Shown here: one piece after another, positions 1 through 52,647 of the stretch
Layout: each line of letters begins with the position of its first letter
Numbering within the stretch: the stretch's first letter is position 1
IMG/VR virus record: IMGVR_UViG_3300038461_000026
Location: 1 to 52,647 of that record
DNA length: 52,647 nucleotides
Source: a virus
Direction: 5' to 3' (one strand)
Translations under genes and position numbers: made by a program
Notes under the pieces: model-generated
The model's input: the letters and a program-made list of their open reading frames with translations, nothing else
What the model was told of the DNA's origin: nothing
Databases searched by the model: none

Positions 1-36
1 CAAACACAGGAACTAAAACGCCTGCAACGAGCAGTA
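1..36. repeat. Left copy of 36-base terminal overlap
   Basis: These 36 bases recur at the right end of the window (52612-52647) with a single difference, G at 20 against T at 52631. Both versions lie in the same reading frame of the GH29-like tail gene and both encode threonine (ACG or ACT). The simplest reading is that the window is a circular or circularly permuted genome cut open inside this gene. The mismatch means the overlap is not a pure assembly duplicate. Confidence 0.85.
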
Positions 37-1031
37 ATTCATATCTGGCAAAGTATAAAAACTTTAAATTAGGTGGTATTATTCAATACAGTATGTATTC
101 TTATATTGATGTCACGGGCAATTGGGCATTGAGATTACCTTGTTCTCCCGATCTGTTCTATAAGGGTGCGCATGATATTGACAAATGGGTTAGTGACGCT
201 AAAGATGCTGGTATTGAATATCTTGTCTTTTCTATTTTTGACGGAACGGGATTTGCTTTATTTGATAATCCAATTCCTTTCCCTGATTATATTCTTAATA
301 CGGTATTTGGCTATAAAAAATACGATGTTGCAAGTGCCGGAGCAGATGTGGAGATAACTAATAAGTTTTATACAGCTTGTGCAAAGTATGGGATTGAACC
401 AGTACCTTATGTATGTCCTGTCTGGCAAAATAATATGTCAAGAACGGCAACGGGATTAAAGAATCCGAATGGTGCTTTTAGTGGTACTGTTTATACGGCA
501 ACAGAAAAGCAGTACAGCGATAATTTTGTGTGTAAGGTGCTTCAATATATATTAACAACATGGCCTTCAAATTATGTTTGGGTAGACTATGGGGGAGCTA
601 CTAAAGTAAATGATCCACAGATGTATTATGATGCCATTAAGGCTATAAATCCAAACTGTCAGGTAGTCGGTAATACTGTTGGCGATAACCCTTTTAATTG
701 GTTCCCTTATGATATCGGATCAGATGAGGAATATTATGCTTTAACCACGTTTGGACCAGCGAATAAGACATGGGCTGATGTATTATCTTCTACTAGGGTA
801 CATGGAATAACATATTATGTACCTCAAGAATTATGCGTTAATAATAACGGTGCGGTCGGAGATTCGTTTTATTGGCATACAGGATTTACTTTAAGAAATC
901 AGAGTGCAATACAATCAGCTTATGATATTGCAAAAGCGAATAGTGTGCCTTTTCTGTTGAATCTCGCACCAGGAAGAACGGGATTAATTTCTTCCGATCA
1001 ATTTGATTTATTTAAGAATTTAAACTTATAG
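1..1031 (+). CDS. GH29 (alpha-L-fucosidase)-like tail/receptor-binding protein, C-terminal part
   Basis: This is the 3' part of a gene that starts at 52320 and crosses the ends of the window; the joined protein is about 440 residues. From about residue 129 it resembles the GH29 barrel: a segment around IDKWVSDAKDAGIEYLVF, then DGTGFALFD, where true fucosidases have a KHHDGF-type motif, then WVDYGG, whose Asp (about residue 293) sits where the GH29 nucleophile is expected. Near the end, LLNLAPGRTG matches the usual LLNxxPxxxG. The His pair of the substrate pocket is not conserved, so substrate and activity are uncertain. Position at the end of the tail module suggests a tail spike that binds or trims a host glycan. 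The stop at 1029-1031 lies just after a slippery heptamer (see 1019-1108). Confidence 0.6.
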   Translation, partial: NTGTKTPATSSNSYLAKYKNFKLGGIIQYSMYSYIDVTGNWALRLPCSPDLFYKGAHDIDKWVSDAKDAGIEYLVFSIFDGTGFALFDNPIPFPDYILNTVFGYKKYDVASAGADVEITNKFYTACAKYGIEPVPYVCPVWQNNMSRTATGLKNPNGAFSGTVYTATEKQYSDNFVCKVLQYILTTWPSNYVWVDYGGATKVNDPQMYYDAIKAINPNCQVVGNTVGDNPFNWFPYDIGSDEEYYALTTFGPANKTWADVLSSTRVHGITYYVPQELCVNNNGAVGDSFYWHTGFTLRNQSAIQSAYDIAKANSVPFLLNLAPGRTGLISSDQFDLFKNLNL

Positions 1032-1108
1032 TCGCTACGGTATTCGCTGGCACTACAGTAAAATTAGAGAGCAAAATATTATCAGCGCAAATAACAAAAA
1101 GTGATTAA
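1019..1108 (+). other. Candidate -1 frameshift site (TTTAAAC) and 27-residue extension of the tail gene
   Basis: At 1019-1025 the zero frame reads T TTA AAC, the canonical X XXY YYZ slippery heptamer, one sense codon before the TAG at 1029-1031. Slipping back one base continues with CTT ATA GTC and stays open for 27 codons to TAA at 1106-1108, reading protein-like sequence such as VATVFAGTTVKLE. This fills almost the entire gap to the next gene at 1116. Seen: heptamer in the correct register and an open extension. Inferred: that slippage occurs. A simple frameshift mutation or sequencing error would look the same. Confidence 0.4.
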
Positions 1109-1115
1109 TTGAAAA

Positions 1116-1229
1116 ATGAACTCTGAAATAGCAGATGAAAAGATAGAAGCAAAAACAAATCTGGCAAAAGCATTTTTCAATGAAGGGATTAAATTAATTA
1201 ACAATAACGAAAATGAGTGCAAAAGATGA
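1116..1229 (+). CDS. Small protein with KTxLAKxFF motif (37 aa)
   Basis: A 37-codon frame that starts 7 bases after the possible frameshift extension of the tail gene and overlaps the next gene by 17 bases. The segment KIEAKTNLAKAFFNEGIKLI resembles the start of the membrane protein at 1818 (TEVKTSLAKGFF), so the two may be paralogues or fragments of one ancestral gene. There is no membrane segment in this copy. It could be a remnant rather than a working gene. Function unknown. Confidence 0.4.
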   Translation: MNSEIADEKIEAKTNLAKAFFNEGIKLINNNENECKR

Positions 1230-1653
1230 TTTTGAAACGTCCCTGCTTCAGCTCTTACTTAATAACACTCCAATAGCAGGACTTGGAGATACGAATGGGA
1301 TTTTGGGATCGGCTTCAGCGGGGAACGTATATATAGTTTTATATTCAGTCGCACCGACAGATTCCGGGCAAGGTACGGAATGTAATTATCCGGGATATTC
1401 AAGAGTTGCGAGTCCACGAACAACCGGGGGATGGACGGTAAGTGGTAATAACGCTTCTAATGCAGCTGCAATTACGTTCCCGATTTGTCTTGCAGGGACA
1501 CCACAAACAGCCGTTTCGTTTACTGTTAATAAAGGAGCGGCAACCGGAATTGATGACGCTATCCTTTGGGGTGCATTGTCGAGTAATCTTGATATTTCAG
1601 AAGGGGTAACTCCTGAATTTGCAATAGGTGATCTTGATATAAATGTTGATTAA
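1213..1653 (+). CDS. Putative tail fibre/baseplate protein (146 aa)
   Basis: The protein has the layout of a common small phage tail-fibre family: an amphipathic start (DDFETSLLQLLL), a beta-rich body with VYIVLYSVAP, a GYSRV segment, a Thr/Gly/Asn-rich stretch ending in AAITFP, and a closing part with GIDDAILWGAL. Such proteins follow receptor-binding genes in many phages. It sits directly after the GH29-like tail gene and before the lysis cassette, which fits an accessory tip protein. No enzymatic motif is visible. The family call is by pattern only. Confidence 0.5.
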   Translation: MSAKDDFETSLLQLLLNNTPIAGLGDTNGILGSASAGNVYIVLYSVAPTDSGQGTECNYPGYSRVASPRTTGGWTVSGNNASNAAAITFPICLAGTPQTAVSFTVNKGAATGIDDAILWGALSSNLDISEGVTPEFAIGDLDINVD

Positions 1654-1665
1654 ATACGTAAAGCC

Positions 1666-1815
1666 ATGAAAGGTAAAATTATTAAAACAGGAAAGCCGAA
1701 CTCTATTAAGTCTAATGGTAGTCCGGCAAAAGTCGTTTCCAAAGGAAAGGACAATTCAGGAGCAAATAAAAAAGACCCAAATCCAATGCCGGCCAGCCGG
1801 ATTAAAAACGGGTAG
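1666..1815 (+). CDS. Small basic protein (49 aa), unknown
   Basis: A 49-codon frame that fills the gap between the tail-fibre gene and the membrane protein at 1818, with its stop 2 bases before the next start. It is rich in Lys, Ser, Asn and Gly and has no hydrophobic segment. Composition suggests a disordered, nucleic-acid- or membrane-surface-binding peptide, but I do not recognise it. Tight packing between its neighbours is the main support. Confidence 0.5.
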   Translation: MKGKIIKTGKPNSIKSNGSPAKVVSKGKDNSGANKKDPNPMPASRIKNG

Positions 1816-1817
1816 TC

Positions 1818-2273
1818 ATGGCAGAGGAGATTAAGACAGAAGTTAAAACCAGTCTGGCCAAGGGATTTTTCAGTAATCCTTTGAGCTGGCTGGTTATGAC
1901 TATAACTGTCGGGACGTTTCTGTTTAATCTTGGAGGCTCAACAACCAGCAAAAAGAATGACATTTCCGGGATATCGAAAGACCAAACTGACATAAAGGCC
2001 GATATTAAGGGTTTGAAAAACACCCTTGGCGCGTATGGAGATAAACAGGATTCACTTAAAGGTTTTGTTATTGAATATGCCAAGAAGTCCGATGCTTTGC
2101 AAAGATCATATGTTCTATGGGTTCAGGAACACAGTAAAGACATTATGGAATTAACCCATTCTCTGGAAGGAATGACATTTGAAGTCGTACCACAAGAATC
2201 CGGTACTGAAAAAAGCCTTGACAGGCCTCCGGCAGTTATTAAATATGAACGAGTAAAACCAGTAAAAAAATGA
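1818..2273 (+). CDS. Membrane protein with coiled coil, lysis region (151 aa)
   Basis: The N-terminus (about residues 1-20) is charged and carries the KTSLAKGFF motif also seen in the peptide at 1116. One membrane segment follows (about residues 22-38, LSWLVMTITVGTFLFNL). The rest is hydrophilic, with heptad-like stretches (about 47-85) and a basic C-terminus. This type-II-like topology fits an accessory lysis, holin-like or spanin-like protein, but could also be a host-surface modifier. The stop overlaps the start of the next gene (2270). It is the first gene of the membrane/lysis block. Confidence 0.55.
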   Translation: MAEEIKTEVKTSLAKGFFSNPLSWLVMTITVGTFLFNLGGSTTSKKNDISGISKDQTDIKADIKGLKNTLGAYGDKQDSLKGFVIEYAKKSDALQRSYVLWVQEHSKDIMELTHSLEGMTFEVVPQESGTEKSLDRPPAVIKYERVKPVKK

Positions 2274-2413
2274 ACGAGTTCTTGAATGGGTGGAAATGGG
2301 ACGTATATCATATCGGAGCGGTATTGTTTGTTGGCATAATACTCTGGCGGGTAATTACGCTTGCAATCGAATCACATAATATCAATAAAAAGAAATCCAA
2401 TGGCAAGCGATGA
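2270..2413 (+). CDS. Small single-span membrane protein (47 aa)
   Basis: A 47-codon frame overlapping its upstream neighbour by ATGA and its downstream neighbour (2400) by 14 bases. One membrane helix is evident (about residues 14-33: IGAVLFVGIILWRVITLAI), followed by a basic tail (NKKKSNGKR). Size, topology and position before the endolysin fit a small holin, antiholin or pinholin, but there is no sequence signature to choose between them. Confidence 0.55.
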   Translation: MNEFLNGWKWDVYHIGAVLFVGIILWRVITLAIESHNINKKKSNGKR

Positions 2414-3026
2414 AGAAGTAAGCAAAGACAAGCTTCCCGAACCTTCCTTTGAAAAACAAGTGGAAGGGTATATTGACGAGATTCAAACCGAGAACGATCC
2501 CGTTTTCAGCCATGCCTATCATAAGTTCATGGTCAATCTGTTAACTGTCCGTGACAAGTCGGTTAAGAATGAGTTAATGGAAGAAGTCAGCGCTCAAAAT
2601 AAAGTCTTTGGCGAAAAGTTAATTTCTGATGTAAACGAAGTTATCGAACAGCAATGGATTAGAGTTTTACGGGAAGAACTATCAGCACAGAGCTTAGGGT
2701 TGAATGAAACATTAAAATCTATTGCTGGGGATATTGCAAGAATTAACGAAAGGCTTGAAATAACAGAAGGCGAGATTAGGGAGGAAATAAAAAGAATTAA
2801 TGTATTGGAATTGCGAGCTGAAGATAAAAAAAGAAGGATTGAACGGCTCGAAATTGAAATGCAGATTCTCAAGCCAGAGGCTATTAAGAGGTATTCAGAT
2901 GAATTACATGATATCAGACCGATACTTATAAACGTAGTCAGTGCTTTTAAGTGGTGGAAGATTATAATTTACATCACTTTAGTTACTTCTTTTTGGCTTA
3001 TTATACATTATGCTTTCTTACGATGA
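2400..3026 (+). CDS. Coiled-coil protein with C-terminal membrane anchor (208 aa)
   Basis: I start this gene at the ATG at 2400 because upstream in-frame codons lie inside the previous gene. Residues about 75-170 are a long charged helix with heptad character (repeated E-I-R/K-R patterns). Residues about 185-205 form a hydrophobic anchor (WWKIIIYITLVTSFWLIIHYAF) ending at the C-terminus. It is thus a tail-anchored coiled-coil protein. In a lysis cassette this could be a spanin-like or lysis-timing factor, although the u-spanin candidate lies at 3933. Its stop overlaps the endolysin start at 3023. Confidence 0.55.
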   Translation: MASDEEVSKDKLPEPSFEKQVEGYIDEIQTENDPVFSHAYHKFMVNLLTVRDKSVKNELMEEVSAQNKVFGEKLISDVNEVIEQQWIRVLREELSAQSLGLNETLKSIAGDIARINERLEITEGEIREEIKRINVLELRAEDKKRRIERLEIEMQILKPEAIKRYSDELHDIRPILINVVSAFKWWKIIIYITLVTSFWLIIHYAFLR

Positions 3027-3487
3027 TTTACAAACCCCGTCATTTTTCATTACAGGAAATGGTCTGTCCTCACGTCTTCAAAAAGTACGGAGAAACAGCT
3101 TGGCAGTTTATGGATGACAAACTACTTATGACTGTTGATCTTCTCCGGGATCAATTGGGTCCCATTTTTGGCAATAATTACGATATGCCGGAAGAAGAAC
3201 GGGTGAAAAGAGGACTTCCATTATTTGATGAACGAGGGTTCAGATGTATTCAATGTTCGTTAGTTCAGAAAGCCATAAAGGACGGGACTCTTTATGTTTC
3301 TCCACATATGACCGGGCAGGGATTCGATTGCGACGTGGCCGGGAAGACAGCGGCACAGGTTCGTTTATGGATTGTGGCTAATGAAATTAAGCTCCCTTAC
3401 CCGGTAAGAATAGAAAAAAACGTAACTTGGTTGCATATTGATTCAAGGAATGCTGGCCAAGGCAAGGTCTTTTTGTTTAATAACTAA
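3023..3487 (+). CDS. M15-type peptidase endolysin
   Basis: A 154-residue protein with the zinc peptidase signature of the M15/peptidase-T-like endolysins: SPHMTGQGFDCD gives the His-x6-Asp pair (H95, D102) and WLHID gives the third ligand (H138). The N-terminus (FSLQEMVCPHVF, then a helix with LLMTVDLLRDQLG) matches the usual start of the fold. It would cleave a peptide bond in peptidoglycan stem peptides. The ATG at 3023 overlaps the previous stop; an upstream in-frame start at 2951 would add a stretch that overlaps the neighbour and breaks the family pattern. The next gene is a holin candidate. Confidence 0.8.
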   Translation: MIYKPRHFSLQEMVCPHVFKKYGETAWQFMDDKLLMTVDLLRDQLGPIFGNNYDMPEEERVKRGLPLFDERGFRCIQCSLVQKAIKDGTLYVSPHMTGQGFDCDVAGKTAAQVRLWIVANEIKLPYPVRIEKNVTWLHIDSRNAGQGKVFLFNN

Positions 3488-3498
3488 ATTATATCGAG

Positions 3499-3936
3499 AT
3501 GAAAAAATTATTCTTATTTATCACATTGCTGTTCGTTTCTGTTTTTGCTTTCTGCCAAGATCCGACAGTTCCGCCGTCAACCTGGGGAGATGTACTTTCT
3601 AATCCGGCACAGTGGGTTGCTTCATTCGGCGGGGTTTCGTTCCTGACGGCTTTTATAGCAGCTTTCTTTACCGGACTATTAAAGATAACTAAGCCAATAC
3701 TTAAACAGGTGACCGCATGGGTTGTGGCAATAGTTATACTTGTCGGAAGTGACCTGTTCAATATTGGGTATGCAAAAGACTTCCCGATATTACTGGCGGT
3801 TATTCATGGATTTGCGGCAGGGCTGGCTTCTAATGGAGTCTTCGATATTCCTGTATTGAAAGGAATACTCGACATGATTCATGGCTGGTTTGAACCCAAG
3901 CCGGAAGCTCCACTTATAAACGAAGTGAAAAAATGA
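3499..3936 (+). CDS. Putative holin (145 aa)
   Basis: The N-terminus is a signal-peptide-like helix (MKKLFLFITLLFVSVFAFCQ). After it come two to three membrane segments (about residues 44-64, 73-90 and 94-113) and a short charged C-terminal tail. Placement immediately after the endolysin and before the spanin (ATGA-type overlap at 3933) is the strongest hint of a holin. The leader ends AFCQ; it is not a good lipobox. No conserved holin motif is recognised, so the name rests on topology and context. Confidence 0.6.
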   Translation: MKKLFLFITLLFVSVFAFCQDPTVPPSTWGDVLSNPAQWVASFGGVSFLTAFIAAFFTGLLKITKPILKQVTAWVVAIVILVGSDLFNIGYAKDFPILLAVIHGFAAGLASNGVFDIPVLKGILDMIHGWFEPKPEAPLINEVKK

Positions 3937-4445
3937 AATTCTCAGTGATCCTCATTGCTGTTATACTCATGACAGTATCATGTGTTACCCAACGCAGATG
4001 CAATGCTAAATTCCCAATCTTACATGACACTTTGAGGATCACTATTTTACATGACACAATTATCTTCCGGGACAGATTAGTTCCGATTCATTTTTCCGGG
4101 GACACGGTTAACGCACTTGCTCCGGCTCCCTGCCCACAAATTCCAAATTTCATTCCAGACACAGCCAGAGCTGAAACGGCACTTGCCAGCGCAAAGGCTT
4201 GGTGGCAATTTCCTAATGTACATCTTCAGTTAATCCAAAAAGACACAACCATAATTACCCGGCTGGCCAAGGCCGAACAGGAAACTATTCATTGGAAATC
4301 GGAATATGAACAGGTAAAACAGACAAAAGAAGTCAAGTATATTCCCACAATATATAAGATTTGTCTATGGTCGTGGATTGGAGTTTTTATTCTGGCTATC
4401 CTCTATATAATAATAAGACTTTTGAAGCCCGTTAAGCTTATCTGA
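3933..4445 (+). CDS. Putative unimolecular spanin (lipoprotein with C-terminal anchor)
   Basis: The protein starts with a lipoprotein signal (VILIAVILMTVSC; Cys at about 17). It has a periplasmic body with proline-rich and helical parts, including a heptad-like stretch about residues 105-130, and ends with a membrane helix (about 145-165, WIGVFILAILYIIIRLL) and a short basic tail. A lipid anchor at the N-terminus plus an inner-membrane helix at the C-terminus is exactly the topology of u-spanins, which fuse outer and inner membranes at lysis. It is the last gene of the lysis cassette and overlaps the holin stop. Sequence identity to known u-spanins was not tested. Confidence 0.65.
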   Translation: MKFSVILIAVILMTVSCVTQRRCNAKFPILHDTLRITILHDTIIFRDRLVPIHFSGDTVNALAPAPCPQIPNFIPDTARAETALASAKAWWQFPNVHLQLIQKDTTIITRLAKAEQETIHWKSEYEQVKQTKEVKYIPTIYKICLWSWIGVFILAILYIIIRLLKPVKLI

Positions 4446-4459
4446 ATTTAGGCCAATCG

Positions 4460-4484
4460 GAGGCCGTGAGGCAAAGGCTCTTTT
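4460..4484 (+). terminator. Weak hairpin with T-run after the lysis genes
   Basis: GAGGCC (4460-4465) can pair with GGCTC (4476-4480), leaving one bulged base, and is followed by TTTT. It lies 15 bases after the u-spanin stop, where late transcription should end. The stem is short and overlaps the arm of the next hairpin (4480-4514), so the two folds may compete. Confidence 0.3.
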
Positions 4485-4514
4485 CCGGGAATAGTAAGAT
4501 ACCAGCCGGAAAAG
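4480..4514 (+). repeat. Perfect 9-bp hairpin holding a 19-base element repeated at 18801
   Basis: CTTTTCCGG (4480-4488) pairs perfectly with CCGGAAAAG (4506-4514) around a 17-base loop. The end of the left arm plus the loop, GGGAATAGTAAGATACCAG (4487-4505), occurs again exactly at 18801-18819, also preceded by TTCC-GG, upstream of the ParB-like gene. Both copies lie in gaps between genes. It may be a structured leader, a protein-binding site or the relic of a duplicated gene start: read in one frame both copies give GIVRYQxxKK. Confidence 0.5.
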
Positions 4515-4598
4515 AAAATTGCGTGTAAGCAATATTCCACTAAAATAACTATCAATAAAAAATATTACGGGATTCCTGCAGATTCTTAGGAAAAGCTA

Positions 4599-4628
4599 TT
4601 GCTGTAATATATTCTATTCGTACCTTTA
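4599..4628 (+). promoter_or_regulatory. Bacteroidota-type promoter, early class
   Basis: TTG at 4599-4601 (within TTGCTGTAA) and TACCTTTA at 4621-4628, separated by 19 bases. This matches the Bacteroidota pattern of a TTTG box and a TAnnTTTG box. The same TTGCTGTAA, 19-base spacer and TACCTTT occur at 7204 and 15407. It lies 40 bases before the first early gene (4669). The rest of the 4446-4668 gap holds the two hairpins above and nothing else I can name. Confidence 0.7.
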
Positions 4629-4668
4629 CTTCGTAAAGACAGACAAACAGACACCAAAAACTACGAAG

Positions 4669-4902
4669 ATGACAGCACAAAACAGGATTTCAAGCAGATA
4701 CATAAACAAGAATTTCAGAATTAAGGTAAGCGGAATACACAAAGGAACGAAACTACACACCTTAATAGGAGTTGCCAAGCTCATAGAAATACTCGGAGCC
4801 GAACTTTCAGGTACTATTGTAAATAAAGCTACCAATAAGGGATTAGATAAGGTCGAGTTTAAATTCAGAAGGGGAATCAAAATAATATTATACGCCAAAT
4901 AA
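4669..4902 (+). CDS. Small basic protein (77 aa), unknown
   Basis: First gene after the promoter at 4599, with the leader AAAACTACGAAG before its ATG, which recurs in front of several early genes. The protein is rich in Lys, Arg and Ile, predicted to be compact, and has no membrane segment or cysteine pair. As the first early gene it may be a host-takeover or regulatory factor, but that is inference from position only. Confidence 0.6.
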   Translation: MTAQNRISSRYINKNFRIKVSGIHKGTKLHTLIGVAKLIEILGAELSGTIVNKATNKGLDKVEFKFRRGIKIILYAK

Positions 4903-4903
4903 G

Positions 4904-5353
4904 ATGGGAGCGCCAATAAAGCATGGGGAGTGCTACAAAAAAATATCAAAGCTTTATCAAGTATGGGCTGGTATGATTCAGCGAACTGGAAATGTAAAGG
5001 CAAGGGAATATAAGTATTACGGGTTAAAGGGCATTAAAGTATGCGAAGAGTGGCACACTCCCGGAAACTTTTTTAAATGGGCAAGGGAAAATGGATATAA
5101 GGAAGGTTTGGAAATTGACCGGATAAAAAACAACTTAGGTTATAATCCTTCAAATTGTAGATTTGTAACTAAAACCCAGAATTTACAAAATAAAACTAAG
5201 CGTCAAGATTACGGGATATATTTAAGGAGTTGTAAGCGGGGATGGTTTGTAAAAATTCAAAAAAACGGAACAAGATATTATGGCGGTGGCTCTATGGATA
5301 AGGAAGTAGCAAGACAAAAAAGAGATGAATTACAGGCGAAATTAAATACATAA
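4904..5353 (+). CDS. HNH/AP2-type homing endonuclease-like protein
   Basis: The first two thirds follow a very common phage endonuclease pattern: LYQVWAGMIQRT, then YKYYGLKGIKVCEEW, NFFKWARENGYKEGLEIDRI, and NNLGYNPSNCRFVTKTQ with the Asn-rich HNH-like core. The last third (RSCKRGWFVKIQKNGTRYYG and a helix) looks like an AP2-type DNA-binding module. These selfish nucleases cut DNA lacking them and spread by repair. It starts 2 bases after the previous stop, so it is a free-standing insertion rather than intron-encoded. Length (149 aa) appears complete. Confidence 0.75.
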   Translation: MGAPIKHGECYKKISKLYQVWAGMIQRTGNVKAREYKYYGLKGIKVCEEWHTPGNFFKWARENGYKEGLEIDRIKNNLGYNPSNCRFVTKTQNLQNKTKRQDYGIYLRSCKRGWFVKIQKNGTRYYGGGSMDKEVARQKRDELQAKLNT

Positions 5354-5377
5354 GTATTCACATAAATCCTAATTGAG

Positions 5378-5710
5378 ATGAACAGTTTACCAGCAGAATT
5401 AAAAGCCGAATTGGCAGCGAAAAAATTGGCAGCCGAGATCAATATGAAGATCCGCGCCAAAGGAACCCTAAAGCCTAAGTTTGAAGAACCGGCCGATCGT
5501 AAGGTCAAGGTACTTCCGGAAGTTAAGGAAGATCCTTATAAGCGAGCAAACCCGGTAAGTCGTACCTATGAGGTATTCGACTTTGAAGAAAGCATCACAA
5601 TAGAACAAAGTAATGAGCCGAAGTTCAGGCCTCGCAAACATGACACCACTTCCCGGAAGGATTTTGACCTGAAAGTGGAAGCGTTAATCAACAAATATTC
5701 CACCAAATAA
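5378..5710 (+). CDS. Hydrophilic protein (110 aa), unknown
   Basis: Highly charged, with an Ala/Lys/Glu helix at the start (LPAELKAELAAKKLAAEI) and a long Pro/Lys/Glu-rich middle that is probably disordered. The C-terminus (RKDFDLKVEALINKYSTK) looks helical. No catalytic or metal-binding motif is visible. It lies in the early operon, 24 bases after the HNH gene and 8 bases before the next gene. Confidence 0.6.
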   Translation: MNSLPAELKAELAAKKLAAEINMKIRAKGTLKPKFEEPADRKVKVLPEVKEDPYKRANPVSRTYEVFDFEESITIEQSNEPKFRPRKHDTTSRKDFDLKVEALINKYSTK

Positions 5711-5718
5711 CTACTAAG

Positions 5719-5976
5719 ATGAACAGCTATCAACCTATTCAGGTAATTCAAATCAAAGAGCCCATGAGCTTCAATAAGCGCACCCGTACCTTTATAGCAG
5801 AGCTTTCCGAACTTGACACCATCGCCACGCAGGAGGTTCAGTTACTAAATCCCGTTACACATAAAAGCTGCCGTTTTCATATGGTAAGGGAAGATAAGGA
5901 CGGCGGTGGAGATATTTACGGCTGGCATTACGAAAATGAAGATGCAAGTTTGAAACTTTTACTTATAAACGACTAA
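5719..5976 (+). CDS. Small protein (85 aa), unknown
   Basis: A mixed alpha/beta small protein with VQLLNPVTHKSCRFHMVREDKD in fragments and a Trp/Tyr-containing DIYGWHYENED segment. It is preceded by the leader AACTACTAAG-ATG typical of this genome. It is the kind of small early gene conserved mainly among related phages. No function can be assigned. Confidence 0.6.
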   Translation: MNSYQPIQVIQIKEPMSFNKRTRTFIAELSELDTIATQEVQLLNPVTHKSCRFHMVREDKDGGGDIYGWHYENEDASLKLLLIND

Positions 5977-5977
5977 G

Positions 5978-6184
5978 ATGGAAAAAAGAATTAACGAATC
6001 GTTATTTACACGCAAAGAGGTAATACATTTTTGCATGGGAATGGCATTGCCGGAGTCAGACATATTGATGTATGTTGAAATTTTCAAAGAAATGACGGAC
6101 ACAGAATTTTGTGCCGCAGTCTTGGAAGGATATCAACTAAAAGTACAGCCTTTGAATCAAGGTAAATTTTATATACGCTACTAA
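5978..6184 (+). CDS. Small protein (68 aa), unknown
   Basis: Starts one base after the previous stop, so it is part of the same early operon. The protein is mostly helical, with two Cys residues and several Met, and ends LNQGKFYIRY. No known motif is seen. Confidence 0.55.
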   Translation: MEKRINESLFTRKEVIHFCMGMALPESDILMYVEIFKEMTDTEFCAAVLEGYQLKVQPLNQGKFYIRY

Positions 6185-6185
6185 A

Positions 6186-6338
6186 ATGCAAATAGGAATA
6201 GATCAACTCGGAAATATTGAAAGTTTCTATATGGGATTTTCAGAACCAGAAGAAGTTGAGTCCGGCGAGCCACTAACCATTGACGAACTTCTGGCAATAC
6301 AAAAAGAGGTTGAAGAATTACATACCCCCCAATCATGA
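6186..6338 (+). CDS. Small acidic protein (50 aa)
   Basis: A short frame fitted between genes: it starts one base after the previous stop and its TGA overlaps the next ATG (6335). The product is strongly acidic (many Glu, few basic residues), with a likely helix at the end (TIDELLAIQKEVEEL). Acidic small early proteins sometimes act as DNA mimics or anti-host factors, but nothing here shows that directly. Confidence 0.55.
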   Translation: MQIGIDQLGNIESFYMGFSEPEEVESGEPLTIDELLAIQKEVEELHTPQS

Positions 6339-6649
6339 GTTGGGGTAAGTGTTACATATGCGGAGAGGAAATTCTAAGCCTCCCGTTGCCGATAAGCGCA
6401 AGGCTTCAGGCAATAGATGAAAGTGGAAATAAGAACTTGATCTGCTTGGATTGCGAAGTACAATTCGAGAATCGAAATAAGATTGCACTGGTAGTTAAGA
6501 AAGGAGAACTCAGAACAGGAGAAGCTATTTTCGTGCCTCGCCAGATATTGACGCTGGCAGGGCATTCATTACCGGAACAGGTATCAATATACGTCCTCGA
6601 TTCAGACGAGGTCAGCCGAATAGTTAGGGATATTATGCTACTAAAATAA
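6335..6649 (+). CDS. Zinc-ribbon-like protein (104 aa)
   Basis: Two Cys pairs, CYIC at residues 6-9 and CLDC at about 37-40, make a likely four-cysteine zinc knuckle at the N-terminus. The remainder is a beta-rich region (ALVVKKGELRTGEAIFVPRQ) and a C-terminal helix. It probably binds a metal and nucleic acid or a protein partner. It is coupled by ATGA overlap to the acidic gene before it. Confidence 0.6.
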   Translation: MSWGKCYICGEEILSLPLPISARLQAIDESGNKNLICLDCEVQFENRNKIALVVKKGELRTGEAIFVPRQILTLAGHSLPEQVSIYVLDSDEVSRIVRDIMLLK

Positions 6650-6654
6650 TTGCA

Positions 6655-7212
6655 ATGAAGCTTAAATGGATTAATATGAATAACATGGACGAATTTGAAG
6701 AAATTTGCAAGTTGATAATCGAAGGGGAGCGAATCGCACCGGAACTTGTTTATAATAAGACACGGAAACGGGAAGTTTGCTTTACCCGGCAGGTTTGTAT
6801 GTACTTCGGAAAGCAGAAAACGAAAAGATCGCTGGCCTCAATTGGGTTGGTTTTCGGAAAAGATCATGCAACGGTACTTCATGCCTGTAAAACGGTCAAT
6901 AATTTGATTGACACAGACCCGAAAATCCGGCTGCAAATAGCAGAGTATGACCAGCAAATTGATGACCTCAAAAAGGAGATGTACGGAACACCAGCCTTGG
7001 CACTTAGGTTCCGAGTTGAATCGGTAAAAATAGAGATCAAAAACGATGAACCGCCAGACCCAAAGATTCCGGTATTGATAAAACTCGACCCAATAGCACG
7101 GGCTTTCATAAAGGATAATCTGGGACTAATGGACGAGATTGTTGCACAAATAGCAATTCTGGCAGAATCTTTCAAAGTGCCGGAAGAATCTCACGCAGTC
7201 CCCTTGCTGTAA
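6655..7212 (+). CDS. Protein with DnaA domain IV-type DNA-binding fold
   Basis: Residues about 37-85 match the C-terminal DNA-binding domain of DnaA: a basic helix leading to FTRQVCMYFGK, then SLASIGLVFGKDHATVLHACK, which corresponds to the DnaA signature (SxxxIGxxFGxRDHxTVxxA). The rest of DnaA, including the AAA+ ATPase, is absent. The C-terminal half (about 100-185) is a charged region with VPVLIKLDPIARAFI-like pieces of unknown role. Such proteins may recognise DnaA boxes at the phage origin, or compete with host DnaA. It lies just ahead of a promoter (7204), whose first box overlaps its 3' end. Confidence 0.7.
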   Translation: MKLKWINMNNMDEFEEICKLIIEGERIAPELVYNKTRKREVCFTRQVCMYFGKQKTKRSLASIGLVFGKDHATVLHACKTVNNLIDTDPKIRLQIAEYDQQIDDLKKEMYGTPALALRFRVESVKIEIKNDEPPDPKIPVLIKLDPIARAFIKDNLGLMDEIVAQIAILAESFKVPEESHAVPLL

Positions 7213-7233
7213 TATATTATATACCTACCTTTG
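7204..7233 (+). promoter_or_regulatory. Bacteroidota-type promoter, early class
   Basis: TTG 7204-7206 (in TTGCTGTAA), 19-base spacer, TACCTTTG 7226-7233. It is an almost exact copy of the promoter at 4599 and lies 30 bases before the gene at 7263. Its first box overlaps the end of the DnaA-domain gene. Confidence 0.75.
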
Positions 7234-7262
7234 GAAGAAAAACGAAACGAAAAACTACAAAG

Positions 7263-7472
7263 ATGACAAAAACAGAACAAATCCAGAACAATGAAGTAAT
7301 CGCTAACTCCCTCCGGGAATACGTTACAAGATTCACAGCAGAACTCAATAAGGCCATAGCTGAAAAGGACGACTTCAAGGTATCGGAAACCAAAGGACGG
7401 CTCGCCAGCCTGAAAAATAAGCTTCGCAAAATTGAAGTCAAGAATGCTGAAATAGCACAGTTGTCACTATAA
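7263..7472 (+). CDS. Small coiled-coil protein (69 aa)
   Basis: The first gene after the promoter at 7204, with the AAACTACAAAG-ATG leader. Nearly the entire product is helical and charged, with two likely helices forming a coiled coil (SLREYVTRFTAELNKAI and LASLKNKLRKIEVKNAE). No enzymatic feature. It might be a small regulatory or structural partner. Confidence 0.6.
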   Translation: MTKTEQIQNNEVIANSLREYVTRFTAELNKAIAEKDDFKVSETKGRLASLKNKLRKIEVKNAEIAQLSL

Positions 7473-7483
7473 AAGATAACCAA

Positions 7484-7714
7484 ATGAAGGAGATAGAATT
7501 AACGCAGGGGTTTGTAACAAAAGTAGATGATGATAATTATGAGCATCTAAGTCAATGGAAATGGTGTGTTACCAAAAGCAGAAATTCCTATTACGCAGTA
7601 AGAGGAGAAAGAAGGAATGGTAGGCACATAACGATTTTTATGCAAAATGAAATATTAAAAGTAGCAGCCGGGAATTTCAGAACGCAGCAATCACGGAGTT
7701 TATCAACTACATGA
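7484..7714 (+). pseudogene. Truncated HNH/AP2-type endonuclease fragment
   Basis: The first 55 residues match the N-terminal module of phage HNH-AP2 nucleases: IELTQGFVTKVDDDNYEHLSQWKWC, here split, then SYYAVR and a final ITIFMQNEIL where active relatives have an MHR-type motif and the HNH core. After that the frame runs into unrelated residues and stops at 76 aa, so the catalytic part is missing. The other frame downstream (7650-7738) reads protein-like residues ending MKSKNAFTL, which may be the tail of a gene the nuclease invaded. It is probably a dead remnant. Confidence 0.55.
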
Positions 7715-7744
7715 AAAGCAAAAACGCATTTACACTTTAAGATC

Positions 7745-7897
7745 ATGGAAGCCACAATATCAAAAGACGAAATGAAGCGATTCAAACAGCTATACAACAA
7801 GGCAGTTAAGAAAGGTGAAACTTCCTTCCAGTTCAAGGGCAGCGAAGTGCTTGTAGCCTATGCCAAATATGTAATCGAGTATTTTAACAACTTATAA
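7745..7897 (+). CDS. Small basic protein (50 aa), unknown
   Basis: A 50-codon frame between the nuclease remnant and the next gene. The product is helical and Lys-rich (DEMKRFKQLYNKAVKKG) with a compact hydrophobic C-terminus (EVLVAYAKYVIEYFNNL). This two-helix layout is common among small phage early proteins. No function can be given. Confidence 0.5.
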   Translation: MEATISKDEMKRFKQLYNKAVKKGETSFQFKGSEVLVAYAKYVIEYFNNL

Positions 7898-7905
7898 TTT
7901 AAGCC

Positions 7906-8283
7906 ATGTCAAACGAAGAATTAAAGACAAAAATTCAGTCGGTATTGAACCCGACATTAATCGGAATCCTTGACGTAATGAATGTTAACCATAAACCGCA
8001 CCAGTACACGATTGGTCCTCGGCACGTTGCCTATTCGGCCGAACATTACGGCGGGATGCTTGGCTTGGAAACAACTCAACACGTTCCCTGTGCCTATCCG
8101 GGCGGGTGTAATCTAAGCTACGCTGAGCATAAATCAAACAGGGTCGCAATGATTCAACTCAAAAGAAATATGAAACACGAAGAACTGCAAAAGGAACTTC
8201 AGCGGATTCTTAACGAAATAAAAGACGAGCCTTTTGATGGATTCACCTTTGTAGAAACACCAGAGAAATTCCGGTATGTGTAG
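7906..8283 (+). CDS. Protein with conserved Cys/His residues (125 aa), unknown
   Basis: The middle of the protein (YTIGPRHVAYSAEHYGGMLG, then HVPCAYPGGC) is rich in His, Cys and Gly and could bind metal. The C-terminal part is a charged helix (HEELQKELQRILNEI). I do not recognise the family. It ends just before the promoter at 8297, so it closes the operon that begins at 7204. Confidence 0.55.
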   Translation: MSNEELKTKIQSVLNPTLIGILDVMNVNHKPHQYTIGPRHVAYSAEHYGGMLGLETTQHVPCAYPGGCNLSYAEHKSNRVAMIQLKRNMKHEELQKELQRILNEIKDEPFDGFTFVETPEKFRYV

Positions 8284-8296
8284 TTAATAACTTCTT

Positions 8297-8327
8297 TTGT
8301 AGTGAATAAAATATATTCCTACTTTTG
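8297..8327 (+). promoter_or_regulatory. Bacteroidota-type promoter
   Basis: TTG at 8297-8299 (in TTTTG), 20-base spacer, TACTTTTG at 8320-8327. It lacks the TTGCTGTAA extension of the early class. It lies 20 bases before the gene at 8347 and would drive the recombination block. Confidence 0.6.
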
Positions 8328-8346
8328 GGATATAAAATAAAACAAA

Positions 8347-8631
8347 ATGGAAAAGCGCACGTATGAGGCTCCTGAAATAACAAAAGTTAAGGCCAAACTT
8401 AACATTAAGGAAGCTATTGAGTATTTCAATCAGAACCGGGAAAAAGGAACACCGCTAATGACAGTGGCCTCACTTTCCCTTATAGTTTTTGCGGACAAAA
8501 AGAGCAAAGATGAGTGTAAACGAGTTCTGTTCTGCCAGATATGCAATAACAGAAGAAGATTTGTTGACCTTACTTGGCTCGAAACAATTAAAAGAGTTAC
8601 CGGGTATCCCGGAACATTAATAGAAATCTAA
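8347..8631 (+). CDS. Small protein with CxxC (94 aa), unknown
   Basis: First gene after the promoter at 8297. A likely helical start is followed by a region with CKRVLFCQICNNRRRF, in which two or three Cys and several Arg suggest a small metal-binding or DNA-binding fold. It precedes the annealase gene by 11 bases and may be a partner or regulator of the recombination genes. No family recognised. Confidence 0.55.
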   Translation: MEKRTYEAPEITKVKAKLNIKEAIEYFNQNREKGTPLMTVASLSLIVFADKKSKDECKRVLFCQICNNRRRFVDLTWLETIKRVTGYPGTLIEI

Positions 8632-8642
8632 ATTAGAAACAA

Positions 8643-9419
8643 ATGGAAAAAGAAGAAAAAAGTAATTCGAACCTTCTTCCCGAGATTCACGGGAAAATGT
8701 CAGATGCAAAATTGCAGAAATCAAAGGAAACAGAGGCCGAAATGGCTTTTTGGTCACGGCTTCAAAGATTCACCGGAATCTTAAACGGTGACGTTGAGGC
8801 AGAAAAACTTCAAGATCACCCGATAGTCAAGGATTGCAAATATCTTCCGATAAGTTTTATGGAAATGAGCCTTGACGAAGTCTTTTTCGGTGCATGGAAT
8901 ACAGATAATTTCAAATGGCAGGTAATCAGTAATGAAGTTGTCGGGTCAATAGACCTTTCAGTTTACCATCCACTTTTAAAAATGTGGATTAAGAGAACAG
9001 GAGCGGCAGCCATTCAGATAATGGTCGATTCAATTCCTGATAAGGAAAAGACAAAAATGTCCCGGCAGGAAATTAACGCATGGGCAGTTTCGGTTGATAA
9101 TAAGAAACCCGGAGCATTAAGTAACGGAGGCTTTTCAAAACTAAAAGCCGAATGCTTCAAGAATGCGGCACTTGGTCTGGGTCGGTACTTTGGCCGGGAC
9201 GTAAACCGTGAACACCGTGCGGATGACTATCTGGGCACAATAAAAGATCCCGACGAAAGGAAGAACGAGCTTCGTACAATGATTAGTCAACAGCTTGCAG
9301 ACAATCAGGATTTGGAATTCGTACAGTCAATAACCAAGCGGGTTCTTGATGCCGAAGAAAAGGGAGAAAATACATTGGACTTTTACCGTGAAATAATTAA
9401 AATACTTAAAGAGCTATGA
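8643..9419 (+). CDS. Rad52-like single-strand annealing recombinase
   Basis: A 258-residue protein. Its N-terminal half has a YLPISFMEMSLDEVFFG segment and IKRTGAAAIQI, resembling phage Rad52/Sak-like annealing proteins. KLKAECFKNAALGLGRYFG (about residues 176-194) resembles their conserved AxKRAxxxFGxxxY helix. These proteins pair complementary single strands in phage recombination. The call is supported by context: a RecE-like exonuclease follows at 9631 and SSB lies at 17528. The C-terminus (about 210-258) is helical and charged and may bind SSB. Annealase class (Rad52, Erf or RecT-like) cannot be settled by eye. Confidence 0.6.
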   Translation: MEKEEKSNSNLLPEIHGKMSDAKLQKSKETEAEMAFWSRLQRFTGILNGDVEAEKLQDHPIVKDCKYLPISFMEMSLDEVFFGAWNTDNFKWQVISNEVVGSIDLSVYHPLLKMWIKRTGAAAIQIMVDSIPDKEKTKMSRQEINAWAVSVDNKKPGALSNGGFSKLKAECFKNAALGLGRYFGRDVNREHRADDYLGTIKDPDERKNELRTMISQQLADNQDLEFVQSITKRVLDAEEKGENTLDFYREIIKILKEL

Positions 9420-9625
9420 AAAAAGTAATTCTTGTAATTTGCGTATGCCTACTTTCATTAAGTAGTTGTGAGAAAAAGTACTGCTGGCAGTGTCAGGTAT
9501 TTAGTTTAATCAATAATAAAGTAGATGACACCTTCACTCAATGTGACAAGACAGAAGCCGAAATGCAGGCAGCTCAAGACCATGATCCGGCCGATTCGTT
9601 TTACTTGATCTGTTCAAAAAGATAA
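9416..9625 (+). CDS. Small early lipoprotein (69 aa)
   Basis: The N-terminus is a lipoprotein signal: VILVICVCLLSLSSC with a good lipobox (LSSC, Cys at about 18). The mature part is about 50 residues with several further Cys (CWQC, QCDK, ICSK), suggesting disulphides in the periplasm or at the outer membrane. It is wedged between the annealase (ATGA overlap) and the exonuclease, an unlikely place for a structural gene. Phage lipoproteins made early often block superinfection by masking a receptor; that role is inferred. No homologue is recognised. Confidence 0.65.
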   Translation: MKKVILVICVCLLSLSSCEKKYCWQCQVFSLINNKVDDTFTQCDKTEAEMQAAQDHDPADSFYLICSKR

Positions 9626-9630
9626 TATCC

Positions 9631-10476
9631 ATGATAACGATAGATCGAGCATTTGTTGACAAACGGCCGTTGAGTTATAGCAAGCTGAAGGAGTTCAGAA
9701 AATCTCCAAAGCATTACGTCCATGCCTTTGAGGTTCCTTTCATACAGACCGACCCAATGCTAATAGGTTCGGCCGCGGACTGTATTTTAATAGACGGAGA
9801 AGAAGCATTTGGCCAACAGTACACAATATATGAAGGGTTCGCCAAAAGAAGTAATGACGCGAAAGCCGAGTGGCAAGCCATGGTAAACAAGGCCAGAACT
9901 GAAAAGAAAACCCTGATCTCAAAGGAGCTTGCGGCCACGGCTTGGGAGTGTGTTAAGGCTGTAAGGGCATACCCGGACGCACAACCATACCTGAATAACA
10001 TGAGAAGGCGGCACCCGAAACTACTTTGGACTGACCGGGAAACAGGGCTGCCATGCATAGGATATCCAGATTGGGATTGTATGATTGATAACCAACTTTT
10101 CATAGTCGATTTGAAGTGTCCGACTTCCGCAGACCCGGAAGACTTTACAAAGGACGCTTGGAAGTGGGAGTATTTCATTCAGGTCGGTTCCTATCTGGAA
10201 GGGTACAAAAATATGTACTTCCAATTTCCTAACTTCGTATTCATCTGTGTAGAAACCGCAGAACTTCATAACGTTTCAATCAATTATGTCGAAGGGAAAT
10301 ATATGGAGTTCAGCCGGGATGAATACCTTGGAACCGTCCGGGCATTCAAATATTGCCTTGACAATAACCTATGGGATATGGGGTATGAATTTAGGTTGAT
10401 GGCAACAATGTCATACTTCGCACTCCGCAAACCCGGATATGGGAAGCGGCTTTTTGGTAACCAGAGAATTGAATAA
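9631..10476 (+). CDS. RecE/PD-(D/E)XK-type exonuclease
   Basis: The protein has the layout of RecE-like or Cas4-like PD-(D/E)XK exonucleases. It has an opening LSYSKLKEFRKSPKHYVHAF, a G-S-A helix (MLIGSAADCILID), and the active-site strands IGYPDWD and FIVDLKCPT, which supply D, D and K. A following QVGSYLEGYK helix corresponds to the conserved QxxxY. Such enzymes chew 5' ends at double-strand breaks so the partner annealase can load. The adjacent Rad52-like gene (8643) supports a two-component recombination system. Length 281 aa is usual. Confidence 0.7.
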   Translation: MITIDRAFVDKRPLSYSKLKEFRKSPKHYVHAFEVPFIQTDPMLIGSAADCILIDGEEAFGQQYTIYEGFAKRSNDAKAEWQAMVNKARTEKKTLISKELAATAWECVKAVRAYPDAQPYLNNMRRRHPKLLWTDRETGLPCIGYPDWDCMIDNQLFIVDLKCPTSADPEDFTKDAWKWEYFIQVGSYLEGYKNMYFQFPNFVFICVETAELHNVSINYVEGKYMEFSRDEYLGTVRAFKYCLDNNLWDMGYEFRLMATMSYFALRKPGYGKRLFGNQRIE

Positions 10477-10478
10477 TC

Positions 10479-10637
10479 ATGGGAGATATTGCAGACGATA
10501 TATTAGATGGTATTTATTGCGAAATGTGCGGCGAGTACCTCGGTGACGCTTGCGGATATCCAAGAACGTGTAATGCGTGTTCAGAGCTATTAGGAGATGA
10601 AGATTTTGAACCTTATGTTGAACATGAAGATGATTAA
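10479..10637 (+). CDS. Small zinc-ribbon protein (52 aa)
   Basis: A 52-codon frame directly after the exonuclease. Cysteines at CEMC (about 14-17), CGY (about 25) and CNAC (about 31-34) make a likely zinc ribbon, and the C-terminus is very acidic. It ends where a terminator hairpin begins (10643), which helps confirm the frame. The role is unknown; such knuckles commonly mediate DNA or protein contacts. Confidence 0.55.
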   Translation: MGDIADDILDGIYCEMCGEYLGDACGYPRTCNACSELLGDEDFEPYVEHEDD

Positions 10638-10642
10638 AAACG

Positions 10643-10666
10643 GCCGGGGTAACTCCCGGCTTTTCT
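10643..10666 (+). terminator. Rho-independent terminator
   Basis: GCCGGG (10643-10648) pairs with CCCGGC (10655-10660) around a six-base loop, followed by TTTTCT. It lies 5 bases after the stop of the zinc-ribbon gene, so it ends the recombination operon started at 8297. Confidence 0.75.
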
Positions 10667-10686
10667 ATAACTTAAAATTTAAGACA

Positions 10687-11070
10687 ATGAAAGAAGAACG
10701 GTTAATGAAGTTTTCAGAACATGATTTTCATAAACAAAACTTGGTGGGAATCAATTCACGGAAAGGGGTTTATGACCTTTATAAGTGCGCTAATTGTGGA
10801 GCGATAGGGAAGCGTTATAAATTGGTTGACTATGTTATAGCAGACAAGTTTAAATTGCCTTGTATCTCATTAGAGATTATCACTGGCAAAACAATTAAGG
10901 TAACCGAGTGCGGAGCTGTGGGCAAACAGTTTTCAAATATAATCCCAGGTTCAGTTCATATGGTAATTGATCCGCCAGCGCCTTACATAAATGATGATCG
11001 GGGAATTTGGGTAATGGGTGACGGGGAACCTGTCAAGTTACTTACCGGGGAATTTAAGATCATATGTTAA
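10687..11070 (+). CDS. Protein with CANC knuckle (127 aa), unknown
   Basis: I start this gene at the ATG at 10687; an in-frame ATG at 10597 would run across the terminator hairpin. An LYKCANCGAIGKRYK segment carries one Cys pair, and a further Cys at about 60 and 77 could complete a metal site. The rest is beta-rich with GIWVMGDGEPVKLL. Function unknown. It lies just after a terminator and just before the promoter at 11080, so it may be transcribed by read-through. Confidence 0.5.
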   Translation: MKEERLMKFSEHDFHKQNLVGINSRKGVYDLYKCANCGAIGKRYKLVDYVIADKFKLPCISLEIITGKTIKVTECGAVGKQFSNIIPGSVHMVIDPPAPYINDDRGIWVMGDGEPVKLLTGEFKIIC

Positions 11071-11079
11071 TAACTATTT

Positions 11080-11110
11080 TTGTTACGGATTGATATATAG
11101 TATATTTTTG
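11080..11110 (+). promoter_or_regulatory. Bacteroidota-type promoter
   Basis: TTG 11080-11082 (in TTTTTG), 20-base spacer, TATTTTTG 11103-11110. It lies 22 bases before the replication genes that start at 11132. Confidence 0.55.
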
Positions 11111-11131
11111 AACCAGTAATAATTTTACAAG

Positions 11132-11824
11132 ATGGTAAAACGAAAAACGAAAGAACCAAGCTTCCCCTTTTACCCACAGGATTTTTTAACCGGATGCGCA
11201 GGGCTGAACATATCAGAAAGGGGACAATACATTACACTACTTTGCCTTCAACACCAAACAGGCCATTTAACACCTAAGATAATTAGGTTAAATGTTGGGA
11301 AGTGGTCGCCAGCTGTGAAATTCAAGTTTATAAAGGATAAAGAGGGTAATTACTATAACGAAAGGCTTGAAAGCGAGATGCAAAAAAGAGAGGCTCACAG
11401 GACTCACCAAGCCGAAAATTCAGCAAAGGCTAATCCTGAATTACTCCCAACGGTGCTCCCAAAACAACTCCAAGACGACCCCAACTATGACCCCAAACGT
11501 GACCCCAAAACGGGTCCTTTAGAAAATGAATATATATTAAGATATAAAGAAGAAATTAAGAATTACAGAAGAATAATACCACCAAGTAAGAAAGTAGTTA
11601 GAATATACTGTAAGATTCGGGAAAATGGAATTGACGCTGATTACTTTGTGGAATACTATACTGCCAGAGGGTGGGTTTATGGAAAACAAAAAACAGCAAT
11701 AGTCGATTGGCAGGCTGTAGTCAGGACATGGGAAAAGAACAATAACAATAATTTTGCCGGGAGAAAGCCGGGAGTTGTAAACTTAGAAGACTTAAAAAAT
11801 GAAAGAAGAACACATACATCGTAA
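11132..11824 (+). CDS. Replication initiation/helicase-loading protein (DUF1376-like start)
   Basis: The N-terminus (FPFYPQDFLTGCAGLNISERGQYITLL, here broken across motifs FPFYPQDF and ERGQYITLL) matches the opening of DUF1376-type phage replication proteins. A disordered Pro/Asp/Lys-rich middle follows (about 95-130). The C-terminal part (about 150-215) is helical with a DYFVEYYTARGW segment, similar to DnaD-like domains that load helicase. It overlaps the DnaB gene by 26 bases, consistent with a loader-helicase pair. A direct match to DnaC or DnaI is not visible: there is no Walker motif. Confidence 0.6.
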   Translation: MVKRKTKEPSFPFYPQDFLTGCAGLNISERGQYITLLCLQHQTGHLTPKIIRLNVGKWSPAVKFKFIKDKEGNYYNERLESEMQKREAHRTHQAENSAKANPELLPTVLPKQLQDDPNYDPKRDPKTGPLENEYILRYKEEIKNYRRIIPPSKKVVRIYCKIRENGIDADYFVEYYTARGWVYGKQKTAIVDWQAVVRTWEKNNNNNFAGRKPGVVNLEDLKNERRTHTS

Positions 11825-13259
11825 TTCGACACAGGGAATGCCATTAATAATTACAGAAAACACTCCCATAAAATATCTTTCAGACTTCGGGAAAGTTCCA
11901 CCACAGGCCGGAGATATGGAAAAAGCTGTACTGGGGGCAATAATGCTTGATACAAGTGCAATGGACGAGGTAACAACACTATTGACGTCCATAATGTTTT
12001 ACAGGGAGGCGCATCAAAAAATATTTGAGGCTGCTTTCCAACTTTATAAGGCTAATAAATTCACAGACCTTTACTCAGTATCGGAATCTTTAAGAAACCA
12101 AAACGAATTAGATGCGGTGGGAGGTCCAGTTTATATAACTGAACTTACCAGTAGAGTTGTTTCAGCAGCAAATGTCCGGCAGCACGCAATGTATGTGAAA
12201 CAGAAATACATTCAACGCGAATTGATACGGATATCAACGGAGCTGCAGAACAGAGCTTTTGATGACACTTACGATATAGCTGAATTGATCGAGTATGCCG
12301 AAAAGGAAATTTACGGAATAGGGGACACGGCAGTGAGTAAAGAACCAATTATGATTGGGAACTTACTCAATATTCTGGCCGATACAATTTCACTCCGGGA
12401 GGCTCAAAAGACAGAGCTGGCCGGGGTTCCTTCAGGCTTAATTGGAGTTGACAGAATAACACTTGGCTGGCAGCCGGGAGACTTGATTATACTTGCTGCA
12501 AGGCCGTCAATGGGGAAAAGTGCACTTGCAATTCAGTTTGGTAGGTTTGCGGCACAGTTAGGGCATGGGGTCTTGATGTTTTCATTGGAAATGACAGACA
12601 CCCAGCTCGGGGAAAGATACCTAAGTGCAGAATCCGGGCATGACACCTACGATTTAAAGCGAGGGCGCAACATAATATGGGCGAAGATTGAAAAGGCAAT
12701 TCACTCCAATACCAAAACCCCACTATGGATTGATGACTCGGCGCACATGACACTTTTCGAGTTCCGTTCCAAAGTTCGCCGGGCAAAAAAGAAACATAAT
12801 ATTCAGCTGGTAATTTGCGACTATCTAAACCTATTTACCGGGGACGAAACGAAGGATAATATGAGTGAAAAGTATGGATCAATCTCAAAGATGTTCAAGG
12901 CCGTTGCGAAGGAATGCAAGGTTGCCGTTTTGTCACTTGCCCAGCTAAACCGGGGAGTTGAACAGCGGTCAAATCCATTACCTAAACTTTCAGACCTTCG
13001 CAACTCCGGGGAAATAGAACAGGATGCAGATATTATAGTTTTCCCAACACGTTACATATTAGCCGGAATGCACGAAGATAGTCACGGGAGAAATTTAGAC
13101 ACCATGGCACTTATCGACGTTGCAAAAAACAGAAATGGACGAGTTGATCAGGTTGAAGTAAATGTAAGTGCAGACTGCATGATTTGGACGGATCAAGAAA
13201 CAGCAACCCCGGTCGATTTTACGCAGTCAAAAACTAATGAAGAACCACCATTCGCATAA
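11799..13259 (+). CDS. dnaB: Replicative DNA helicase (DnaB family)
   Basis: Of usual DnaB length (486 aa). The N-terminal domain (about residues 30-130) has the pattern EKAVLGAIMLD and FYREAHQKIFEA. The RecA-like domain begins near residue 200 (SGLIGVDRITLGWQPGDLI) with the Walker A loop ARPSMGKSALA (about 234-245), followed by SLEMT, the Walker B strand QLVICDYLNL and a QLNRGVEQR/SDLRNSGEIEQDAD pair. It unwinds the fork 5' to 3' as a hexamer. The start at 11799 overlaps the loader gene; a later ATG at 11839 is also possible because the residues between are not conserved. Confidence 0.9.
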   Translation: MKEEHIHRNSTQGMPLIITENTPIKYLSDFGKVPPQAGDMEKAVLGAIMLDTSAMDEVTTLLTSIMFYREAHQKIFEAAFQLYKANKFTDLYSVSESLRNQNELDAVGGPVYITELTSRVVSAANVRQHAMYVKQKYIQRELIRISTELQNRAFDDTYDIAELIEYAEKEIYGIGDTAVSKEPIMIGNLLNILADTISLREAQKTELAGVPSGLIGVDRITLGWQPGDLIILAARPSMGKSALAIQFGRFAAQLGHGVLMFSLEMTDTQLGERYLSAESGHDTYDLKRGRNIIWAKIEKAIHSNTKTPLWIDDSAHMTLFEFRSKVRRAKKKHNIQLVICDYLNLFTGDETKDNMSEKYGSISKMFKAVAKECKVAVLSLAQLNRGVEQRSNPLPKLSDLRNSGEIEQDADIIVFPTRYILAGMHEDSHGRNLDTMALIDVAKNRNGRVDQVEVNVSADCMIWTDQETATPVDFTQSKTNEEPPFA

Positions 13260-13269
13260 ATCAAAAACT

Positions 13270-13644
13270 ATGTTTCACGTACCAAATAAAAACAGAAATA
13301 GAATTCACCCGCAATTGGGGTCAGATGACAATATTGGGAATAACGGATTATTTATAATTCCATATTTCAAGCCAAACGGATTAGAATTTAGAGTGATTGC
13401 ATCTGATGGAGAAGGCTGGGAACACGCATCAGTAAGCATTGCACTCCCGGAAAGGGTTGCCTTACGCTGTCCGACATGGGAAGAAATGTGCTACATAAAA
13501 AAGATGTTTTGGGATGAGGAGGATTGTGTAATTCAGTATCACCCATCAAAAAGTGAATATGTAAACTACCATCCTTTTGTACTTCATTTATGGAGGCCGA
13601 CAAATCAAGTGATTCCGATTCCGAAAAAAATAATGATAGGCTGA
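13270..13644 (+). CDS. DUF7694-type phage protein (124 aa)
   Basis: The protein carries a pattern common in phage replication regions: ASDGEGWEHASVSI, PTWEEMCYIKKMFWDEEDCVIQYHP, here in parts, and YVNYHPFVLHLWRP. The conserved acidic, Trp and His residues suggest a catalytic or metal-binding fold, but the family function is not established to my knowledge. I place the start at 13270, 10 bases after the DnaB stop. Its stop shares one base with the start of the following homing nuclease gene. Confidence 0.65.
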   Translation: MFHVPNKNRNRIHPQLGSDDNIGNNGLFIIPYFKPNGLEFRVIASDGEGWEHASVSIALPERVALRCPTWEEMCYIKKMFWDEEDCVIQYHPSKSEYVNYHPFVLHLWRPTNQVIPIPKKIMIG

Positions 13645-14231
13645 TGAAAACCATGGATGACAATTCGAGAATGCCGAAAAGACCAAGGATTTGCGGAATT
13701 TATAAAATACTATCCCCTTCGGGAAGAATATATATTGGTCAGTCAATCAATATTCTGAAAAGATGGGAAACCTATAAATATAAGGCCTGTAAAACACAAT
13801 CAAAACTGCATAATTCCTTTTGTAAGTATGGCGCAATTAATCATATATTTGAAATAATTCACTTTTGCGAGCCTAAGGAATTAGACGACCTCGAAAAATA
13901 TTATATAAATTTCTATGATTCCTGTAATCCGCATACGGGATTGAATTGTGTGGCCGCAGCAAGAGGAAAGGGAATTGTTTCAGCAGAAACCCGAAAAAAA
14001 CTATCAATAGCCAGACTTGGTTATAAACCGACAAAGGAGCATATTGAAAACGTAAGGAAAAACAGATTCAAATTTTCCTCTCCTAAAAGGAAGGTAATTG
14101 ATATAGAAACCGGGATTGTTTATGAATCAATGAAAGCGGCATCACTTTCTTTTGGAATAAAATACACAACATTAAAAATGATGCTGTACGAAAAGAACTG
14201 GAACCGAACTCCATTAAAACTAATAGTATGA
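13644..14231 (+). CDS. GIY-YIG homing endonuclease with NUMOD modules
   Basis: GIYKILSPSGRIYIGQS near residue 18 is the GIY-YIG signature; the following helix carries an Arg in LKRW and the conserved Glu lies in ELDDLEKYYI. Residues about 110-140 (SAETRKKLSIARLG, PTKEHIENVRK) are NUMOD3-type DNA-binding motifs. The last part (VYESMKAASLSFGIKYTTL) is a NUMOD1-like helix-turn-helix. This is the classic Seg-like layout of a free-standing homing gene. It starts in TGATG overlap with its upstream neighbour and ends in ATGA overlap with the resolvase, so it is precisely coupled into the operon. Confidence 0.85.
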   Translation: MKTMDDNSRMPKRPRICGIYKILSPSGRIYIGQSINILKRWETYKYKACKTQSKLHNSFCKYGAINHIFEIIHFCEPKELDDLEKYYINFYDSCNPHTGLNCVAAARGKGIVSAETRKKLSIARLGYKPTKEHIENVRKNRFKFSSPKRKVIDIETGIVYESMKAASLSFGIKYTTLKMMLYEKNWNRTPLKLIV

Positions 14232-14761
14232 TTAAATTCACATCTTATATCGGCATTGATCCGGGCAAAGGGGGAGCAATAGCATACATATCGGAAGGGC
14301 AAAATGCAAAGACAGTTTCCATGCCTGAAACCGTGGATGAGCTTAACGAATTTTTTAAATACCTGAGAAGTATTTCTGAAAATCCGATCGCCTGTGTGGA
14401 GAAAGTAAGCCTATGGAGAGGCGATGCCAATGCCGGGAAGGCTTTTGGGATTGAAAAATTAACCCGAAACCTGAATGAGATCACAACCCTTCTCCGGGTA
14501 ACTAAAATTCCCTATATCATGGTGCTGCCTATTCAATGGCAAGCTTACCTCAAGCTATCCGGCCACCGGGGAGAAAAGTACGACGATCGGAAGCGGAGAT
14601 TCAAACGGATAGCAACTATGCACTTTCCGGGGATTCCAATTACATTGACAAATTGTGATGCGCTGCTGATAATGGAGTTCCTTGCTTTTAAAATGCAAAG
14701 GGAACCCGACTGGGTTACAAAGAAGATACCAGATTCAATTATAAAAACTTTAGAGTTATGA
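14228..14761 (+). CDS. RuvC-like Holliday junction resolvase
   Basis: RNase H fold residues are visible: GIDPGKGGAIAY gives the first Asp (D11), CVEKVS the Glu (E58) and NCDALLIMEF the last acidic residue (D144). This is the RuvC-type arrangement that cuts four-way junctions. Length (177 aa) is usual for phage RuvC-like resolvases. In this operon it would resolve recombination or replication intermediates before packaging. It overlaps the GIY-YIG gene upstream and the small gene at 14758 downstream. Confidence 0.75.
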   Translation: MIKFTSYIGIDPGKGGAIAYISEGQNAKTVSMPETVDELNEFFKYLRSISENPIACVEKVSLWRGDANAGKAFGIEKLTRNLNEITTLLRVTKIPYIMVLPIQWQAYLKLSGHRGEKYDDRKRRFKRIATMHFPGIPITLTNCDALLIMEFLAFKMQREPDWVTKKIPDSIIKTLEL

Positions 14762-14958
14762 AACCAAATGAACGTCAGATAATCGAAAAGTGGGAAGAAT
14801 TGTATGCTGAAGTTACAAGGCAGTTCAAACCATACGCCACTACTAAGATAAGAAATCTCAACCGGGATATTCAAAGTTTAGAACTACGATTAAAAGTGCA
14901 AGAACACGAATCTGTAATAACAGAAGAAGATTACAGGAAACATGGGAGAGCAACTTAA
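14758..14958 (+). CDS. Small helical protein (66 aa), unknown
   Basis: Overlaps the resolvase stop by ATGA. Almost fully helical and charged, with a heptad-like stretch (IRNLNRDIQSLELRLKVQE). Probably a small coiled-coil protein; no motif identifies its partner. Confidence 0.5.
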   Translation: MKPNERQIIEKWEELYAEVTRQFKPYATTKIRNLNRDIQSLELRLKVQEHESVITEEDYRKHGRAT

Positions 14959-14970
14959 TAATTCAACAAT

Positions 14971-15393
14971 ATGGATGAAGTAATTATTTTCGGAAATATA
15001 CTGCCGGGCGGAAGAATATCGACGGCCGTTTCGCCAGAATACCAGCAATTCTTGAAGGAAAATTCAGGTGAAAAGATCGCTGTAACCCTTACTGTAATTT
15101 CAGACAAAGGGAATATACGGCAGAAAACATACTATGAAAAGGTGGTTCTTCCATGTATAATTGAAGGATTCAGAGAAACGGGAGAAATTACCAACAAGAA
15201 GGACGCTGACGAATGGGCAAAAGCTATTTGTCCGGCGACCAACAAACGCAAAAAAGTCCGGGGTGAATGGGTTGATGACATTGTCCCGGAGAATCAAATG
15301 ACGGAAAAACAATGGAGTGAGTTGATAGTAAACAGCATCAGGATATGTGCCATGGAATTTATGATTATAGTTCCAGAACCGGAAAAAAGATAG
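14971..15393 (+). CDS. Protein of replication region (140 aa), unknown
   Basis: A beta-rich start (VIIFGNILPGGRI) is followed by a conserved-looking YYEKVVLPCIIEGFRETG helix and a basic loop (ATNKRKKVRGEW), and finally a helix WSELIVNSIRICAMEF. The overall form, with a central YYxxVVxPxI helix, reminds me of phage recombination or modification accessory proteins found between resolvase and SSB genes, but I cannot name a family. It is followed by the promoter at 15407. Confidence 0.55.
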   Translation: MDEVIIFGNILPGGRISTAVSPEYQQFLKENSGEKIAVTLTVISDKGNIRQKTYYEKVVLPCIIEGFRETGEITNKKDADEWAKAICPATNKRKKVRGEWVDDIVPENQMTEKQWSELIVNSIRICAMEFMIIVPEPEKR

Positions 15394-15406
15394 TTGAGAA
15401 AGTCGC

Positions 15407-15436
15407 TTGCTGTAACAAAATATGTTCGTACCTTTG
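15407..15436 (+). promoter_or_regulatory. Bacteroidota-type promoter, early class
   Basis: TTG 15407-15409 (in TTGCTGTAA), 19-base spacer, TACCTTTG 15429-15436. It is the third copy of the early-class promoter, 33 bases before the gene at 15469, which has the AACTACTAAG-ATG leader. Confidence 0.75.
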
Positions 15437-15468
15437 AAAAAGTAACAAACCAAAAATAAACTACTAAG

Positions 15469-15669
15469 ATGGCAAAAGCAGAACCACTAAGCATTGACAG
15501 AGTTACAGAGATCGCAAGCCGATACATACTCCCAGCACCTTACGAAAAAAGAAACCCGGCCGACATAATACATTACCTGTATATGATAATGCTGGCCGAC
15601 CAAACTGTAAAGTCTGATCCGACCGATGACGAGTTGGAGCAGTATATTGATATGTATTTTAATCTTTAA
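15469..15669 (+). CDS. Small protein (66 aa), unknown
   Basis: First gene after the promoter at 15407. Helical, with RVTEIASRYILP and a hydrophobic MIMLADQTV helix and an acidic C-terminus (DPTDDELEQYIDMY). No recognised family. Position at the head of the operon suggests a highly expressed early protein. Confidence 0.55.
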   Translation: MAKAEPLSIDRVTEIASRYILPAPYEKRNPADIIHYLYMIMLADQTVKSDPTDDELEQYIDMYFNL

Positions 15670-15681
15670 AAACCAAAAACT

Positions 15682-16275
15682 ATGAATGGATGTTTAGAAT
15701 CACAATTTGAATTACAAAAATTGAAGATCCTTAAGGGAGCTTCCGGAGTAAATGTTGATTTCGCTGTAAGCGGAAATGACAGTGTCCCAACGGTTGTACA
15801 TCATGTCGAGAATCCGACATTTGCGCATCCTGATTTACTGAATGCGGTAAACGCAATTAAAGAATTACTGGTTAAGGCAATAGGGAAAGAATCGATCCAT
15901 ACAGAAAGGGTAATTGCCGGGTTAAAATCTAACTTCAAAAAGGAAACAACCTATTTGGAGCTCGAAAAACTTTTTGAGGATCATTACATTGCAGAACTTC
16001 AAAAAGTAACAGTTACCGGAGTTGCAATTTCCGGGTATGACCAGAACAGGGGTGCTATAATTACCGGGACATACCTTTGCAAGAACGGCTCGAAGATAGC
16101 CTTGAACTCTCCTCGAGTACGGTTTGAGGGGGAACTATTCGGCTGGGAAAAGGTACTTGATGAAGCTTGTCAGGTAATTGCCCATGAAGCCTATGAATAT
16201 ACCTTCAAGGACAAACAAGCTCAACAGACCATTGATTTTGGAACAGACGGAACCGAACCAGAAAAACCAGAATAA
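15682..16275 (+). CDS. Early protein (197 aa), unknown
   Basis: The first half is helical and charged (AIKELLVKAIG). The second half (about 105-180) is beta-rich, with VTGVAISGYDQNRGAIITGTY and SPRVRFEGELFGW segments and a final helix. This alternation hints at a nucleic-acid- or protein-binding scaffold rather than an enzyme. The stop shares a base with the next start (16275), so the two may function together. The C-terminal tail is acidic. Confidence 0.55.
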   Translation: MNGCLESQFELQKLKILKGASGVNVDFAVSGNDSVPTVVHHVENPTFAHPDLLNAVNAIKELLVKAIGKESIHTERVIAGLKSNFKKETTYLELEKLFEDHYIAELQKVTVTGVAISGYDQNRGAIITGTYLCKNGSKIALNSPRVRFEGELFGWEKVLDEACQVIAHEAYEYTFKDKQAQQTIDFGTDGTEPEKPE

Positions 16276-16850
16276 TGGGACGTACAGAAATTAAAACTCA
16301 AATTGAGTATGACCGTTTTATAACAACGGGTTGTGAACCCTTAATTGATTCCGGGTTTGATATTGATATTAATCTTCGTGTGGAAATACAAAAGAAGATG
16401 TTTGGTGGAAATCCCGAACTCCCGGAGGTTCGTAACAAGTTCTTCCGGTGGGTTTGGGATAGGAAAGTTCATGTTTGCGAAGAAACAAAGGCCTTTTTGG
16501 GTCACGACATGAAAGCGGAATTTATGAGTCATATTCTTTCCCGGGGTGCGCATATTGAAATGGCATTCGACCCTCGAAATATTAATATTCTTTCGCCGGA
16601 CGCACACAGAGAATGGGAATCCGGCAAGCGAGAGAAGATGTATATATTCGCCAAAAACAAAGATCTGGTTGCGCTGCTGAAGGCGGATTACGCGGAGCTG
16701 AAAAACTATAACACATTCCCGGAGGAAAAATCAAAGGAAGCGGAGGGGTTCGTTCCGGGAATTGATGAAGAATGGATTTATGAGATTCTCGACAAAACGA
16801 ACGCTTTTGCCAAACAGCTAATTGAGGAACACTTCAAGCGGCATAAATAA
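16275..16850 (+). CDS. HNH-fold nuclease-like protein (191 aa)
   Basis: Residues about 65-120 carry an HNH-type pattern: RKVHVCEETKAFLG, then SHILSRGAHIEMAFDPRNINILSPDAHREWESG (split here), with His in SHI, Asn in RNINI and His in DAH where the HNH residues are expected. The flanks are helical. It differs from the homing enzymes in this genome and is packed with neighbours by overlapping codons, so it is more likely a resident phage nuclease (NinG-like role in recombination) than a selfish gene. Only one clear Cys is seen in the putative knuckle. Confidence 0.5.
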   Translation: MGRTEIKTQIEYDRFITTGCEPLIDSGFDIDINLRVEIQKKMFGGNPELPEVRNKFFRWVWDRKVHVCEETKAFLGHDMKAEFMSHILSRGAHIEMAFDPRNINILSPDAHREWESGKREKMYIFAKNKDLVALLKADYAELKNYNTFPEEKSKEAEGFVPGIDEEWIYEILDKTNAFAKQLIEEHFKRHK

Positions 16851-16857
16851 AAGTAAG

Positions 16858-17301
16858 ATGTTAAACATTCAAGGCAAATTAAAAACAGTACAGAATATGA
16901 AAACGGGAGTTAAAGTTACCGTGTTCTGCAAATGGGATGATATAAGCCAAGATGATACGCTGGACTTACTTCAGGCGGTTGGTTCTAATGGGTATGTAAC
17001 TTTTACACCCAATAAACTAAAAGCAGAAGTTGAGGCCGCACTTCAGCAGAAACTTGCAAGTATTAAGCCAGACCCAGTAACCGGGAGAAGTAAATCACAA
17101 ACGCTTCGGGATCAAATCTTGAAGTTCTGGAATCGGTTTTATAAAGGGAAAAAGGAATTTGCAGAATATTACGATGAATCTATGGACGTTCTAATTGGAA
17201 TGGTCAAAAAGAAAAATTCAAAAGCCGAAGTTGAAGAACTTGACAGGCATTATGGAGAAGCACAACATGATTATGGAGACACACTTAAAAAACTCGGTTA
17301 A
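16858..17301 (+). CDS. Early protein (147 aa), unknown
   Basis: I start at the ATG at 16858, which lies 7 bases after the previous stop and has an A-rich AAGTAAG leader; an earlier in-frame ATG is inside that gene. The N-terminal part is beta-rich (VKVTVFCKWDD), and about residues 60-130 are helical and basic (SQTLRDQILKFWNRFYKGKKEF). Possibly binds DNA. Next to the SSB operon. No family recognised. Confidence 0.55.
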   Translation: MLNIQGKLKTVQNMKTGVKVTVFCKWDDISQDDTLDLLQAVGSNGYVTFTPNKLKAEVEAALQQKLASIKPDPVTGRSKSQTLRDQILKFWNRFYKGKKEFAEYYDESMDVLIGMVKKKNSKAEVEELDRHYGEAQHDYGDTLKKLG

Positions 17302-17514
17302 ATGGGAGACAAAAAGATGAATCCTAATGTGGCCACAGTCTGCCTAATTGGCGCAGGAAACAAATGCTGCAGATACCTCATGGTTGGGGGATATGGCTTC
17401 GAATGTGCAAAAATCACAGCCTTAAAAACCACTCTTGATACAAGGGTAAAACAAGGTCGGATGATTGCACAGGGAGATAATTGCGAAGGCAAAGGAATGA
17501 GTGAACTAAATTAA
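17302..17514 (+). CDS. Small Cys-rich protein (70 aa), unknown
   Basis: Starts in direct contact with the previous stop. It contains five Cys (CLIGAGNKCC, FECAK and NCEG), which could bind a metal. The rest is Gly-rich and without a membrane segment. It precedes SSB by 13 bases. No function assigned. Confidence 0.5.
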   Translation: MGDKKMNPNVATVCLIGAGNKCCRYLMVGGYGFECAKITALKTTLDTRVKQGRMIAQGDNCEGKGMSELN

Positions 17515-17527
17515 AAACTACAAAGAC

Positions 17528-18034
17528 ATGATTAACAAAGTGATTTTAATTGGACGTGCCGGGAAAGACCCGGACTTACACACGACCGAAAGAAAAAAAA
17601 CGGTCGTAAGATTTACGGTCGCTACTTGGGAGAATTATAAAGATGAAAAGGAACCCACAGGCTGGCGTCAAGTTACCGAATGGCATAACGTGGTGGTCTG
17701 GGGAGCTGCCGGGGAGTCTATTAAAAAGCACCTCAAAAAAGGCGAGCTGGTTTATGTTGAAGGAGGGGTAAGAACCCGGAGTTATACAGATAAAGAGGGC
17801 GTGACAAAGTACATTACTGAGATTGTGGGATTTGCAAGGGCACTCTTGGCAAAGAAAGACGCAGCCAGTTCCGGTACCGCAAAGGAATCTCCAAAGGGAG
17901 AACCCGGAAAGGCCTCAAAGCCGGAAGACACAGTGGATATCCATGAAGAAATTCCACCAGATGAATTAAGTGACTTACCATTCATTTTAACTATTCCGAT
18001 CGCACTTGGATTTTTGTTACAGTTTATGATATGA
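17528..18034 (+). CDS. ssb: Single-stranded DNA-binding protein with buried C-terminal tip
   Basis: Residues about 1-110 form a clear SSB OB fold (MINKVILIGRAGKDPDL, VRFTVATWENY, EWHNVVVWG, GELVYVEGGVRTRSY). A disordered linker and an acidic region follow, ending DELSDLPF at about residues 145-152. In other SSBs DxxPF is the last residues and is the docking site for recombination proteins. Here it is followed by 16 hydrophobic residues, ILTIPIALGFLLQFMI, before the stop at 18034, which overlaps the start of an inserted HNH gene. The insertion probably displaced the stop. The tail might block docking or tether SSB to membrane. Confidence 0.85.
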   Translation: MINKVILIGRAGKDPDLHTTERKKTVVRFTVATWENYKDEKEPTGWRQVTEWHNVVVWGAAGESIKKHLKKGELVYVEGGVRTRSYTDKEGVTKYITEIVGFARALLAKKDAASSGTAKESPKGEPGKASKPEDTVDIHEEIPPDELSDLPFILTIPIALGFLLQFMI

Positions 18035-18564
18035 AAAAGTGTTTTATATGCGGAATTGAAAAGGAGATAAGTGAGTTTTATCTTCATCCACACATGAAGG
18101 ATGGGCATTTAGGAAAATGCAAAGACTGTACTAAAAACTATGCTGATAAAAGGGACAAAATATTAAGACAAGATCCGGGTTGGTGTGAAAAGGAACGTAT
18201 TAGATCAAAGGAGAAATACCATAGGCTTAATTATAAAGTACAGCAATTTGCGCTTAATAAATCTAAACCTTACAAGAATGCGGAATATAAAGGGCAGCAT
18301 AAGAAATTAGCGTTGCCGAAAGGTAAAAATATCCACCATTGGAATTATAATATTTTAGATGATTTTTCGGTTTTTGACACGGCTTTCCATAGATTTATTC
18401 ACAGATTTTTAAGACTGGATAGTGAAACACTTTGTTTCAAAACTAAAGATGGAGTGCTTTTAAAAACAAGGGAAATTCATGATAGATATTTACTTGAACT
18501 AAAAAAGGAATATGATGGAAGCAAATACACAAACTACACTATTCGAACTACAGGAGGGCGATAG
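18031..18564 (+). CDS. HNH-type homing endonuclease-like protein (177 aa)
   Basis: The N-terminus (CFICGIEKEISEFY, then CKDC) is the zinc-knuckle opening common in phage HNH nucleases of the endonuclease VII-like type. The middle (NIHHWNYNIL) holds the HH that would start the HNH core, and FHRFIHRFLRLD continues it. The gene starts inside the SSB stop (ATGA) and its 3' end overlaps the next gene by 53 bases, so both neighbours were affected by its arrival. It is free-standing, with no sign of an intron. The C-terminal third is helical and basic. Confidence 0.65.
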   Translation: MKKCFICGIEKEISEFYLHPHMKDGHLGKCKDCTKNYADKRDKILRQDPGWCEKERIRSKEKYHRLNYKVQQFALNKSKPYKNAEYKGQHKKLALPKGKNIHHWNYNILDDFSVFDTAFHRFIHRFLRLDSETLCFKTKDGVLLKTREIHDRYLLELKKEYDGSKYTNYTIRTTGGR

Positions 18565-18733
18565 ATTCTACTTTGTCGGAGACCCAAGAAAGGCAGTTTT
18601 GGAAATCGGGAATGTTATAAAACATTACAGATCAGGCCGGGTACTTCATGTGATCTATAAAGATTTGAAAGAAGGACACAGGGATCGGCCAGTAGTTTTC
18701 CTGAGAAACATTAAAGAAGGGGTAAAAAAATAA
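18512..18733 (+). CDS. Small beta-rich protein (73 aa), unknown
   Basis: Begins MMEANTQTTLFELQEG; the second ATG (18515) is equally possible. Its first 53 bases overlap the HNH gene. The body is beta-rich (DRFYFVGDPRKAVLEIG, GRVLHVIYKDL). This may be an original resident gene whose start now lies in the HNH reading frame. No family recognised. Confidence 0.55.
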   Translation: MMEANTQTTLFELQEGDRFYFVGDPRKAVLEIGNVIKHYRSGRVLHVIYKDLKEGHRDRPVVFLRNIKEGVKK

Positions 18734-18794
18734 GTTTACCTTTGGATGTAAATTTCCCGGAGGAAGCTAATGCGAAACTTATCCGGGGACTTAC

Positions 18795-18819
18795 TTCCGG
18801 GGGAATAGTAAGATACCAG
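18795..18819 (+). repeat. Second copy of the 19-base element, upstream of the ParB-like gene
   Basis: GGGAATAGTAAGATACCAG at 18801-18819, preceded by TTCCGG, repeats 4487-4505 exactly. The 131-base gap 18734-18864 otherwise holds a possible local stem (GGAAG near 18763 with CTTCC near 18794). An in-frame TTG at 18742 would make the element coding, but the ATG at 18865 is the better start for the ParB-like gene. It could be a leader RNA or a protein-binding site. Confidence 0.45.
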
Positions 18820-18864
18820 AACGTTAAGAAAACAGCGCAATCGCAAAAACTAATAAAAACAATT

Positions 18865-19563
18865 ATGGCAAAAGAATTCTCGAAAAATCCAAGGAAGATC
18901 ACAAAAGAGCTTCTGGAGCAACTAAAAGTAAATATCGAAGAACTTGGCGATCTATCAGGTATTACGCACGATCTTAATTCAGATCAGATTATTGCCGGGA
19001 ACCAACGAAGCAAGGCAATAAACTTCAATGATTGTGAAGTAACCTTGATGGAAAAACCTCACGAACCAGACGCACAGGGAACCGTGGCCTTGGGGTATGT
19101 TCTCTGGAATGGGCAGAAACTCCATTACAGGCAAGTTAAATGGACTGTTGAACAATGCGAAAAAGCCAATATAACGGCCAATTCTATTTCCGGTATCTGG
19201 GATGAGGCGATGTTAAAGTCGCCAGAGTGGGCAAGCGTGGCAGGAATTAATGACTGGAATCTTCCTTTTGTTCTTGATACTCCGGTTCTTTTGGGTAATG
19301 ACATTACAGGGATGGCCAAAACATCTAATAAATACCATGACGTTAAGCCGTTGATATTTATTTCCTTTAATTTGGTTCAGCGGCAGATCGACGTCCCGGA
19401 AGTGGAAGCCAAGAAGTTCCTTAATGGACTAATTGAATTAACCCGGTTGGATAAACTTAAAGAGTTTTACGACGGGGTTTATGAGCTTGCTTTTAATAAA
19501 ATGCAAGAAATGAATGCAATTCTGGAAGAACAACCAAAGTCAAAGAAAACTAAAAAATCATAA
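18865..19563 (+). CDS. ParB-like nuclease-domain protein (232 aa)
   Basis: The N-terminal region (about residues 8-50) has the ParB/sulfiredoxin-like pattern: ITKELLEQLKVNIEELG, then THDLNSDQIIAGNQRSKAI, which corresponds to the usual I-x-G-x-x-R-x-x-A motif. In phages these proteins often lie near DNA-modification or packaging genes. The C-terminal region (about 80-215) is helical and Trp-containing with no clear motif, ending in a Lys-rich tail. It is followed by a 63-aa gene and a radical SAM enzyme, so these three may act together. Partitioning is unlikely because there is no ParA. Confidence 0.65.
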   Translation: MAKEFSKNPRKITKELLEQLKVNIEELGDLSGITHDLNSDQIIAGNQRSKAINFNDCEVTLMEKPHEPDAQGTVALGYVLWNGQKLHYRQVKWTVEQCEKANITANSISGIWDEAMLKSPEWASVAGINDWNLPFVLDTPVLLGNDITGMAKTSNKYHDVKPLIFISFNLVQRQIDVPEVEAKKFLNGLIELTRLDKLKEFYDGVYELAFNKMQEMNAILEEQPKSKKTKKS

Positions 19564-19564
19564 T

Positions 19565-19756
19565 ATGGATTCAAGGATTAAAAAAGTAAAGTTCCGGGGT
19601 GGCAGGGTAGATGCCATAATGGATAATGGGAACCAAGTAAAATTATTCGATTATACTCCTAAACTTCCGCCTTTCAAGGAAGGAGATCTCAGAGGGAAAA
19701 CGCTGGCCGAGGCTTTTGAGTTTAAGAAAAACCTTGAAAGAATACCAATTATATGA
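19565..19756 (+). CDS. Small protein (63 aa), unknown
   Basis: Starts one base after the ParB-like stop, with its own stop overlapping the radical SAM start (19753). Beta-rich start (KKVKFRGGRVDAIMDNGNQVK) and a helical end (GKTLAEAFEFKKNLERI). It could be a small partner of either neighbour, as suggested by tight coupling. Confidence 0.55.
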   Translation: MDSRIKKVKFRGGRVDAIMDNGNQVKLFDYTPKLPPFKEGDLRGKTLAEAFEFKKNLERIPII

Positions 19757-21069
19757 AATATTGCCTTTATCCTATGTACCCGAAGGATCGGGCGCAGGAA
19801 AGTATCGGTGTAGGGTATTATACCCTTCAGATGTTGGAATTCTTGATCCGGGCAAATAAACACGAACTGATTGAAGTATCAGCGATCGACAAAAAGACAA
19901 TAATTCTAGTTTCGATCTGCACGCTGGATTCAATACCTGTTCTGAGAACTATCCGCAAAAAGCACCCGGAGAATATTATCATTACCGGAGGCCAGTTTGC
20001 TTTCAATTTCCCGGTATGTTTAATCTATTCGGATTACTGCAATGTTGGGGAAGGGTTTGAGTTTCTCCGGTGCAAAAGCCTTGATGAAGCCAAAAAGTTG
20101 AAGTGTTTCACATGGAAGGGCAAGGGTGAAATAGTCGAGCCGTCATCTTTAATTGATTGGCCAATGGTTCCGGCCTGTCAGACAAAACAGGGAATTTACT
20201 ATTACTGGAAAGGAGTTGGCTGCCGGAATAAATGCGGATTCTGTTTCACTTCTTGGACGAAGAACAGACAGGAAAACGACCAGAGAAGGGTTCAGGGAGT
20301 GGCAAACATGGTAAAATCCAAAGGTTCCGGATTAATCTTAATTTCCAATGAGTATGACGATGACACGGAAGTTAAGGTGAAAGATATGATGCTGAAACAA
20401 TTCCTTAAAATCCCATTGAAGGAAGGGAATCCAAAACTAATCCGGCTGGGAATTGAGTTCCCTACAGAAGAAGCGAGGAAAAAGTACGGCAAGCCGTTCA
20501 CTAATGACGAGTTCTATCAAGCTCTGGATAAGGCAGCCGACGAAATGAAAGACCTGAATCTGTTTTTTATTACCGGATTAACACCTTTGGAGGATATTAA
20601 CAACTTATTAACAGGATATAAACGTTATGGAACAAAACCAAAAATATTCGTTAAGCTCACGAACATTACCTACCAGCAGTACACGCCCATTCATGCCGAA
20701 CGGCTCAATATTCACATTGAACATTACGCATATCCGGATTATAAACACGAACTCAAAAACCTGCTCGACCGTCATGCGGGATGGCGCTTCAATATCCTCT
20801 CCTGTGCACGTCCACATAAAGCCTTGTATGAGACATTCATGAATCACATTACAAACGAGGATGAATATGAAATGGCCAGAAAGGTTCTTTCGGCACATAC
20901 GGCGGATGATGCGCTTTCACTTTTGCTTTCTAGTGGAGTGTTGAAAAACGACTTCTCGGGACTTATTCGCTTCTGGTATCAAAAACACGGCACTCTTGAA
21001 GAATCGTATTTTAAGGCGAATACTGAATCGAAAGCTTTCATGGAGAAATACTCAGGAAAGAGCTTTTAG
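19753..21069 (+). CDS. B12-type radical SAM enzyme
   Basis: C157-x3-C161-x2-C164 in GCRNKCGFCFTSW is the radical SAM cluster motif. Upstream, IILVSICTLDS, IITGGQFAF and NVGEGFEFL resemble the Rossmann-like B12-binding domain that precedes radical SAM in methyltransferases and related enzymes. The normal B12-ligating DxHxxG motif is not obvious, so cobalamin binding is uncertain. The rest is a barrel with FITGLTPLED. Substrate unknown: modified DNA base, tRNA or peptide are all possible. The adjacent ParB-like gene suggests a DNA-related role, as inference. Confidence 0.7.
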   Translation: MKYCLYPMYPKDRAQESIGVGYYTLQMLEFLIRANKHELIEVSAIDKKTIILVSICTLDSIPVLRTIRKKHPENIIITGGQFAFNFPVCLIYSDYCNVGEGFEFLRCKSLDEAKKLKCFTWKGKGEIVEPSSLIDWPMVPACQTKQGIYYYWKGVGCRNKCGFCFTSWTKNRQENDQRRVQGVANMVKSKGSGLILISNEYDDDTEVKVKDMMLKQFLKIPLKEGNPKLIRLGIEFPTEEARKKYGKPFTNDEFYQALDKAADEMKDLNLFFITGLTPLEDINNLLTGYKRYGTKPKIFVKLTNITYQQYTPIHAERLNIHIEHYAYPDYKHELKNLLDRHAGWRFNILSCARPHKALYETFMNHITNEDEYEMARKVLSAHTADDALSLLLSSGVLKNDFSGLIRFWYQKHGTLEESYFKANTESKAFMEKYSGKSF

Positions 21070-21077
21070 CATTTAAG

Positions 21078-21473
21078 ATGTGGTATCTTTACAATAAAAT
21101 GAAAGAAATAGAATTAAGTATAGTATTTAAAGCGTTGGTTGATGACGAAGATTATGACATGGAGCCTGTAGTTACACAGAAAAACGATCTGGCTGTATTT
21201 TTGGCCGATCGGAAATTCACTTTTGATCCCTTGTTGGACTTTGTCGTATCTTTTGAACTCAACCAAGGGAGAAACGGAGAGGGTTCAGGATTTATTGAAT
21301 GGTACATTCCTGAAAATGTTAAAATGAACTACAATGTTGATTTTATGAAAATCTTCTTTCATACCATAGAAGTCCGGGCAGACTGGGAAGAGGACTTCAT
21401 TGCGGGTCCTCGGCTGTTTGGCCAGTACATTAAAGGATACTTTAGAATACCAGAAAAAATCATGAATCCATAA
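21078..21473 (+). CDS. Protein (131 aa), unknown
   Basis: A beta-rich protein with a Phe/Asp-rich middle (FDPLLDFVVSFELNQG, GFIEWYIPENVKMNYN) and an aromatic end. It lies 8 bases after the radical SAM gene and one base before the next gene. A second in-frame ATG (MKEIELSIVF, at residue 8) could be the true start. Function unknown. Confidence 0.55.
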   Translation: MWYLYNKMKEIELSIVFKALVDDEDYDMEPVVTQKNDLAVFLADRKFTFDPLLDFVVSFELNQGRNGEGSGFIEWYIPENVKMNYNVDFMKIFFHTIEVRADWEEDFIAGPRLFGQYIKGYFRIPEKIMNP

Positions 21474-21474
21474 A

Positions 21475-21720
21475 ATGAAAGGCAGTAAGTTCAAGGCAGG
21501 AATGTCGCTTCGTGCAATTGTCCCGTTTTCGAGTGAAATAATGAAAGTTCATATCGAATATGTTTTGCCTTCGATTTACATTGACAGGAAACTTATAGTT
21601 TACAGAGTATTCGGAAAGCACAAAAGATGGTGGCATGAATTTCTATGCACGGAAGAAGAAATGCAATGGTATATTGATAAAATAACCGTCATAAAACAAA
21701 GGTCAAAACCTAACGTATAA
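21475..21720 (+). CDS. Small basic protein (81 aa), unknown
   Basis: Basic and beta-rich, with an MKVHIEYVLPSIYIDRKLIV segment and a KHKRWWHEF turn. It looks like a small OB- or SH3-like barrel, but that is a guess from residue pattern. It is coupled to its upstream neighbour. Confidence 0.5.
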   Translation: MKGSKFKAGMSLRAIVPFSSEIMKVHIEYVLPSIYIDRKLIVYRVFGKHKRWWHEFLCTEEEMQWYIDKITVIKQRSKPNV

Positions 21721-21728
21721 CGCCTTGG

Positions 21729-21818
21729 ATGGGCATTGTAAAATCCATACACAAAATGAAAAAGTCAAGTGGTAAAGTTAAAGGTGGCAAACGTGGCGGA
21801 GGAGGCCATAGCAAATGA
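21729..21818 (+). CDS. Tiny Gly/Lys-rich peptide (29 aa)
   Basis: A 29-codon frame (or 20 from an internal ATG) between genes, with stop in ATGA overlap with 21815. Ends GGKRGGGGHSK after a Lys/Ser-rich stretch. Composition resembles the other tiny basic proteins of this genome (24116 and 45422). Such basic peptides may bind DNA or the phage head. Translation is supported only by tight packing. Confidence 0.35.
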   Translation: MGIVKSIHKMKKSSGKVKGGKRGGGGHSK

Positions 21819-22054
21819 GTTGGTCAGTTAATAAAACAGGAACACCGGACGAGGTTGTTGCATACTTAAAAGAGCAGAGCAATATTCTCTACGGACAAAG
21901 CAAGGAAGAATATGATGCAGCCCTTCCTCACTTAATTGCGATAGTAGAGCAAAATCTCGGAGGCTCTATTTCTCTTAATGCCTATGGACATGGTTCAAAA
22001 GACGCAGCGGGAAATTTCACAGACAGAAATTGTCAGGTGCATATTACCCGATAA
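21815..22054 (+). CDS. Small phage protein (79 aa)
   Basis: A small protein with an EEYDAALPHLIAIVEQNLGG helix and an ISLNAYGHGS turn, a pattern I associate with small phage proteins near packaging genes. It ends shortly before the terminator at 22067. Function unknown. Confidence 0.55.
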   Translation: MSWSVNKTGTPDEVVAYLKEQSNILYGQSKEEYDAALPHLIAIVEQNLGGSISLNAYGHGSKDAAGNFTDRNCQVHITR

Positions 22055-22066
22055 CACCAAAGCTTT

Positions 22067-22101
22067 AAGCTGGTCAAAACGAATGGCCAGCTTTGCTTTT
22101 T
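22067..22101 (+). terminator. Rho-independent terminator before the packaging genes
   Basis: AAGCTGGTC (22067-22075) pairs with GGCCAGCTT (22085-22093) with one G-T pair and a nine-base loop, followed by TGCTTTTT. It separates the early/middle region from the terminase genes. Confidence 0.7.
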
Positions 22102-22134
22102 GAATGAACTTGATTGAAACAAAACTAAACGAAA

Positions 22135-22545
22135 ATGGACACCTTAAAAAAGGAAAGTCTGGCAGTTGAAGACGAGAAGCAAGCGGAACAACAGCGGACG
22201 GTAATTGCAAAAGGTCAAATGTTAGCAGCTCTGGAACAAGGATTGGGAATAGTATCGGTGGCCTGTAAGCTCGTTGGAGTTTCCAGATCGGTGCATTATA
22301 ATTGGATGAAAGATGATGATAATTACCGTATGTCCGTTGAATCACTATCGGAAGTTGCTTTGGATTTTGCAGAATCAAAACTTATGAAGCTAATCGAGAA
22401 CGGAGATAATTCTTCCACTATCTTCTTCCTGAAAACCAAAGGCAAAAAGCGAGGGTATATTGAACGGTCGGAATTTGCCGTTGTCGATCCTTTCTTGGAA
22501 CTAATGCAAAACTACAACCCGGACGGTAAACCCGACTCCAAATGA
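22135..22545 (+). CDS. terS: Small terminase subunit
   Basis: A helix-turn-helix is evident at about residues 35-60 (MLAALEQGLGIVSVACKLVGVSR, in parts, and the turn SVHYNWMKDD), followed by helices that would form the oligomer core (SLSEVALDFAESKLMKLIENGD). FFLKTKGKKRGYIER near the end matches small terminase proteins of the phBC6A51-like type. It recognises phage DNA and regulates the large subunit. Its stop overlaps the large terminase start (22542). Confidence 0.75.
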   Translation: MDTLKKESLAVEDEKQAEQQRTVIAKGQMLAALEQGLGIVSVACKLVGVSRSVHYNWMKDDDNYRMSVESLSEVALDFAESKLMKLIENGDNSSTIFFLKTKGKKRGYIERSEFAVVDPFLELMQNYNPDGKPDSK

Positions 22546-24056
22546 CACTTGAAGAATTTAAGAAGGACTGTTATAGTCGCTGGAGAGGGGACTGGAACTC
22601 TTTTGCATTTGAAGCCTTAAAAGCAAGGCTCGATCCACACCAGCAGGAAATACTCTATGCGTGCCAAACAGAAAAGATGATTGCGGTTGCTTCCGGGACT
22701 GCTCGAGGGAAGGACTATGTTGCAGCCACTGCGGCACTTTGCTTTATGTATTTAACTCCTGTATTTCGAGGTAAGGAACTTATTGCTAATACAAAAGTGG
22801 CAATGACAGCACCGACAGGAAGACAAGTCGGAAATATAATGTACCCGGAGTTAACTCGGCAATTCAAAGCTGCAAAATTCCTGACTGGCCGATTAGTTTC
22901 CTTCGACATAAGGACAAAATACCCGGAATGGTTCTTAACAGGATTCAAGGCGGAAGATAATCAAACGGAAGTATGGTCAGGCTTTCATGCCGTCAATACA
23001 ATGTTTATCGTAACTGAAGCTTCCGGCCTTTCAGAAACTACGTTCGCAGCTATCGAAGGAAACCTACAGAGTAATTCAAAACTCCTTATCGTATTCAACC
23101 CTAACAGCCTTATCGGGTATGCTGCAAGGGCAATGGCTTCTCCCAGGTTTCATTCTTTCAGGCTTGATGACCTTAACGCTCCCAATGTGCTTCAGAAGAA
23201 AACTATTTATCCGGGGCAAGTAGACTATGAATGGGTGAAAGATAAGGTTGCGACTTGGTGTAATCCTATTCAGGAAGATGACTTTAACGAAGGGCTTGGA
23301 GATTTTGAATGGGAAGGTGGATTGTACAGGCCAAATGACTTATTCAGAGTTAAGGTTCGTGGAATGTTCCCGGAAACATCAGAGGATGTACTTATACCTT
23401 ACAGATGGGTCGAGCTTGCAATGGAACGCTGGCAGAAGCGCAAAGATGAAGGGTTGGTACTAACGGGTCATAGGCGAATAGGTGTTGATATCGCAGGGAT
23501 GGGAAGGGATGCGTCGGTACTTTGTCACAGGTTTGAAGACTTTGTTGTTAATTTCGATCGCCACCAATCGGGAGGTGAGGCAGATCATATGAAAGTTGCC
23601 GGGATGGTATTGAACGCACTTGACAAAAAGGCGCTGGCTTTCATTGATACTATCGGGGAAGGTGCCGGGGTATTCTCACGGCTAATGGAACTTGGCAAAA
23701 AGCGGCAAGTCTTTTCCTGTAAGTTCAGCGAGGGAGCAGAAGGACTTTCTGACTATACACAGCAGTATTCCTTTGCAAATATGAAAGCTTATCTATATTG
23801 GGCAGTCCGGGATTGGCTGAACCCGGCTTTTGATTCAACGGCTTGTCTTCCACCTGAAAAATCGCTTATTGAAGAAATTCTGGAAATTCGATATATGATT
23901 CAGAGTAATGGAAAGATTATAATTGAGCCAAAGGAAAAGATGAAAGAAAGGCTTGGTAGATCGCCAGACTTATTTGATGCGTTGGCCAATACATTCTATC
24001 CGGGAGATACACAAAAGGGAGTTAGTATTACAGACTTGGCAGGGATGCTTCGCTAA
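22542..24056 (+). CDS. terL: Large terminase subunit
   Basis: 504 residues. The ATPase domain begins with a HQQEILYA Q-like motif and the Walker A-like ASGTARGKDYVAA (about 50-62), with FIVTEASGL as a probable Walker B region (about 152-160). The nuclease domain shows GVDIAGMGRDASV (first Asp) at about 310-322, FIDTIGEGAGVF at about 366-377 and SPDLFDALANTF near the end, the usual three acidic positions. It drives packaging and cuts the DNA. Its presence with a small terminase and a portal fits headful or cos packaging; the two cannot be told apart here. Confidence 0.88.
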   Translation: MTLEEFKKDCYSRWRGDWNSFAFEALKARLDPHQQEILYACQTEKMIAVASGTARGKDYVAATAALCFMYLTPVFRGKELIANTKVAMTAPTGRQVGNIMYPELTRQFKAAKFLTGRLVSFDIRTKYPEWFLTGFKAEDNQTEVWSGFHAVNTMFIVTEASGLSETTFAAIEGNLQSNSKLLIVFNPNSLIGYAARAMASPRFHSFRLDDLNAPNVLQKKTIYPGQVDYEWVKDKVATWCNPIQEDDFNEGLGDFEWEGGLYRPNDLFRVKVRGMFPETSEDVLIPYRWVELAMERWQKRKDEGLVLTGHRRIGVDIAGMGRDASVLCHRFEDFVVNFDRHQSGGEADHMKVAGMVLNALDKKALAFIDTIGEGAGVFSRLMELGKKRQVFSCKFSEGAEGLSDYTQQYSFANMKAYLYWAVRDWLNPAFDSTACLPPEKSLIEEILEIRYMIQSNGKIIIEPKEKMKERLGRSPDLFDALANTFYPGDTQKGVSITDLAGMLR

Positions 24057-24059
24057 TTA

Positions 24060-24091
24060 TTTGTTTTCTAATTTTGATTAGTCTAAATTTG
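24060..24091 (+). promoter_or_regulatory. Strong Bacteroidota-type promoter before the portal genes
   Basis: TTTG 24060-24063, 20-base spacer, TAAATTTG 24084-24091: a full match to both boxes. It lies 25 bases before the gene at 24116 and would drive the portal, glycosylation island and onward. Confidence 0.7.
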
Positions 24092-24115
24092 TTCAACCAA
24101 AAACCTTAATAACCA

Positions 24116-24271
24116 ATGGCAAAATTCAGAAGGGTTGCAAAAGTAGGAACTTCCGGCGGCAAGGCAGTTGTGAAAAACAGCAGAGGCAAAATAGTCAGCC
24201 GGCACTCATCAAAAGCCGCAGCTATCAAGGCTGCAAAATCCCGTCAACGGCAGCACGCAAAAAAATCTTAA
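24116..24271 (+). CDS. Small histone-like basic protein (51 aa)
   Basis: Very rich in Lys, Arg, Ser and Ala, with a SSKAAAIKAAKSRQRQHAKK tail resembling Ala/Lys-rich nucleoid proteins. It starts directly after the promoter at 24060 and ends one base before the portal start. A DNA-binding or capsid-lumen role is plausible. No family assigned. Confidence 0.55.
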   Translation: MAKFRRVAKVGTSGGKAVVKNSRGKIVSRHSSKAAAIKAAKSRQRQHAKKS

Positions 24272-24272
24272 T

Positions 24273-25865
24273 ATGGCAAACTTAACCTATGATGATATTA
24301 TTAAGTCGGATGACTTGAATAAGATAAAAGAGACATTTTCAAATCAGAAGGTGGCCTTTAACCAAACAGTGAGTATTATCGGCACGGAAGCAGTAACAAA
24401 AAGAGACAAAACCGGAGAGCAGTATCAGGTTGAAACTATTGCTCAATATAAGGTTGAACAGCATAACGTATTTGATCCGCAGATGCGGAAAATGAAAATC
24501 GTAAATGCACCTACAACAGAAACAGATAAAAACGGAGAGCCTGTTTACAAACTCACATTGGTTGATGTTGCGAGGGTTGGGATTCCCTTTCAGGAACTAA
24601 TTGTTAATCGCAGGGTTGGCTTTATGTTAAGCGATCCCGTCACAACTGATATCCTTTTCTCGAAAGACACAGAAGAAGAAAAGGCATTGCTGGAAATGGT
24701 TGATCGTATTCAAAATGACAATAAGTGTGACTATAAAAACAAAGAGCTTGCCAGAAGGATGATGTCTGAAATGGAGTGTGCTGAAATATGGTATTTCGTG
24801 CCCAATACAGACCCGGATATAAAAGGCCAATATACTTTGCGTATGAAGGTATTATCACCTGATCTGGGCGATCGCCTTTGGCCGCTTTTTGACGAAGTAG
24901 GTGATTTGATTGCCTTTGCAAGAGAATACAAACTCAGGAATATTGACGGGGTTGATATTAACCACTATGACATTTACACAAAAGACCTTGAATATAAGTG
25001 GATTCAGCGAGATACCAAATGGATTCTTGATGACCAGTTAAACCCAAATATTAATCCAATTCCTAATCCTGTTGGGAAAATAATGATAATTTACTACACC
25101 CAGCCACAGCCTGAATGGGCAAAGGTTCAAAGTATGATTGAGCGGTTTGAAATGGTTATATCAAATCATGCTGACACAAATGATTATTTTGGTAATCCAA
25201 TATTAACAGTATCCGGGAAGGTTCAGGGGTTTGCAGCTAAAGGTGAGCAAGGTAAGATTCTGGAACTTGAAAACGGAGCACAGGCAAATTATCTGGCATT
25301 GTCGTCAGAACCAGCGTCCGTAAAGATGGAGCAGGAAAACCTTGAAAGGTTTATTTACACAATGAGTCAGACACCGAATATTACTTTCAGCGAAATGAAA
25401 GGGATGGGTGCAATTTCCGGGATTGCCTTGAAGCTATTATTTCTTGACGCACATATGGCAGTAAAGAGTAAGGAGGAAATCTTCGGAACCGGCTTACAGC
25501 GAAGGTTGAATTTACTGAAGGCCGCAATAGGTAAGATAGTTGATACAAGCCTCAAAGCGGCATCGTTGCAAGTGCAGCTAAAGCCAGTAATAACTCCCTA
25601 CTTACCTATGAATGAAACGGAGGTTATCAGTAACCTTTCTATTGCGCTTACATCCGGGATAATAAGTCAGGAATCAGCGGTCGAGCAAAACCCATACGTG
25701 GCAGATTCGGAAAGCGAAATGGAACGGATAACCGGAGAGGCCGACAAACAAGCTCAACAGGAAAGTAAATTAGCTTCCTTAATGCAAAAGAATAGCATTG
25801 ATAATGCAAACCAAACCCAAAATAATAATGGTCAAAATTCTAATCTTAACACCCAGCAGAACTGA
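24273..25865 (+). CDS. Portal protein
   Basis: 530 residues, the usual length of an SPP1-type portal. The N-terminal part has FQELIVNRRVGFMLSDPV, and the middle shows FARE, DYFGNPILTVSG and NLERFIYTMSQTPNITF, all with the look of the portal wing and stem regions. The C-terminus has MTEVI-type helices and a Gln/Asn-rich tail. It forms the dodecameric ring through which DNA enters. Position after terminase and before a MuF-like gene (across the inserted island) supports the call. Its last 38 bases overlap the first glycosyltransferase gene. Confidence 0.8.
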   Translation: MANLTYDDIIKSDDLNKIKETFSNQKVAFNQTVSIIGTEAVTKRDKTGEQYQVETIAQYKVEQHNVFDPQMRKMKIVNAPTTETDKNGEPVYKLTLVDVARVGIPFQELIVNRRVGFMLSDPVTTDILFSKDTEEEKALLEMVDRIQNDNKCDYKNKELARRMMSEMECAEIWYFVPNTDPDIKGQYTLRMKVLSPDLGDRLWPLFDEVGDLIAFAREYKLRNIDGVDINHYDIYTKDLEYKWIQRDTKWILDDQLNPNINPIPNPVGKIMIIYYTQPQPEWAKVQSMIERFEMVISNHADTNDYFGNPILTVSGKVQGFAAKGEQGKILELENGAQANYLALSSEPASVKMEQENLERFIYTMSQTPNITFSEMKGMGAISGIALKLLFLDAHMAVKSKEEIFGTGLQRRLNLLKAAIGKIVDTSLKAASLQVQLKPVITPYLPMNETEVISNLSIALTSGIISQESAVEQNPYVADSESEMERITGEADKQAQQESKLASLMQKNSIDNANQTQNNNGQNSNLNTQQN

Positions 25866-26811
25866 TTCACCTAGTTTTTATCGTTCCGGGGGAATCGCAC
25901 CCGACTTAAAAAAGCGAATGGATATCGAAATCGATATAAGACAGCCAGACCAAATTATTCTGCATTGGCAGAATCTTCTCCTTTATGATCTTATTATGTT
26001 GCAGCGTCCGTATTTGGATGACATGGTAAGCCTGATGGATTACTGTAAAGACTTAGGTATTCCTCTTTGGGTTGACTATGACGACTATTTACTGGGAGTC
26101 CCGGCAGACAATCATCATTCAGCGACTTATGATCCACATACACGGGAAAACATCAAAGCCTTATTGAAAGGTGCAGATATCGTTTCTGTATCAACAAAAC
26201 CATTAAAGGAAGCTTTCAAGGAATACAATAAGGATATCCGGGTAATCCCTAATGCCTTTAATGATTTTATATTCAAAAAAACAGTATTTCAACCGCAGCG
26301 TCAACGGTTATTCATGTGGAGGGGTGGAGAATCCCATATTTACGATATTATGTCAATGGGAAACGCTTACAACAAAGCGATGAAGGCATATAAAGACTGG
26401 CACTTTCTGTTCATGGGATTCATGCCATGGTATCTTGATCGATCGAGTAATTTCTTTCATCTTGATCCACAAGACGTGATTCATTATCATAAAAACGTCT
26501 TAAAAATGGCTCCTGCAGCCTTTACGGTTCCATTGTATGATAACCTGTTCAATCATTGTAAGTCAAATATTGCTTGGATTGAAGCTTCTTATTTTGGTGC
26601 TGTTTGCATAGCTCCTGATTGGGAGGACTGGCAGGTTCCGGGAGTCTTAAAATACAGTAACGAAGCGGAATTTTCTGCCGCAATAAGTACCATTGCCGAA
26701 GGGTATGACTATTCAAAAGACCTGAAAGCGGCTGCCGATTATATTCGTGGCAATCTGATGTTAAGCGAGGTTAATAAGCTCCGGGAAGATATAATCAAAA
26801 GCCTCCTGTAA
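25828..26811 (+). CDS. GT-B-type glycosyltransferase (327 aa)
   Basis: I start at the ATG at 25828 (MVKILILTPSRTDSP), as an earlier ATG lies in the portal gene. The fold is GT-B-like: YRSGGIAPDL near the start, YDLIMLQRP and WVDYDDYL strands, then IRVIPNAFND and a C-terminal domain with MWRGGESHIYD, LFMGFMP and an E-A-S-Y-F-G-A-V motif (IEASYFGAVCIAPD) that matches the donor-binding region. It would transfer a sugar from a nucleotide donor. It is the first gene of the island between portal and MuF. Confidence 0.7.
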   Translation: MVKILILTPSRTDSPSFYRSGGIAPDLKKRMDIEIDIRQPDQIILHWQNLLLYDLIMLQRPYLDDMVSLMDYCKDLGIPLWVDYDDYLLGVPADNHHSATYDPHTRENIKALLKGADIVSVSTKPLKEAFKEYNKDIRVIPNAFNDFIFKKTVFQPQRQRLFMWRGGESHIYDIMSMGNAYNKAMKAYKDWHFLFMGFMPWYLDRSSNFFHLDPQDVIHYHKNVLKMAPAAFTVPLYDNLFNHCKSNIAWIEASYFGAVCIAPDWEDWQVPGVLKYSNEAEFSAAISTIAEGYDYSKDLKAAADYIRGNLMLSEVNKLREDIIKSLL

Positions 26812-26812
26812 A

Positions 26813-27880
26813 ATGGAACAATCTGAAATGATACGTCCCACATGGGATTACGGCGACTTCCATAGAAACGAATGGATTAAAAAGGACATTACAGTAATCA
26901 TGTGTGAAAGGGACACGGCAGACGTCACAAAACTTTGTCTTGAATCCCTTCTTCGCTTTTACCCTGATATTCCAATTCTAATAATTGACGGTGGTTCTAT
27001 TGATGAATCGCTTAATTATGTTCACTATCTGGCAGCTACTTATCCAAATATAAGGCTCTGGGAGAGGGGGGGGAGAAACGGACACGGGACAATGCTTGAT
27101 GAAGGGATCAGACACTTTATCAAAACGAGGTACGTTTTGCTTTGTGATAATGATATTATTATTAAGCGCGGTGGATGGATTGAACAAATGCTGTGGGCAA
27201 TTAAGGCATCAGAAGAAGGTTTAAATCCTATTTATACCATTGGTACATTAATGCTTGTTTCAGACTCCGGCGACGGCTGTTCTCCACCAAAAGACGACAA
27301 TGATATTCTAAGGTACACTCACCCTTCCTGTTCAATGATTAACAGGGACCTGTATTTACCAATGAGGCCTTTTGTGGAACACGGCGCACCGCTTGTTTAC
27401 AATATGCAAGATGCAAAACAGCGTGGATATCGTGTTGAAAACTTCCCGATTCATTATTACGTTGCGCACCTGTCTGGCGCAAGCTGGACTGAGCCGAGAA
27501 CGATTTGGAAAGATGATATGGACGTTTTGATTCGGCCGTTTTTTACTTTTATCGCAGACAATGTAAATTTCTGTGGAGACTTACACAGACAGTCTAATAA
27601 AGACTATGAGGTCTTATTTACAGGAGAATCTGAAAAGGCCAGCGTTGTAATACATAATCTTTCTTACTATACGGTTGACAATAAGTTATACCCATTTCGT
27701 TTTCGTGTTCACGGAGAATATATATGTCATCTATTTTCGAATATTGAAGAAATGCCAACTAATTTTATTAAGATTGCCAAGAAGACAGTTATTCATCAGT
27801 TATTCCCCGAGGAGATCACTATTGGTGGGTTTAAATTTGTAAAAAGAAAATTATGGCAGCACCGAGAAGCTTTATTGTAG
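26813..27880 (+). CDS. GT-A (GT2-like) glycosyltransferase (355 aa)
   Basis: A classic GT2 opening: ITVIMCERDTADVTKLCLESLL, then ILIIDGGSIDES, GGRNGHGTMLDEGI and VLLCDNDIII, whose DND matches the DxD metal motif. The remainder (about 155-260) carries acceptor-side residues, including an FPIHYYVAHLSG segment. The C-terminal 90 residues are of mixed composition. It starts one base after its neighbour and its 3' end overlaps the next gene by 28 bases. Donor and acceptor sugars unknown. Confidence 0.75.
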   Translation: MEQSEMIRPTWDYGDFHRNEWIKKDITVIMCERDTADVTKLCLESLLRFYPDIPILIIDGGSIDESLNYVHYLAATYPNIRLWERGGRNGHGTMLDEGIRHFIKTRYVLLCDNDIIIKRGGWIEQMLWAIKASEEGLNPIYTIGTLMLVSDSGDGCSPPKDDNDILRYTHPSCSMINRDLYLPMRPFVEHGAPLVYNMQDAKQRGYRVENFPIHYYVAHLSGASWTEPRTIWKDDMDVLIRPFFTFIADNVNFCGDLHRQSNKDYEVLFTGESEKASVVIHNLSYYTVDNKLYPFRFRVHGEYICHLFSNIEEMPTNFIKIAKKTVIHQLFPEEITIGGFKFVKRKLWQHREALL

Positions 27881-28524
27881 GGTTCATTCATGTTTATATG
27901 GTAAATGAATGGGAGGAGATTTTAATGGAACAGATCAAGTTAATGTCTGACTCTGGCCTTTACAATGAAATGCGCTGTGCCAATATTTGCTGTATTGGAA
28001 CAGAACAGAACATGGAACATCTGAAGGAAATCATAAAGCCGATTACCAAATTACAGTTTGCGGCTTGGAGTTCCAATGCTTCCGAATATGAATTTCTGTC
28101 TTTGCGATTTATAAAGGACGTTTGCGATAGGGGAACTACCTTTTACGGCTTTTACATTCACTCAAAAGGAGTTTCTTGGCCGGGACATGAAGGGGGAAAG
28201 TATTGGAGAGATTATATGAACCACTATATTATTACACGGTGGAAAGACGATGTAAAGATGCTTGACATGGGTCACGAAACCTGTGGAGTGAAAATAGTTC
28301 ACAGGAATTGGCCTTTACATTATTCTGGTAATTTCTTCTGGTTTAAAGCTGAATACGTTAAACTTTGCGTTCCGGTAAGTTCAATGAATCTCAAAGATCG
28401 CTTTAACGCTGAAATGTGGATCGGTTCAGGCAGACCTATTGCCGGAACACTTTGTCAGGACTTTGTTGACTATGATACTAAAGGAATATTCACTGCAAAA
28501 GACGATCAATTACCGGGGAAATGA
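27853..28524 (+). CDS. Glycosyltransferase-like protein (223 aa)
   Basis: YGFYIHSKGVSWPG, YWRDYMNHYIITRW and HYSGNFFWFKAEY give the pattern of a family of uncharacterised glycosyltransferase-like proteins found in surface-polysaccharide loci. No classical DxD motif is clear; the conserved H-x-K-G and H-x-S-G-N-F segments may form the active site. It overlaps the GT2-like gene upstream by 28 bases and the outer-membrane-like gene downstream by ATGA. Confidence 0.5.
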   Translation: MAAPRSFIVGFIHVYMVNEWEEILMEQIKLMSDSGLYNEMRCANICCIGTEQNMEHLKEIIKPITKLQFAAWSSNASEYEFLSLRFIKDVCDRGTTFYGFYIHSKGVSWPGHEGGKYWRDYMNHYIITRWKDDVKMLDMGHETCGVKIVHRNWPLHYSGNFFWFKAEYVKLCVPVSSMNLKDRFNAEMWIGSGRPIAGTLCQDFVDYDTKGIFTAKDDQLPGK

Positions 28525-29072
28525 AAACAATCTTACTGTTCATAACTTTGTTAATAACCTTATCCGGGTATGGTCAGGATGATTGTGGAAAGAATCATTT
28601 AGGATCAGGGAATGTTAATAAAGTATGGCGAAGACCTTTGTTAAATTCAATTTATGGCCTTTATCAAGTAGGTGATAATGGGCTGGGGGTTAGGTACGAT
28701 CACTATATTATAAACAGACTAGGCGCATATGGTTCAACATCCAGAGGGAAATACTGGCTTGCCGGAATGTCAAAATCAGTTCACTATAAATTTGCAGCCG
28801 GAGTAATTGTAAAAACTATTGAAGAAGATCGAGCACGGAACTTTCTTTATGCCGGGGTATCTTATCATAATTTCGATAGTCGGCAAGTAAAGGAGATTAG
28901 TTCAAGTAAGCTTCAATCATTGTCATTTGAAATAGGAACCGGAATAACGGTTGACTTTGGCTTTAGCTTGGAGTTCGGATATGACTTTGGAGAAACGAAT
29001 CAAATATTGGCCTTGGCTGGTCATTTTAAAACTATAATTTATGAGAAATTTATGTTTCACTCTTGGTTATAA
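28521..29072 (+). CDS. Outer-membrane-beta-barrel-like protein with signal peptide (183 aa)
   Basis: The N-terminus is a cleavable signal (TILLFITLLITLSGYGQ, cleavage near Gln-19), typical of Bacteroidota exported proteins ending in GQ. The mature part has alternating polar/hydrophobic strands (YGLYQVGDNGLGVRYDHY, LGAYGSTSRGKYWLAG, FLYAGVSYHNFD, SFEIGTGITVDFGFSLEFGY, in parts) as in small 8-strand outer-membrane barrels. It is flanked by glycosyltransferases and overlaps both neighbours. A phage-made barrel could alter the host surface and block further adsorption. This function is inferred. Confidence 0.55.
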   Translation: MKTILLFITLLITLSGYGQDDCGKNHLGSGNVNKVWRRPLLNSIYGLYQVGDNGLGVRYDHYIINRLGAYGSTSRGKYWLAGMSKSVHYKFAAGVIVKTIEEDRARNFLYAGVSYHNFDSRQVKEISSSKLQSLSFEIGTGITVDFGFSLEFGYDFGETNQILALAGHFKTIIYEKFMFHSWL

Positions 29073-29841
29073 TCTTACTTCAGAAATAGAAAAGATTATG
29101 ACCCTTCTTTATCAGCAAAACAAGCCAGAAACTTTCCGGCACTTAGTTGTTGATCTTGAATTTCCGCTCGAAGTAGGTAACGTAATCCCGGCTGATATCC
29201 GTGCAGCAAAACACCGTAACAGCAAAAAGCTTCAGGCCTTGGCAAAACGCTTCGGTTCTTCATACGTTAAGTTTGAGAATATTGGAGTATCGCAAAACTG
29301 GACGCAAGTTTATAAGTTTCTGAAGCCTACAGACGATGATGTATTGATAGGGTGCGACCCTGACGAACACCCACTCAATAAGGATTGGGTTAAGGCAATG
29401 GGTGACGTTATCCGGGTTGGTAACTATGGACTTTGTTCGCTTATGATGACAGACCATATAGATTTAATGGGGAATGTTCCATATACAGAAAAAGAGGTTG
29501 CCGGGAAACGGGTTTATAATGCAGCTGCAGGATCATTGAATTGGGCATTAATAGGAATTAGCGGCAAGTTTCTTAATAAGATCAAGGAGATTCCCTTTCC
29601 GGCGGAAGCTCCACGTTACGGATATATCGAAGCCTGTTTATATCCTAAATTTCAGGAATACGGAATGGATTGGTGCGTAATGGCAGACTATCAAGTAAGA
29701 CATACAGACTTTGAACTTCACGATCCCGGCACTTCTTCTTTGCTCCGGGAGTGGAAAAATCAGATAATATTTAAGGTTCATCAATACGGCCAGTTATCAT
29801 TTGAGGAATGGCTAAAAATGAGAAGGGAGAACAGAATATAA
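29041..29841 (+). CDS. GT-A-like glycosyltransferase (266 aa)
   Basis: The segment LTSEIEKIMTLLYQQ leads into FRHLVVDLEFP, and later DDDVLIGCDPDEHP supplies a D-x-D metal motif of a GT-A enzyme. The C-terminal part (IEACLYPKFQEYGMDWC, DYQVRHTDFE) has acceptor-like aromatic residues and a late Asp/His pair, as in several short phage glycosyltransferases. It starts inside the barrel gene (32-base overlap) at the ATG at 29041. Its stop lies 4 bases before the hairpin structure at 29846. Confidence 0.6.
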   Translation: MRNLCFTLGYNLTSEIEKIMTLLYQQNKPETFRHLVVDLEFPLEVGNVIPADIRAAKHRNSKKLQALAKRFGSSYVKFENIGVSQNWTQVYKFLKPTDDDVLIGCDPDEHPLNKDWVKAMGDVIRVGNYGLCSLMMTDHIDLMGNVPYTEKEVAGKRVYNAAAGSLNWALIGISGKFLNKIKEIPFPAEAPRYGYIEACLYPKFQEYGMDWCVMADYQVRHTDFELHDPGTSSLLREWKNQIIFKVHQYGQLSFEEWLKMRRENRI

Positions 29842-29845
29842 ACCA

Positions 29846-29925
29846 AAGGAAGCGGGGTGGGGTTAACCATTCGAGAGAGTATTAACCACTGTTTTTGTGA
29901 GATTAAACGGCCACTCCGCTTCCTT
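29846..29925 (+). ncRNA. 80-base three-way-junction-like hairpin/terminator
   Basis: AAGGAAGCGGGGTGG (29846-29860) pairs with CCACTCCGCTTCCTT (29911-29925), 15 base pairs with one G-T. Inside, GGTTAA (29861-29866) pairs with TTAACC (29882-29887), and CAC (29887-29889) can pair with GTG (29897-29899). Thymine-rich sequence follows. It may be a terminator with a large branched loop or a structured RNA at the boundary of the inserted HNH gene. Folding was by eye. Confidence 0.45.
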
Positions 29926-29962
29926 CATTTGTTTTTATTGTTATTTTACAAGAAAATACAAT

Positions 29963-30394
29963 ATGAAAAACAGACCAACAGGCTTAACTTACACTAAGCA
30001 TAAAGAAAATCCAACGAGTTTTGTAAAGGGATTTACCCCTTGGAATGCAGGGTTAAAGGGAATGGGAATATGTAACCCCACACCCGGTTCAATAAAGAAG
30101 GGAGACAGAATTAGTACCCAAACAGAATTCAAACCCGGCGACAATATTGATAATAATAATCACAAATGGAAAGGAGAACAGGTTGGTTATTATGGAGTTC
30201 ATACATACATGAGGAGAAGGTTAGGAAACGCTGTATCTTGTGTTAGATGTGATACACTTGATTCTAAAAGATATGTCTGGCATAACATAAGTGGAAAATA
30301 CAAAAGAGACATAAATGATTGGGAAAGCCTTTGTTCAAAATGTCATCGGCGATTACATATAGAGTTAAAAAAGAAAGAATTAATACAGATTTAA
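29963..30394 (+). CDS. HNH homing endonuclease-like protein (143 aa)
   Basis: The N-terminus (TSFVKGFTPWNAGLKGMG) is a NUMOD3-like DNA-binding stretch. The C-terminal part has CVRC and CSKC zinc-knuckle pairs bracketing KRYVWHNISG, with His in CHRRLHIE as the last HNH residue. I start at the ATG at 29963; an upstream start would reach into the hairpin. Its stop is one base before the epimerase start. It is the only selfish gene within the glycosylation island and is not intron-borne. Confidence 0.65.
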   Translation: MKNRPTGLTYTKHKENPTSFVKGFTPWNAGLKGMGICNPTPGSIKKGDRISTQTEFKPGDNIDNNNHKWKGEQVGYYGVHTYMRRRLGNAVSCVRCDTLDSKRYVWHNISGKYKRDINDWESLCSKCHRRLHIELKKKELIQI

Positions 30395-30395
30395 G

Positions 30396-31307
30396 ATGAT
30401 TTGCATAACAGGAGTTGCGGGTTTTGTCGGAAGTAACATTGCACAACGACTAATAAACGAAGGGCTATTGGTATTTGGAATTGACGACCTTTCCTTTGGG
30501 AATATGAAGAACGTCCCGGAGAATAAGAACTTCCGTTTTGAGAAAATGGGATTTAATGAGTTGCCAGAGCAGACATTAAGGAATGCTGATATTTTGATTC
30601 ATTGTGCGACCTCAAATATTATTTATTCTATGGATCACCCCGTCGAAACCTTCAAGAATAATGCCGGGGATACTATTAAGCTTTTTAATCGCTTTCATGG
30701 GAAGATAATTTATACCGGCACAAGCTCGGTTTATGGAAACACTATGCAACTGCCCACTCCTGAAGATGCGGAAATACTATCCAGTAATGCATACGATATT
30801 TCAAAACATATTGCCGAGCTTTATTTGCAGAAAAGGGGTAACTTCACAACACTCCGATTAACTAACGTGTACGGCAAGAACCAGAGGGCAGACAATCCGT
30901 TTTGCGGAGTTATAGGGAAATTAATTGATTGTGCATTCACAGGCAAAAAATTCACAGTTTATGGAGAAGGGAAAGATACTCGGGATTACACAAATGTTGA
31001 AGATGTTGTGGAAGCTGTACTACAGGCAGTTAAATTACCAGCTATGGAAACTGAAATCAACGTCGGCACAGGAGTCGAAACAAGCACCCTCCAATTAATC
31101 TCCTTAGTCCGGGAGATATGCAATGTTCAGGTTCAGTTCTTTTCAATGCACGGCCGTCCTATTGATAAAATTCATCGCCGTTGTCTTGATATAAGGAAAG
31201 CAAAAACCCTGCTCAATTGGGAACCTCGCTTTACGCTGGCGCAGGGATTACCTATGGCAATAGAATGGTACGCTACAAAAATGGAACCTTCTGCAGTAAG
31301 GATTTAA
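30396..31307 (+). CDS. NAD-dependent sugar epimerase/dehydratase
   Basis: Extended SDR fold: GVAGFVGSNIAQRL (Rossmann GxxGxxG), FGIDDLSFG binding the cofactor ribose, IYTGTSSVYGN with the catalytic Ser/Thr region, and YDISKHIAELY with the catalytic Tyr-xxx-Lys. C-terminal TNVYGKNQRADNP, FTVYGEGKDTRDYTNVEDV and LLNWEPRFTL match UDP-sugar epimerases. It converts one nucleotide sugar to another and would supply donor to the neighbouring glycosyltransferases. Length 303 aa is usual. Its specificity cannot be read from sequence. Confidence 0.85.
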   Translation: MICITGVAGFVGSNIAQRLINEGLLVFGIDDLSFGNMKNVPENKNFRFEKMGFNELPEQTLRNADILIHCATSNIIYSMDHPVETFKNNAGDTIKLFNRFHGKIIYTGTSSVYGNTMQLPTPEDAEILSSNAYDISKHIAELYLQKRGNFTTLRLTNVYGKNQRADNPFCGVIGKLIDCAFTGKKFTVYGEGKDTRDYTNVEDVVEAVLQAVKLPAMETEINVGTGVETSTLQLISLVREICNVQVQFFSMHGRPIDKIHRRCLDIRKAKTLLNWEPRFTLAQGLPMAIEWYATKMEPSAVRI

Positions 31308-31310
31308 CGG

Positions 31311-32375
31311 ATGCCGGATTATTCGCTTTTATATCGAAAGCTCTTTTTACAGAAACAGGCGAAATTTCTTAACCAGTACGGTAATCTATTCGGTAAGGTG
31401 GCCAATGACGTTTCACAGCTGGTCAACAATCCTTCGGCAAAGTTTGCGAAGGCTTTTCAGTTTAATAAGACTATTGATTCCGGCCTGTCACAGATAATTA
31501 CCACTTTTAACAAAGATTCATTAAAGCTTCAGGTATCGAACATTGAAGGGAGCTGGGGAATTGCAAACCAAAAGAATGACGCAATAGTAAATGAATACCT
31601 TTCCTTACTTGGGAATCTAAAGGAAATAACTGCCAATCCATTATTTGCGGCTTCTGTTAATTTTAGTCCAAACACCAGCGCTTTAGAAGCTTTTATTACC
31701 CGGAAATTCGGTTCGGAGAATCTTTCAGATAGGGTCTGGAAGATTGGCGACCAACTAAGGAACGAGATGGAAATTCACTTGGGGGTCGGAATAATGAATG
31801 GGGATTCTTCGGAAGTTATCAGCAGAAGGATACGACAATACCTGCAAAAGCCTGACGACTTGTTTCGGCGGGTTAAGAATGAGGCCGGACATTTAATCCC
31901 AAGTAATGCAATGACCGAAAACGCACCGGGGAAAGGGGTTTATAATTCAGCTTACAAGAACGCAATGCGTCTGGCAAGAACGGAAACAAACATGGCGTTT
32001 CAACTTGCAGATCATGAAAGGTGGATGAATATGCAGATGGTTACCGGGCAAAGAATTGAGCTTTCGGGCAGTCATCCCGATTATAATTACCCGGAGATAT
32101 GTGAAGAACTTGAAGGCGACTATCCGAAGGAGTTTATCTTTGCAGGCTGGCACGTTCAGTGCTTGTGTCATGTAGTTCCAATCATGATGCCGAAAGACGA
32201 TTTTAGAAGTTTTTTGCGTGGGGAAACGAAAACCATTGAACCTAAACAATTGAAAGATTACCCGTCTAATTTTGAAGCGTACCTGAAAGCCAACGCTGAA
32301 AAGTTTACTTCAGAAAAAAACACACCTTACTGGTTTTCTAATAATGCGGAAATTATAAGAGCTGTAGTTAAATGA
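31311..32375 (+). CDS. MuF-like head morphogenesis protein
   Basis: Residues about 215-300 carry the MuF-type pattern: NAMRLARTETNMAFQLADHERW, in parts, then a Gly/Thr stretch, C-x-x-L-E-G-D-Y-P-K (ICEELEGDYPKEF) and GWHVQCLCHVVPI, where the conserved P-H-x-x-C-x-C is here AGWHVQCLC. The N-terminal 200 residues are helical and of capsid-assembly type. It would sit at the portal vertex. It is normally directly after the portal; here the island separates them. It starts 3 bases after the epimerase. Confidence 0.65.
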   Translation: MPDYSLLYRKLFLQKQAKFLNQYGNLFGKVANDVSQLVNNPSAKFAKAFQFNKTIDSGLSQIITTFNKDSLKLQVSNIEGSWGIANQKNDAIVNEYLSLLGNLKEITANPLFAASVNFSPNTSALEAFITRKFGSENLSDRVWKIGDQLRNEMEIHLGVGIMNGDSSEVISRRIRQYLQKPDDLFRRVKNEAGHLIPSNAMTENAPGKGVYNSAYKNAMRLARTETNMAFQLADHERWMNMQMVTGQRIELSGSHPDYNYPEICEELEGDYPKEFIFAGWHVQCLCHVVPIMMPKDDFRSFLRGETKTIEPKQLKDYPSNFEAYLKANAEKFTSEKNTPYWFSNNAEIIRAVVK

Positions 32376-32486
32376 GTGGAATATTACGAATCCGGTAAGA
32401 TATTCTGGAAGCCGTATCGTCCTATAAGGGAAATTTAACGCTTCCTGACGGCCTCCAATGGGGCAAAAACGAAAGATTTAAATAAA

Positions 32487-32519
32487 TTTGTTTTGTATTG
32501 ATAAAAATGTATAACTTTG
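32487..32519 (+). promoter_or_regulatory. Bacteroidota-type promoter before the scaffold and capsid genes
   Basis: TTTG 32487-32490, 21-base spacer, TAACTTTG 32512-32519. It lies 16 bases before the scaffold gene and would raise capsid expression. The 160-base gap 32376-32535 holds nothing else I recognise. Confidence 0.6.
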
Positions 32520-32535
32520 AAAATCTTATCAGATC

Positions 32536-33234
32536 ATGAAAGAGAAAATTTTAACCTACCTGAAATTAAAGCTTGACGGAGTCCAAGTAGCATACTTGGC
32601 AGCGCTCGCTGAAAATTACGCAAAGACAATTACCGACGAAGCTCAAATTGCAATGGTCATCACTGACGGGGCAATTGAAATTATAAAAGCTTCTGCAGGC
32701 CATTTACAGGTGGAAGGCGATAAGAGGGCAGCCGAAGCCTCAAAAACAGCAGTAAAAACTTTCCGGGAGAAGCATAATTTGGATTCTAATGGAAAACCGA
32801 TCGAAACCAAACCGACCGGAGATCCCGATCCTGACCCAGACGAACCGAAATGGGCAAAGGCGTTAAGGGAAAAACTCGAAACACAAACAGCTGAACTCAA
32901 CAAAAAATTCGAAGGCCTTGAGAAAGCCAAAACCCAAGAACAGTTAATGGCGAAATTTCAAGCTAAACTGAAGGAAAAGGGGGTTGACGAACTCTATATT
33001 CCTATTTATTCCCGTAATCTGGTTATCGAATCAGAGGACAAACTTGACCAACTTGTGGAGGACACCGACAAAGTACACAAAGACTTTGTGCAAAAATCGG
33101 CTGACAAGGGGGTTATCATTTCAATTCCGGGTCAAAATGCAGGTCCAGCTGAAGCCGGGGAAGCAACGGGTAAATCCATTGCTGAAAAAAGAAACAAAAG
33201 TGCCACAGAAGGTGTGCCGGGAAAGAAAGTTTAA
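32536..33234 (+). CDS. Capsid scaffolding-type protein (232 aa)
   Basis: The N-terminal 70 residues are helical; a Pro/Asp-rich linker (DPDPDPDEP) follows; residues about 115-200 form a long charged helix (EKLETQTAELNKKFEGLEKAK); and the C-terminus is Lys-rich and probably disordered. This is the layout of a phage scaffolding protein, and it precedes the decoration and major capsid genes in the usual order. Scaffold proteins shape the procapsid and leave before maturation. No protease domain is visible. Confidence 0.65.
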   Translation: MKEKILTYLKLKLDGVQVAYLAALAENYAKTITDEAQIAMVITDGAIEIIKASAGHLQVEGDKRAAEASKTAVKTFREKHNLDSNGKPIETKPTGDPDPDPDEPKWAKALREKLETQTAELNKKFEGLEKAKTQEQLMAKFQAKLKEKGVDELYIPIYSRNLVIESEDKLDQLVEDTDKVHKDFVQKSADKGVIISIPGQNAGPAEAGEATGKSIAEKRNKSATEGVPGKKV

Positions 33235-33249
33235 CTTAAAATTCTAAAA

Positions 33250-33849
33250 ATGCAAATAACAACAGATTCCTTTGCAGGGAGAGTAGTCGTGTTTGAATCT
33301 ATACTCGACGAAATACCCGGAGGAGTTGGCTTGAATGTTGCTCGCCTCGACTATGAAACAGCGGGTAAAGAGTACATTCCAGCTGGAACTCCCGTTTATG
33401 TTGATATTGCCACCAGAGTTGCCGAAGTCTGCAAGTCAGCTTTAGCAATTGATGGAGGCGGATCAACGACCCCACGGCTTGGGAAAGATCATCATTTCGC
33501 AGTAGGTGACTACCTTAATGATGGTACAACCGGAGCAAAAATTACCGCACTTGATAAAACAACAAGTGCTGATTACGATACCGCAACTGTCAACACAGCG
33601 CTTACCGTTACTGCCGGAACAAAATATCAGCAAGGCACAGTATCAGGATCAAGCGTTGTTTTGTTATACACTCCAAACGGGATGGTCAAATCTCCGACCA
33701 GATTAGTTGAAGGTAATGCCGATGTTCCTGTTGTAACGATAGGAACTTACCGTGAAGATGCTCTGACATATCCATTAAGTGCTGCTTATAAAATAGCATT
33801 ACGTGGTGGAACAGCCGGAACTGGCAAGTCACTTCTGACGGCTGTATAA
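33250..33849 (+). CDS. Capsid decoration/head fibre-like protein (199 aa)
   Basis: Beta-rich, with Gly/Thr repeats (NDGTTGAKITALDKTTSADYD) and a conserved-looking IPAGTPVYVD segment. Its place between scaffold and major capsid is where decoration or head-stabilising proteins lie in many siphoviruses. It ends in a Gly/Thr-rich tail. No catalytic residues. The name rests on order and composition. Confidence 0.55.
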   Translation: MQITTDSFAGRVVVFESILDEIPGGVGLNVARLDYETAGKEYIPAGTPVYVDIATRVAEVCKSALAIDGGGSTTPRLGKDHHFAVGDYLNDGTTGAKITALDKTTSADYDTATVNTALTVTAGTKYQQGTVSGSSVVLLYTPNGMVKSPTRLVEGNADVPVVTIGTYREDALTYPLSAAYKIALRGGTAGTGKSLLTAV

Positions 33850-33880
33850 CCTCTGTTTAACCTTTTAAAAATTAGAAAAA

Positions 33881-34960
33881 ATGCAAACTCCAATTATTGA
33901 GGGTGTAACAGAAGCCGGATTAGTTTCTTACCTCAAGGCACGTCAGTATTCCGAATTATACTGGCCGACATTCTTCCCGTTGCAAAACGTCAATTCACTC
34001 GACGGCAAAACTCTTATCGGAGCCGTTGGTTCCAGAGTAGCTGCAGCAATCATAAGTTATGATGCCAAAGCACCTGAAGCCAGCAGAAAAAGTATTTCAA
34101 CACAATACTTTGACATACCGAAACTCGCATTGTCCAGAAGGAAAACCGAAAAGGAAATTCTTGAACATCAGATCACCCGCTTATACCGGGGACAGGATGC
34201 AGTCATTGAGGATTATTTCAATGATATCGACTTCCTGTTTGACTCGATTCAGGCAAGAATTGAATGGACAATTTTGACCGCAATGTCAAAAACAAAACTT
34301 CAACTTTCAGCTACCAATAACCCCATGGGTATAATCAATGAAACGGTCATTGATTTCGGAATGCCATCAGCCAACAAAAAAGTTGTTGCTGTAACATGGA
34401 CTACTGGCCATTCTGCCACCATGACACCTTTGGCCGACTTCAAAAAGGTTGTCAAAGCTGGCCGTGATGCTGGCATTTACTTCCAGAGAATTCTTATGCA
34501 CCCGGACGCATTCGATCTGATAACAGGTTGTGATGAGTTCCAGACCGCTTGTAAATCCCTTTTAATTGGTGAAAGCCAAGTTCTTGGGATGATGGGTCTG
34601 GAAACCGTCAACAAAGTTCTCACCTCGTTCCGTCTGCCGTCTATTGCTTTGATCGAAACATCAATCTCAATAGAAGACAAAGCTGGTGATCTGACTGAAG
34701 ATAATCCATGGGACTCAAACCATGTGTTGTTCATTCCGACAACCAGCCTTGGGAACCTATTAAACGGACCAATTGCTGAAGAAATCGAAAGACCTGTGCA
34801 GATCATACAGGCAAAAAGAGGCAACGTCCTGTTAAGCATTCAGCGTGATTTTAACCCTGTTAGTGTTCTGACCAAAGGAGAATGTAATGTTTTCCCGTCA
34901 TGGCCGAATGTTAATATGTGTTATTCTCTTTATTTGGCAAGCGCTGCAACGTGGGCATAG
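33881..34960 (+). CDS. Major capsid protein
   Basis: 359 residues with features of HK97-like capsid proteins: a helical N-arm region with ARQYSELYWPTFFP, a spine helix with YRGQDAVIEDYFNDIDFLFDSIQARIEW, and A-domain strands with FQRILMHPDAFDLI and NVLLSIQRDFNP. Hairpin and downstream gap support high expression. It is by far the best major-capsid candidate: correct length, after scaffold and decoration genes, before connectors. A lone hairpin (34966) ends its transcript. Confidence 0.75.
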   Translation: MQTPIIEGVTEAGLVSYLKARQYSELYWPTFFPLQNVNSLDGKTLIGAVGSRVAAAIISYDAKAPEASRKSISTQYFDIPKLALSRRKTEKEILEHQITRLYRGQDAVIEDYFNDIDFLFDSIQARIEWTILTAMSKTKLQLSATNNPMGIINETVIDFGMPSANKKVVAVTWTTGHSATMTPLADFKKVVKAGRDAGIYFQRILMHPDAFDLITGCDEFQTACKSLLIGESQVLGMMGLETVNKVLTSFRLPSIALIETSISIEDKAGDLTEDNPWDSNHVLFIPTTSLGNLLNGPIAEEIERPVQIIQAKRGNVLLSIQRDFNPVSVLTKGECNVFPSWPNVNMCYSLYLASAATWA

Positions 34961-34965
34961 GATAG

Positions 34966-34990
34966 AGCCGTCAACACGGACGGCTTAATA
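34966..34990 (+). terminator. Hairpin after the major capsid gene
   Basis: AGCCGTC (34966-34972) pairs with GACGGCT (34979-34985) around a six-base loop, followed by TAATACTTCTTT. It lies 5 bases after the capsid stop and could terminate part of the transcripts or stabilise the upstream mRNA, keeping capsid protein above the connectors. Confidence 0.6.
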
Positions 34991-35000
34991 CTTCTTTGAC

Positions 35001-35318
35001 ATGACAAATCTGGAAGCAATTAAGGCAAGGGTGTCATATCCCTTGTCAGCCAAAGCATTCGAACTCGCTTTAGTGGGGAGATCACTAACCACTACCGGAA
35101 CATTTGACGCTTCTGCAGATCAGCAAGCCTTTGACTTGGCCTATGCTGACGCATTAACGAGCTTACTTACTTCTCCGGCAAGTGTTTCAGAGGGTGGATT
35201 TTCTGTTTCAAAATCAGACAGGGATACAATTCTTGGGTTGATTACTCCTATTTATAATAGGTACGAAGTGATAATCCCAACTCTTAAACCTACAGCAACA
35301 TTCGTAAGGCGATGGTAG
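35001..35318 (+). CDS. Head-tail connector protein 1 (105 aa)
   Basis: A helical small protein with a YPLSAKAFELALVG start and a DRDTILGLITPIYNRYE end. It follows the major capsid gene, where the adaptor ring protein is always encoded in this phage type. No specific motif, so the call rests on gene order and size. Confidence 0.55.
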   Translation: MTNLEAIKARVSYPLSAKAFELALVGRSLTTTGTFDASADQQAFDLAYADALTSLLTSPASVSEGGFSVSKSDRDTILGLITPIYNRYEVIIPTLKPTATFVRRW

Positions 35319-35629
35319 AACAATATCCAGATAGTATTACTGTTACTGTTTCGACTCCGGCTATTCAGGATGAAAGTACTGGACGATGGACGTCGGGGTC
35401 GGCAGAAACATTTACTTGGGATTGTCGGGCAGAAATAAACGGAGCAGAAAGAAAGGTAGCTATTGCAGATGGGACATTACTGGACTATGCATTCGATATT
35501 TATCTTCCTTCCATGGAAACGGTTGTTCCTTTCGACTCTCCTTACCAGCTTACAAAAGGAGGCGCAATTTACTCAGGGACGATAAAGGGCGCAGCAAATG
35601 GGCAGTTAAATTCAAGATTGTGGGCATAA
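35312..35629 (+). CDS. Head closure-like protein (105 aa)
   Basis: Overlaps the previous gene by 7 bases. Beta-rich (DSITVTVSTPAIQDESTG, WDCRAEINGAERKVAI, YAFDIYLPSM), which matches head-closure/stopper proteins of the SPP1 gp16 or HK97 gp7 type. It would close the capsid after packaging. Confidence 0.55.
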   Translation: MVEQYPDSITVTVSTPAIQDESTGRWTSGSAETFTWDCRAEINGAERKVAIADGTLLDYAFDIYLPSMETVVPFDSPYQLTKGGAIYSGTIKGAANGQLNSRLWA

Positions 35630-36072
35630 CAGCAGACTTCGACATTGGAGATATTAACCAATCAAACGAAGAGCTGGTAGCGGAAGTCGAGAATAAAATC
35701 ATTATGGCAATGCAATACGCTGGCGATGATTTCGTGGCGGCTTGCAGGGAACAACCACAAGGACATGAACTTGGGTTTTATAATGACAGGACTGCAAATC
35801 TAAGAAACTCCGTAGGTTACCTTATTTACAAGTATGGCGAATTGGTTCATGAGTCTGTAACCAGATTTCCGGCAGAAAATCGGGCAGCGGTTGCGGATCT
35901 TATAGATAATGGAGCAATAGTTTTGATAGGAATTGCCGGGATGGATTACGCTTCATATGTTGAATCAAGAGGTTATAACGTAATTACGATACAGCGGGAT
36001 CAGCTTTATATTGACCTTGATATTTACTTTAAGGACATTCAGGTAGCAATCGAAAAGTATGGCAGCAATTAA
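35620..36072 (+). CDS. Tail completion/HK97 gp10-like protein (150 aa)
   Basis: I start at the GTG at 35620, as no in-frame ATG gives a fold-sized protein outside the previous gene; an earlier frame start would read nonsense overlapping the neighbour. The sequence VENKIIMAMQYAGDDFVAA, NLRNSVGYLIYKYG and GMDYASYVESRGYNV fits the HK97 gp10-type family, whose members have a Y-A-x-Y-V-E-x-R-G motif and link tail to head. Overlaps neighbours on both sides. Start codon uncertain by a few residues. Confidence 0.6.
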   Translation: MGITADFDIGDINQSNEELVAEVENKIIMAMQYAGDDFVAACREQPQGHELGFYNDRTANLRNSVGYLIYKYGELVHESVTRFPAENRAAVADLIDNGAIVLIGIAGMDYASYVESRGYNVITIQRDQLYIDLDIYFKDIQVAIEKYGSN

Positions 36073-36535
36073 TTTCACATCATCAAGCAAGTTTGTTGAT
36101 ACAGTCTATGGGTTGCTGAGCACGTTAACAGTAAAGAGGTATCAACATACCAAGCCATCAAATGCGAAGGATTCCGAATACATCGTTATCAATGCGCTGC
36201 CAGTTCCGGCAGGGGTAATGCAAGTTGGGTATGTAAATGTAAATTATTTTGTCAAAGACATAAATCCGGGAGTTCCTGATATAACTAAACTTCAGGCTGG
36301 CGAAGAAAGGGTAATCGCACTTCTAAAAAAAGTTACAGCCTCAGATAAAACCTACATGATTGATATTGAAAGCCAAGAAACCTTCCGGGAAGAATCTGCA
36401 GGGGAGCACTATTCAAATTTGAGGTTTAGCTTTAAATTTATTAATTATCAAACACCTCCTGTACAAATTCCGTGGGACGTGGATAGTATTAATGTTGACA
36501 TTAATGACGAAAGATTAGACATAGATTACTCATAA
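36059..36535 (+). CDS. Tail terminator protein (158 aa)
   Basis: Overlaps the gp10-like gene by 14 bases. Beta-rich with YIVINALPVPAGV, VGYVNVNYFVKD and FRFSFKFIN-like strands, and a helix EERVIALLKKV. This matches tail terminator proteins (lambda gpU-like), which cap the tail tube. Gene order (connectors, terminator, then major tail protein) supports the call, with a large beta-helix gene inserted before the major tail gene. Confidence 0.6.
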   Translation: MAAINFTSSSKFVDTVYGLLSTLTVKRYQHTKPSNAKDSEYIVINALPVPAGVMQVGYVNVNYFVKDINPGVPDITKLQAGEERVIALLKKVTASDKTYMIDIESQETFREESAGEHYSNLRFSFKFINYQTPPVQIPWDVDSINVDINDERLDIDYS

Positions 36536-36544
36536 TTTAATGAT

Positions 36545-39500
36545 ATGAAAAAATACTTAATTACAGCGCTTTTTTTAATTATAAGTACACTTGCTTTCGG
36601 TCAGGCTGCTAAGGTTCCCATGGGCATTCATATGACGCCTGCCAATGCTTTTCCTATAATCAATAAAGCTATTGATACTCTGAATAAAGTAAGTGATAGT
36701 GTTAAAACAAAAGCACCTATCCATAATGCTCATCTCACGGGATTAACATTATTAGAACAGTTAAAGATTTCAGCAGGAGGCGTTACGATTACAGCGATCA
36801 CTTCAGATGGCACTAATATACATTTCTGGTCAGGGGTGACAGAACTGGCAGCCGTCCCGGGTAGTGGTAGTACAACATGGGGGAACATTACAGGTTCATT
36901 GGCAAGTCAAAATGACTTAACAAGTGCTTTAAATGCCAAGGCGCCTGTGTCAACCACGATGACAACCTCTCATGCTGCAAATGGAGTTACGACCCAAAAG
37001 ATTATAAATTGGGATTTGGCTTATGGCTGGGGCAATCATGCATCGGCAGGATATGCTTTAAATAGTGCTTTATCAAGTTACGCTTTAAATAGTGCTTTAG
37101 CAGGTTATGTCCCGACTTCAAGAACAGTTAACGGTCATTCACTTTCTGGGAATGTTTCTGTAAGTACAACTGATTTAAGTCTGAATAATGTTGACAATAC
37201 TTCAGACGCAACAAAGAATGCAGCATCCGTTACACTGACTAATAAAACACTTACATCTCCAAAGATAAATGAGGATGTAGCAATGACAACGACATCAACT
37301 TATCTTAACCGGGTTGATGCTACAAGTTCTATACAGGGACAGTTAAATGCAAAAGCAGTAGCGATTAATTTTTATGTTTCTAATACCGGATCAGATGTAG
37401 CAGACGGATTAACACCAGCAACAGCATGGCAGACAATATCAAAAGTAAATGCAAGTACATTTAATCCGGGATCTTCAATACTTTTCAATAAAGGCGATAC
37501 ATGGAGAGAAGAGTTGATTATTCCCTCTAGTGGCATTTCTAGTTCCTATATTACATTCGGCAGTTATGGCACAGGCAATGCGCCTCAAATACTCGGTTCG
37601 TCATTAGTAACGGCATGGACAAGTGACGGGAGTAATGTATGGCATTCAACTACAACAGTCAGTAATCCTTACGCCTTGACATATAATGGAAATGTTTATT
37701 TTAAAGAAACTAGTGGATTGATTACATGGGGAAAGGTAAAGGTAGCAAACAGAGCAGCTTTAGTATCAGAATATCAATGGGAATGGGAATCAAATCATAT
37801 TTATATTTATTCTCCGACTGATCCAAATACAAGATATTCAGGCGTAGAAGTCACACAAAGAGCAATAGGTATTTCCCTGAATAGCAAAAGTTATATAACT
37901 ATTGACGGACTAGAGGTTGCGTATGCTAATGCAGGGGGAATAGATGAAGGTATTTTCCCATTTGTAAATCTGACGGGGTTAATTGTTAAGAATTGCAATA
38001 TTCATCATACTGGAATTAAGTCGAGTGCGGCAGGTTATGGACTTGGGCTGGCTCACTCAAATATGCTCATTCAAAACAATATCATTCATGACTCCGGTAG
38101 AAGAAATATATCGTTAAATCTTTATGCAGCAAATATTCAGGTAAGCAGTATCATAGTTGAAAACAACACTTTATATCGTGGGTTTCATACCACCGGGGTT
38201 GACATTGAAACAGATGGAGCAGGTACATTGGATAATTTAATTATCAGAAATAACCTGATTTATGATGATATTACAGAAACATTAGACGGGGTTGAAAGTC
38301 ATGGAGCTGATGGTATATTTATTGGCGGAGGAACAGGGCTGACTAATATTTATATCTATAACAATCTCGTAAAAAATACGACAAAATTTGCTTTAGAAAT
38401 CAATTACTCTCAATCAGTTTATGTCTATAATAACACTTTTTACGGCGTTAATCCCAATGTTCCTGAGTTTGGTCTTGGACTAGTCGGATTACTTAATTCA
38501 GCAAATTGCACATTTAAGAATAATATTCTTTATAATAATGCCAGTAGTGTTGGTGGTACTCGTCATTATGCTTGTTTGGTTTTAAGTGGCGCAGGCAATA
38601 CTATGACTTCTGATTATAATTTATTTTACAATACGGACGCAACGCAAAGGATGTTTTATTGGAAAATCTGGCAGAATGACTATACAGTGTCACAATGGGC
38701 AACATATAAATCAACAAGTAGCCAGGATGCTCACAGTCCTACTCCTGCCGATCCATTGTTTACGGCTTCATCGGTTTATACCTTACAATCGCATAGTCCT
38801 GCCGCCGGTGTTGGGGTTGTCATAAATGACTATACTACTGATTACAATGGGGTAGCGATTTCGAGTACTCCTAATCTTGGAGCATTCCAAACAACTACTT
38901 CTACGATTCCGGTTTATGTCAGTTCTGCCGTTGCAGATGCTACACCAACTATTTTAGTGATGACTTACAATTTGACTCTGGAAAACATTACTCCTGATCC
39001 TACGGCTTTTACTGTATTAGTAAATTCAGGAGCAATAGCAGTTAATTCGGTTGCTATTTCAGGCATAAATGTTCAATTGACGCTTGCAAGTCCGGTTACG
39101 GCAGGTAATACCGTTACAGTTGCTTATACACAACCTGCGATTAATCCAATTCAGACAATTTTAGGAGCGCAAGCAGTAAATTTAACGGCTCAGTCAGTTA
39201 CTAATAATATTTCATTCACTACTTCTTATGCAAACGCAGGAGGACAAGGCGACAGAACGTCTACCGTTACAGTAACGAGAAACGGGTTTACTTCATATGG
39301 ATTAATCACTACGTGGGTCAATGGAGCAAAACTAGACAATGTATATTCTTTTAATGTTGTAAATCCAATAACAGGAATCTGGGTTTTATTTGACTTTGGT
39401 TCTGGGGCAAGAAGGATAATTAATGAAGCAACTTTCTTCGAAGGTGCAGCGCAGGGACAAGGAACGTGGCAATGGCAGGGTTCAAATGACGCATCAGTGA

Positions 39501-39667
39501 GTCCTACTAACTTCACGAATATAGGAAGCACTTTTACTCTAACAAATGGGGTGTTAAGTGGACTGAGTGGAAATACCACAGGATATAGACATTATAGGAT
39601 GTTAGGAGTTAGTGGTGCTTTGTCGGGGGCTTGTTGGATATATGAAATGGAGTTTAAAATTTATTAA
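36545..39667 (+). CDS. Large signal-peptide-bearing beta-helix protein (1040 aa)
   Basis: Starts with a Bacteroidota-type signal peptide (MKKYLITALFLIISTLAFGQ). Residues about 90-270 are tail-fibre-like, with YALNSALSS repeats and an LTNKTLTSPKI segment common in phage fibres. Residues about 275-780 form a right-handed beta-helix of the pectin-lyase/parallel-repeat type (FYVSNTGSD, then Asn-rich turns such as NIIHDSG and NNTFYG). About 785-880 resembles a SwmB-like beta domain (LENITPDPTAFTV to VTVAYTQP). The last 150 residues resemble a discoidin/F5-8-type module. It lies between tail terminator and major tail genes. A cleavable signal on a virion protein is odd. Substrate is unknown. Confidence 0.65.
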   Translation: MKKYLITALFLIISTLAFGQAAKVPMGIHMTPANAFPIINKAIDTLNKVSDSVKTKAPIHNAHLTGLTLLEQLKISAGGVTITAITSDGTNIHFWSGVTELAAVPGSGSTTWGNITGSLASQNDLTSALNAKAPVSTTMTTSHAANGVTTQKIINWDLAYGWGNHASAGYALNSALSSYALNSALAGYVPTSRTVNGHSLSGNVSVSTTDLSLNNVDNTSDATKNAASVTLTNKTLTSPKINEDVAMTTTSTYLNRVDATSSIQGQLNAKAVAINFYVSNTGSDVADGLTPATAWQTISKVNASTFNPGSSILFNKGDTWREELIIPSSGISSSYITFGSYGTGNAPQILGSSLVTAWTSDGSNVWHSTTTVSNPYALTYNGNVYFKETSGLITWGKVKVANRAALVSEYQWEWESNHIYIYSPTDPNTRYSGVEVTQRAIGISLNSKSYITIDGLEVAYANAGGIDEGIFPFVNLTGLIVKNCNIHHTGIKSSAAGYGLGLAHSNMLIQNNIIHDSGRRNISLNLYAANIQVSSIIVENNTLYRGFHTTGVDIETDGAGTLDNLIIRNNLIYDDITETLDGVESHGADGIFIGGGTGLTNIYIYNNLVKNTTKFALEINYSQSVYVYNNTFYGVNPNVPEFGLGLVGLLNSANCTFKNNILYNNASSVGGTRHYACLVLSGAGNTMTSDYNLFYNTDATQRMFYWKIWQNDYTVSQWATYKSTSSQDAHSPTPADPLFTASSVYTLQSHSPAAGVGVVINDYTTDYNGVAISSTPNLGAFQTTTSTIPVYVSSAVADATPTILVMTYNLTLENITPDPTAFTVLVNSGAIAVNSVAISGINVQLTLASPVTAGNTVTVAYTQPAINPIQTILGAQAVNLTAQSVTNNISFTTSYANAGGQGDRTSTVTVTRNGFTSYGLITTWVNGAKLDNVYSFNVVNPITGIWVLFDFGSGARRIINEATFFEGAAQGQGTWQWQGSNDASVSPTNFTNIGSTFTLTNGVLSGLSGNTTGYRHYRMLGVSGALSGACWIYEMEFKIY
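37052..37105 (+). repeat. 27-base tandem repeat (two units) in the beta-helix gene
   Basis: Units 37052-37078 and 37079-37105 encode YALNSALSS and YALNSALAG. The codons are nearly identical, so the duplication looks recent. Short phased repeats of this kind are typical of fibre shafts and may change length by recombination. Confidence 0.7.
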
Positions 39668-39729
39668 ACAATAGTATTAAACAATGATTTAAACAATAAA
39701 ACAGTATAACAATGATTTTAATTTAAAAT

Positions 39730-39738
39730 AAGGAGGAC
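39730..39738 (+). promoter_or_regulatory. Strong Shine-Dalgarno (AAGGAGGAC) for the major tail gene
   Basis: A perfect AAGGAGG core ends 7 bases before the ATG at 39744. Almost all other genes here lack a Shine-Dalgarno sequence. It follows a 60-base AT-rich gap (39668-39729) with repeated AAACAAT units. The sequence suggests specially high translation of the major tail protein. Confidence 0.6.
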
Positions 39739-39743
39739 AAAAA

Positions 39744-40241
39744 ATGGCACAGCAATTAGTATTCGCCGTAACGGGCATTAAATACGGCACTCCGACAGGC
39801 TTAGCAACCATGCCGGGAAGTTTAACCGCTCTCCCGGACACAGTTAAAGGGTCTGTCGCTATTGACGAATCAGAAGGTACGTTTACCAGCTTTTTCGTTG
39901 ATCAGAAAAAAGCTCCTATCAAACGGGTGAAAACCGAAGAAGGGGAGATGACCATTACCGCACAATTTTACGATTTGGATTACGAAAATCTGAACGTGTT
40001 CAAAGGTGCTGCAGCAAGTGGAGTTACTAGTTCATTTGTTATCGGAACGGACTACACCACAATCGAGAAAGCTATTGAGATATCATTTGATTCCGGTCAT
40101 AAAATGAGAATCTACAATGGTGGCTGTTCTGCAAGAATAGTCGGAGGTGGTGGCAGGGACAAAATGATTGCTTGGGAGTTAAAGATCACTCCACAGGTAA
40201 CAGCCAACAACCTTGGCATTTACGAACTTGCATCCTCATAA
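39744..40241 (+). CDS. Major tail tube protein
   Basis: 165 residues, beta-rich, with FAVTGIKYGTPTGLATMP, PIKRVKTEEGEMTITAQFYDLDY and IEKAIEISFDSGHKMRIYNG, typical of major tail tube proteins. Located directly before the tail assembly chaperone pair and the tape measure gene. Its Shine-Dalgarno and the terminator downstream support abundant expression. Confidence 0.75.
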   Translation: MAQQLVFAVTGIKYGTPTGLATMPGSLTALPDTVKGSVAIDESEGTFTSFFVDQKKAPIKRVKTEEGEMTITAQFYDLDYENLNVFKGAAASGVTSSFVIGTDYTTIEKAIEISFDSGHKMRIYNGGCSARIVGGGGRDKMIAWELKITPQVTANNLGIYELASS

Positions 40242-40244
40242 AAT

Positions 40245-40271
40245 AGGAGGCTCTGAATTGAGCCTCCTTTA
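40245..40271 (+). terminator. Terminator between major tail and chaperone genes
   Basis: AGGAGGCTC (40245-40253) pairs perfectly with GAGCCTCCT (40260-40268) around a six-base loop, then TTACTT. It begins 4 bases after the major tail stop, and the next start is at 40275. It would cut off most transcripts, so chaperone and tape measure are made in smaller amounts. Confidence 0.75.
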
Positions 40272-40274
40272 CTT

Positions 40275-40736
40275 ATGAAAGAGGAATTTGATGCAGCGAA
40301 CCTATTATTAAGGGAAGCGGGAGAAGATTATAAATTCACGTTGGAGTGGAAGCGGTTTAAGTTCAAACTGAAAATAAAACCAGTAACTACCCGGACATTA
40401 ATTAAGATCAGCCGGGAAGTTTCACAGATAAAAGAGTTCAATCCGACCGTCGCAATGTTTGACGAGCAGATTAAAAACTCTGATAGTTTTGTTCATGTTT
40501 GTAAAACTCTGACAGTCGCAACGGAAACTCGGTTCCCTTGGCTTGTGAATAAGGCAATTATGGACTTGCCATTCAAAAAGGTTCTTGTGCTATGGTCTAT
40601 TCTAATGAAACAGAGTGATCCGACTTGCTTTTTTTTTATTTTGGCATCGGCGAAAGGGATGAACAAAATGATTTCGACAAAAGAATCGAGCAAAAAGGGG
40701 AAACCAAAGGTGGTGACACAATCTTCGGGAGAATAG
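40275..40736 (+). CDS. Tail assembly chaperone, short form (153 aa)
   Basis: A helical, charged protein of the size and place of the upstream tail assembly chaperone (lambda gpG-like). It is immediately before the frameshifted extension (40619-40906) and the tape measure gene. RVLLVWSILMKQSD-type helix lies near its end; the last 25 residues are Lys/Ser-rich. These chaperones coat the tape measure while the tail tube polymerises around it. Confidence 0.7.
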   Translation: MKEEFDAANLLLREAGEDYKFTLEWKRFKFKLKIKPVTTRTLIKISREVSQIKEFNPTVAMFDEQIKNSDSFVHVCKTLTVATETRFPWLVNKAIMDLPFKKVLVLWSILMKQSDPTCFFFILASAKGMNKMISTKESSKKGKPKVVTQSSGE

Positions 40737-40906
40737 CATTAATGAGAGCCAAGCTTCATCTTACGGATGAAGAATTGATGAACAGTTCATGGATTGCTTT
40801 AAATCTGGAACTTGGCGATTATCCTTATTTTGATTATGAGGCCGAGAAGAAAATTTCAAAAGAAGATACCGGGCTGGCACTTGAAAAACTCCTGAAGAAA
40901 CAATGA
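40619..40906 (+). CDS. Tail assembly chaperone, -1 frame extension
   Basis: This frame is open from 40619 (the codon after a TGA at 40616-40618) and reads protein-like residues such as MRAKLHLTDEELMNSSW and DYEAEKKISKED, ending at TGA that overlaps the tape measure start (40903). It has no good start of its own. Joined to the zero frame at the slip site 40629-40637, it gives a product of about 210 residues, like the gpG-gpT fusion of other siphoviruses. The fused form and the short form have distinct roles in loading and holding the tape measure. Confidence 0.65.
   Translation, partial: SDLLFFYFGIGERDEQNDFDKRIEQKGETKGGDTIFGRIALMRAKLHLTDEELMNSSWIALNLELGDYPYFDYEAEKKISKEDTGLALEKLLKKQ
40629..40637 (+). 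other. Nine-T slippery run for -1 frameshift
   Basis: TTTTTTTTT at 40629-40637 contains T TTT TTT in the zero frame (40631-40637). It lies 10 bases inside the -1 open frame, so it is in the required window. An alternative, C AAA AAG near 40690, is weaker because the first base does not match. The heptamer at the run is the better candidate. Confidence 0.6.
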
Positions 40907-43900
40907 GTATTTTATCATTTACGACAAAAGTTAATAACTCCCAACTCAAACAGGGAGCAAAGGAGGCTGGGCAGTCATTTCAGCAAATGGCCAAAGATGC
41001 GCAGCTCTCCGGCGATCTTATTGATCGTGCGTATAACGAAACCTCCACCAACGTCAAGGCAATTATTCAGGCTCAAAAGGATTTGATAAAATCCATTGAA
41101 ACGGATATCGCTGGGATGAATAACCTATTAGCCATAACCGGACCCGGAAAGGCGCAACAGGAAATTTTACTTGACAGGAAAGCGGCGACAAAAGCACTTG
41201 CGGAAGAACAGGGCAGATTACAGTCAATGCAGGCGGCAGCTGTTGTTTCAAATGAGAAGGAGATTGAATCCCATGGTGGTATTATTGCTTCTTTGGGTAA
41301 ATGGATGATTGGAATGGTGACGGTGGGTGCTGCCATAAAACTCTTTAAGAGTATAATGGAATCAACCACGACAACCGCAAATTTTCTTGAACAACAAATC
41401 GGAAGATTAACAGGTGCTTGGCAGGTATTTTTGAAGGCCATTGCCACAGGTGATTTTAAAGACTTATTCAATAGAATGAGGGAAGGCTCTATTGCTACAC
41501 AGAATTATATAAAGGCAATGGAGGAGGTCACAAATATCAAAAGGGAGCTTGCTATTGAAGAATCAAAGATTAATATTCAGATTGAGCAGCAACGGTTAAT
41601 TGCTTATGCACCCAAAGACGAGGCTAGTGATGCTCAACGGCTTGCGGCAATGAATAAAATGCTTGAACTTATTGGCCAGAAAGCAAAAATGGAAACGGGC
41701 GCAGCCACAATGGTTCAAAATGCAGTTGCGGAAAAGACAGCCGGGGTGAATAAATTAACAGCCGATGAGGTTCAATTTGCTATCGAAAACTACAAGAAAG
41801 TTGAAGAGATTGGAAATAAATACAACCAATTACAGGCACGACTGGCCGTAAAAGGAACTAAACAAAAGGGGGATATTACAATTCCGGTTCCGGGATCAGA
41901 GTCCATTACGATCGCAGCACAACAAACAGACGCTTACTATAAAGATATTGAGCGGCAACTAAAGGAGCTTGATAAGCAAAATGGTGCAACTATGGGGCAT
42001 ATTTGGGCTGGACTTGCTGACCTGGCTCCGGCAGAAAGGGAATTAGTTGCACAGGCTATTCAGGACACGCTTCAAAAGCAGAATCAGGCAGCAATGGAAA
42101 GTAAGCGACTACTTAAATTAAAAGCCACTACTGAAAATCAAATAGCTGCAGACGCTAATGAGGAACTGAAAAAACAATCAGAATATCAGCAAGAATTAGG
42201 GCAAAAGCGCATTGATACTGAATTAAAGATTGAGGGAATGATTATTGCCGCACAAAAAGACGGTGACCAGAAGTCCCGAGATCAGGCATTATTAGATTAC
42301 CGTCAAACCCTGAACGACCTTGATAAACAGAAAACCGAACTCATTAAAAAATACAACGAGGACTATGGAGGCTATGACAAAGCCGGACAACCAACAACAA
42401 AATATGTCGGAACTTTAAGTACAAGGGATCAGCAATTAGATACACAGGCCAGATTAGCTGCAAAAAAAGACTATGACGCCAAGGTGGATAAAATTGACAC
42501 CGATGCCGGAATAAAATTAAAAAACATTCAGGATTCTATTGCCATGGATTTTGCTTCAGCACAGCAAAAGGAAATAATTGAAATTAATAAAAAGTATGAT
42601 GCATGGATTAAAGCGGCAATAGAAGCAGGAGCAACCGAGGCTCAAGTTGTAGATATGAATGAATCCCGGAGAAAAGAACTTGAAAATGCCAGTAAGGATA
42701 CTTCTTATAAAATGACAGCCTTTTACAAGGAGGCCTTTGGTGACTTATCAACATATAGCACAGCCGGGATTAAAAAGGCACTAACAGATGTTCAGGCCGT
42801 AATTGATTCAGCAAAACCACAAAGCGAAAAGGGTAAGACCTTTATGTTGGTTGATATCCCGGAAATAAATGCCGAAGGGGAAGTTGTTCACAAAAATATA
42901 ACCTTAACGGTTGAAGAATACCAAAAGCTGATTGAAGTAATTAAAAAACTTCACACAGAACAAAAGAAAGGAACTTTGGTTGAGGCCTTTGGTGCGGCTG
43001 CGGAGTTTGCCACAAAATTAGCTACAGCCATAGGAGATTCGGATAAGAATTTAACTTTACTTCTTTCCGGATTGTCTGTGGCATTGAAGGACTTTGAATC
43101 ACTTGGAAACTCTGGTGCTTTCACAAAAGCCGGAATGTCTGAAAAAGACGCTGTTAGTGCCATTATCAGCGGAGCTTCAGATCTTGTGTCAATGATTGCC
43201 GGGCAAGTTGCTGAGAACAAAAAAGTAATGAAGGATTATTACGATAGCATTATTGCCCAGCAGCAAGAATATAATCTGGCATTGAATGAACAGCTTCGAT
43301 TGAATGAACAGAATAATGGTTCTCCTTTATTTACAAATTATGTTGCCAGACTAAAAGATAGTGTTTCAGCCTTCGCCGATGCACAGTCAAAATACCATGA
43401 TGAGCTTGAAAAGTTCCGGCAGGCACAAGCTATAGTCGGGGAGAAAAGTGTCGTTTCAGGCGGAAATGTTCTGAAAGGCGCTGGTGCAGGAGCACTTGCC
43501 GGGGCAGGGATAGGCTCTGTTGTTCCAGTAATAGGAACAGCCATTGGAGCAGCTGTTGGAGGAGTGGTTGGTGCTATTGCCGGATTATTCGCAAAAAAGA
43601 AAAAAGATGTTGTTGCTCCGTTACTTGAAACATATCCCGATCTGATAAAAGCAAACGGCGAGTTTAATGATACTTTGGCTCAAACATTACTTGACAATAA
43701 TAAAATTGCCGAAGGGAGCAAAAAGACACTTCAGAACCTTATTGAATGGAAGAAGGCAGCTGACGCAGCAAAGGAACAACTTCATCAGATTGTTGCAGAC
43801 CTCGCCGGGCAAATGGGTGATGATTTAAGCACCGCACTTGAAAACGCATTTGAAAATGGAACTAATGCCGCACAAGCCTTCGGGGATGTTGTCAGTAAGG

Positions 43901-44595
43901 TACTTGATAATATTTTGTCAAAGCTTATTTTTGACAAGGTATTCGAGAAGTCACTTACAGCACTTGGAACTAATCTGGAAGCAGATTTGGCGTCTGGCGA
44001 TAATGCAAAACTTATTACCGATTTCCAGAGTTTCTTTTCCGGGTATCCGGCCTTGATAAAACAGTATGATGACCTTATGACAGAGGCACAAAAAGCCGCT
44101 GGTTCAGCCGGATTAAGTATTTTTCATACACCTTCATCATCTTCAAATTCTGTTTCTAATCAAATTCAAAGTAACATTACTGAAGATACAGGCACGGAGC
44201 TTGCCGGGTTAATGAGAATGATCGCAGACGACAATCGCAAAAATGTAACCTACAACCAACGGGCGGCAGATGAACTTTTCGATATTGTCTTAAATTCAGC
44301 ACAGACAGTTACAGAACTTCGGGCAATAGAAACATTATTAGGTGGGACACCAGCCGCACTTCCTTTGGCTGTTGTTAACGCTTCATCGCCTGAAAATACA
44401 TCCGGGGAGGTTGCAGCCTTACTTATAAAAATTAACAATACTGAGCAAGGTATTCAGGATTACAACAAACAGGCAATAGATCACATGGTTAATATTGAAG
44501 TAAATACTTTTGACACGGTTGTTCAATTAAAATTGGCCATTGTTGAATTACAAGCAATTAAACAAAATACAAGACCTGCATTTTCAGGATTATAA
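40903..44595 (+). CDS. Tape measure protein (1230 aa)
   Basis: Largest gene after the chaperones. Mostly long charged helices (about 1-120, 215-460, 510-780) with an early hydrophobic helix (about 130-150) and a second Ala/Gly-rich hydrophobic segment (about 860-900; GAGAGALAGAGIGSVVPVIG) that may insert in membrane during DNA entry. The length fixes the tail length, roughly 150-190 nm by the usual 1.5 angstrom per residue rule. No lytic domain is visible. Starts in ATGA overlap with the chaperone extension and ends in overlap with the distal tail gene. Confidence 0.8.
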   Translation: MSILSFTTKVNNSQLKQGAKEAGQSFQQMAKDAQLSGDLIDRAYNETSTNVKAIIQAQKDLIKSIETDIAGMNNLLAITGPGKAQQEILLDRKAATKALAEEQGRLQSMQAAAVVSNEKEIESHGGIIASLGKWMIGMVTVGAAIKLFKSIMESTTTTANFLEQQIGRLTGAWQVFLKAIATGDFKDLFNRMREGSIATQNYIKAMEEVTNIKRELAIEESKINIQIEQQRLIAYAPKDEASDAQRLAAMNKMLELIGQKAKMETGAATMVQNAVAEKTAGVNKLTADEVQFAIENYKKVEEIGNKYNQLQARLAVKGTKQKGDITIPVPGSESITIAAQQTDAYYKDIERQLKELDKQNGATMGHIWAGLADLAPAERELVAQAIQDTLQKQNQAAMESKRLLKLKATTENQIAADANEELKKQSEYQQELGQKRIDTELKIEGMIIAAQKDGDQKSRDQALLDYRQTLNDLDKQKTELIKKYNEDYGGYDKAGQPTTKYVGTLSTRDQQLDTQARLAAKKDYDAKVDKIDTDAGIKLKNIQDSIAMDFASAQQKEIIEINKKYDAWIKAAIEAGATEAQVVDMNESRRKELENASKDTSYKMTAFYKEAFGDLSTYSTAGIKKALTDVQAVIDSAKPQSEKGKTFMLVDIPEINAEGEVVHKNITLTVEEYQKLIEVIKKLHTEQKKGTLVEAFGAAAEFATKLATAIGDSDKNLTLLLSGLSVALKDFESLGNSGAFTKAGMSEKDAVSAIISGASDLVSMIAGQVAENKKVMKDYYDSIIAQQQEYNLALNEQLRLNEQNNGSPLFTNYVARLKDSVSAFADAQSKYHDELEKFRQAQAIVGEKSVVSGGNVLKGAGAGALAGAGIGSVVPVIGTAIGAAVGGVVGAIAGLFAKKKKDVVAPLLETYPDLIKANGEFNDTLAQTLLDNNKIAEGSKKTLQNLIEWKKAADAAKEQLHQIVADLAGQMGDDLSTALENAFENGTNAAQAFGDVVSKVLDNILSKLIFDKVFEKSLTALGTNLEADLASGDNAKLITDFQSFFSGYPALIKQYDDLMTEAQKAAGSAGLSIFHTPSSSSNSVSNQIQSNITEDTGTELAGLMRMIADDNRKNVTYNQRAADELFDIVLNSAQTVTELRAIETLLGGTPAALPLAVVNASSPENTSGEVAALLIKINNTEQGIQDYNKQAIDHMVNIEVNTFDTVVQLKLAIVELQAIKQNTRPAFSGL

Positions 44596-45410
44596 TGAGT
44601 TGGCTTTATGACACGGTCGATCTTGTAACTTTCGGTATTAATCCGGGACAAATTACTGGTAATATCGCACTTCAGGGCTGTTTTGATTTCCCGGAACGTA
44701 TTGGAGCAACCTGTTATGAATGGGGCGATGAAGCCGGTGTTGAACCTTATGTTGAAGATGACGAATTGTTTTATGCTGGTCGTGATATTAATTTTCAAGC
44801 ATCTATTTTTGGCAGCCGTCCAAGTATTCTGGTAAATCTTCAATCTCTTTATTCACTTGTGAATTCCGCAGCATCGGGCACAAGGGTCTTTTCAACCCCT
44901 TACGGCGACTTTAATGTTTACAGCAAGAATATTACTCCTGCACATACACGGCTTGCCTGTACCCTAACGTGGGGCTTCAGGGAGCCTGTAATTAATCTTA
45001 CGGGCGGAAGTATTCAAGCGGCAGGGGCTTCGGCATATCAAATAGACGGGGTTCCTATGACAAGTTATGGATTGTATGTTTCCAGCCTTGCAGACCTTCT
45101 CGAGCTGCCGGAACTAAAAGATCAACACTTCACGGCTTTTGAAGTGGAGGGATTTCAACTCACAAAACGAAAAGCCAATAAATTAAGCATTGACGGATTG
45201 ATAATTGGAACGTCTTTAGCGGCATTCCAGACTCATATACGGAATCTTTTTGCCTTATATTCAGCTTCAGGGACGCGGCAAATAAATATTAACAATGAAC
45301 TGTTAATAACTTGCTTCCCGGAACATGGATTCAAGGTTGATACTATTTACGTTGGCAGCTTTGTTATTGCCAAGTTTAAAAGTGATTTAACAATTATTTC
45401 AATTACTTAA
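44595..45410 (+). CDS. Distal tail protein-like (271 aa)
   Basis: Beta-rich with repeated strands (GTRVFSTPYGDFNVY, TCTLTWGFREPV in parts). It follows the tape measure gene and precedes the large tail-tip gene, where the Dit hub is encoded. The N-terminus (LYDTVDLVTFGINPG) matches this class loosely. It would form the hub that joins tube, tip and fibres. Confidence 0.6.
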   Translation: MSWLYDTVDLVTFGINPGQITGNIALQGCFDFPERIGATCYEWGDEAGVEPYVEDDELFYAGRDINFQASIFGSRPSILVNLQSLYSLVNSAASGTRVFSTPYGDFNVYSKNITPAHTRLACTLTWGFREPVINLTGGSIQAAGASAYQIDGVPMTSYGLYVSSLADLLELPELKDQHFTAFEVEGFQLTKRKANKLSIDGLIIGTSLAAFQTHIRNLFALYSASGTRQININNELLITCFPEHGFKVDTIYVGSFVIAKFKSDLTIISIT

Positions 45411-45421
45411 AATTAAAAACA

Positions 45422-45571
45422 ATGGGAGGAGTAGGTTCTGGCAGGAGGCCAACAGGACGGTCAAAAGCGCCTAAAACAACACGACCGAAAAAACACGGTG
45501 CTATGGGTGGTGCAGCTTATGCAGCCAGAATAAAAAGGCTGGAAAAAATATGGAAGCATGTAACACATTAA
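45422..45571 (+). CDS. Small basic protein (49 aa)
   Basis: A 49-codon frame filling the gap between the distal-tail and tail-tip genes. It opens MGGVGSGRRPTGRSK and continues with Lys/Arg/Ala-rich residues. It resembles the tiny Gly/Lys-rich proteins of this genome (21729, 24116). The MGGxGSGRR start is common among phage small proteins. Function unknown. Confidence 0.5.
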   Translation: MGGVGSGRRPTGRSKAPKTTRPKKHGAMGGAAYAARIKRLEKIWKHVTH

Positions 45572-45575
45572 AATA

Positions 45576-48500
45576 ATGAATACCCTTCAAATATATCGTG
45601 CCGGGAATGTTTTTGTCACAGTTCCAATTGACGAAAGCACCGTCTTTTCGCATAAACTTATGGGTGAAAATAAGGTCACTCTTAACTTTACGGCGAATGC
45701 TCCGGTTCCTTTTGCCATAAGCGATTATATCATTGTAGGGACGGAAAATTACCAGATAAACAGGCTTACGGGAGTCATAAAGCTTGACAGCAAAACCTAT
45801 CAGTACACTATTGACTTTGAAAGTATAATGTACGATCTCGGGAAAAAGCTGTTTATGTCAATTGACAATCTGGCGGAATATGGAAGAACAGGCACAGCGG
45901 CCGACTTTGTAAATGACATTGTTACAAATATGAACTCCATTGGTTCTGGCTGGACAGCAGGAACGGTTGATCCTGAAACCGAAACCAAGACTATCGTATT
46001 TTCAAATGAGAACTGCTGGAAGGCACTTATGAAGGTTGCTGAAGCGTTTGCGCTTGAATGGACGCTTACCGGAAAGTCTATTTCAATGGTAAAATCCGTA
46101 GGGACGGAAACCTTGCTCAGCTTTGAATACGGTCGCAATGTAGGGTTGAATAAATTGGAAAGGGTACAGGTACAGGATCAAAACATAGTCACTAAGGTTT
46201 ACGGATTCGGCTCGATGACGAATATCCCGGACACTTACCGGAACCGGGCAAAACGGCTTGTCTTTGAAGAAACTTCAGCTCCTTCCGGGTACGGTGGCGG
46301 AATAAGATTCTTAACCAAGAACACAGAACTATATGGAGTTATCGAAGGACAATTTACAGACGATGACATATTCCCAAACAGAACAGGCACGGTTGAGCAG
46401 GCCGTTCAGCTTTTTGACACAAACAATCTTTATCTTCCCGGCACAAGTTATATTCAAGATGGTACTATTGACTTCAATATAATTGACTATTACATAAACG
46501 GGATGACTCCGTTAATTGTATTCAAATCAGGAGCGCTGGGTGGCCAAGAATTTGAGATATGGAAATATGATCCAGACAACAAACGGATTTACTTCAATCC
46601 TCAATCAGATGAAGATGGCTGGACGACTCCGCAGCCGGGGTTTGTCGCAGCCCCCGGAGATACTTATACCTTGGTTAATATTGCACTTCCACAGGCATAT
46701 ATTGATACTGCCGAAGCGGCATTACTGGCAGCAACGGAAAAATACCTTGATGAGAACAGCGTTCCGATGGTGGCATATATTATTGACTTGGATCCAAAAT
46801 ATGCAAAAACCAATACCATTGTGGTTGCAGTAGGTGATAAAGTAACGGTTATTGATTCAGCCTTGGGTGTTAATAGCTTAATACGAATTTCCGAACTTTC
46901 ATACCCTTTAATCAACCCTTATAAGAAAAAGGCCGTAATTGCAGACTTCGTTCCATATACGACTCAGGAACGGATTATTCACGCAGCAATATCGAGTACA
47001 ATAGAAACCCGAATTGTTGATCGAAGTGCAGATGAATTAACCCGGCGAAATGCAATGAGGCAAAGGCAATTATTGGGATTGATCTTTGACGCTGACGGGT
47101 ACTTTGACGGTTCCCGGATTAAACCATTGACAGTTGAAACTATGGCATTAGCCGTGGGTGCAAAATCACAGAATTTTCACCTTAACGGGGTTACTATAAA
47201 GGCAAACTATCTTGGTAATCCTAATTCCTTTTATGTCAGTCCCGGAGAGTTGGTTCATCACGAAATTGATATTTCCGGGCAGTATGTTTGGGAAATTCAG
47301 GCAGCCTATGAAGTGGATAATCTCACTCCCACAACAGCTTATTATTTATATGCCAAATGTTCAAAGTTAGCAATGGTTGGCGAATGGCTTCTATCGGACA
47401 CTCAATACGCAGCCGACGGAATAGACGGGTATTACTATTTCCTTTGTGGTATTCTTTACGCAGTTTACACCGATGACATTGGGAGCTGGCGAGATTTTGA
47501 CTTCACTTATGGAATGACTTATATTAATGGCCGGACAATAACGACCGGAAGAATTCAGACTTTGAACAAACTGAATTATATTGATCTTGATACCAATATG
47601 TTCAGAATAGGCGATTCAAACAGTTCCCTTGATTGGGGTGTTACTGTAGCCGGGCAACTAACTCTTAAAGGGGTTCTGGTGCAAAGGGGAGCTGGCGAGT
47701 ATTTCCCTGTTATTCTTTTCCGGGGAGTTTATAACCCGGCAATAGTTTATTACCATGGAGATATGGTTACTTATAATAACCAGACATGGATGTTTCACAA
47801 TGACACCCCAACGGCCGGGGTAACTCCTGTGGAGGGGGAATTCTGGACTTTAACTTCACAGGTGGGTGCGCAGGGAGCAGATGGAGCAAGCCCGATCGGT
47901 ATTTACCGGGGAGAATGGAGCATTGGAACTGATTATTACGGTACTTCTATTCGGGTCGATATTGTACATTACGGAGGTGTTTATTACATAGCAAAACCCA
48001 CAGCCGGGAATCCCTTCAGGGGAATAGTGCCAACAAACACGGCTTTTTGGCAGAGCTTCGGAGCTAATTTTGAATCAATTGCCACAAAACTGATCTTTGC
48101 GGAATTTGCATTTATAGATAATTTGGGGGTAAGATTCTTTGAAGGCATCCCAGTAAGTCCGGGAGATTTGGATGGATATGTAACTAATACGCTTCCCAAT
48201 ATAGCAGGAACCGCAAGGATTGATCATGTAGTTTTGACTTATGGCATAAGTGGCTCGGCGAATATAACCTGTAACGGAGTTACCCGGCTTTGTAATTTTG
48301 CAAGTTCATTAAGTCAATCGGCTCAAAACTTCAAGGACTTATTCTATACTGATTATTATGTTTCCGGGGTGTTACTTTCAGTATCGAGTAATATTCTTTC
48401 ATTTACAGAGATGAACGGGGTTGATTTTTCTGGAAGCACAAGTATTGTAAATGTATCAGGAACCTTATCAGGAGAATCGAATACGAGTCCATCGCACGTT

Positions 48501-49088
48501 GACGGACAGGCACAAGTTGATACAGTTACTTTAACAGGAACAGGAGGGTGCGCAGATATAACAGCCAATGGATTAACCCGAAGAGCTTATTTCATAGATT
48601 CCCTATCGGACGCAGCTATTAATTTCAGGGATGCTTGTGATACCGCTTACCTTGAAAGGGATATAATTGTAACGGCAAGTGGACCTGATATAATTTTCAC
48701 CTCGAGATACAAAGGTCAAGCTTTCACGGGGACAACTTCAATAGTTCATGTTGATTCTTCATATCAGGGAGCGGTAAGTATTGCCGGGAACGATATTTGG
48801 GAAAACTATACAAACAATGACCATTATGGAGCTATTTTAATAAACATGAGAGGATATAATGGTGGTTCAGAGTATTTCAGAACGGTTGTTATTGGAGATG
48901 GGAAGGGGAATTTTGTAATGACAATAGGGGGAAATCCATTAGAACGTGGGAATCATAAATTTATAAATATCAATGCCGAAACGATAAGACTATGGAATCT
49001 TCCGACAGGGGGGAGTCAGTGTTATTCCGGTGAACTTTATGTTGATGCAAATGGATTTATAAAACAAAAACTGCCAAATAGATTCTAA
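45576..49088 (+). CDS. Tail-tip protein with carbohydrate-binding modules (1170 aa)
   Basis: The first 400 residues resemble Tal/gp27-like hub proteins (YIIVGTENYQINRLTG, FVNDIVTNMN, YGFGSMTNIP). Two adjacent modules (about 712-765 and 775-830) share a Y-x-x-G-D-x-V-x-Y-x-x-x-x-W pattern like the chitin-binding CBM5/12 type. Residues about 872-960 and 968-1065 are two copies of one beta-rich domain (ARIDHVVLTYG and AQVDTVTLTGT starts; FKD and FRD helices). No peptidase motif is seen, so attachment rather than digestion is likely. The protein would reach from the hub to the host surface. Confidence 0.65.
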   Translation: MNTLQIYRAGNVFVTVPIDESTVFSHKLMGENKVTLNFTANAPVPFAISDYIIVGTENYQINRLTGVIKLDSKTYQYTIDFESIMYDLGKKLFMSIDNLAEYGRTGTAADFVNDIVTNMNSIGSGWTAGTVDPETETKTIVFSNENCWKALMKVAEAFALEWTLTGKSISMVKSVGTETLLSFEYGRNVGLNKLERVQVQDQNIVTKVYGFGSMTNIPDTYRNRAKRLVFEETSAPSGYGGGIRFLTKNTELYGVIEGQFTDDDIFPNRTGTVEQAVQLFDTNNLYLPGTSYIQDGTIDFNIIDYYINGMTPLIVFKSGALGGQEFEIWKYDPDNKRIYFNPQSDEDGWTTPQPGFVAAPGDTYTLVNIALPQAYIDTAEAALLAATEKYLDENSVPMVAYIIDLDPKYAKTNTIVVAVGDKVTVIDSALGVNSLIRISELSYPLINPYKKKAVIADFVPYTTQERIIHAAISSTIETRIVDRSADELTRRNAMRQRQLLGLIFDADGYFDGSRIKPLTVETMALAVGAKSQNFHLNGVTIKANYLGNPNSFYVSPGELVHHEIDISGQYVWEIQAAYEVDNLTPTTAYYLYAKCSKLAMVGEWLLSDTQYAADGIDGYYYFLCGILYAVYTDDIGSWRDFDFTYGMTYINGRTITTGRIQTLNKLNYIDLDTNMFRIGDSNSSLDWGVTVAGQLTLKGVLVQRGAGEYFPVILFRGVYNPAIVYYHGDMVTYNNQTWMFHNDTPTAGVTPVEGEFWTLTSQVGAQGADGASPIGIYRGEWSIGTDYYGTSIRVDIVHYGGVYYIAKPTAGNPFRGIVPTNTAFWQSFGANFESIATKLIFAEFAFIDNLGVRFFEGIPVSPGDLDGYVTNTLPNIAGTARIDHVVLTYGISGSANITCNGVTRLCNFASSLSQSAQNFKDLFYTDYYVSGVLLSVSSNILSFTEMNGVDFSGSTSIVNVSGTLSGESNTSPSHVDGQAQVDTVTLTGTGGCADITANGLTRRAYFIDSLSDAAINFRDACDTAYLERDIIVTASGPDIIFTSRYKGQAFTGTTSIVHVDSSYQGAVSIAGNDIWENYTNNDHYGAILINMRGYNGGSEYFRTVVIGDGKGNFVMTIGGNPLERGNHKFININAETIRLWNLPTGGSQCYSGELYVDANGFIKQKLPNRF

Positions 49089-50797
49089 TGGGAATTGCGA
49101 CAGGACATAGAAATGGTGGAGTTCCACTTGCTCCGGGGAAACGGCATGGGATAAATCAAATTACCAACCGGCATGGAATTCCTTTCTACAAACAGGGTAC
49201 TGGAAGTTCCGGCACTTCTATAAAAAGACAGGGAGAAACGGCAATTAATTTTAATCTCTCAGGTAATTTATCCGGGCAAGCTTCTGTAAAAAGTCCTTTA
49301 ATGGCGGCAGAATTATTCAGATTTCTTCTTTCCGGTAATTTATCAAAGTCTGTTACTTCGCATGAGGCTCAATTACTGAAGACTTACGGAATCACTATTA
49401 ATTTCTTCAATACAGGGGAATTGAGGCGAAAGCAAAAGTTATCTGGATTTTCTCAAATTCAATTTGATGTTCCGGGAACTATTGCGGCAGCAAGGAAACA
49501 GTATAATCGTGCAGGAGTGTCGTGGATTACGCTTGACGTACAGGGTAATTTAATAGCAGTTCCTGTTCAATTAGGATATGGATTACTTTATAATTGGTAT
49601 TGTATATCTTCTATTAAGTGGGGATATTTATACAATAAATATGCAGCACAGGATTCAAGATATCTCGCTGCTGACGGATGGAGATTGCCTAATGGAACTG
49701 ATTTATACTATATGGCACGGCCTCTTATTGATGGTCATTCTGATCCGTATCCAGAAGCCGGGACAGCCTTTTCGAGTGATAATATTTACGATTGGCAGGG
49801 GACAATTTATGGCACTAATTCATCGGGGTATAATGGAAAAGGAACAGGATCAAGAGCGGCAAACGGAGGATTTGGAAATGGTGGTTATGGTCAAGAGTCT
49901 TTTTGGGATAGTTACGGAACAATATATAAATGGTGGCTTAATAATGGTCAATATGCCCCCTATGCTTATGCTGTCACAAATAATGGCTGTTCAATCAGGT
50001 TTGTTAAGGATTCCACAACCCTTTCAGAAGGTGAATTTGGTACATATACAGGCAATGACGGGAGGGTTTATAAAACCAAATGCATCAACGGAGTCGAGAC
50101 TATGGTTGAGTATCTGGCAGAAACAAAATACCGTAATGGAGATTTAATACCAGTTGTCCCGGGTAATTATGCATGGTCGGTATTAACGACAGGAGCAAGG
50201 TGCGCTTATAACCTTAATGAAGATAATGCGTTTCGCAATATCGCACCTGCTGGATGGCATATTCCAACTCACACAGAATTACAAGACTTAGTAACGTATG
50301 TTGGATCAGGTCCTTTTAACAAACTAAGAGAAATAGGAGTTGTTTATTGGTCTATGTCGGGAGGGACAAATGATTTCAGTTTTAATGCAAGAGGTAGTGG
50401 CAGGCGGGAATATTGGAATGGTGCTTTCGCATTATTAAGAGCAGATATGTATTTGTGGTGTAAGGATACCTTATCGGGGTATCCTTATGGGATGTACTTA
50501 TGGCAAGCCCCAGAAAGTGTTGTAATCACCTCATTTTATCATAGAGAAGGTCATTCAGTTCGTCCTATAAAAGACTCTACTTCTTTATCAGATGGGCAAG
50601 CCGGAACAGTAACAGATATTGACGGCAATACTTACCCGACTATTTGTATAGGCACTCAAGAATGGTTTGCATCAAACTTAAAGGTAACAAAATATAACGA
50701 TGGCACTCCAATACCAGAAGTGACGGATAATGATGAGTGGGCGGCTTTGACGGACGGAGCTTTATGTGCATATAATAACGATCATAATAATATATAA
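49088..50797 (+). CDS. FISUMP-domain receptor-binding protein (569 aa)
   Basis: The N-terminal 150 residues contain short repeats with Gly/Ser/Asn and act as an anchor. From about 165, typical Fibrobacter-paralogous/FISUMP blocks appear: LLYNWYCISS, GWRLPNGTDL, then two matching units (CSIRFVKDSTTLSEG and HSVRPIKDSTSLSDG, each followed by a TGxDG/TDIDG loop, a Lys/Asn-rich segment and CAYN). GWHIPTHTELQDLV is the lectin-like core. The last unit stops at CAYNNDHNNI, before the LYNWY part that should follow. The fold is C-type-lectin-like, used to bind sugars. It overlaps its neighbour by one base. Confidence 0.75.
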   Translation: MGIATGHRNGGVPLAPGKRHGINQITNRHGIPFYKQGTGSSGTSIKRQGETAINFNLSGNLSGQASVKSPLMAAELFRFLLSGNLSKSVTSHEAQLLKTYGITINFFNTGELRRKQKLSGFSQIQFDVPGTIAAARKQYNRAGVSWITLDVQGNLIAVPVQLGYGLLYNWYCISSIKWGYLYNKYAAQDSRYLAADGWRLPNGTDLYYMARPLIDGHSDPYPEAGTAFSSDNIYDWQGTIYGTNSSGYNGKGTGSRAANGGFGNGGYGQESFWDSYGTIYKWWLNNGQYAPYAYAVTNNGCSIRFVKDSTTLSEGEFGTYTGNDGRVYKTKCINGVETMVEYLAETKYRNGDLIPVVPGNYAWSVLTTGARCAYNLNEDNAFRNIAPAGWHIPTHTELQDLVTYVGSGPFNKLREIGVVYWSMSGGTNDFSFNARGSGRREYWNGAFALLRADMYLWCKDTLSGYPYGMYLWQAPESVVITSFYHREGHSVRPIKDSTSLSDGQAGTVTDIDGNTYPTICIGTQEWFASNLKVTKYNDGTPIPEVTDNDEWAALTDGALCAYNNDHNNI

Positions 50798-50830
50798 ATT
50801 AAAGTGTAACTTTGATAAAACTTAAAGACA

Positions 50831-51136
50831 ATGAACAAAGAAGGAAAATCACTCGGATTAAAACCGCAGATAGTTGTCGGGGTCGGTCCTCATACAATTA
50901 CTTCGGGATATAAGGCTTATGCCTGTAAGGTTCGTGTTGACAATACACAAATCAAATCTTACACCAGAATAAAAAATGATGCCGGAGATACAGAAGTAGT
51001 TACAAACGATACTTTTGAAAGCATTAATCTCCTTGCAGGAATTGACTACATTCCTTTTGAAGATCCAATAGTAGCAATTACGCTTAATTCGGTAGCGGAT
51101 AGTATTACTTTATTTCTTGAACCGTATAATACTTAA
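50831..51136 (+). CDS. Tail-associated protein (101 aa), unknown
   Basis: Small beta-rich protein (VVGVGPHTITSGYKAYACKV, DNTQIKSYTRI) with a late IPFEDPIVAITLNSV segment, typical of a small baseplate or fibre-base protein. It is 5 bases from the next tail gene. A TAACTTTG box precedes it (50807) but no matching upstream box is seen. Confidence 0.5.
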   Translation: MNKEGKSLGLKPQIVVGVGPHTITSGYKAYACKVRVDNTQIKSYTRIKNDAGDTEVVTNDTFESINLLAGIDYIPFEDPIVAITLNSVADSITLFLEPYNT

Positions 51137-51141
51137 CAGTC

Positions 51142-52323
51142 ATGCCAGATATTGTAACTGGAATTGGGATTAAAATTGATCAGGCTTCAGGCAGTCGTAA
51201 CTGGACTCCCCTAAGAATCTCATCAAAGTTTCTTGAAGGATGGTCAATTACTGGTGCAGGGAATCTTGTCGGGCAAATACTTGGAAACATCTTAACTGTT
51301 GGTGGCAGTGCAGGCAGTTACACATTTCAGGTTCCTCAGACGACTCCTTATCTTAATGCTGATGATGAATATATTTGGGTAAATCCTGATGGAGTAACAT
51401 GGAGAACCGCAACAGAGAACGAGTTAATAACCAGTGATTTTTCAAAGACTTTCGTTAAATATGATAATACAACACCTTATGCAATAAGAGAGATTTGGAT
51501 TCTTAAGTCAGGACAAACACTAACAACTGCTGAAGAAAACCACATGAGGGATTACTGCCAACTTTCTTATTGGTGGAGTGATGTACTGTCTAATTATGGA
51601 GCATGGAAGGGAAATCGAACAGTAGGTAAGGCTGTATGGGGTCCAGACATTCCACTTATTCCAACAGGACTAACTCTTAGTTTAATTTCTGGTGGCGTTA
51701 AGGTTGATTGGACGGATAATACAGGAGGTACTGCACAGACAGAAATATGGGCACAGAACGACGGAGGAACTTCTGCCTTAGTTTATACTATTAATGCAGG
51801 AATAGTAACGAAAAGCGAAACGGTCAATCCTGTTGATTTGAGGTATTACAAAATAAGATCTAAGAGAAGTGGTCTTTATTCTGCATTTACAAGCGAAGTC
51901 TCTATTGCAATGCTTGGAGCGGAAAAGGTTACAAACGGTGGTTTTGCTGACGGAACGGGATGGACTATTACAGCTCCGGCAGGATGGGTAATCTCCGGAG
52001 GAAAGGCTATCTATGCTTATAGTCCTTATAACAGAATTATTAGGCAGAATATGGCTATTACTTTAAATCACTATTATAGATTAAAGTTTACTATAGCTGA
52101 TATAACAGTAGCGGCAGCAATAGGGTTTTATGGAACAAATTTTACTTTTGCAACGCCCTTTCATGGAACTCCTGACGGTTATCCTGCGCAGACTGCGGGT
52201 GATAAGGTGTATTATATAAAATGTATAAATACAGAAACAGAACTTGTTGTATATGGTTTGCCTGCAATTGGGGTTTCATTTAGTCTCGATAATTTATCAT
52301 TAAAAGAAATATTAAGTCCATGA
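51142..52323 (+). CDS. Tail protein with Fn3-like and carbohydrate-binding-like modules (393 aa)
   Basis: Residues about 1-165 are unknown but tail-like. Residues about 172-258 look like a fibronectin-type III domain (PTGLTLSLISGGVKVDWTDN opening). The last 130 residues (VTNGGFADGTGWTITAPAGW start) resemble a carbohydrate-binding jelly roll (CBM4/9/22-type). Stop overlaps the GH29-like gene start by ATGA. It may position or assist the sugar-directed tail spike that follows. Confidence 0.6.
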   Translation: MPDIVTGIGIKIDQASGSRNWTPLRISSKFLEGWSITGAGNLVGQILGNILTVGGSAGSYTFQVPQTTPYLNADDEYIWVNPDGVTWRTATENELITSDFSKTFVKYDNTTPYAIREIWILKSGQTLTTAEENHMRDYCQLSYWWSDVLSNYGAWKGNRTVGKAVWGPDIPLIPTGLTLSLISGGVKVDWTDNTGGTAQTEIWAQNDGGTSALVYTINAGIVTKSETVNPVDLRYYKIRSKRSGLYSAFTSEVSIAMLGAEKVTNGGFADGTGWTITAPAGWVISGGKAIYAYSPYNRIIRQNMAITLNHYYRLKFTIADITVAAAIGFYGTNFTFATPFHGTPDGYPAQTAGDKVYYIKCINTETELVVYGLPAIGVSFSLDNLSLKEILSP

Positions 52324-52647
52324 CAACGATAGTTCCGGGGATGACTCCTGCCGCATTTGTAGCAGCATTGAACAGTAATTTTCATTCTGCTCAAACACCT
52401 ATTACTACCGTAATGGATGCAGCAACTCTTAAATCTACTTTTGAGGCTAATTATGATTGTGTTCAGGCAATAATATCTAAAGTGCCTAATAAAACTCCAT
52501 TAGTTGTTGGTGCAAACGCAAGCGATTTTATAGGTGCATTAAATACAAATTATGCAAATATTAACAATTGGATAACAAACTCACCGCCCGTCACAGGACT
52601 GATGACTCTTGCAAACACAGGAACTAAAACTCCTGCAACGAGCAGTA
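52320..52647 (+). CDS. GH29-like tail/receptor-binding protein, N-terminal part
   Basis: First 109 codons of the gene that continues at 37-1031. Starts in ATGA overlap with the previous gene. The N-terminal region repeats a motif: TPAAFVAALNSNF (about 9-21) and ASDFIGALNTNY (about 67-78), each followed by a short helix, suggesting an adapter that docks on the tail. The residues then run into the GH29-like barrel. Reads on in frame across the 36-base overlap. Confidence 0.65.
   Translation, partial: MTTIVPGMTPAAFVAALNSNFHSAQTPITTVMDAATLKSTFEANYDCVQAIISKVPNKTPLVVGANASDFIGALNTNYANINNWITNSPPVTGLMTLANTGTKTPATSS
52612..52647. repeat. Right copy of 36-base terminal overlap
   Basis: Repeats 1-36 with one synonymous mismatch (T at 52631 against G at 20). 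It indicates that the molecule closes into a circle or is permuted, and that the read population held two variants at this base. Confidence 0.85.

Follow-up and report, generated by a model that had tools for sequence, protein, structure and literature searches.

The tip of the window SSB and its tail

The free C-terminal Phe of single-strand-binding protein (SSB) is regarded as the end on which replication and repair proteins dock almost universally. In the viral record IMGVR_UViG_3300038461_000026, whose positions 1 to 52,647 make up the window, the SSB frame continues beyond SDLPF with ILTIPIALGFLLQFMI, and its stop overlaps the ATG that begins an HNH gene. This raises the question of where such a tail comes from and what it may do to the docking end. 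The initial annotation had already described this reading, and we confirmed it from the sequence; its starting position, 17970, lies inside the tip, and the tail proper begins at 17984. The tail of the window is called class A here, and a second tail, found in GenBank phages, class B. The features of the locus are as follows.

17528..18034, + strand: phage SSB (PF00436 / phrog_44), 168 aa, with a C-terminal extension (Pfam, PHROG, AlphaFold2 model)
17960..17983, + strand: acidic docking tip DELSDLPF, internal and not terminal; LSDLPF also occurs in loci L204 and L205
17984..18031, + strand: class A tail ILTIPIALGFLLQFMI, 16 hydrophobic residues, also found on L087, L204 and L205
18032..18034, + strand: stop codon TGA of the SSB, overlapping the HNH start as ATGA
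18031..18564, + strand: predicted HNH endonuclease of an ssb-tip-associated family, with an N-terminal C4 zinc motif and an HHWNY...H...H core (AlphaFold2 pLDDT 89)
18515..18733, + strand: next gene, which starts before the HNH gene ends and marks the right boundary of the putative inserted element

The window SSB matched PF00436 over residues 2-100 with 106 bits (cut-off 26; E 1e-30), and the OB fold was also present with high confidence in the AlphaFold2 model, in which the linker and the tail had a pLDDT of about 50 and the tail had no confident fold. A free acidic tip ending in Phe is typical of PF00436 SSBs and is not required by the Pfam model. Here the codon of Phe152 (17981-17983) is followed by 16 further codons, ATT TTA ACT ATT CCG ATC GCA CTT GGA TTT TTG TTA CAG TTT ATG ATA, and the tip is internal. 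The protein of the window is still an SSB by its domain, but it is without the canonical SSB-Ct. None of the 28 other SSB relatives that were read (33-51% identity) had a tail of the window type, and most of them, apart from two truncated by contig ends, stop at or near a tip-like end. A sequencing error that removed a stop after Phe152, as the initial annotation had considered, was ruled out, because contigs from two other metagenomes agree with the window, the tail included: one of 25,472 bases has a single mismatch and one of 7,757 bases matches perfectly.

The same tail on unrelated proteins

IMG/VR was scanned with a strict tail pattern and with a relaxed one in which T3, P5 and I6 were left free. 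The strict pattern matched the window, L087 and L204, plus L201, and the relaxed pattern added L205, in which T3, P5 and I6 are intact though they were not fixed; these three residues are kept in every match, and about 0.4 chance matches were expected for the relaxed pattern (an estimate assuming uniform base frequencies). L201 was rejected as a fifth class A tail, because its frame has no tip and the match is due to chance. The tail of L087 is on a DUF3127/phrog_4932 protein (QIDDLPF-IFTIPITIGLLIQFMI), that of L204 on a phrog_6706 protein (ELSDLPF-ILTIPIALGFISQFIV) and that of L205 on a phrog_862 protein (DLSDLPF-ILTMPIALGLLTQFIF). All four bearers have exactly 16 residues after the tip. The tail of the window is thus more than chance, since three other proteins carry the same tail at the same length. 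Once their last 26 residues were cut off, the four bodies had no mutual BLASTP match. In GenBank, proteins related to the L204 and L205 bodies mostly terminate in the tip itself (NIPF, DIPF, DVPF, EPPF).

Among the 18 columns that vary between the four class A tails, 12 fall on third codon positions (P=0.0004, permutation), a test of limited power with only four tails of 16 codons, and pN/pS of the tail was 0.20-0.69 over six pairs, some values being near 0.7. From the excess of third positions and from pN/pS, we concluded that the class A tail is kept as a protein. Its conservation as a protein across unrelated SSBs also means that it is not an accidental read-through. At the DNA level, L204 and L205 share a 79-base block with 81% identity, which covers [DE]LSDLPF and the tail, and then the downstream genes, while the bodies are unmatched; the tip is therefore the junction of the exchange.

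The class A tail was absent from GenBank phages in a protein search and from plasmids in a short DNA search, and the open-access literature, searched with one motif, contained no description of class A or class B tails. Upstream of the SSB, a 159-aa protein encoded at window positions 16822-17301, which has no Pfam or PHROG match, is a candidate partner; relatives of this protein (20-27% identity) lie close to the genes that bear the tail in L204 and L205.

An HNH family that follows the tip

IMG/VR was also scanned with patterns taken from the HNH protein alone, giving 80 loci with 69 distinct upstream sequences. By an automatic rule, 62 of these 69 end in [ILM]PF or in the same motif plus up to 16 residues, and in five more the LPF tip came to light when a longer ORF lying further away was disregarded; in total, 67 of the 69 distinct loci have the HNH gene directly 3' of a gene with an LPF-type tip. 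The initial annotation was right that the HNH gene had landed just after the tip. Of the two exceptions, L139 has its tip behind an in-frame stop, and the upstream gene of L125 encodes a primase-helicase with the C-terminus PIPLEDIKF. Matches of the upstream proteins are to gp32, SSB, DUF3127 and further ssDNA-binding families, and in an alignment of 61 of them the tip residues L, P and F form the sole nearly invariant columns. With the tips removed, the HNH-linked, tip-bearing proteins fall into eight BLASTP clusters, and a tree of 66 HNH proteins has at least 19 switches from one ssb cluster to another, showing independent movement between genomes. These counts indicate a family dedicated to the 3' end of tip genes and moving among unrelated ones. 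We regard it as a tip-seeking, homing-type element with putative nuclease activity, as judged from its sequences: C4, C7, C30 and C33 together with H102, H103, H120 and H124 are invariant in 34 HNH sequences and form the predicted nuclease motif. Empty sites were found in UvsX-linked relatives, which are not the close kin of the window; there, the ssb tip and stop are followed by a short hairpin- or terminator-like intergenic stretch and UvsX, with no HNH. This pattern would be the expected trace of a free-standing homing element, and a homing activity of the HNH protein is putative.

In nearly all relatives the stop is at the tip Phe or at most six residues beyond it. Short ends after the tip Phe of HNH-linked ssb genes are N, S, NLEL, NVEL, NVGL and SQALAA; they were seen in L106, L108, L109, L113, L114, L118, L130, L132, L134, L140 and L156, as well as in L225 and L238. 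ECOO78 and Vibrio 466E53-1 have a common junction, CCTTTTAATTAAGTCC, as though the element had supplied AAT TAA. A PDB fold search with the HNH model had no significant match (PacI at E 5.8), and no open-access paper describing an HNH family after the tip was found. In genome contigs, a first scan had no match and a second one gave three distant zinc-finger matches.

Several side observations concern the homing-type genes. Compared with most of its nearest relatives, the HNH protein of the window has 16 more residues at its C-terminus, reaching into the next gene (18499-18564). A canonical -1 slippery heptamer, A AAA AAG, is at 18501-18507, and a -1 shift there would stop the HNH protein at the TGA at 18513-18515, adjoining the next start. 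At 13590-14231 the window has a GIY-YIG homing-type endonuclease gene that shares its last four bases with a RuvC-like resolvase gene starting at 14228, and this is a second free-standing homing gene adjoining a recombination gene in the window phage. L220 has a PacI-like HNH gene (1293-1706), with the same N-terminal zinc motif and a different nuclease half, about 35 bases 3' of a ssDNA-binding-type gene ending in EDEDIPF.

Tails with and without an HNH gene

An HNH gene adjoins the tail gene in the window and in L087; two of the four bearers, L204 and L205, are without one. The HNH protein of L087 is 60% identical to that of the window and has the same ATGA overlap. At L087 3001-3012, a TGA stands at HNH codon 4, replacing the first zinc Cys, and because TGA also ends other L087 ORFs, this HNH gene looks broken or decayed. 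In L204 and L205, the next gene follows the tail gene by about 100 bases and by four bases, respectively. No HNH relative was found in the records of these two; the L204 record is a 9.8-kb fragment, so an HNH gene elsewhere in that virus is possible. L204 and L205 may once have had an HNH gene and since lost it.

The same tail without the HNH gene is what the initial annotation had named as evidence against its account, and L204 and L205 provide it. Its proposal that the arrival of the HNH gene cost the ssb gene its stop was not supported, on this point and on two others: nearly all relatives keep a stop near the tip, and a point loss was rejected, as the change of TAA, TAG or TGA to ATT takes three substitutions. 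A tail that places the SSB for the HNH enzyme is likewise disfavoured by the tails of L204 and L205 with no adjoining HNH gene.

Tails that are free of HNH are compatible either with a selected tail or with a scar left after HNH loss. According to the latter explanation, the main rival, the tail is the 5' leader of one HNH element, read in frame as a new end of any ssb gene that the element enters, retained solely because it has to be harmless, and outlasting a decayed or lost HNH gene. In its favour, the HNH proteins of the window and L087 form one clade (support 96/84), and the bearers make a graded series from the intact HNH of the window, through the TGA at codon 4 in L087, to none in L204 and L205. 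Other loci of the family also have short element-supplied ends after LPF (N*, S*, NVEL*, SQALAA*). Against it, I1, T3, P5, I6, G9, Q13 and F14 are invariant in the class A tails, a conservation beyond mere hydrophobicity, and the class B tail is kept in phages that have no HNH at the junction. We consider a scar rather unlikely.

A second tail in GenBank phages

Class B was found by following the N-terminal HNH domain into GenBank phages. This tail, AP[IV]GLQYG..., has 15 residues after the tip, and it is present on phage SSBs and on primase-helicases, in 155 phage records and 21 plasmid records at the thresholds used. For example, the SSB of phiEB49 and ACG-M12 ends in DDIPF-APIGLQYGMSNIYVL; EmilHeitz has DDIPF-APVGLQYGKSRIHAL, morffagbaw DDIPF-ASVGLQYGKHRIYAL, and Mt1B1_P17 and PsgM04F DDIPF-APIGLQYGRNFLHCF. 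The primase-helicase of Salmonella phage NINP13076 ends in DDTPF-APIGLQYANHAIYVL, and a near-identical tail is found in GAP31, which has a second class B tail match as well. Seunavirus phages carry the tail on the primase-helicase (L233, L234), and NINP13076 carries it also on the SSB (L240). The bodies belong to at least four unrelated groups. Class B is often without an HNH gene, as in the NINP13076 SSB, V039C, phi92, KpS11 and Proteus V3 (roughly 1 kb downstream examined); in these five examples, 15 of 15 third positions vary, compared with 4 of 15 second positions. A homology of class A and class B was rejected, because the tip is the only part that aligns in a profile comparison, and the two tails are treated as analogues.

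Another explanation is that the C-terminal 19 residues, LPFILTIPIALGFLLQFMI, enter the host membrane and keep the SSB, and with it replication, in place there, which would apply to class A only. The initial annotation had suggested a membrane-seeking helix. Averaged over this 19-residue segment, the Kyte-Doolittle value of each of the four class A tails lies within 1.9-2.2 (2.2 in the window), which by hydropathy is the usual transmembrane range, so a helix of this kind is possible for class A; it is not for class B, which is barely hydrophobic (0.4-0.8). The segment also has conserved Pro, Gly and Gln and no flanking basic residues, and we think a membrane anchor improbable. Least credible of all is a recent frameshift in which a 4-base duplication (CCATT|CATT|TTAA) removed the stop in the window phage: the window sequence alone is consistent with it, and it is refuted by L087, L204 and L205, which share the tail, frame and length, L087 being without any TTTTAA trace (CCTTTCATTTTCAC).

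A probable exchangeable module after the tip

In this study, we believed that the post-tip tail is probably a selected C-terminal module, horizontally exchanged among unrelated phage ssb genes. What was a free Asp-Leu-Pro-Phe-COOH end would now be internal, with 16 hydrophobic residues behind it, and recombination at the short DNA coding for the tip would carry the tail from one phage single-strand-binding gene to another, unrelated one. One vehicle may be the homing-type HNH family, inserting immediately 3' of the tip codons, whose member is still attached in the window.

When host proteins bind SSB, they bury its terminal Phe, and a basic lip grips the alpha-carboxyl of this residue (PMC10164576). 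Sixteen residues past the Phe remove this carboxyl, and canonical docking should therefore weaken. The idea of the initial annotation that the tail may block docking stands as far as the loss of the free Phe needed by host partners is concerned, and a weakened binding would be its consequence. The conservation of the tail was observed directly, whereas its function, hiding the tip and making a private contact, is what we infer from it. The tail may keep host SSB-binding proteins off the terminal Phe carboxylate, and it may be a docking surface of its own for a phage replication or recombination partner, less likely for the membrane. The conservation of the tails and the fact that in NINP13076 the SSB as well as the primase-helicase has a class B tail favour a phage-specific docking extension. 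As a tentative further step, to which we give somewhat less than even chances, a transferable extended tip could hide Asp-x-Pro-Phe from host SSB-binding proteins and dock SSBs and primase-helicases to a phage hub, with the tip DNA as the landing pad for HNH and tail swaps among unrelated replication genes.

Compared with the bacterial SSB-Ct (E. coli DDDIPF-COOH), the window SSB is alike in its acidic residues and L/I-P-F, its OB fold and its disordered linker; it differs in that its Phe is not terminal and 16 conserved hydrophobic residues remove the alpha-carboxyl contact (PMC10164576). The T4 enzymes SegG, encoded between genes 32 and 59, and MobE are free-standing homing endonucleases (PMC2988022) and a precedent for the window HNH gene, being likewise intergenic nuclease genes beside conserved replication genes, the SSB gene included, in the same orientation. 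In contrast, SegG is a GIY-YIG enzyme beside one gene 32 lineage, whereas the HNH family follows the tips of unrelated ssb genes, and its cleavage is putative. The HNH and endonuclease VII-like proteins (phrog_2340, phrog_1035; phiEB49 gp25; PacI) have in common with it the N-terminal C4 zinc motif and the HNH core; the HHWNY core is that of the window clade, and PacI is a weak fold match only. A tip association of phrog_2340/phrog_1035-type HNH proteins was not described in the papers searched. The class B tail (DDIPF-AP[IV]GLQYG...; phi92, V039C, NINP13076, Mt1B1_P17) is similarly a conserved extension, found on SSBs unrelated to one another and on a primase-helicase whether or not an HNH gene is present, but it has 15 residues, a different sequence and less hydrophobicity than class A.

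If conserved tails that bury the Phe are indeed common to unrelated phage SSBs and helicases, phages would be rewriting the SSB docking code. If a nuclease family does seek the tip DNA in unrelated ssb genes, it would be a clear example of a mobile element whose landing site is a convergent protein motif.

Follow-up and report, generated by a model that had tools for sequence, protein, structure and literature searches.

The window, meaning the whole stretch of 52,647 nucleotides analyzed here, carries a cluster of glycosylation-type genes between its portal gene and its MuF-like head gene. A preliminary description had proposed such a cluster, and Pfam and PHROG matches together with the gene coordinates bear this out. 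The island is present in one clade of related phages and absent outside of it, and this pattern suggests a single ancient gain whose cargo has varied since. Phage-encoded glycosylation is already known, and the window island would be a variant of it. For its function, we put at about even odds that it is a clade-wide, cargo-variable cassette through which a phage-specified glycan is made in the cytoplasm and put on a virion protein.

Layout and proteins of the island

All genes named in the preliminary description lie on the plus strand, at the positions listed here:

24060-24091, plus strand: Bacteroidota-type promoter-like site ahead of the portal gene (TTTG-N20-TAAATTTG)
24273-25865, plus strand: portal protein, SPP1 type, the left border of the island (PF05133 2.2e-45, phrog_64 4e-66)
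25828-26811, plus strand: GT1, a phage-type glycosyltransferase and the island's nearly constant gene (phrog_7162 1.6e-27)
26813-27880, plus strand: GT2, a glycosyltransferase family 2 enzyme (PF00535 1.8e-12)
27853-28524, plus strand: x3, a conserved protein and probable GT-A-like transferase (no family; weak fold matches)
28521-29072, plus strand: x4, a putative exported protein outside the core (signal-like N-terminus; no family)
29041-29841, plus strand: x5, a predicted GT-A fold glycosyltransferase (AlphaFold model; conserved DPDE motif)
29897-30394, plus strand: HNH-like gene (PF01844 0.0059, below cutoff)
30396-31307, plus strand: SDR nucleotide-sugar epimerase (PF01370 9e-36)
31311-32375, plus strand: MuF-like head morphogenesis protein, the right border of the island (phrog_7625 5e-40, phrog_115 2e-27)
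32487-32519, plus strand: Bacteroidota-type promoter-like site after MuF, ahead of the scaffold and capsid genes (pattern match)

The portal and MuF genes, the latter backed by several head-morphogenesis PHROGs, are 5.4 kb apart. By their coordinates, the gene at 25828 overlaps the portal gene by 38 nt, 27853 overlaps 26813 by 28 nt, 28521 overlaps 27853 by 4 nt, and 29041 overlaps 28521 by 32 nt. These four overlaps and the shared orientation of the island genes, with no internal promoter match in the window, agree in arrangement with the single coupled operon that had been suggested. The core island genes have the GC content of the portal gene (0.40-0.41), and we rejected a recent foreign origin of the core on this ground; only x4 (0.366) and the HNH-like gene (0.352) fall below it. 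No transmembrane segments were found in any island protein of the window, and they occur in 6 of 109 ORFs from the islands of relatives.

Promoters of Bacteroidota follow the motif TTTG-N19-21-TAnnTTTG. The window contains 5 matches to it, all on the plus strand, versus 1.5 expected, and 0 of 100 shuffles reach 5; a generic sigma-70 scan of the window did not rise above shuffles (35 vs 29.4, sd 5.6). Two of the matches, at 24060 and 32487, bracket the portal, island, and MuF genes, and the site at 32487 has counterparts in the gap between MuF and the major capsid gene of L027, L033, and L017. With this second site, the major capsid operon would have a separate promoter. The island had been proposed to be transcribed with the capsid genes from 24060; this stands for portal and MuF but not necessarily for the major capsid gene, since that gene has a promoter-like site of its own. 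The host is likely a member of the Bacteroidota, because relatives are found in Bacteroidota genomes and the promoter-like sites are of the Bacteroidota type. A 51-aa Lys/Arg-rich ORF lies between terminase and portal at 24116-24271, just past the 24060 site.

GT1 is 41-52% identical to nine aligned relatives. GT2 belongs to glycosyltransferase family 2, with a PF00535 score of 47.9 bits against a curated cutoff of 23.3, and it matches the GtrB-like phrog_841 only at 0.0012; neither Megablast with 14 kb nor a tblastn search with GT2 returned matches among phages. No sequence family matched x5, whose orthologs are 44-70% identical, and an AlphaFold model built from six sequences (pLDDT 84.5, pTM 0.85) has a GT-A fold, with VIA Z scores of 13.6-15.4 to cellulose synthase, PcManGT, TarP, RmlT, and GalNAc-T2. 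We are confident in the GT-A fold of x5, which makes it a predicted glycosyltransferase. The three genes initially described as glycosyltransferase-like, at 25828, 26813, and 29041, are thus borne out by phrog_7162, PF00535, and the fold model, respectively.

The fourth, x3, had been called a probable glycosyltransferase and keeps that grade as a probable GT-A-like transferase, since profile searches found no family, its model is of low confidence (pLDDT 65), and its GT-A-like matches are weak. Z scores of that model reach 10.8, with GT-A folds mixed with nucleotidyltransferase folds, and no Foldseek match fell below 1e-3; the protein is 54-62% identical among relatives. Sequence profiles built for GT1, x3, and x5 brought up no credible relative in the PDB. 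Profile searches also found no family for x4, which is 20% identical to the gene in the equivalent position of L027. The gene described as HNH falls below the family cutoff, and it is 43% identical over 82 residues to an island gene of L014, L017, and L064; it is probably a later insertion. The sugar epimerase was correctly recognized: it matches PF01370 over its full length with 123.9 bits against a cutoff of 20.9, which places it among the SDR nucleotide-sugar epimerases, and it matches phrog_540 (2.8e-46), with UDP-glucose 4-epimerase as its best PDB match (2.4e-35). No equivalog cutoff was reached for it in the family search.

Distribution and cargo of the island among relatives

Relatives were gathered by portal and MuF searches of viral contigs and genomes, the island genes were then mapped, and a maximum likelihood tree of 53 portals was rooted at its midpoint. 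The 25 portals accompanied by GT1 form one clade with 100/100 support, while 25 portals with MuF but without GT1 all fall outside of it. GT1 presence requires 1 change on this tree versus about 17 under label shuffles, which suggests a single gain as the simplest reading, though not as proof because the root is at the midpoint. A further clade member, L081, is represented by a fragment that stops 2.6 kb past the portal gene, and no GT1 was seen on it. The combination and position that had been called unusual are therefore standard within this clade, and a literature search at the title and abstract level found no report of glycosyltransferase genes between portal and MuF.

Where a single contig of a clade member holds both portal and MuF, an island of 2.8-13.7 kb separates them (L024 2.8, L071 3.2, L083 4.5, L033 5.1, L027 6.5, L005 7.2, L031 8.7, L134 10.3, L157 11.0, and L095 13.7 kb), versus gaps of 0-1.3 kb outside the clade. 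The exception is L092, a phage in a Prolixibacteraceae MAG and the earliest branch, where portal and MuF are 266 nt apart and GT1 lies 7.5 kb downstream, an intermediate or relocated state. The nearest relatives lacking the island are prophage-like regions of Tangfeifania, Geofilum, and Breznakibacter. Riemerella phage RAP44, Porphyromonas phage005b, and Bacteroides phage Versailles resemble the window in portal, MuF (31-35% identity), and remaining gene order, but their portal and MuF genes are 0-0.5 kb apart with no island between them.

The order portal-GT1-GT2-x3-x5-epimerase is common to the window and five others, L027, L033, L083 (a Bacteroidota MAG contig), L095, and L097 (cut off before MuF); x4 and the HNH-like gene of the window are extras to this conserved core. 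Elsewhere in the clade the cargo is swapped among GT2, GT10, and GT11 families, DegT aminotransferases, NTP transferases, and epimerases, all of them sugar chemistry, and fucosyltransferase-family genes are part of it in some members. The L064/L017 island holds GT2-family genes, two DegT aminotransferases, GT11 and GT10 family genes, and an epimerase, and that of L031 an HAD-NTP transferase, GT2s, and an epimerase. L077 carries an RmlA-like NTP transferase, an epimerase, and a DegT aminotransferase, a set that reads as a putative amino-sugar nucleotide pathway. L060 has a 2419-aa protein between portal and GT1 (L060:5640-12899) that lacks a Pfam match. Several MuF proteins have long C-terminal extensions, possibly fused effector domains, giving lengths of 1474 aa in L024 (3831-8255), 661 aa in L027 (9992-11977, without a Pfam match), and 609 aa in L033 (7213-9042); MuF of the window is 354 aa.

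GT1 also recurs beside packaging genes of the HK97 type (PF03354/PF04860), which belong to another family than the SPP1-type portal of the window. Among 39 divergent GT1 records, picked by similarity to GT1 rather than at random, 8 have a PF03354 terminase, and in all of these but L096 (7 of 8) GT1 is at most a few genes away from the terminase or portal. The order is TerL-portal-GT1 in L103 and L108, TerL-GT1-portal in L110, and TerL-GT1 followed at some distance by the portal in L109 and L116; GT1 follows TerL at a contig end in L113 and is upstream of TerL in L106. Further glycosyltransferase-like genes accompany it in two of these records: in L116 a TOD1/MUCI70 glycosyltransferase and a glycosyltransferase group 1 gene lie between the terminase and portal genes, and L103 shows the order portal-GT1-TOD1 glycosyltransferase-methyltransferase. 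Since the other 31 of the 39 records lack a PF03354 terminase, the adjoining of GT1 and packaging genes is a pattern in a subset and not a rule. Escherichia phage VEcB (Stephanstirmvirinae) has a similar run of glycosyltransferase genes, gp194-gp197, including a GT1 homolog of 22% identity, but these four genes lie between lysis and replication genes, outside the head module.

Proposed virion glycosylation and competing functions

Soluble-looking enzymes in a head operon, together with sugar-nucleotide genes, fit the glycosylation of a cytoplasmic virion acceptor under assembly. The glycan would be assembled in the cytoplasm during head assembly, with a co-made head or neck component as its most likely target. 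GT1 would place the first sugar on a conserved acceptor of the virion, the chain would be lengthened or branched by GT2, x3, and x5, and the epimerase would provide a sugar nucleotide, so that swaps of the downstream genes between phages would alter the glycan, as in bacterial serotype cassettes. We count in favor of this reading the GT1 clade, the conserved core order, the sugar-chemistry cargo, the recurrence beside HK97-type genes, the lack of transmembrane segments, and the bracketing promoter-like sites. Counted against it are the GT1 relatives away from head genes (VEcB, L092, and the 31 of 39 records without the HK97-type terminase) and the weakly glycosyltransferase-like x3; the place beside the portal may reflect insertion tolerance there.

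Virion glycosylation is known in mycobacteriophages, with glycans on capsid and tail-tube subunits (Freeman 2023, as cited in PMC12619734). Phage-encoded glycosyltransferases, a criterion for phage virion glycosylation, are found in the window as in that system. The window differs in that several genes form an island at a fixed portal-MuF site of Bacteroidota phages, that this island includes sugar-nucleotide genes and cargo open to exchange, and that its glycan is a predicted one. Bacterial capsule and O-antigen cassettes are likewise fixed loci with exchangeable glycosyltransferase and sugar-nucleotide genes, but the island is phage-borne, lies within a head operon, and was not seen to contain genes for a polymerase, a flippase, or export. 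A more specific proposal, which we hold tentatively and as somewhat less probable than its converse, is that the island acts as a phage "serotype" locus, an ancient cassette, fixed in position but exchangeable, that would coat the virions of each relative with a different glycan and whose conserved initiator, GT1, would have been recruited more than once beside unrelated packaging genes.

The preliminary description had left a choice between glycosylation of the virion and remodeling of the host surface. The latter, in which LPS, capsule, or surface glycoproteins are altered late in infection and superinfection or loss of progeny on debris is blocked, appears unlikely to us, at perhaps one chance in a few. 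Phages can modify host O-antigen, the cargo resembles the sugar genes of capsule and O-antigen, x4 looks exported, and a tail gene at 93-1031 matches alpha-L-fucosidase. However, x4 is outside the conserved core, the fucosidase was not found in the 19 other records searched, and the island encodes no membrane protein such as a flippase, a polyprenyl-phosphate transferase, or a polymerase, so surface remodeling fits less well. Nor does the window island have the makeup of a Gtr O-antigen conversion cassette, as no island protein of the window has the transmembrane segments that the membrane flippase GtrA and the membrane transferase GtrC would show beside GtrB. The soluble enzymes, the head operon, and GT1 repeatedly beside unrelated packaging genes are indirect evidence that leads us to favor virion modification over changes to the host surface.

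It is more doubtful still that the portal-MuF gap is simply an insertion hot spot that tolerates cargo and has picked up sugar genes without a single shared function. Island content does vary strongly, HNH-like and exported-protein genes have entered, and L071 has GT1 with no GT2-family or epimerase gene detected, but the consistent sugar chemistry, the retention of GT1 in 25 phages, the conserved five-gene order, and the recurrence of GT1 beside packaging genes of unrelated phages all argue against this reading. Phage glycosyltransferases glycosylate DNA in T4-like and other phages, and the window carries a radical SAM gene at 19753; the transferases could by this precedent sugar modified bases against restriction. 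We regard this as very improbable, since the island is in the head module and not beside replication genes, and no base hydroxylase or hydroxymethylase is among the Pfam matches of 34 other window ORFs, many of which lack a family. For phage DNA glycosylation, PMC12619734 cites Pyle 2024.

Should virions bear exchangeable glycans specified by the phage, glycan-coated phages could be predicted from head-module sequence alone, which would matter for how Bacteroidota phages adsorb, bind mucus, and are recognized by the immune system. Scattered reports of glycosylated particles would then become a locus-based system open to survey and test. The clade offers a natural comparison: its related head genes are accompanied by differing cargo, and in the sister prophages the site is empty.

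Other features of the window

The C-terminal part of the tail-type gene at 93-1031 matches GH29 alpha-L-fucosidase (PF01120 1.4e-5; PDB 3gza 2e-7), and because of this match the window phage probably meets fucosylated host glycans. A clade-wide partnership between the fucosidase and the island was rejected, as among 20 records, several of them fragments, only the window has the fucosidase. Fib_succ_major (PF09603) and Lcl_C (PF07603) domains, possibly of C-type-lectin-like tail proteins, were found among the 34 scanned ORFs, and a GIY-YIG type homing endonuclease lies at 13590-14231 (phrog_314 9e-25). The radical SAM protein (19753-21069) has a B12-binding-like N-terminal region (TIGR04013 7e-6), and in Bacteroides phage Versailles, too, a radical SAM gene lies upstream of the packaging genes. 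The 36 bases at either end of the record match each other except at one position, and the frame of the 93-1031 gene continues across them with 52320-52647; the record may for these reasons be a near-complete genome.
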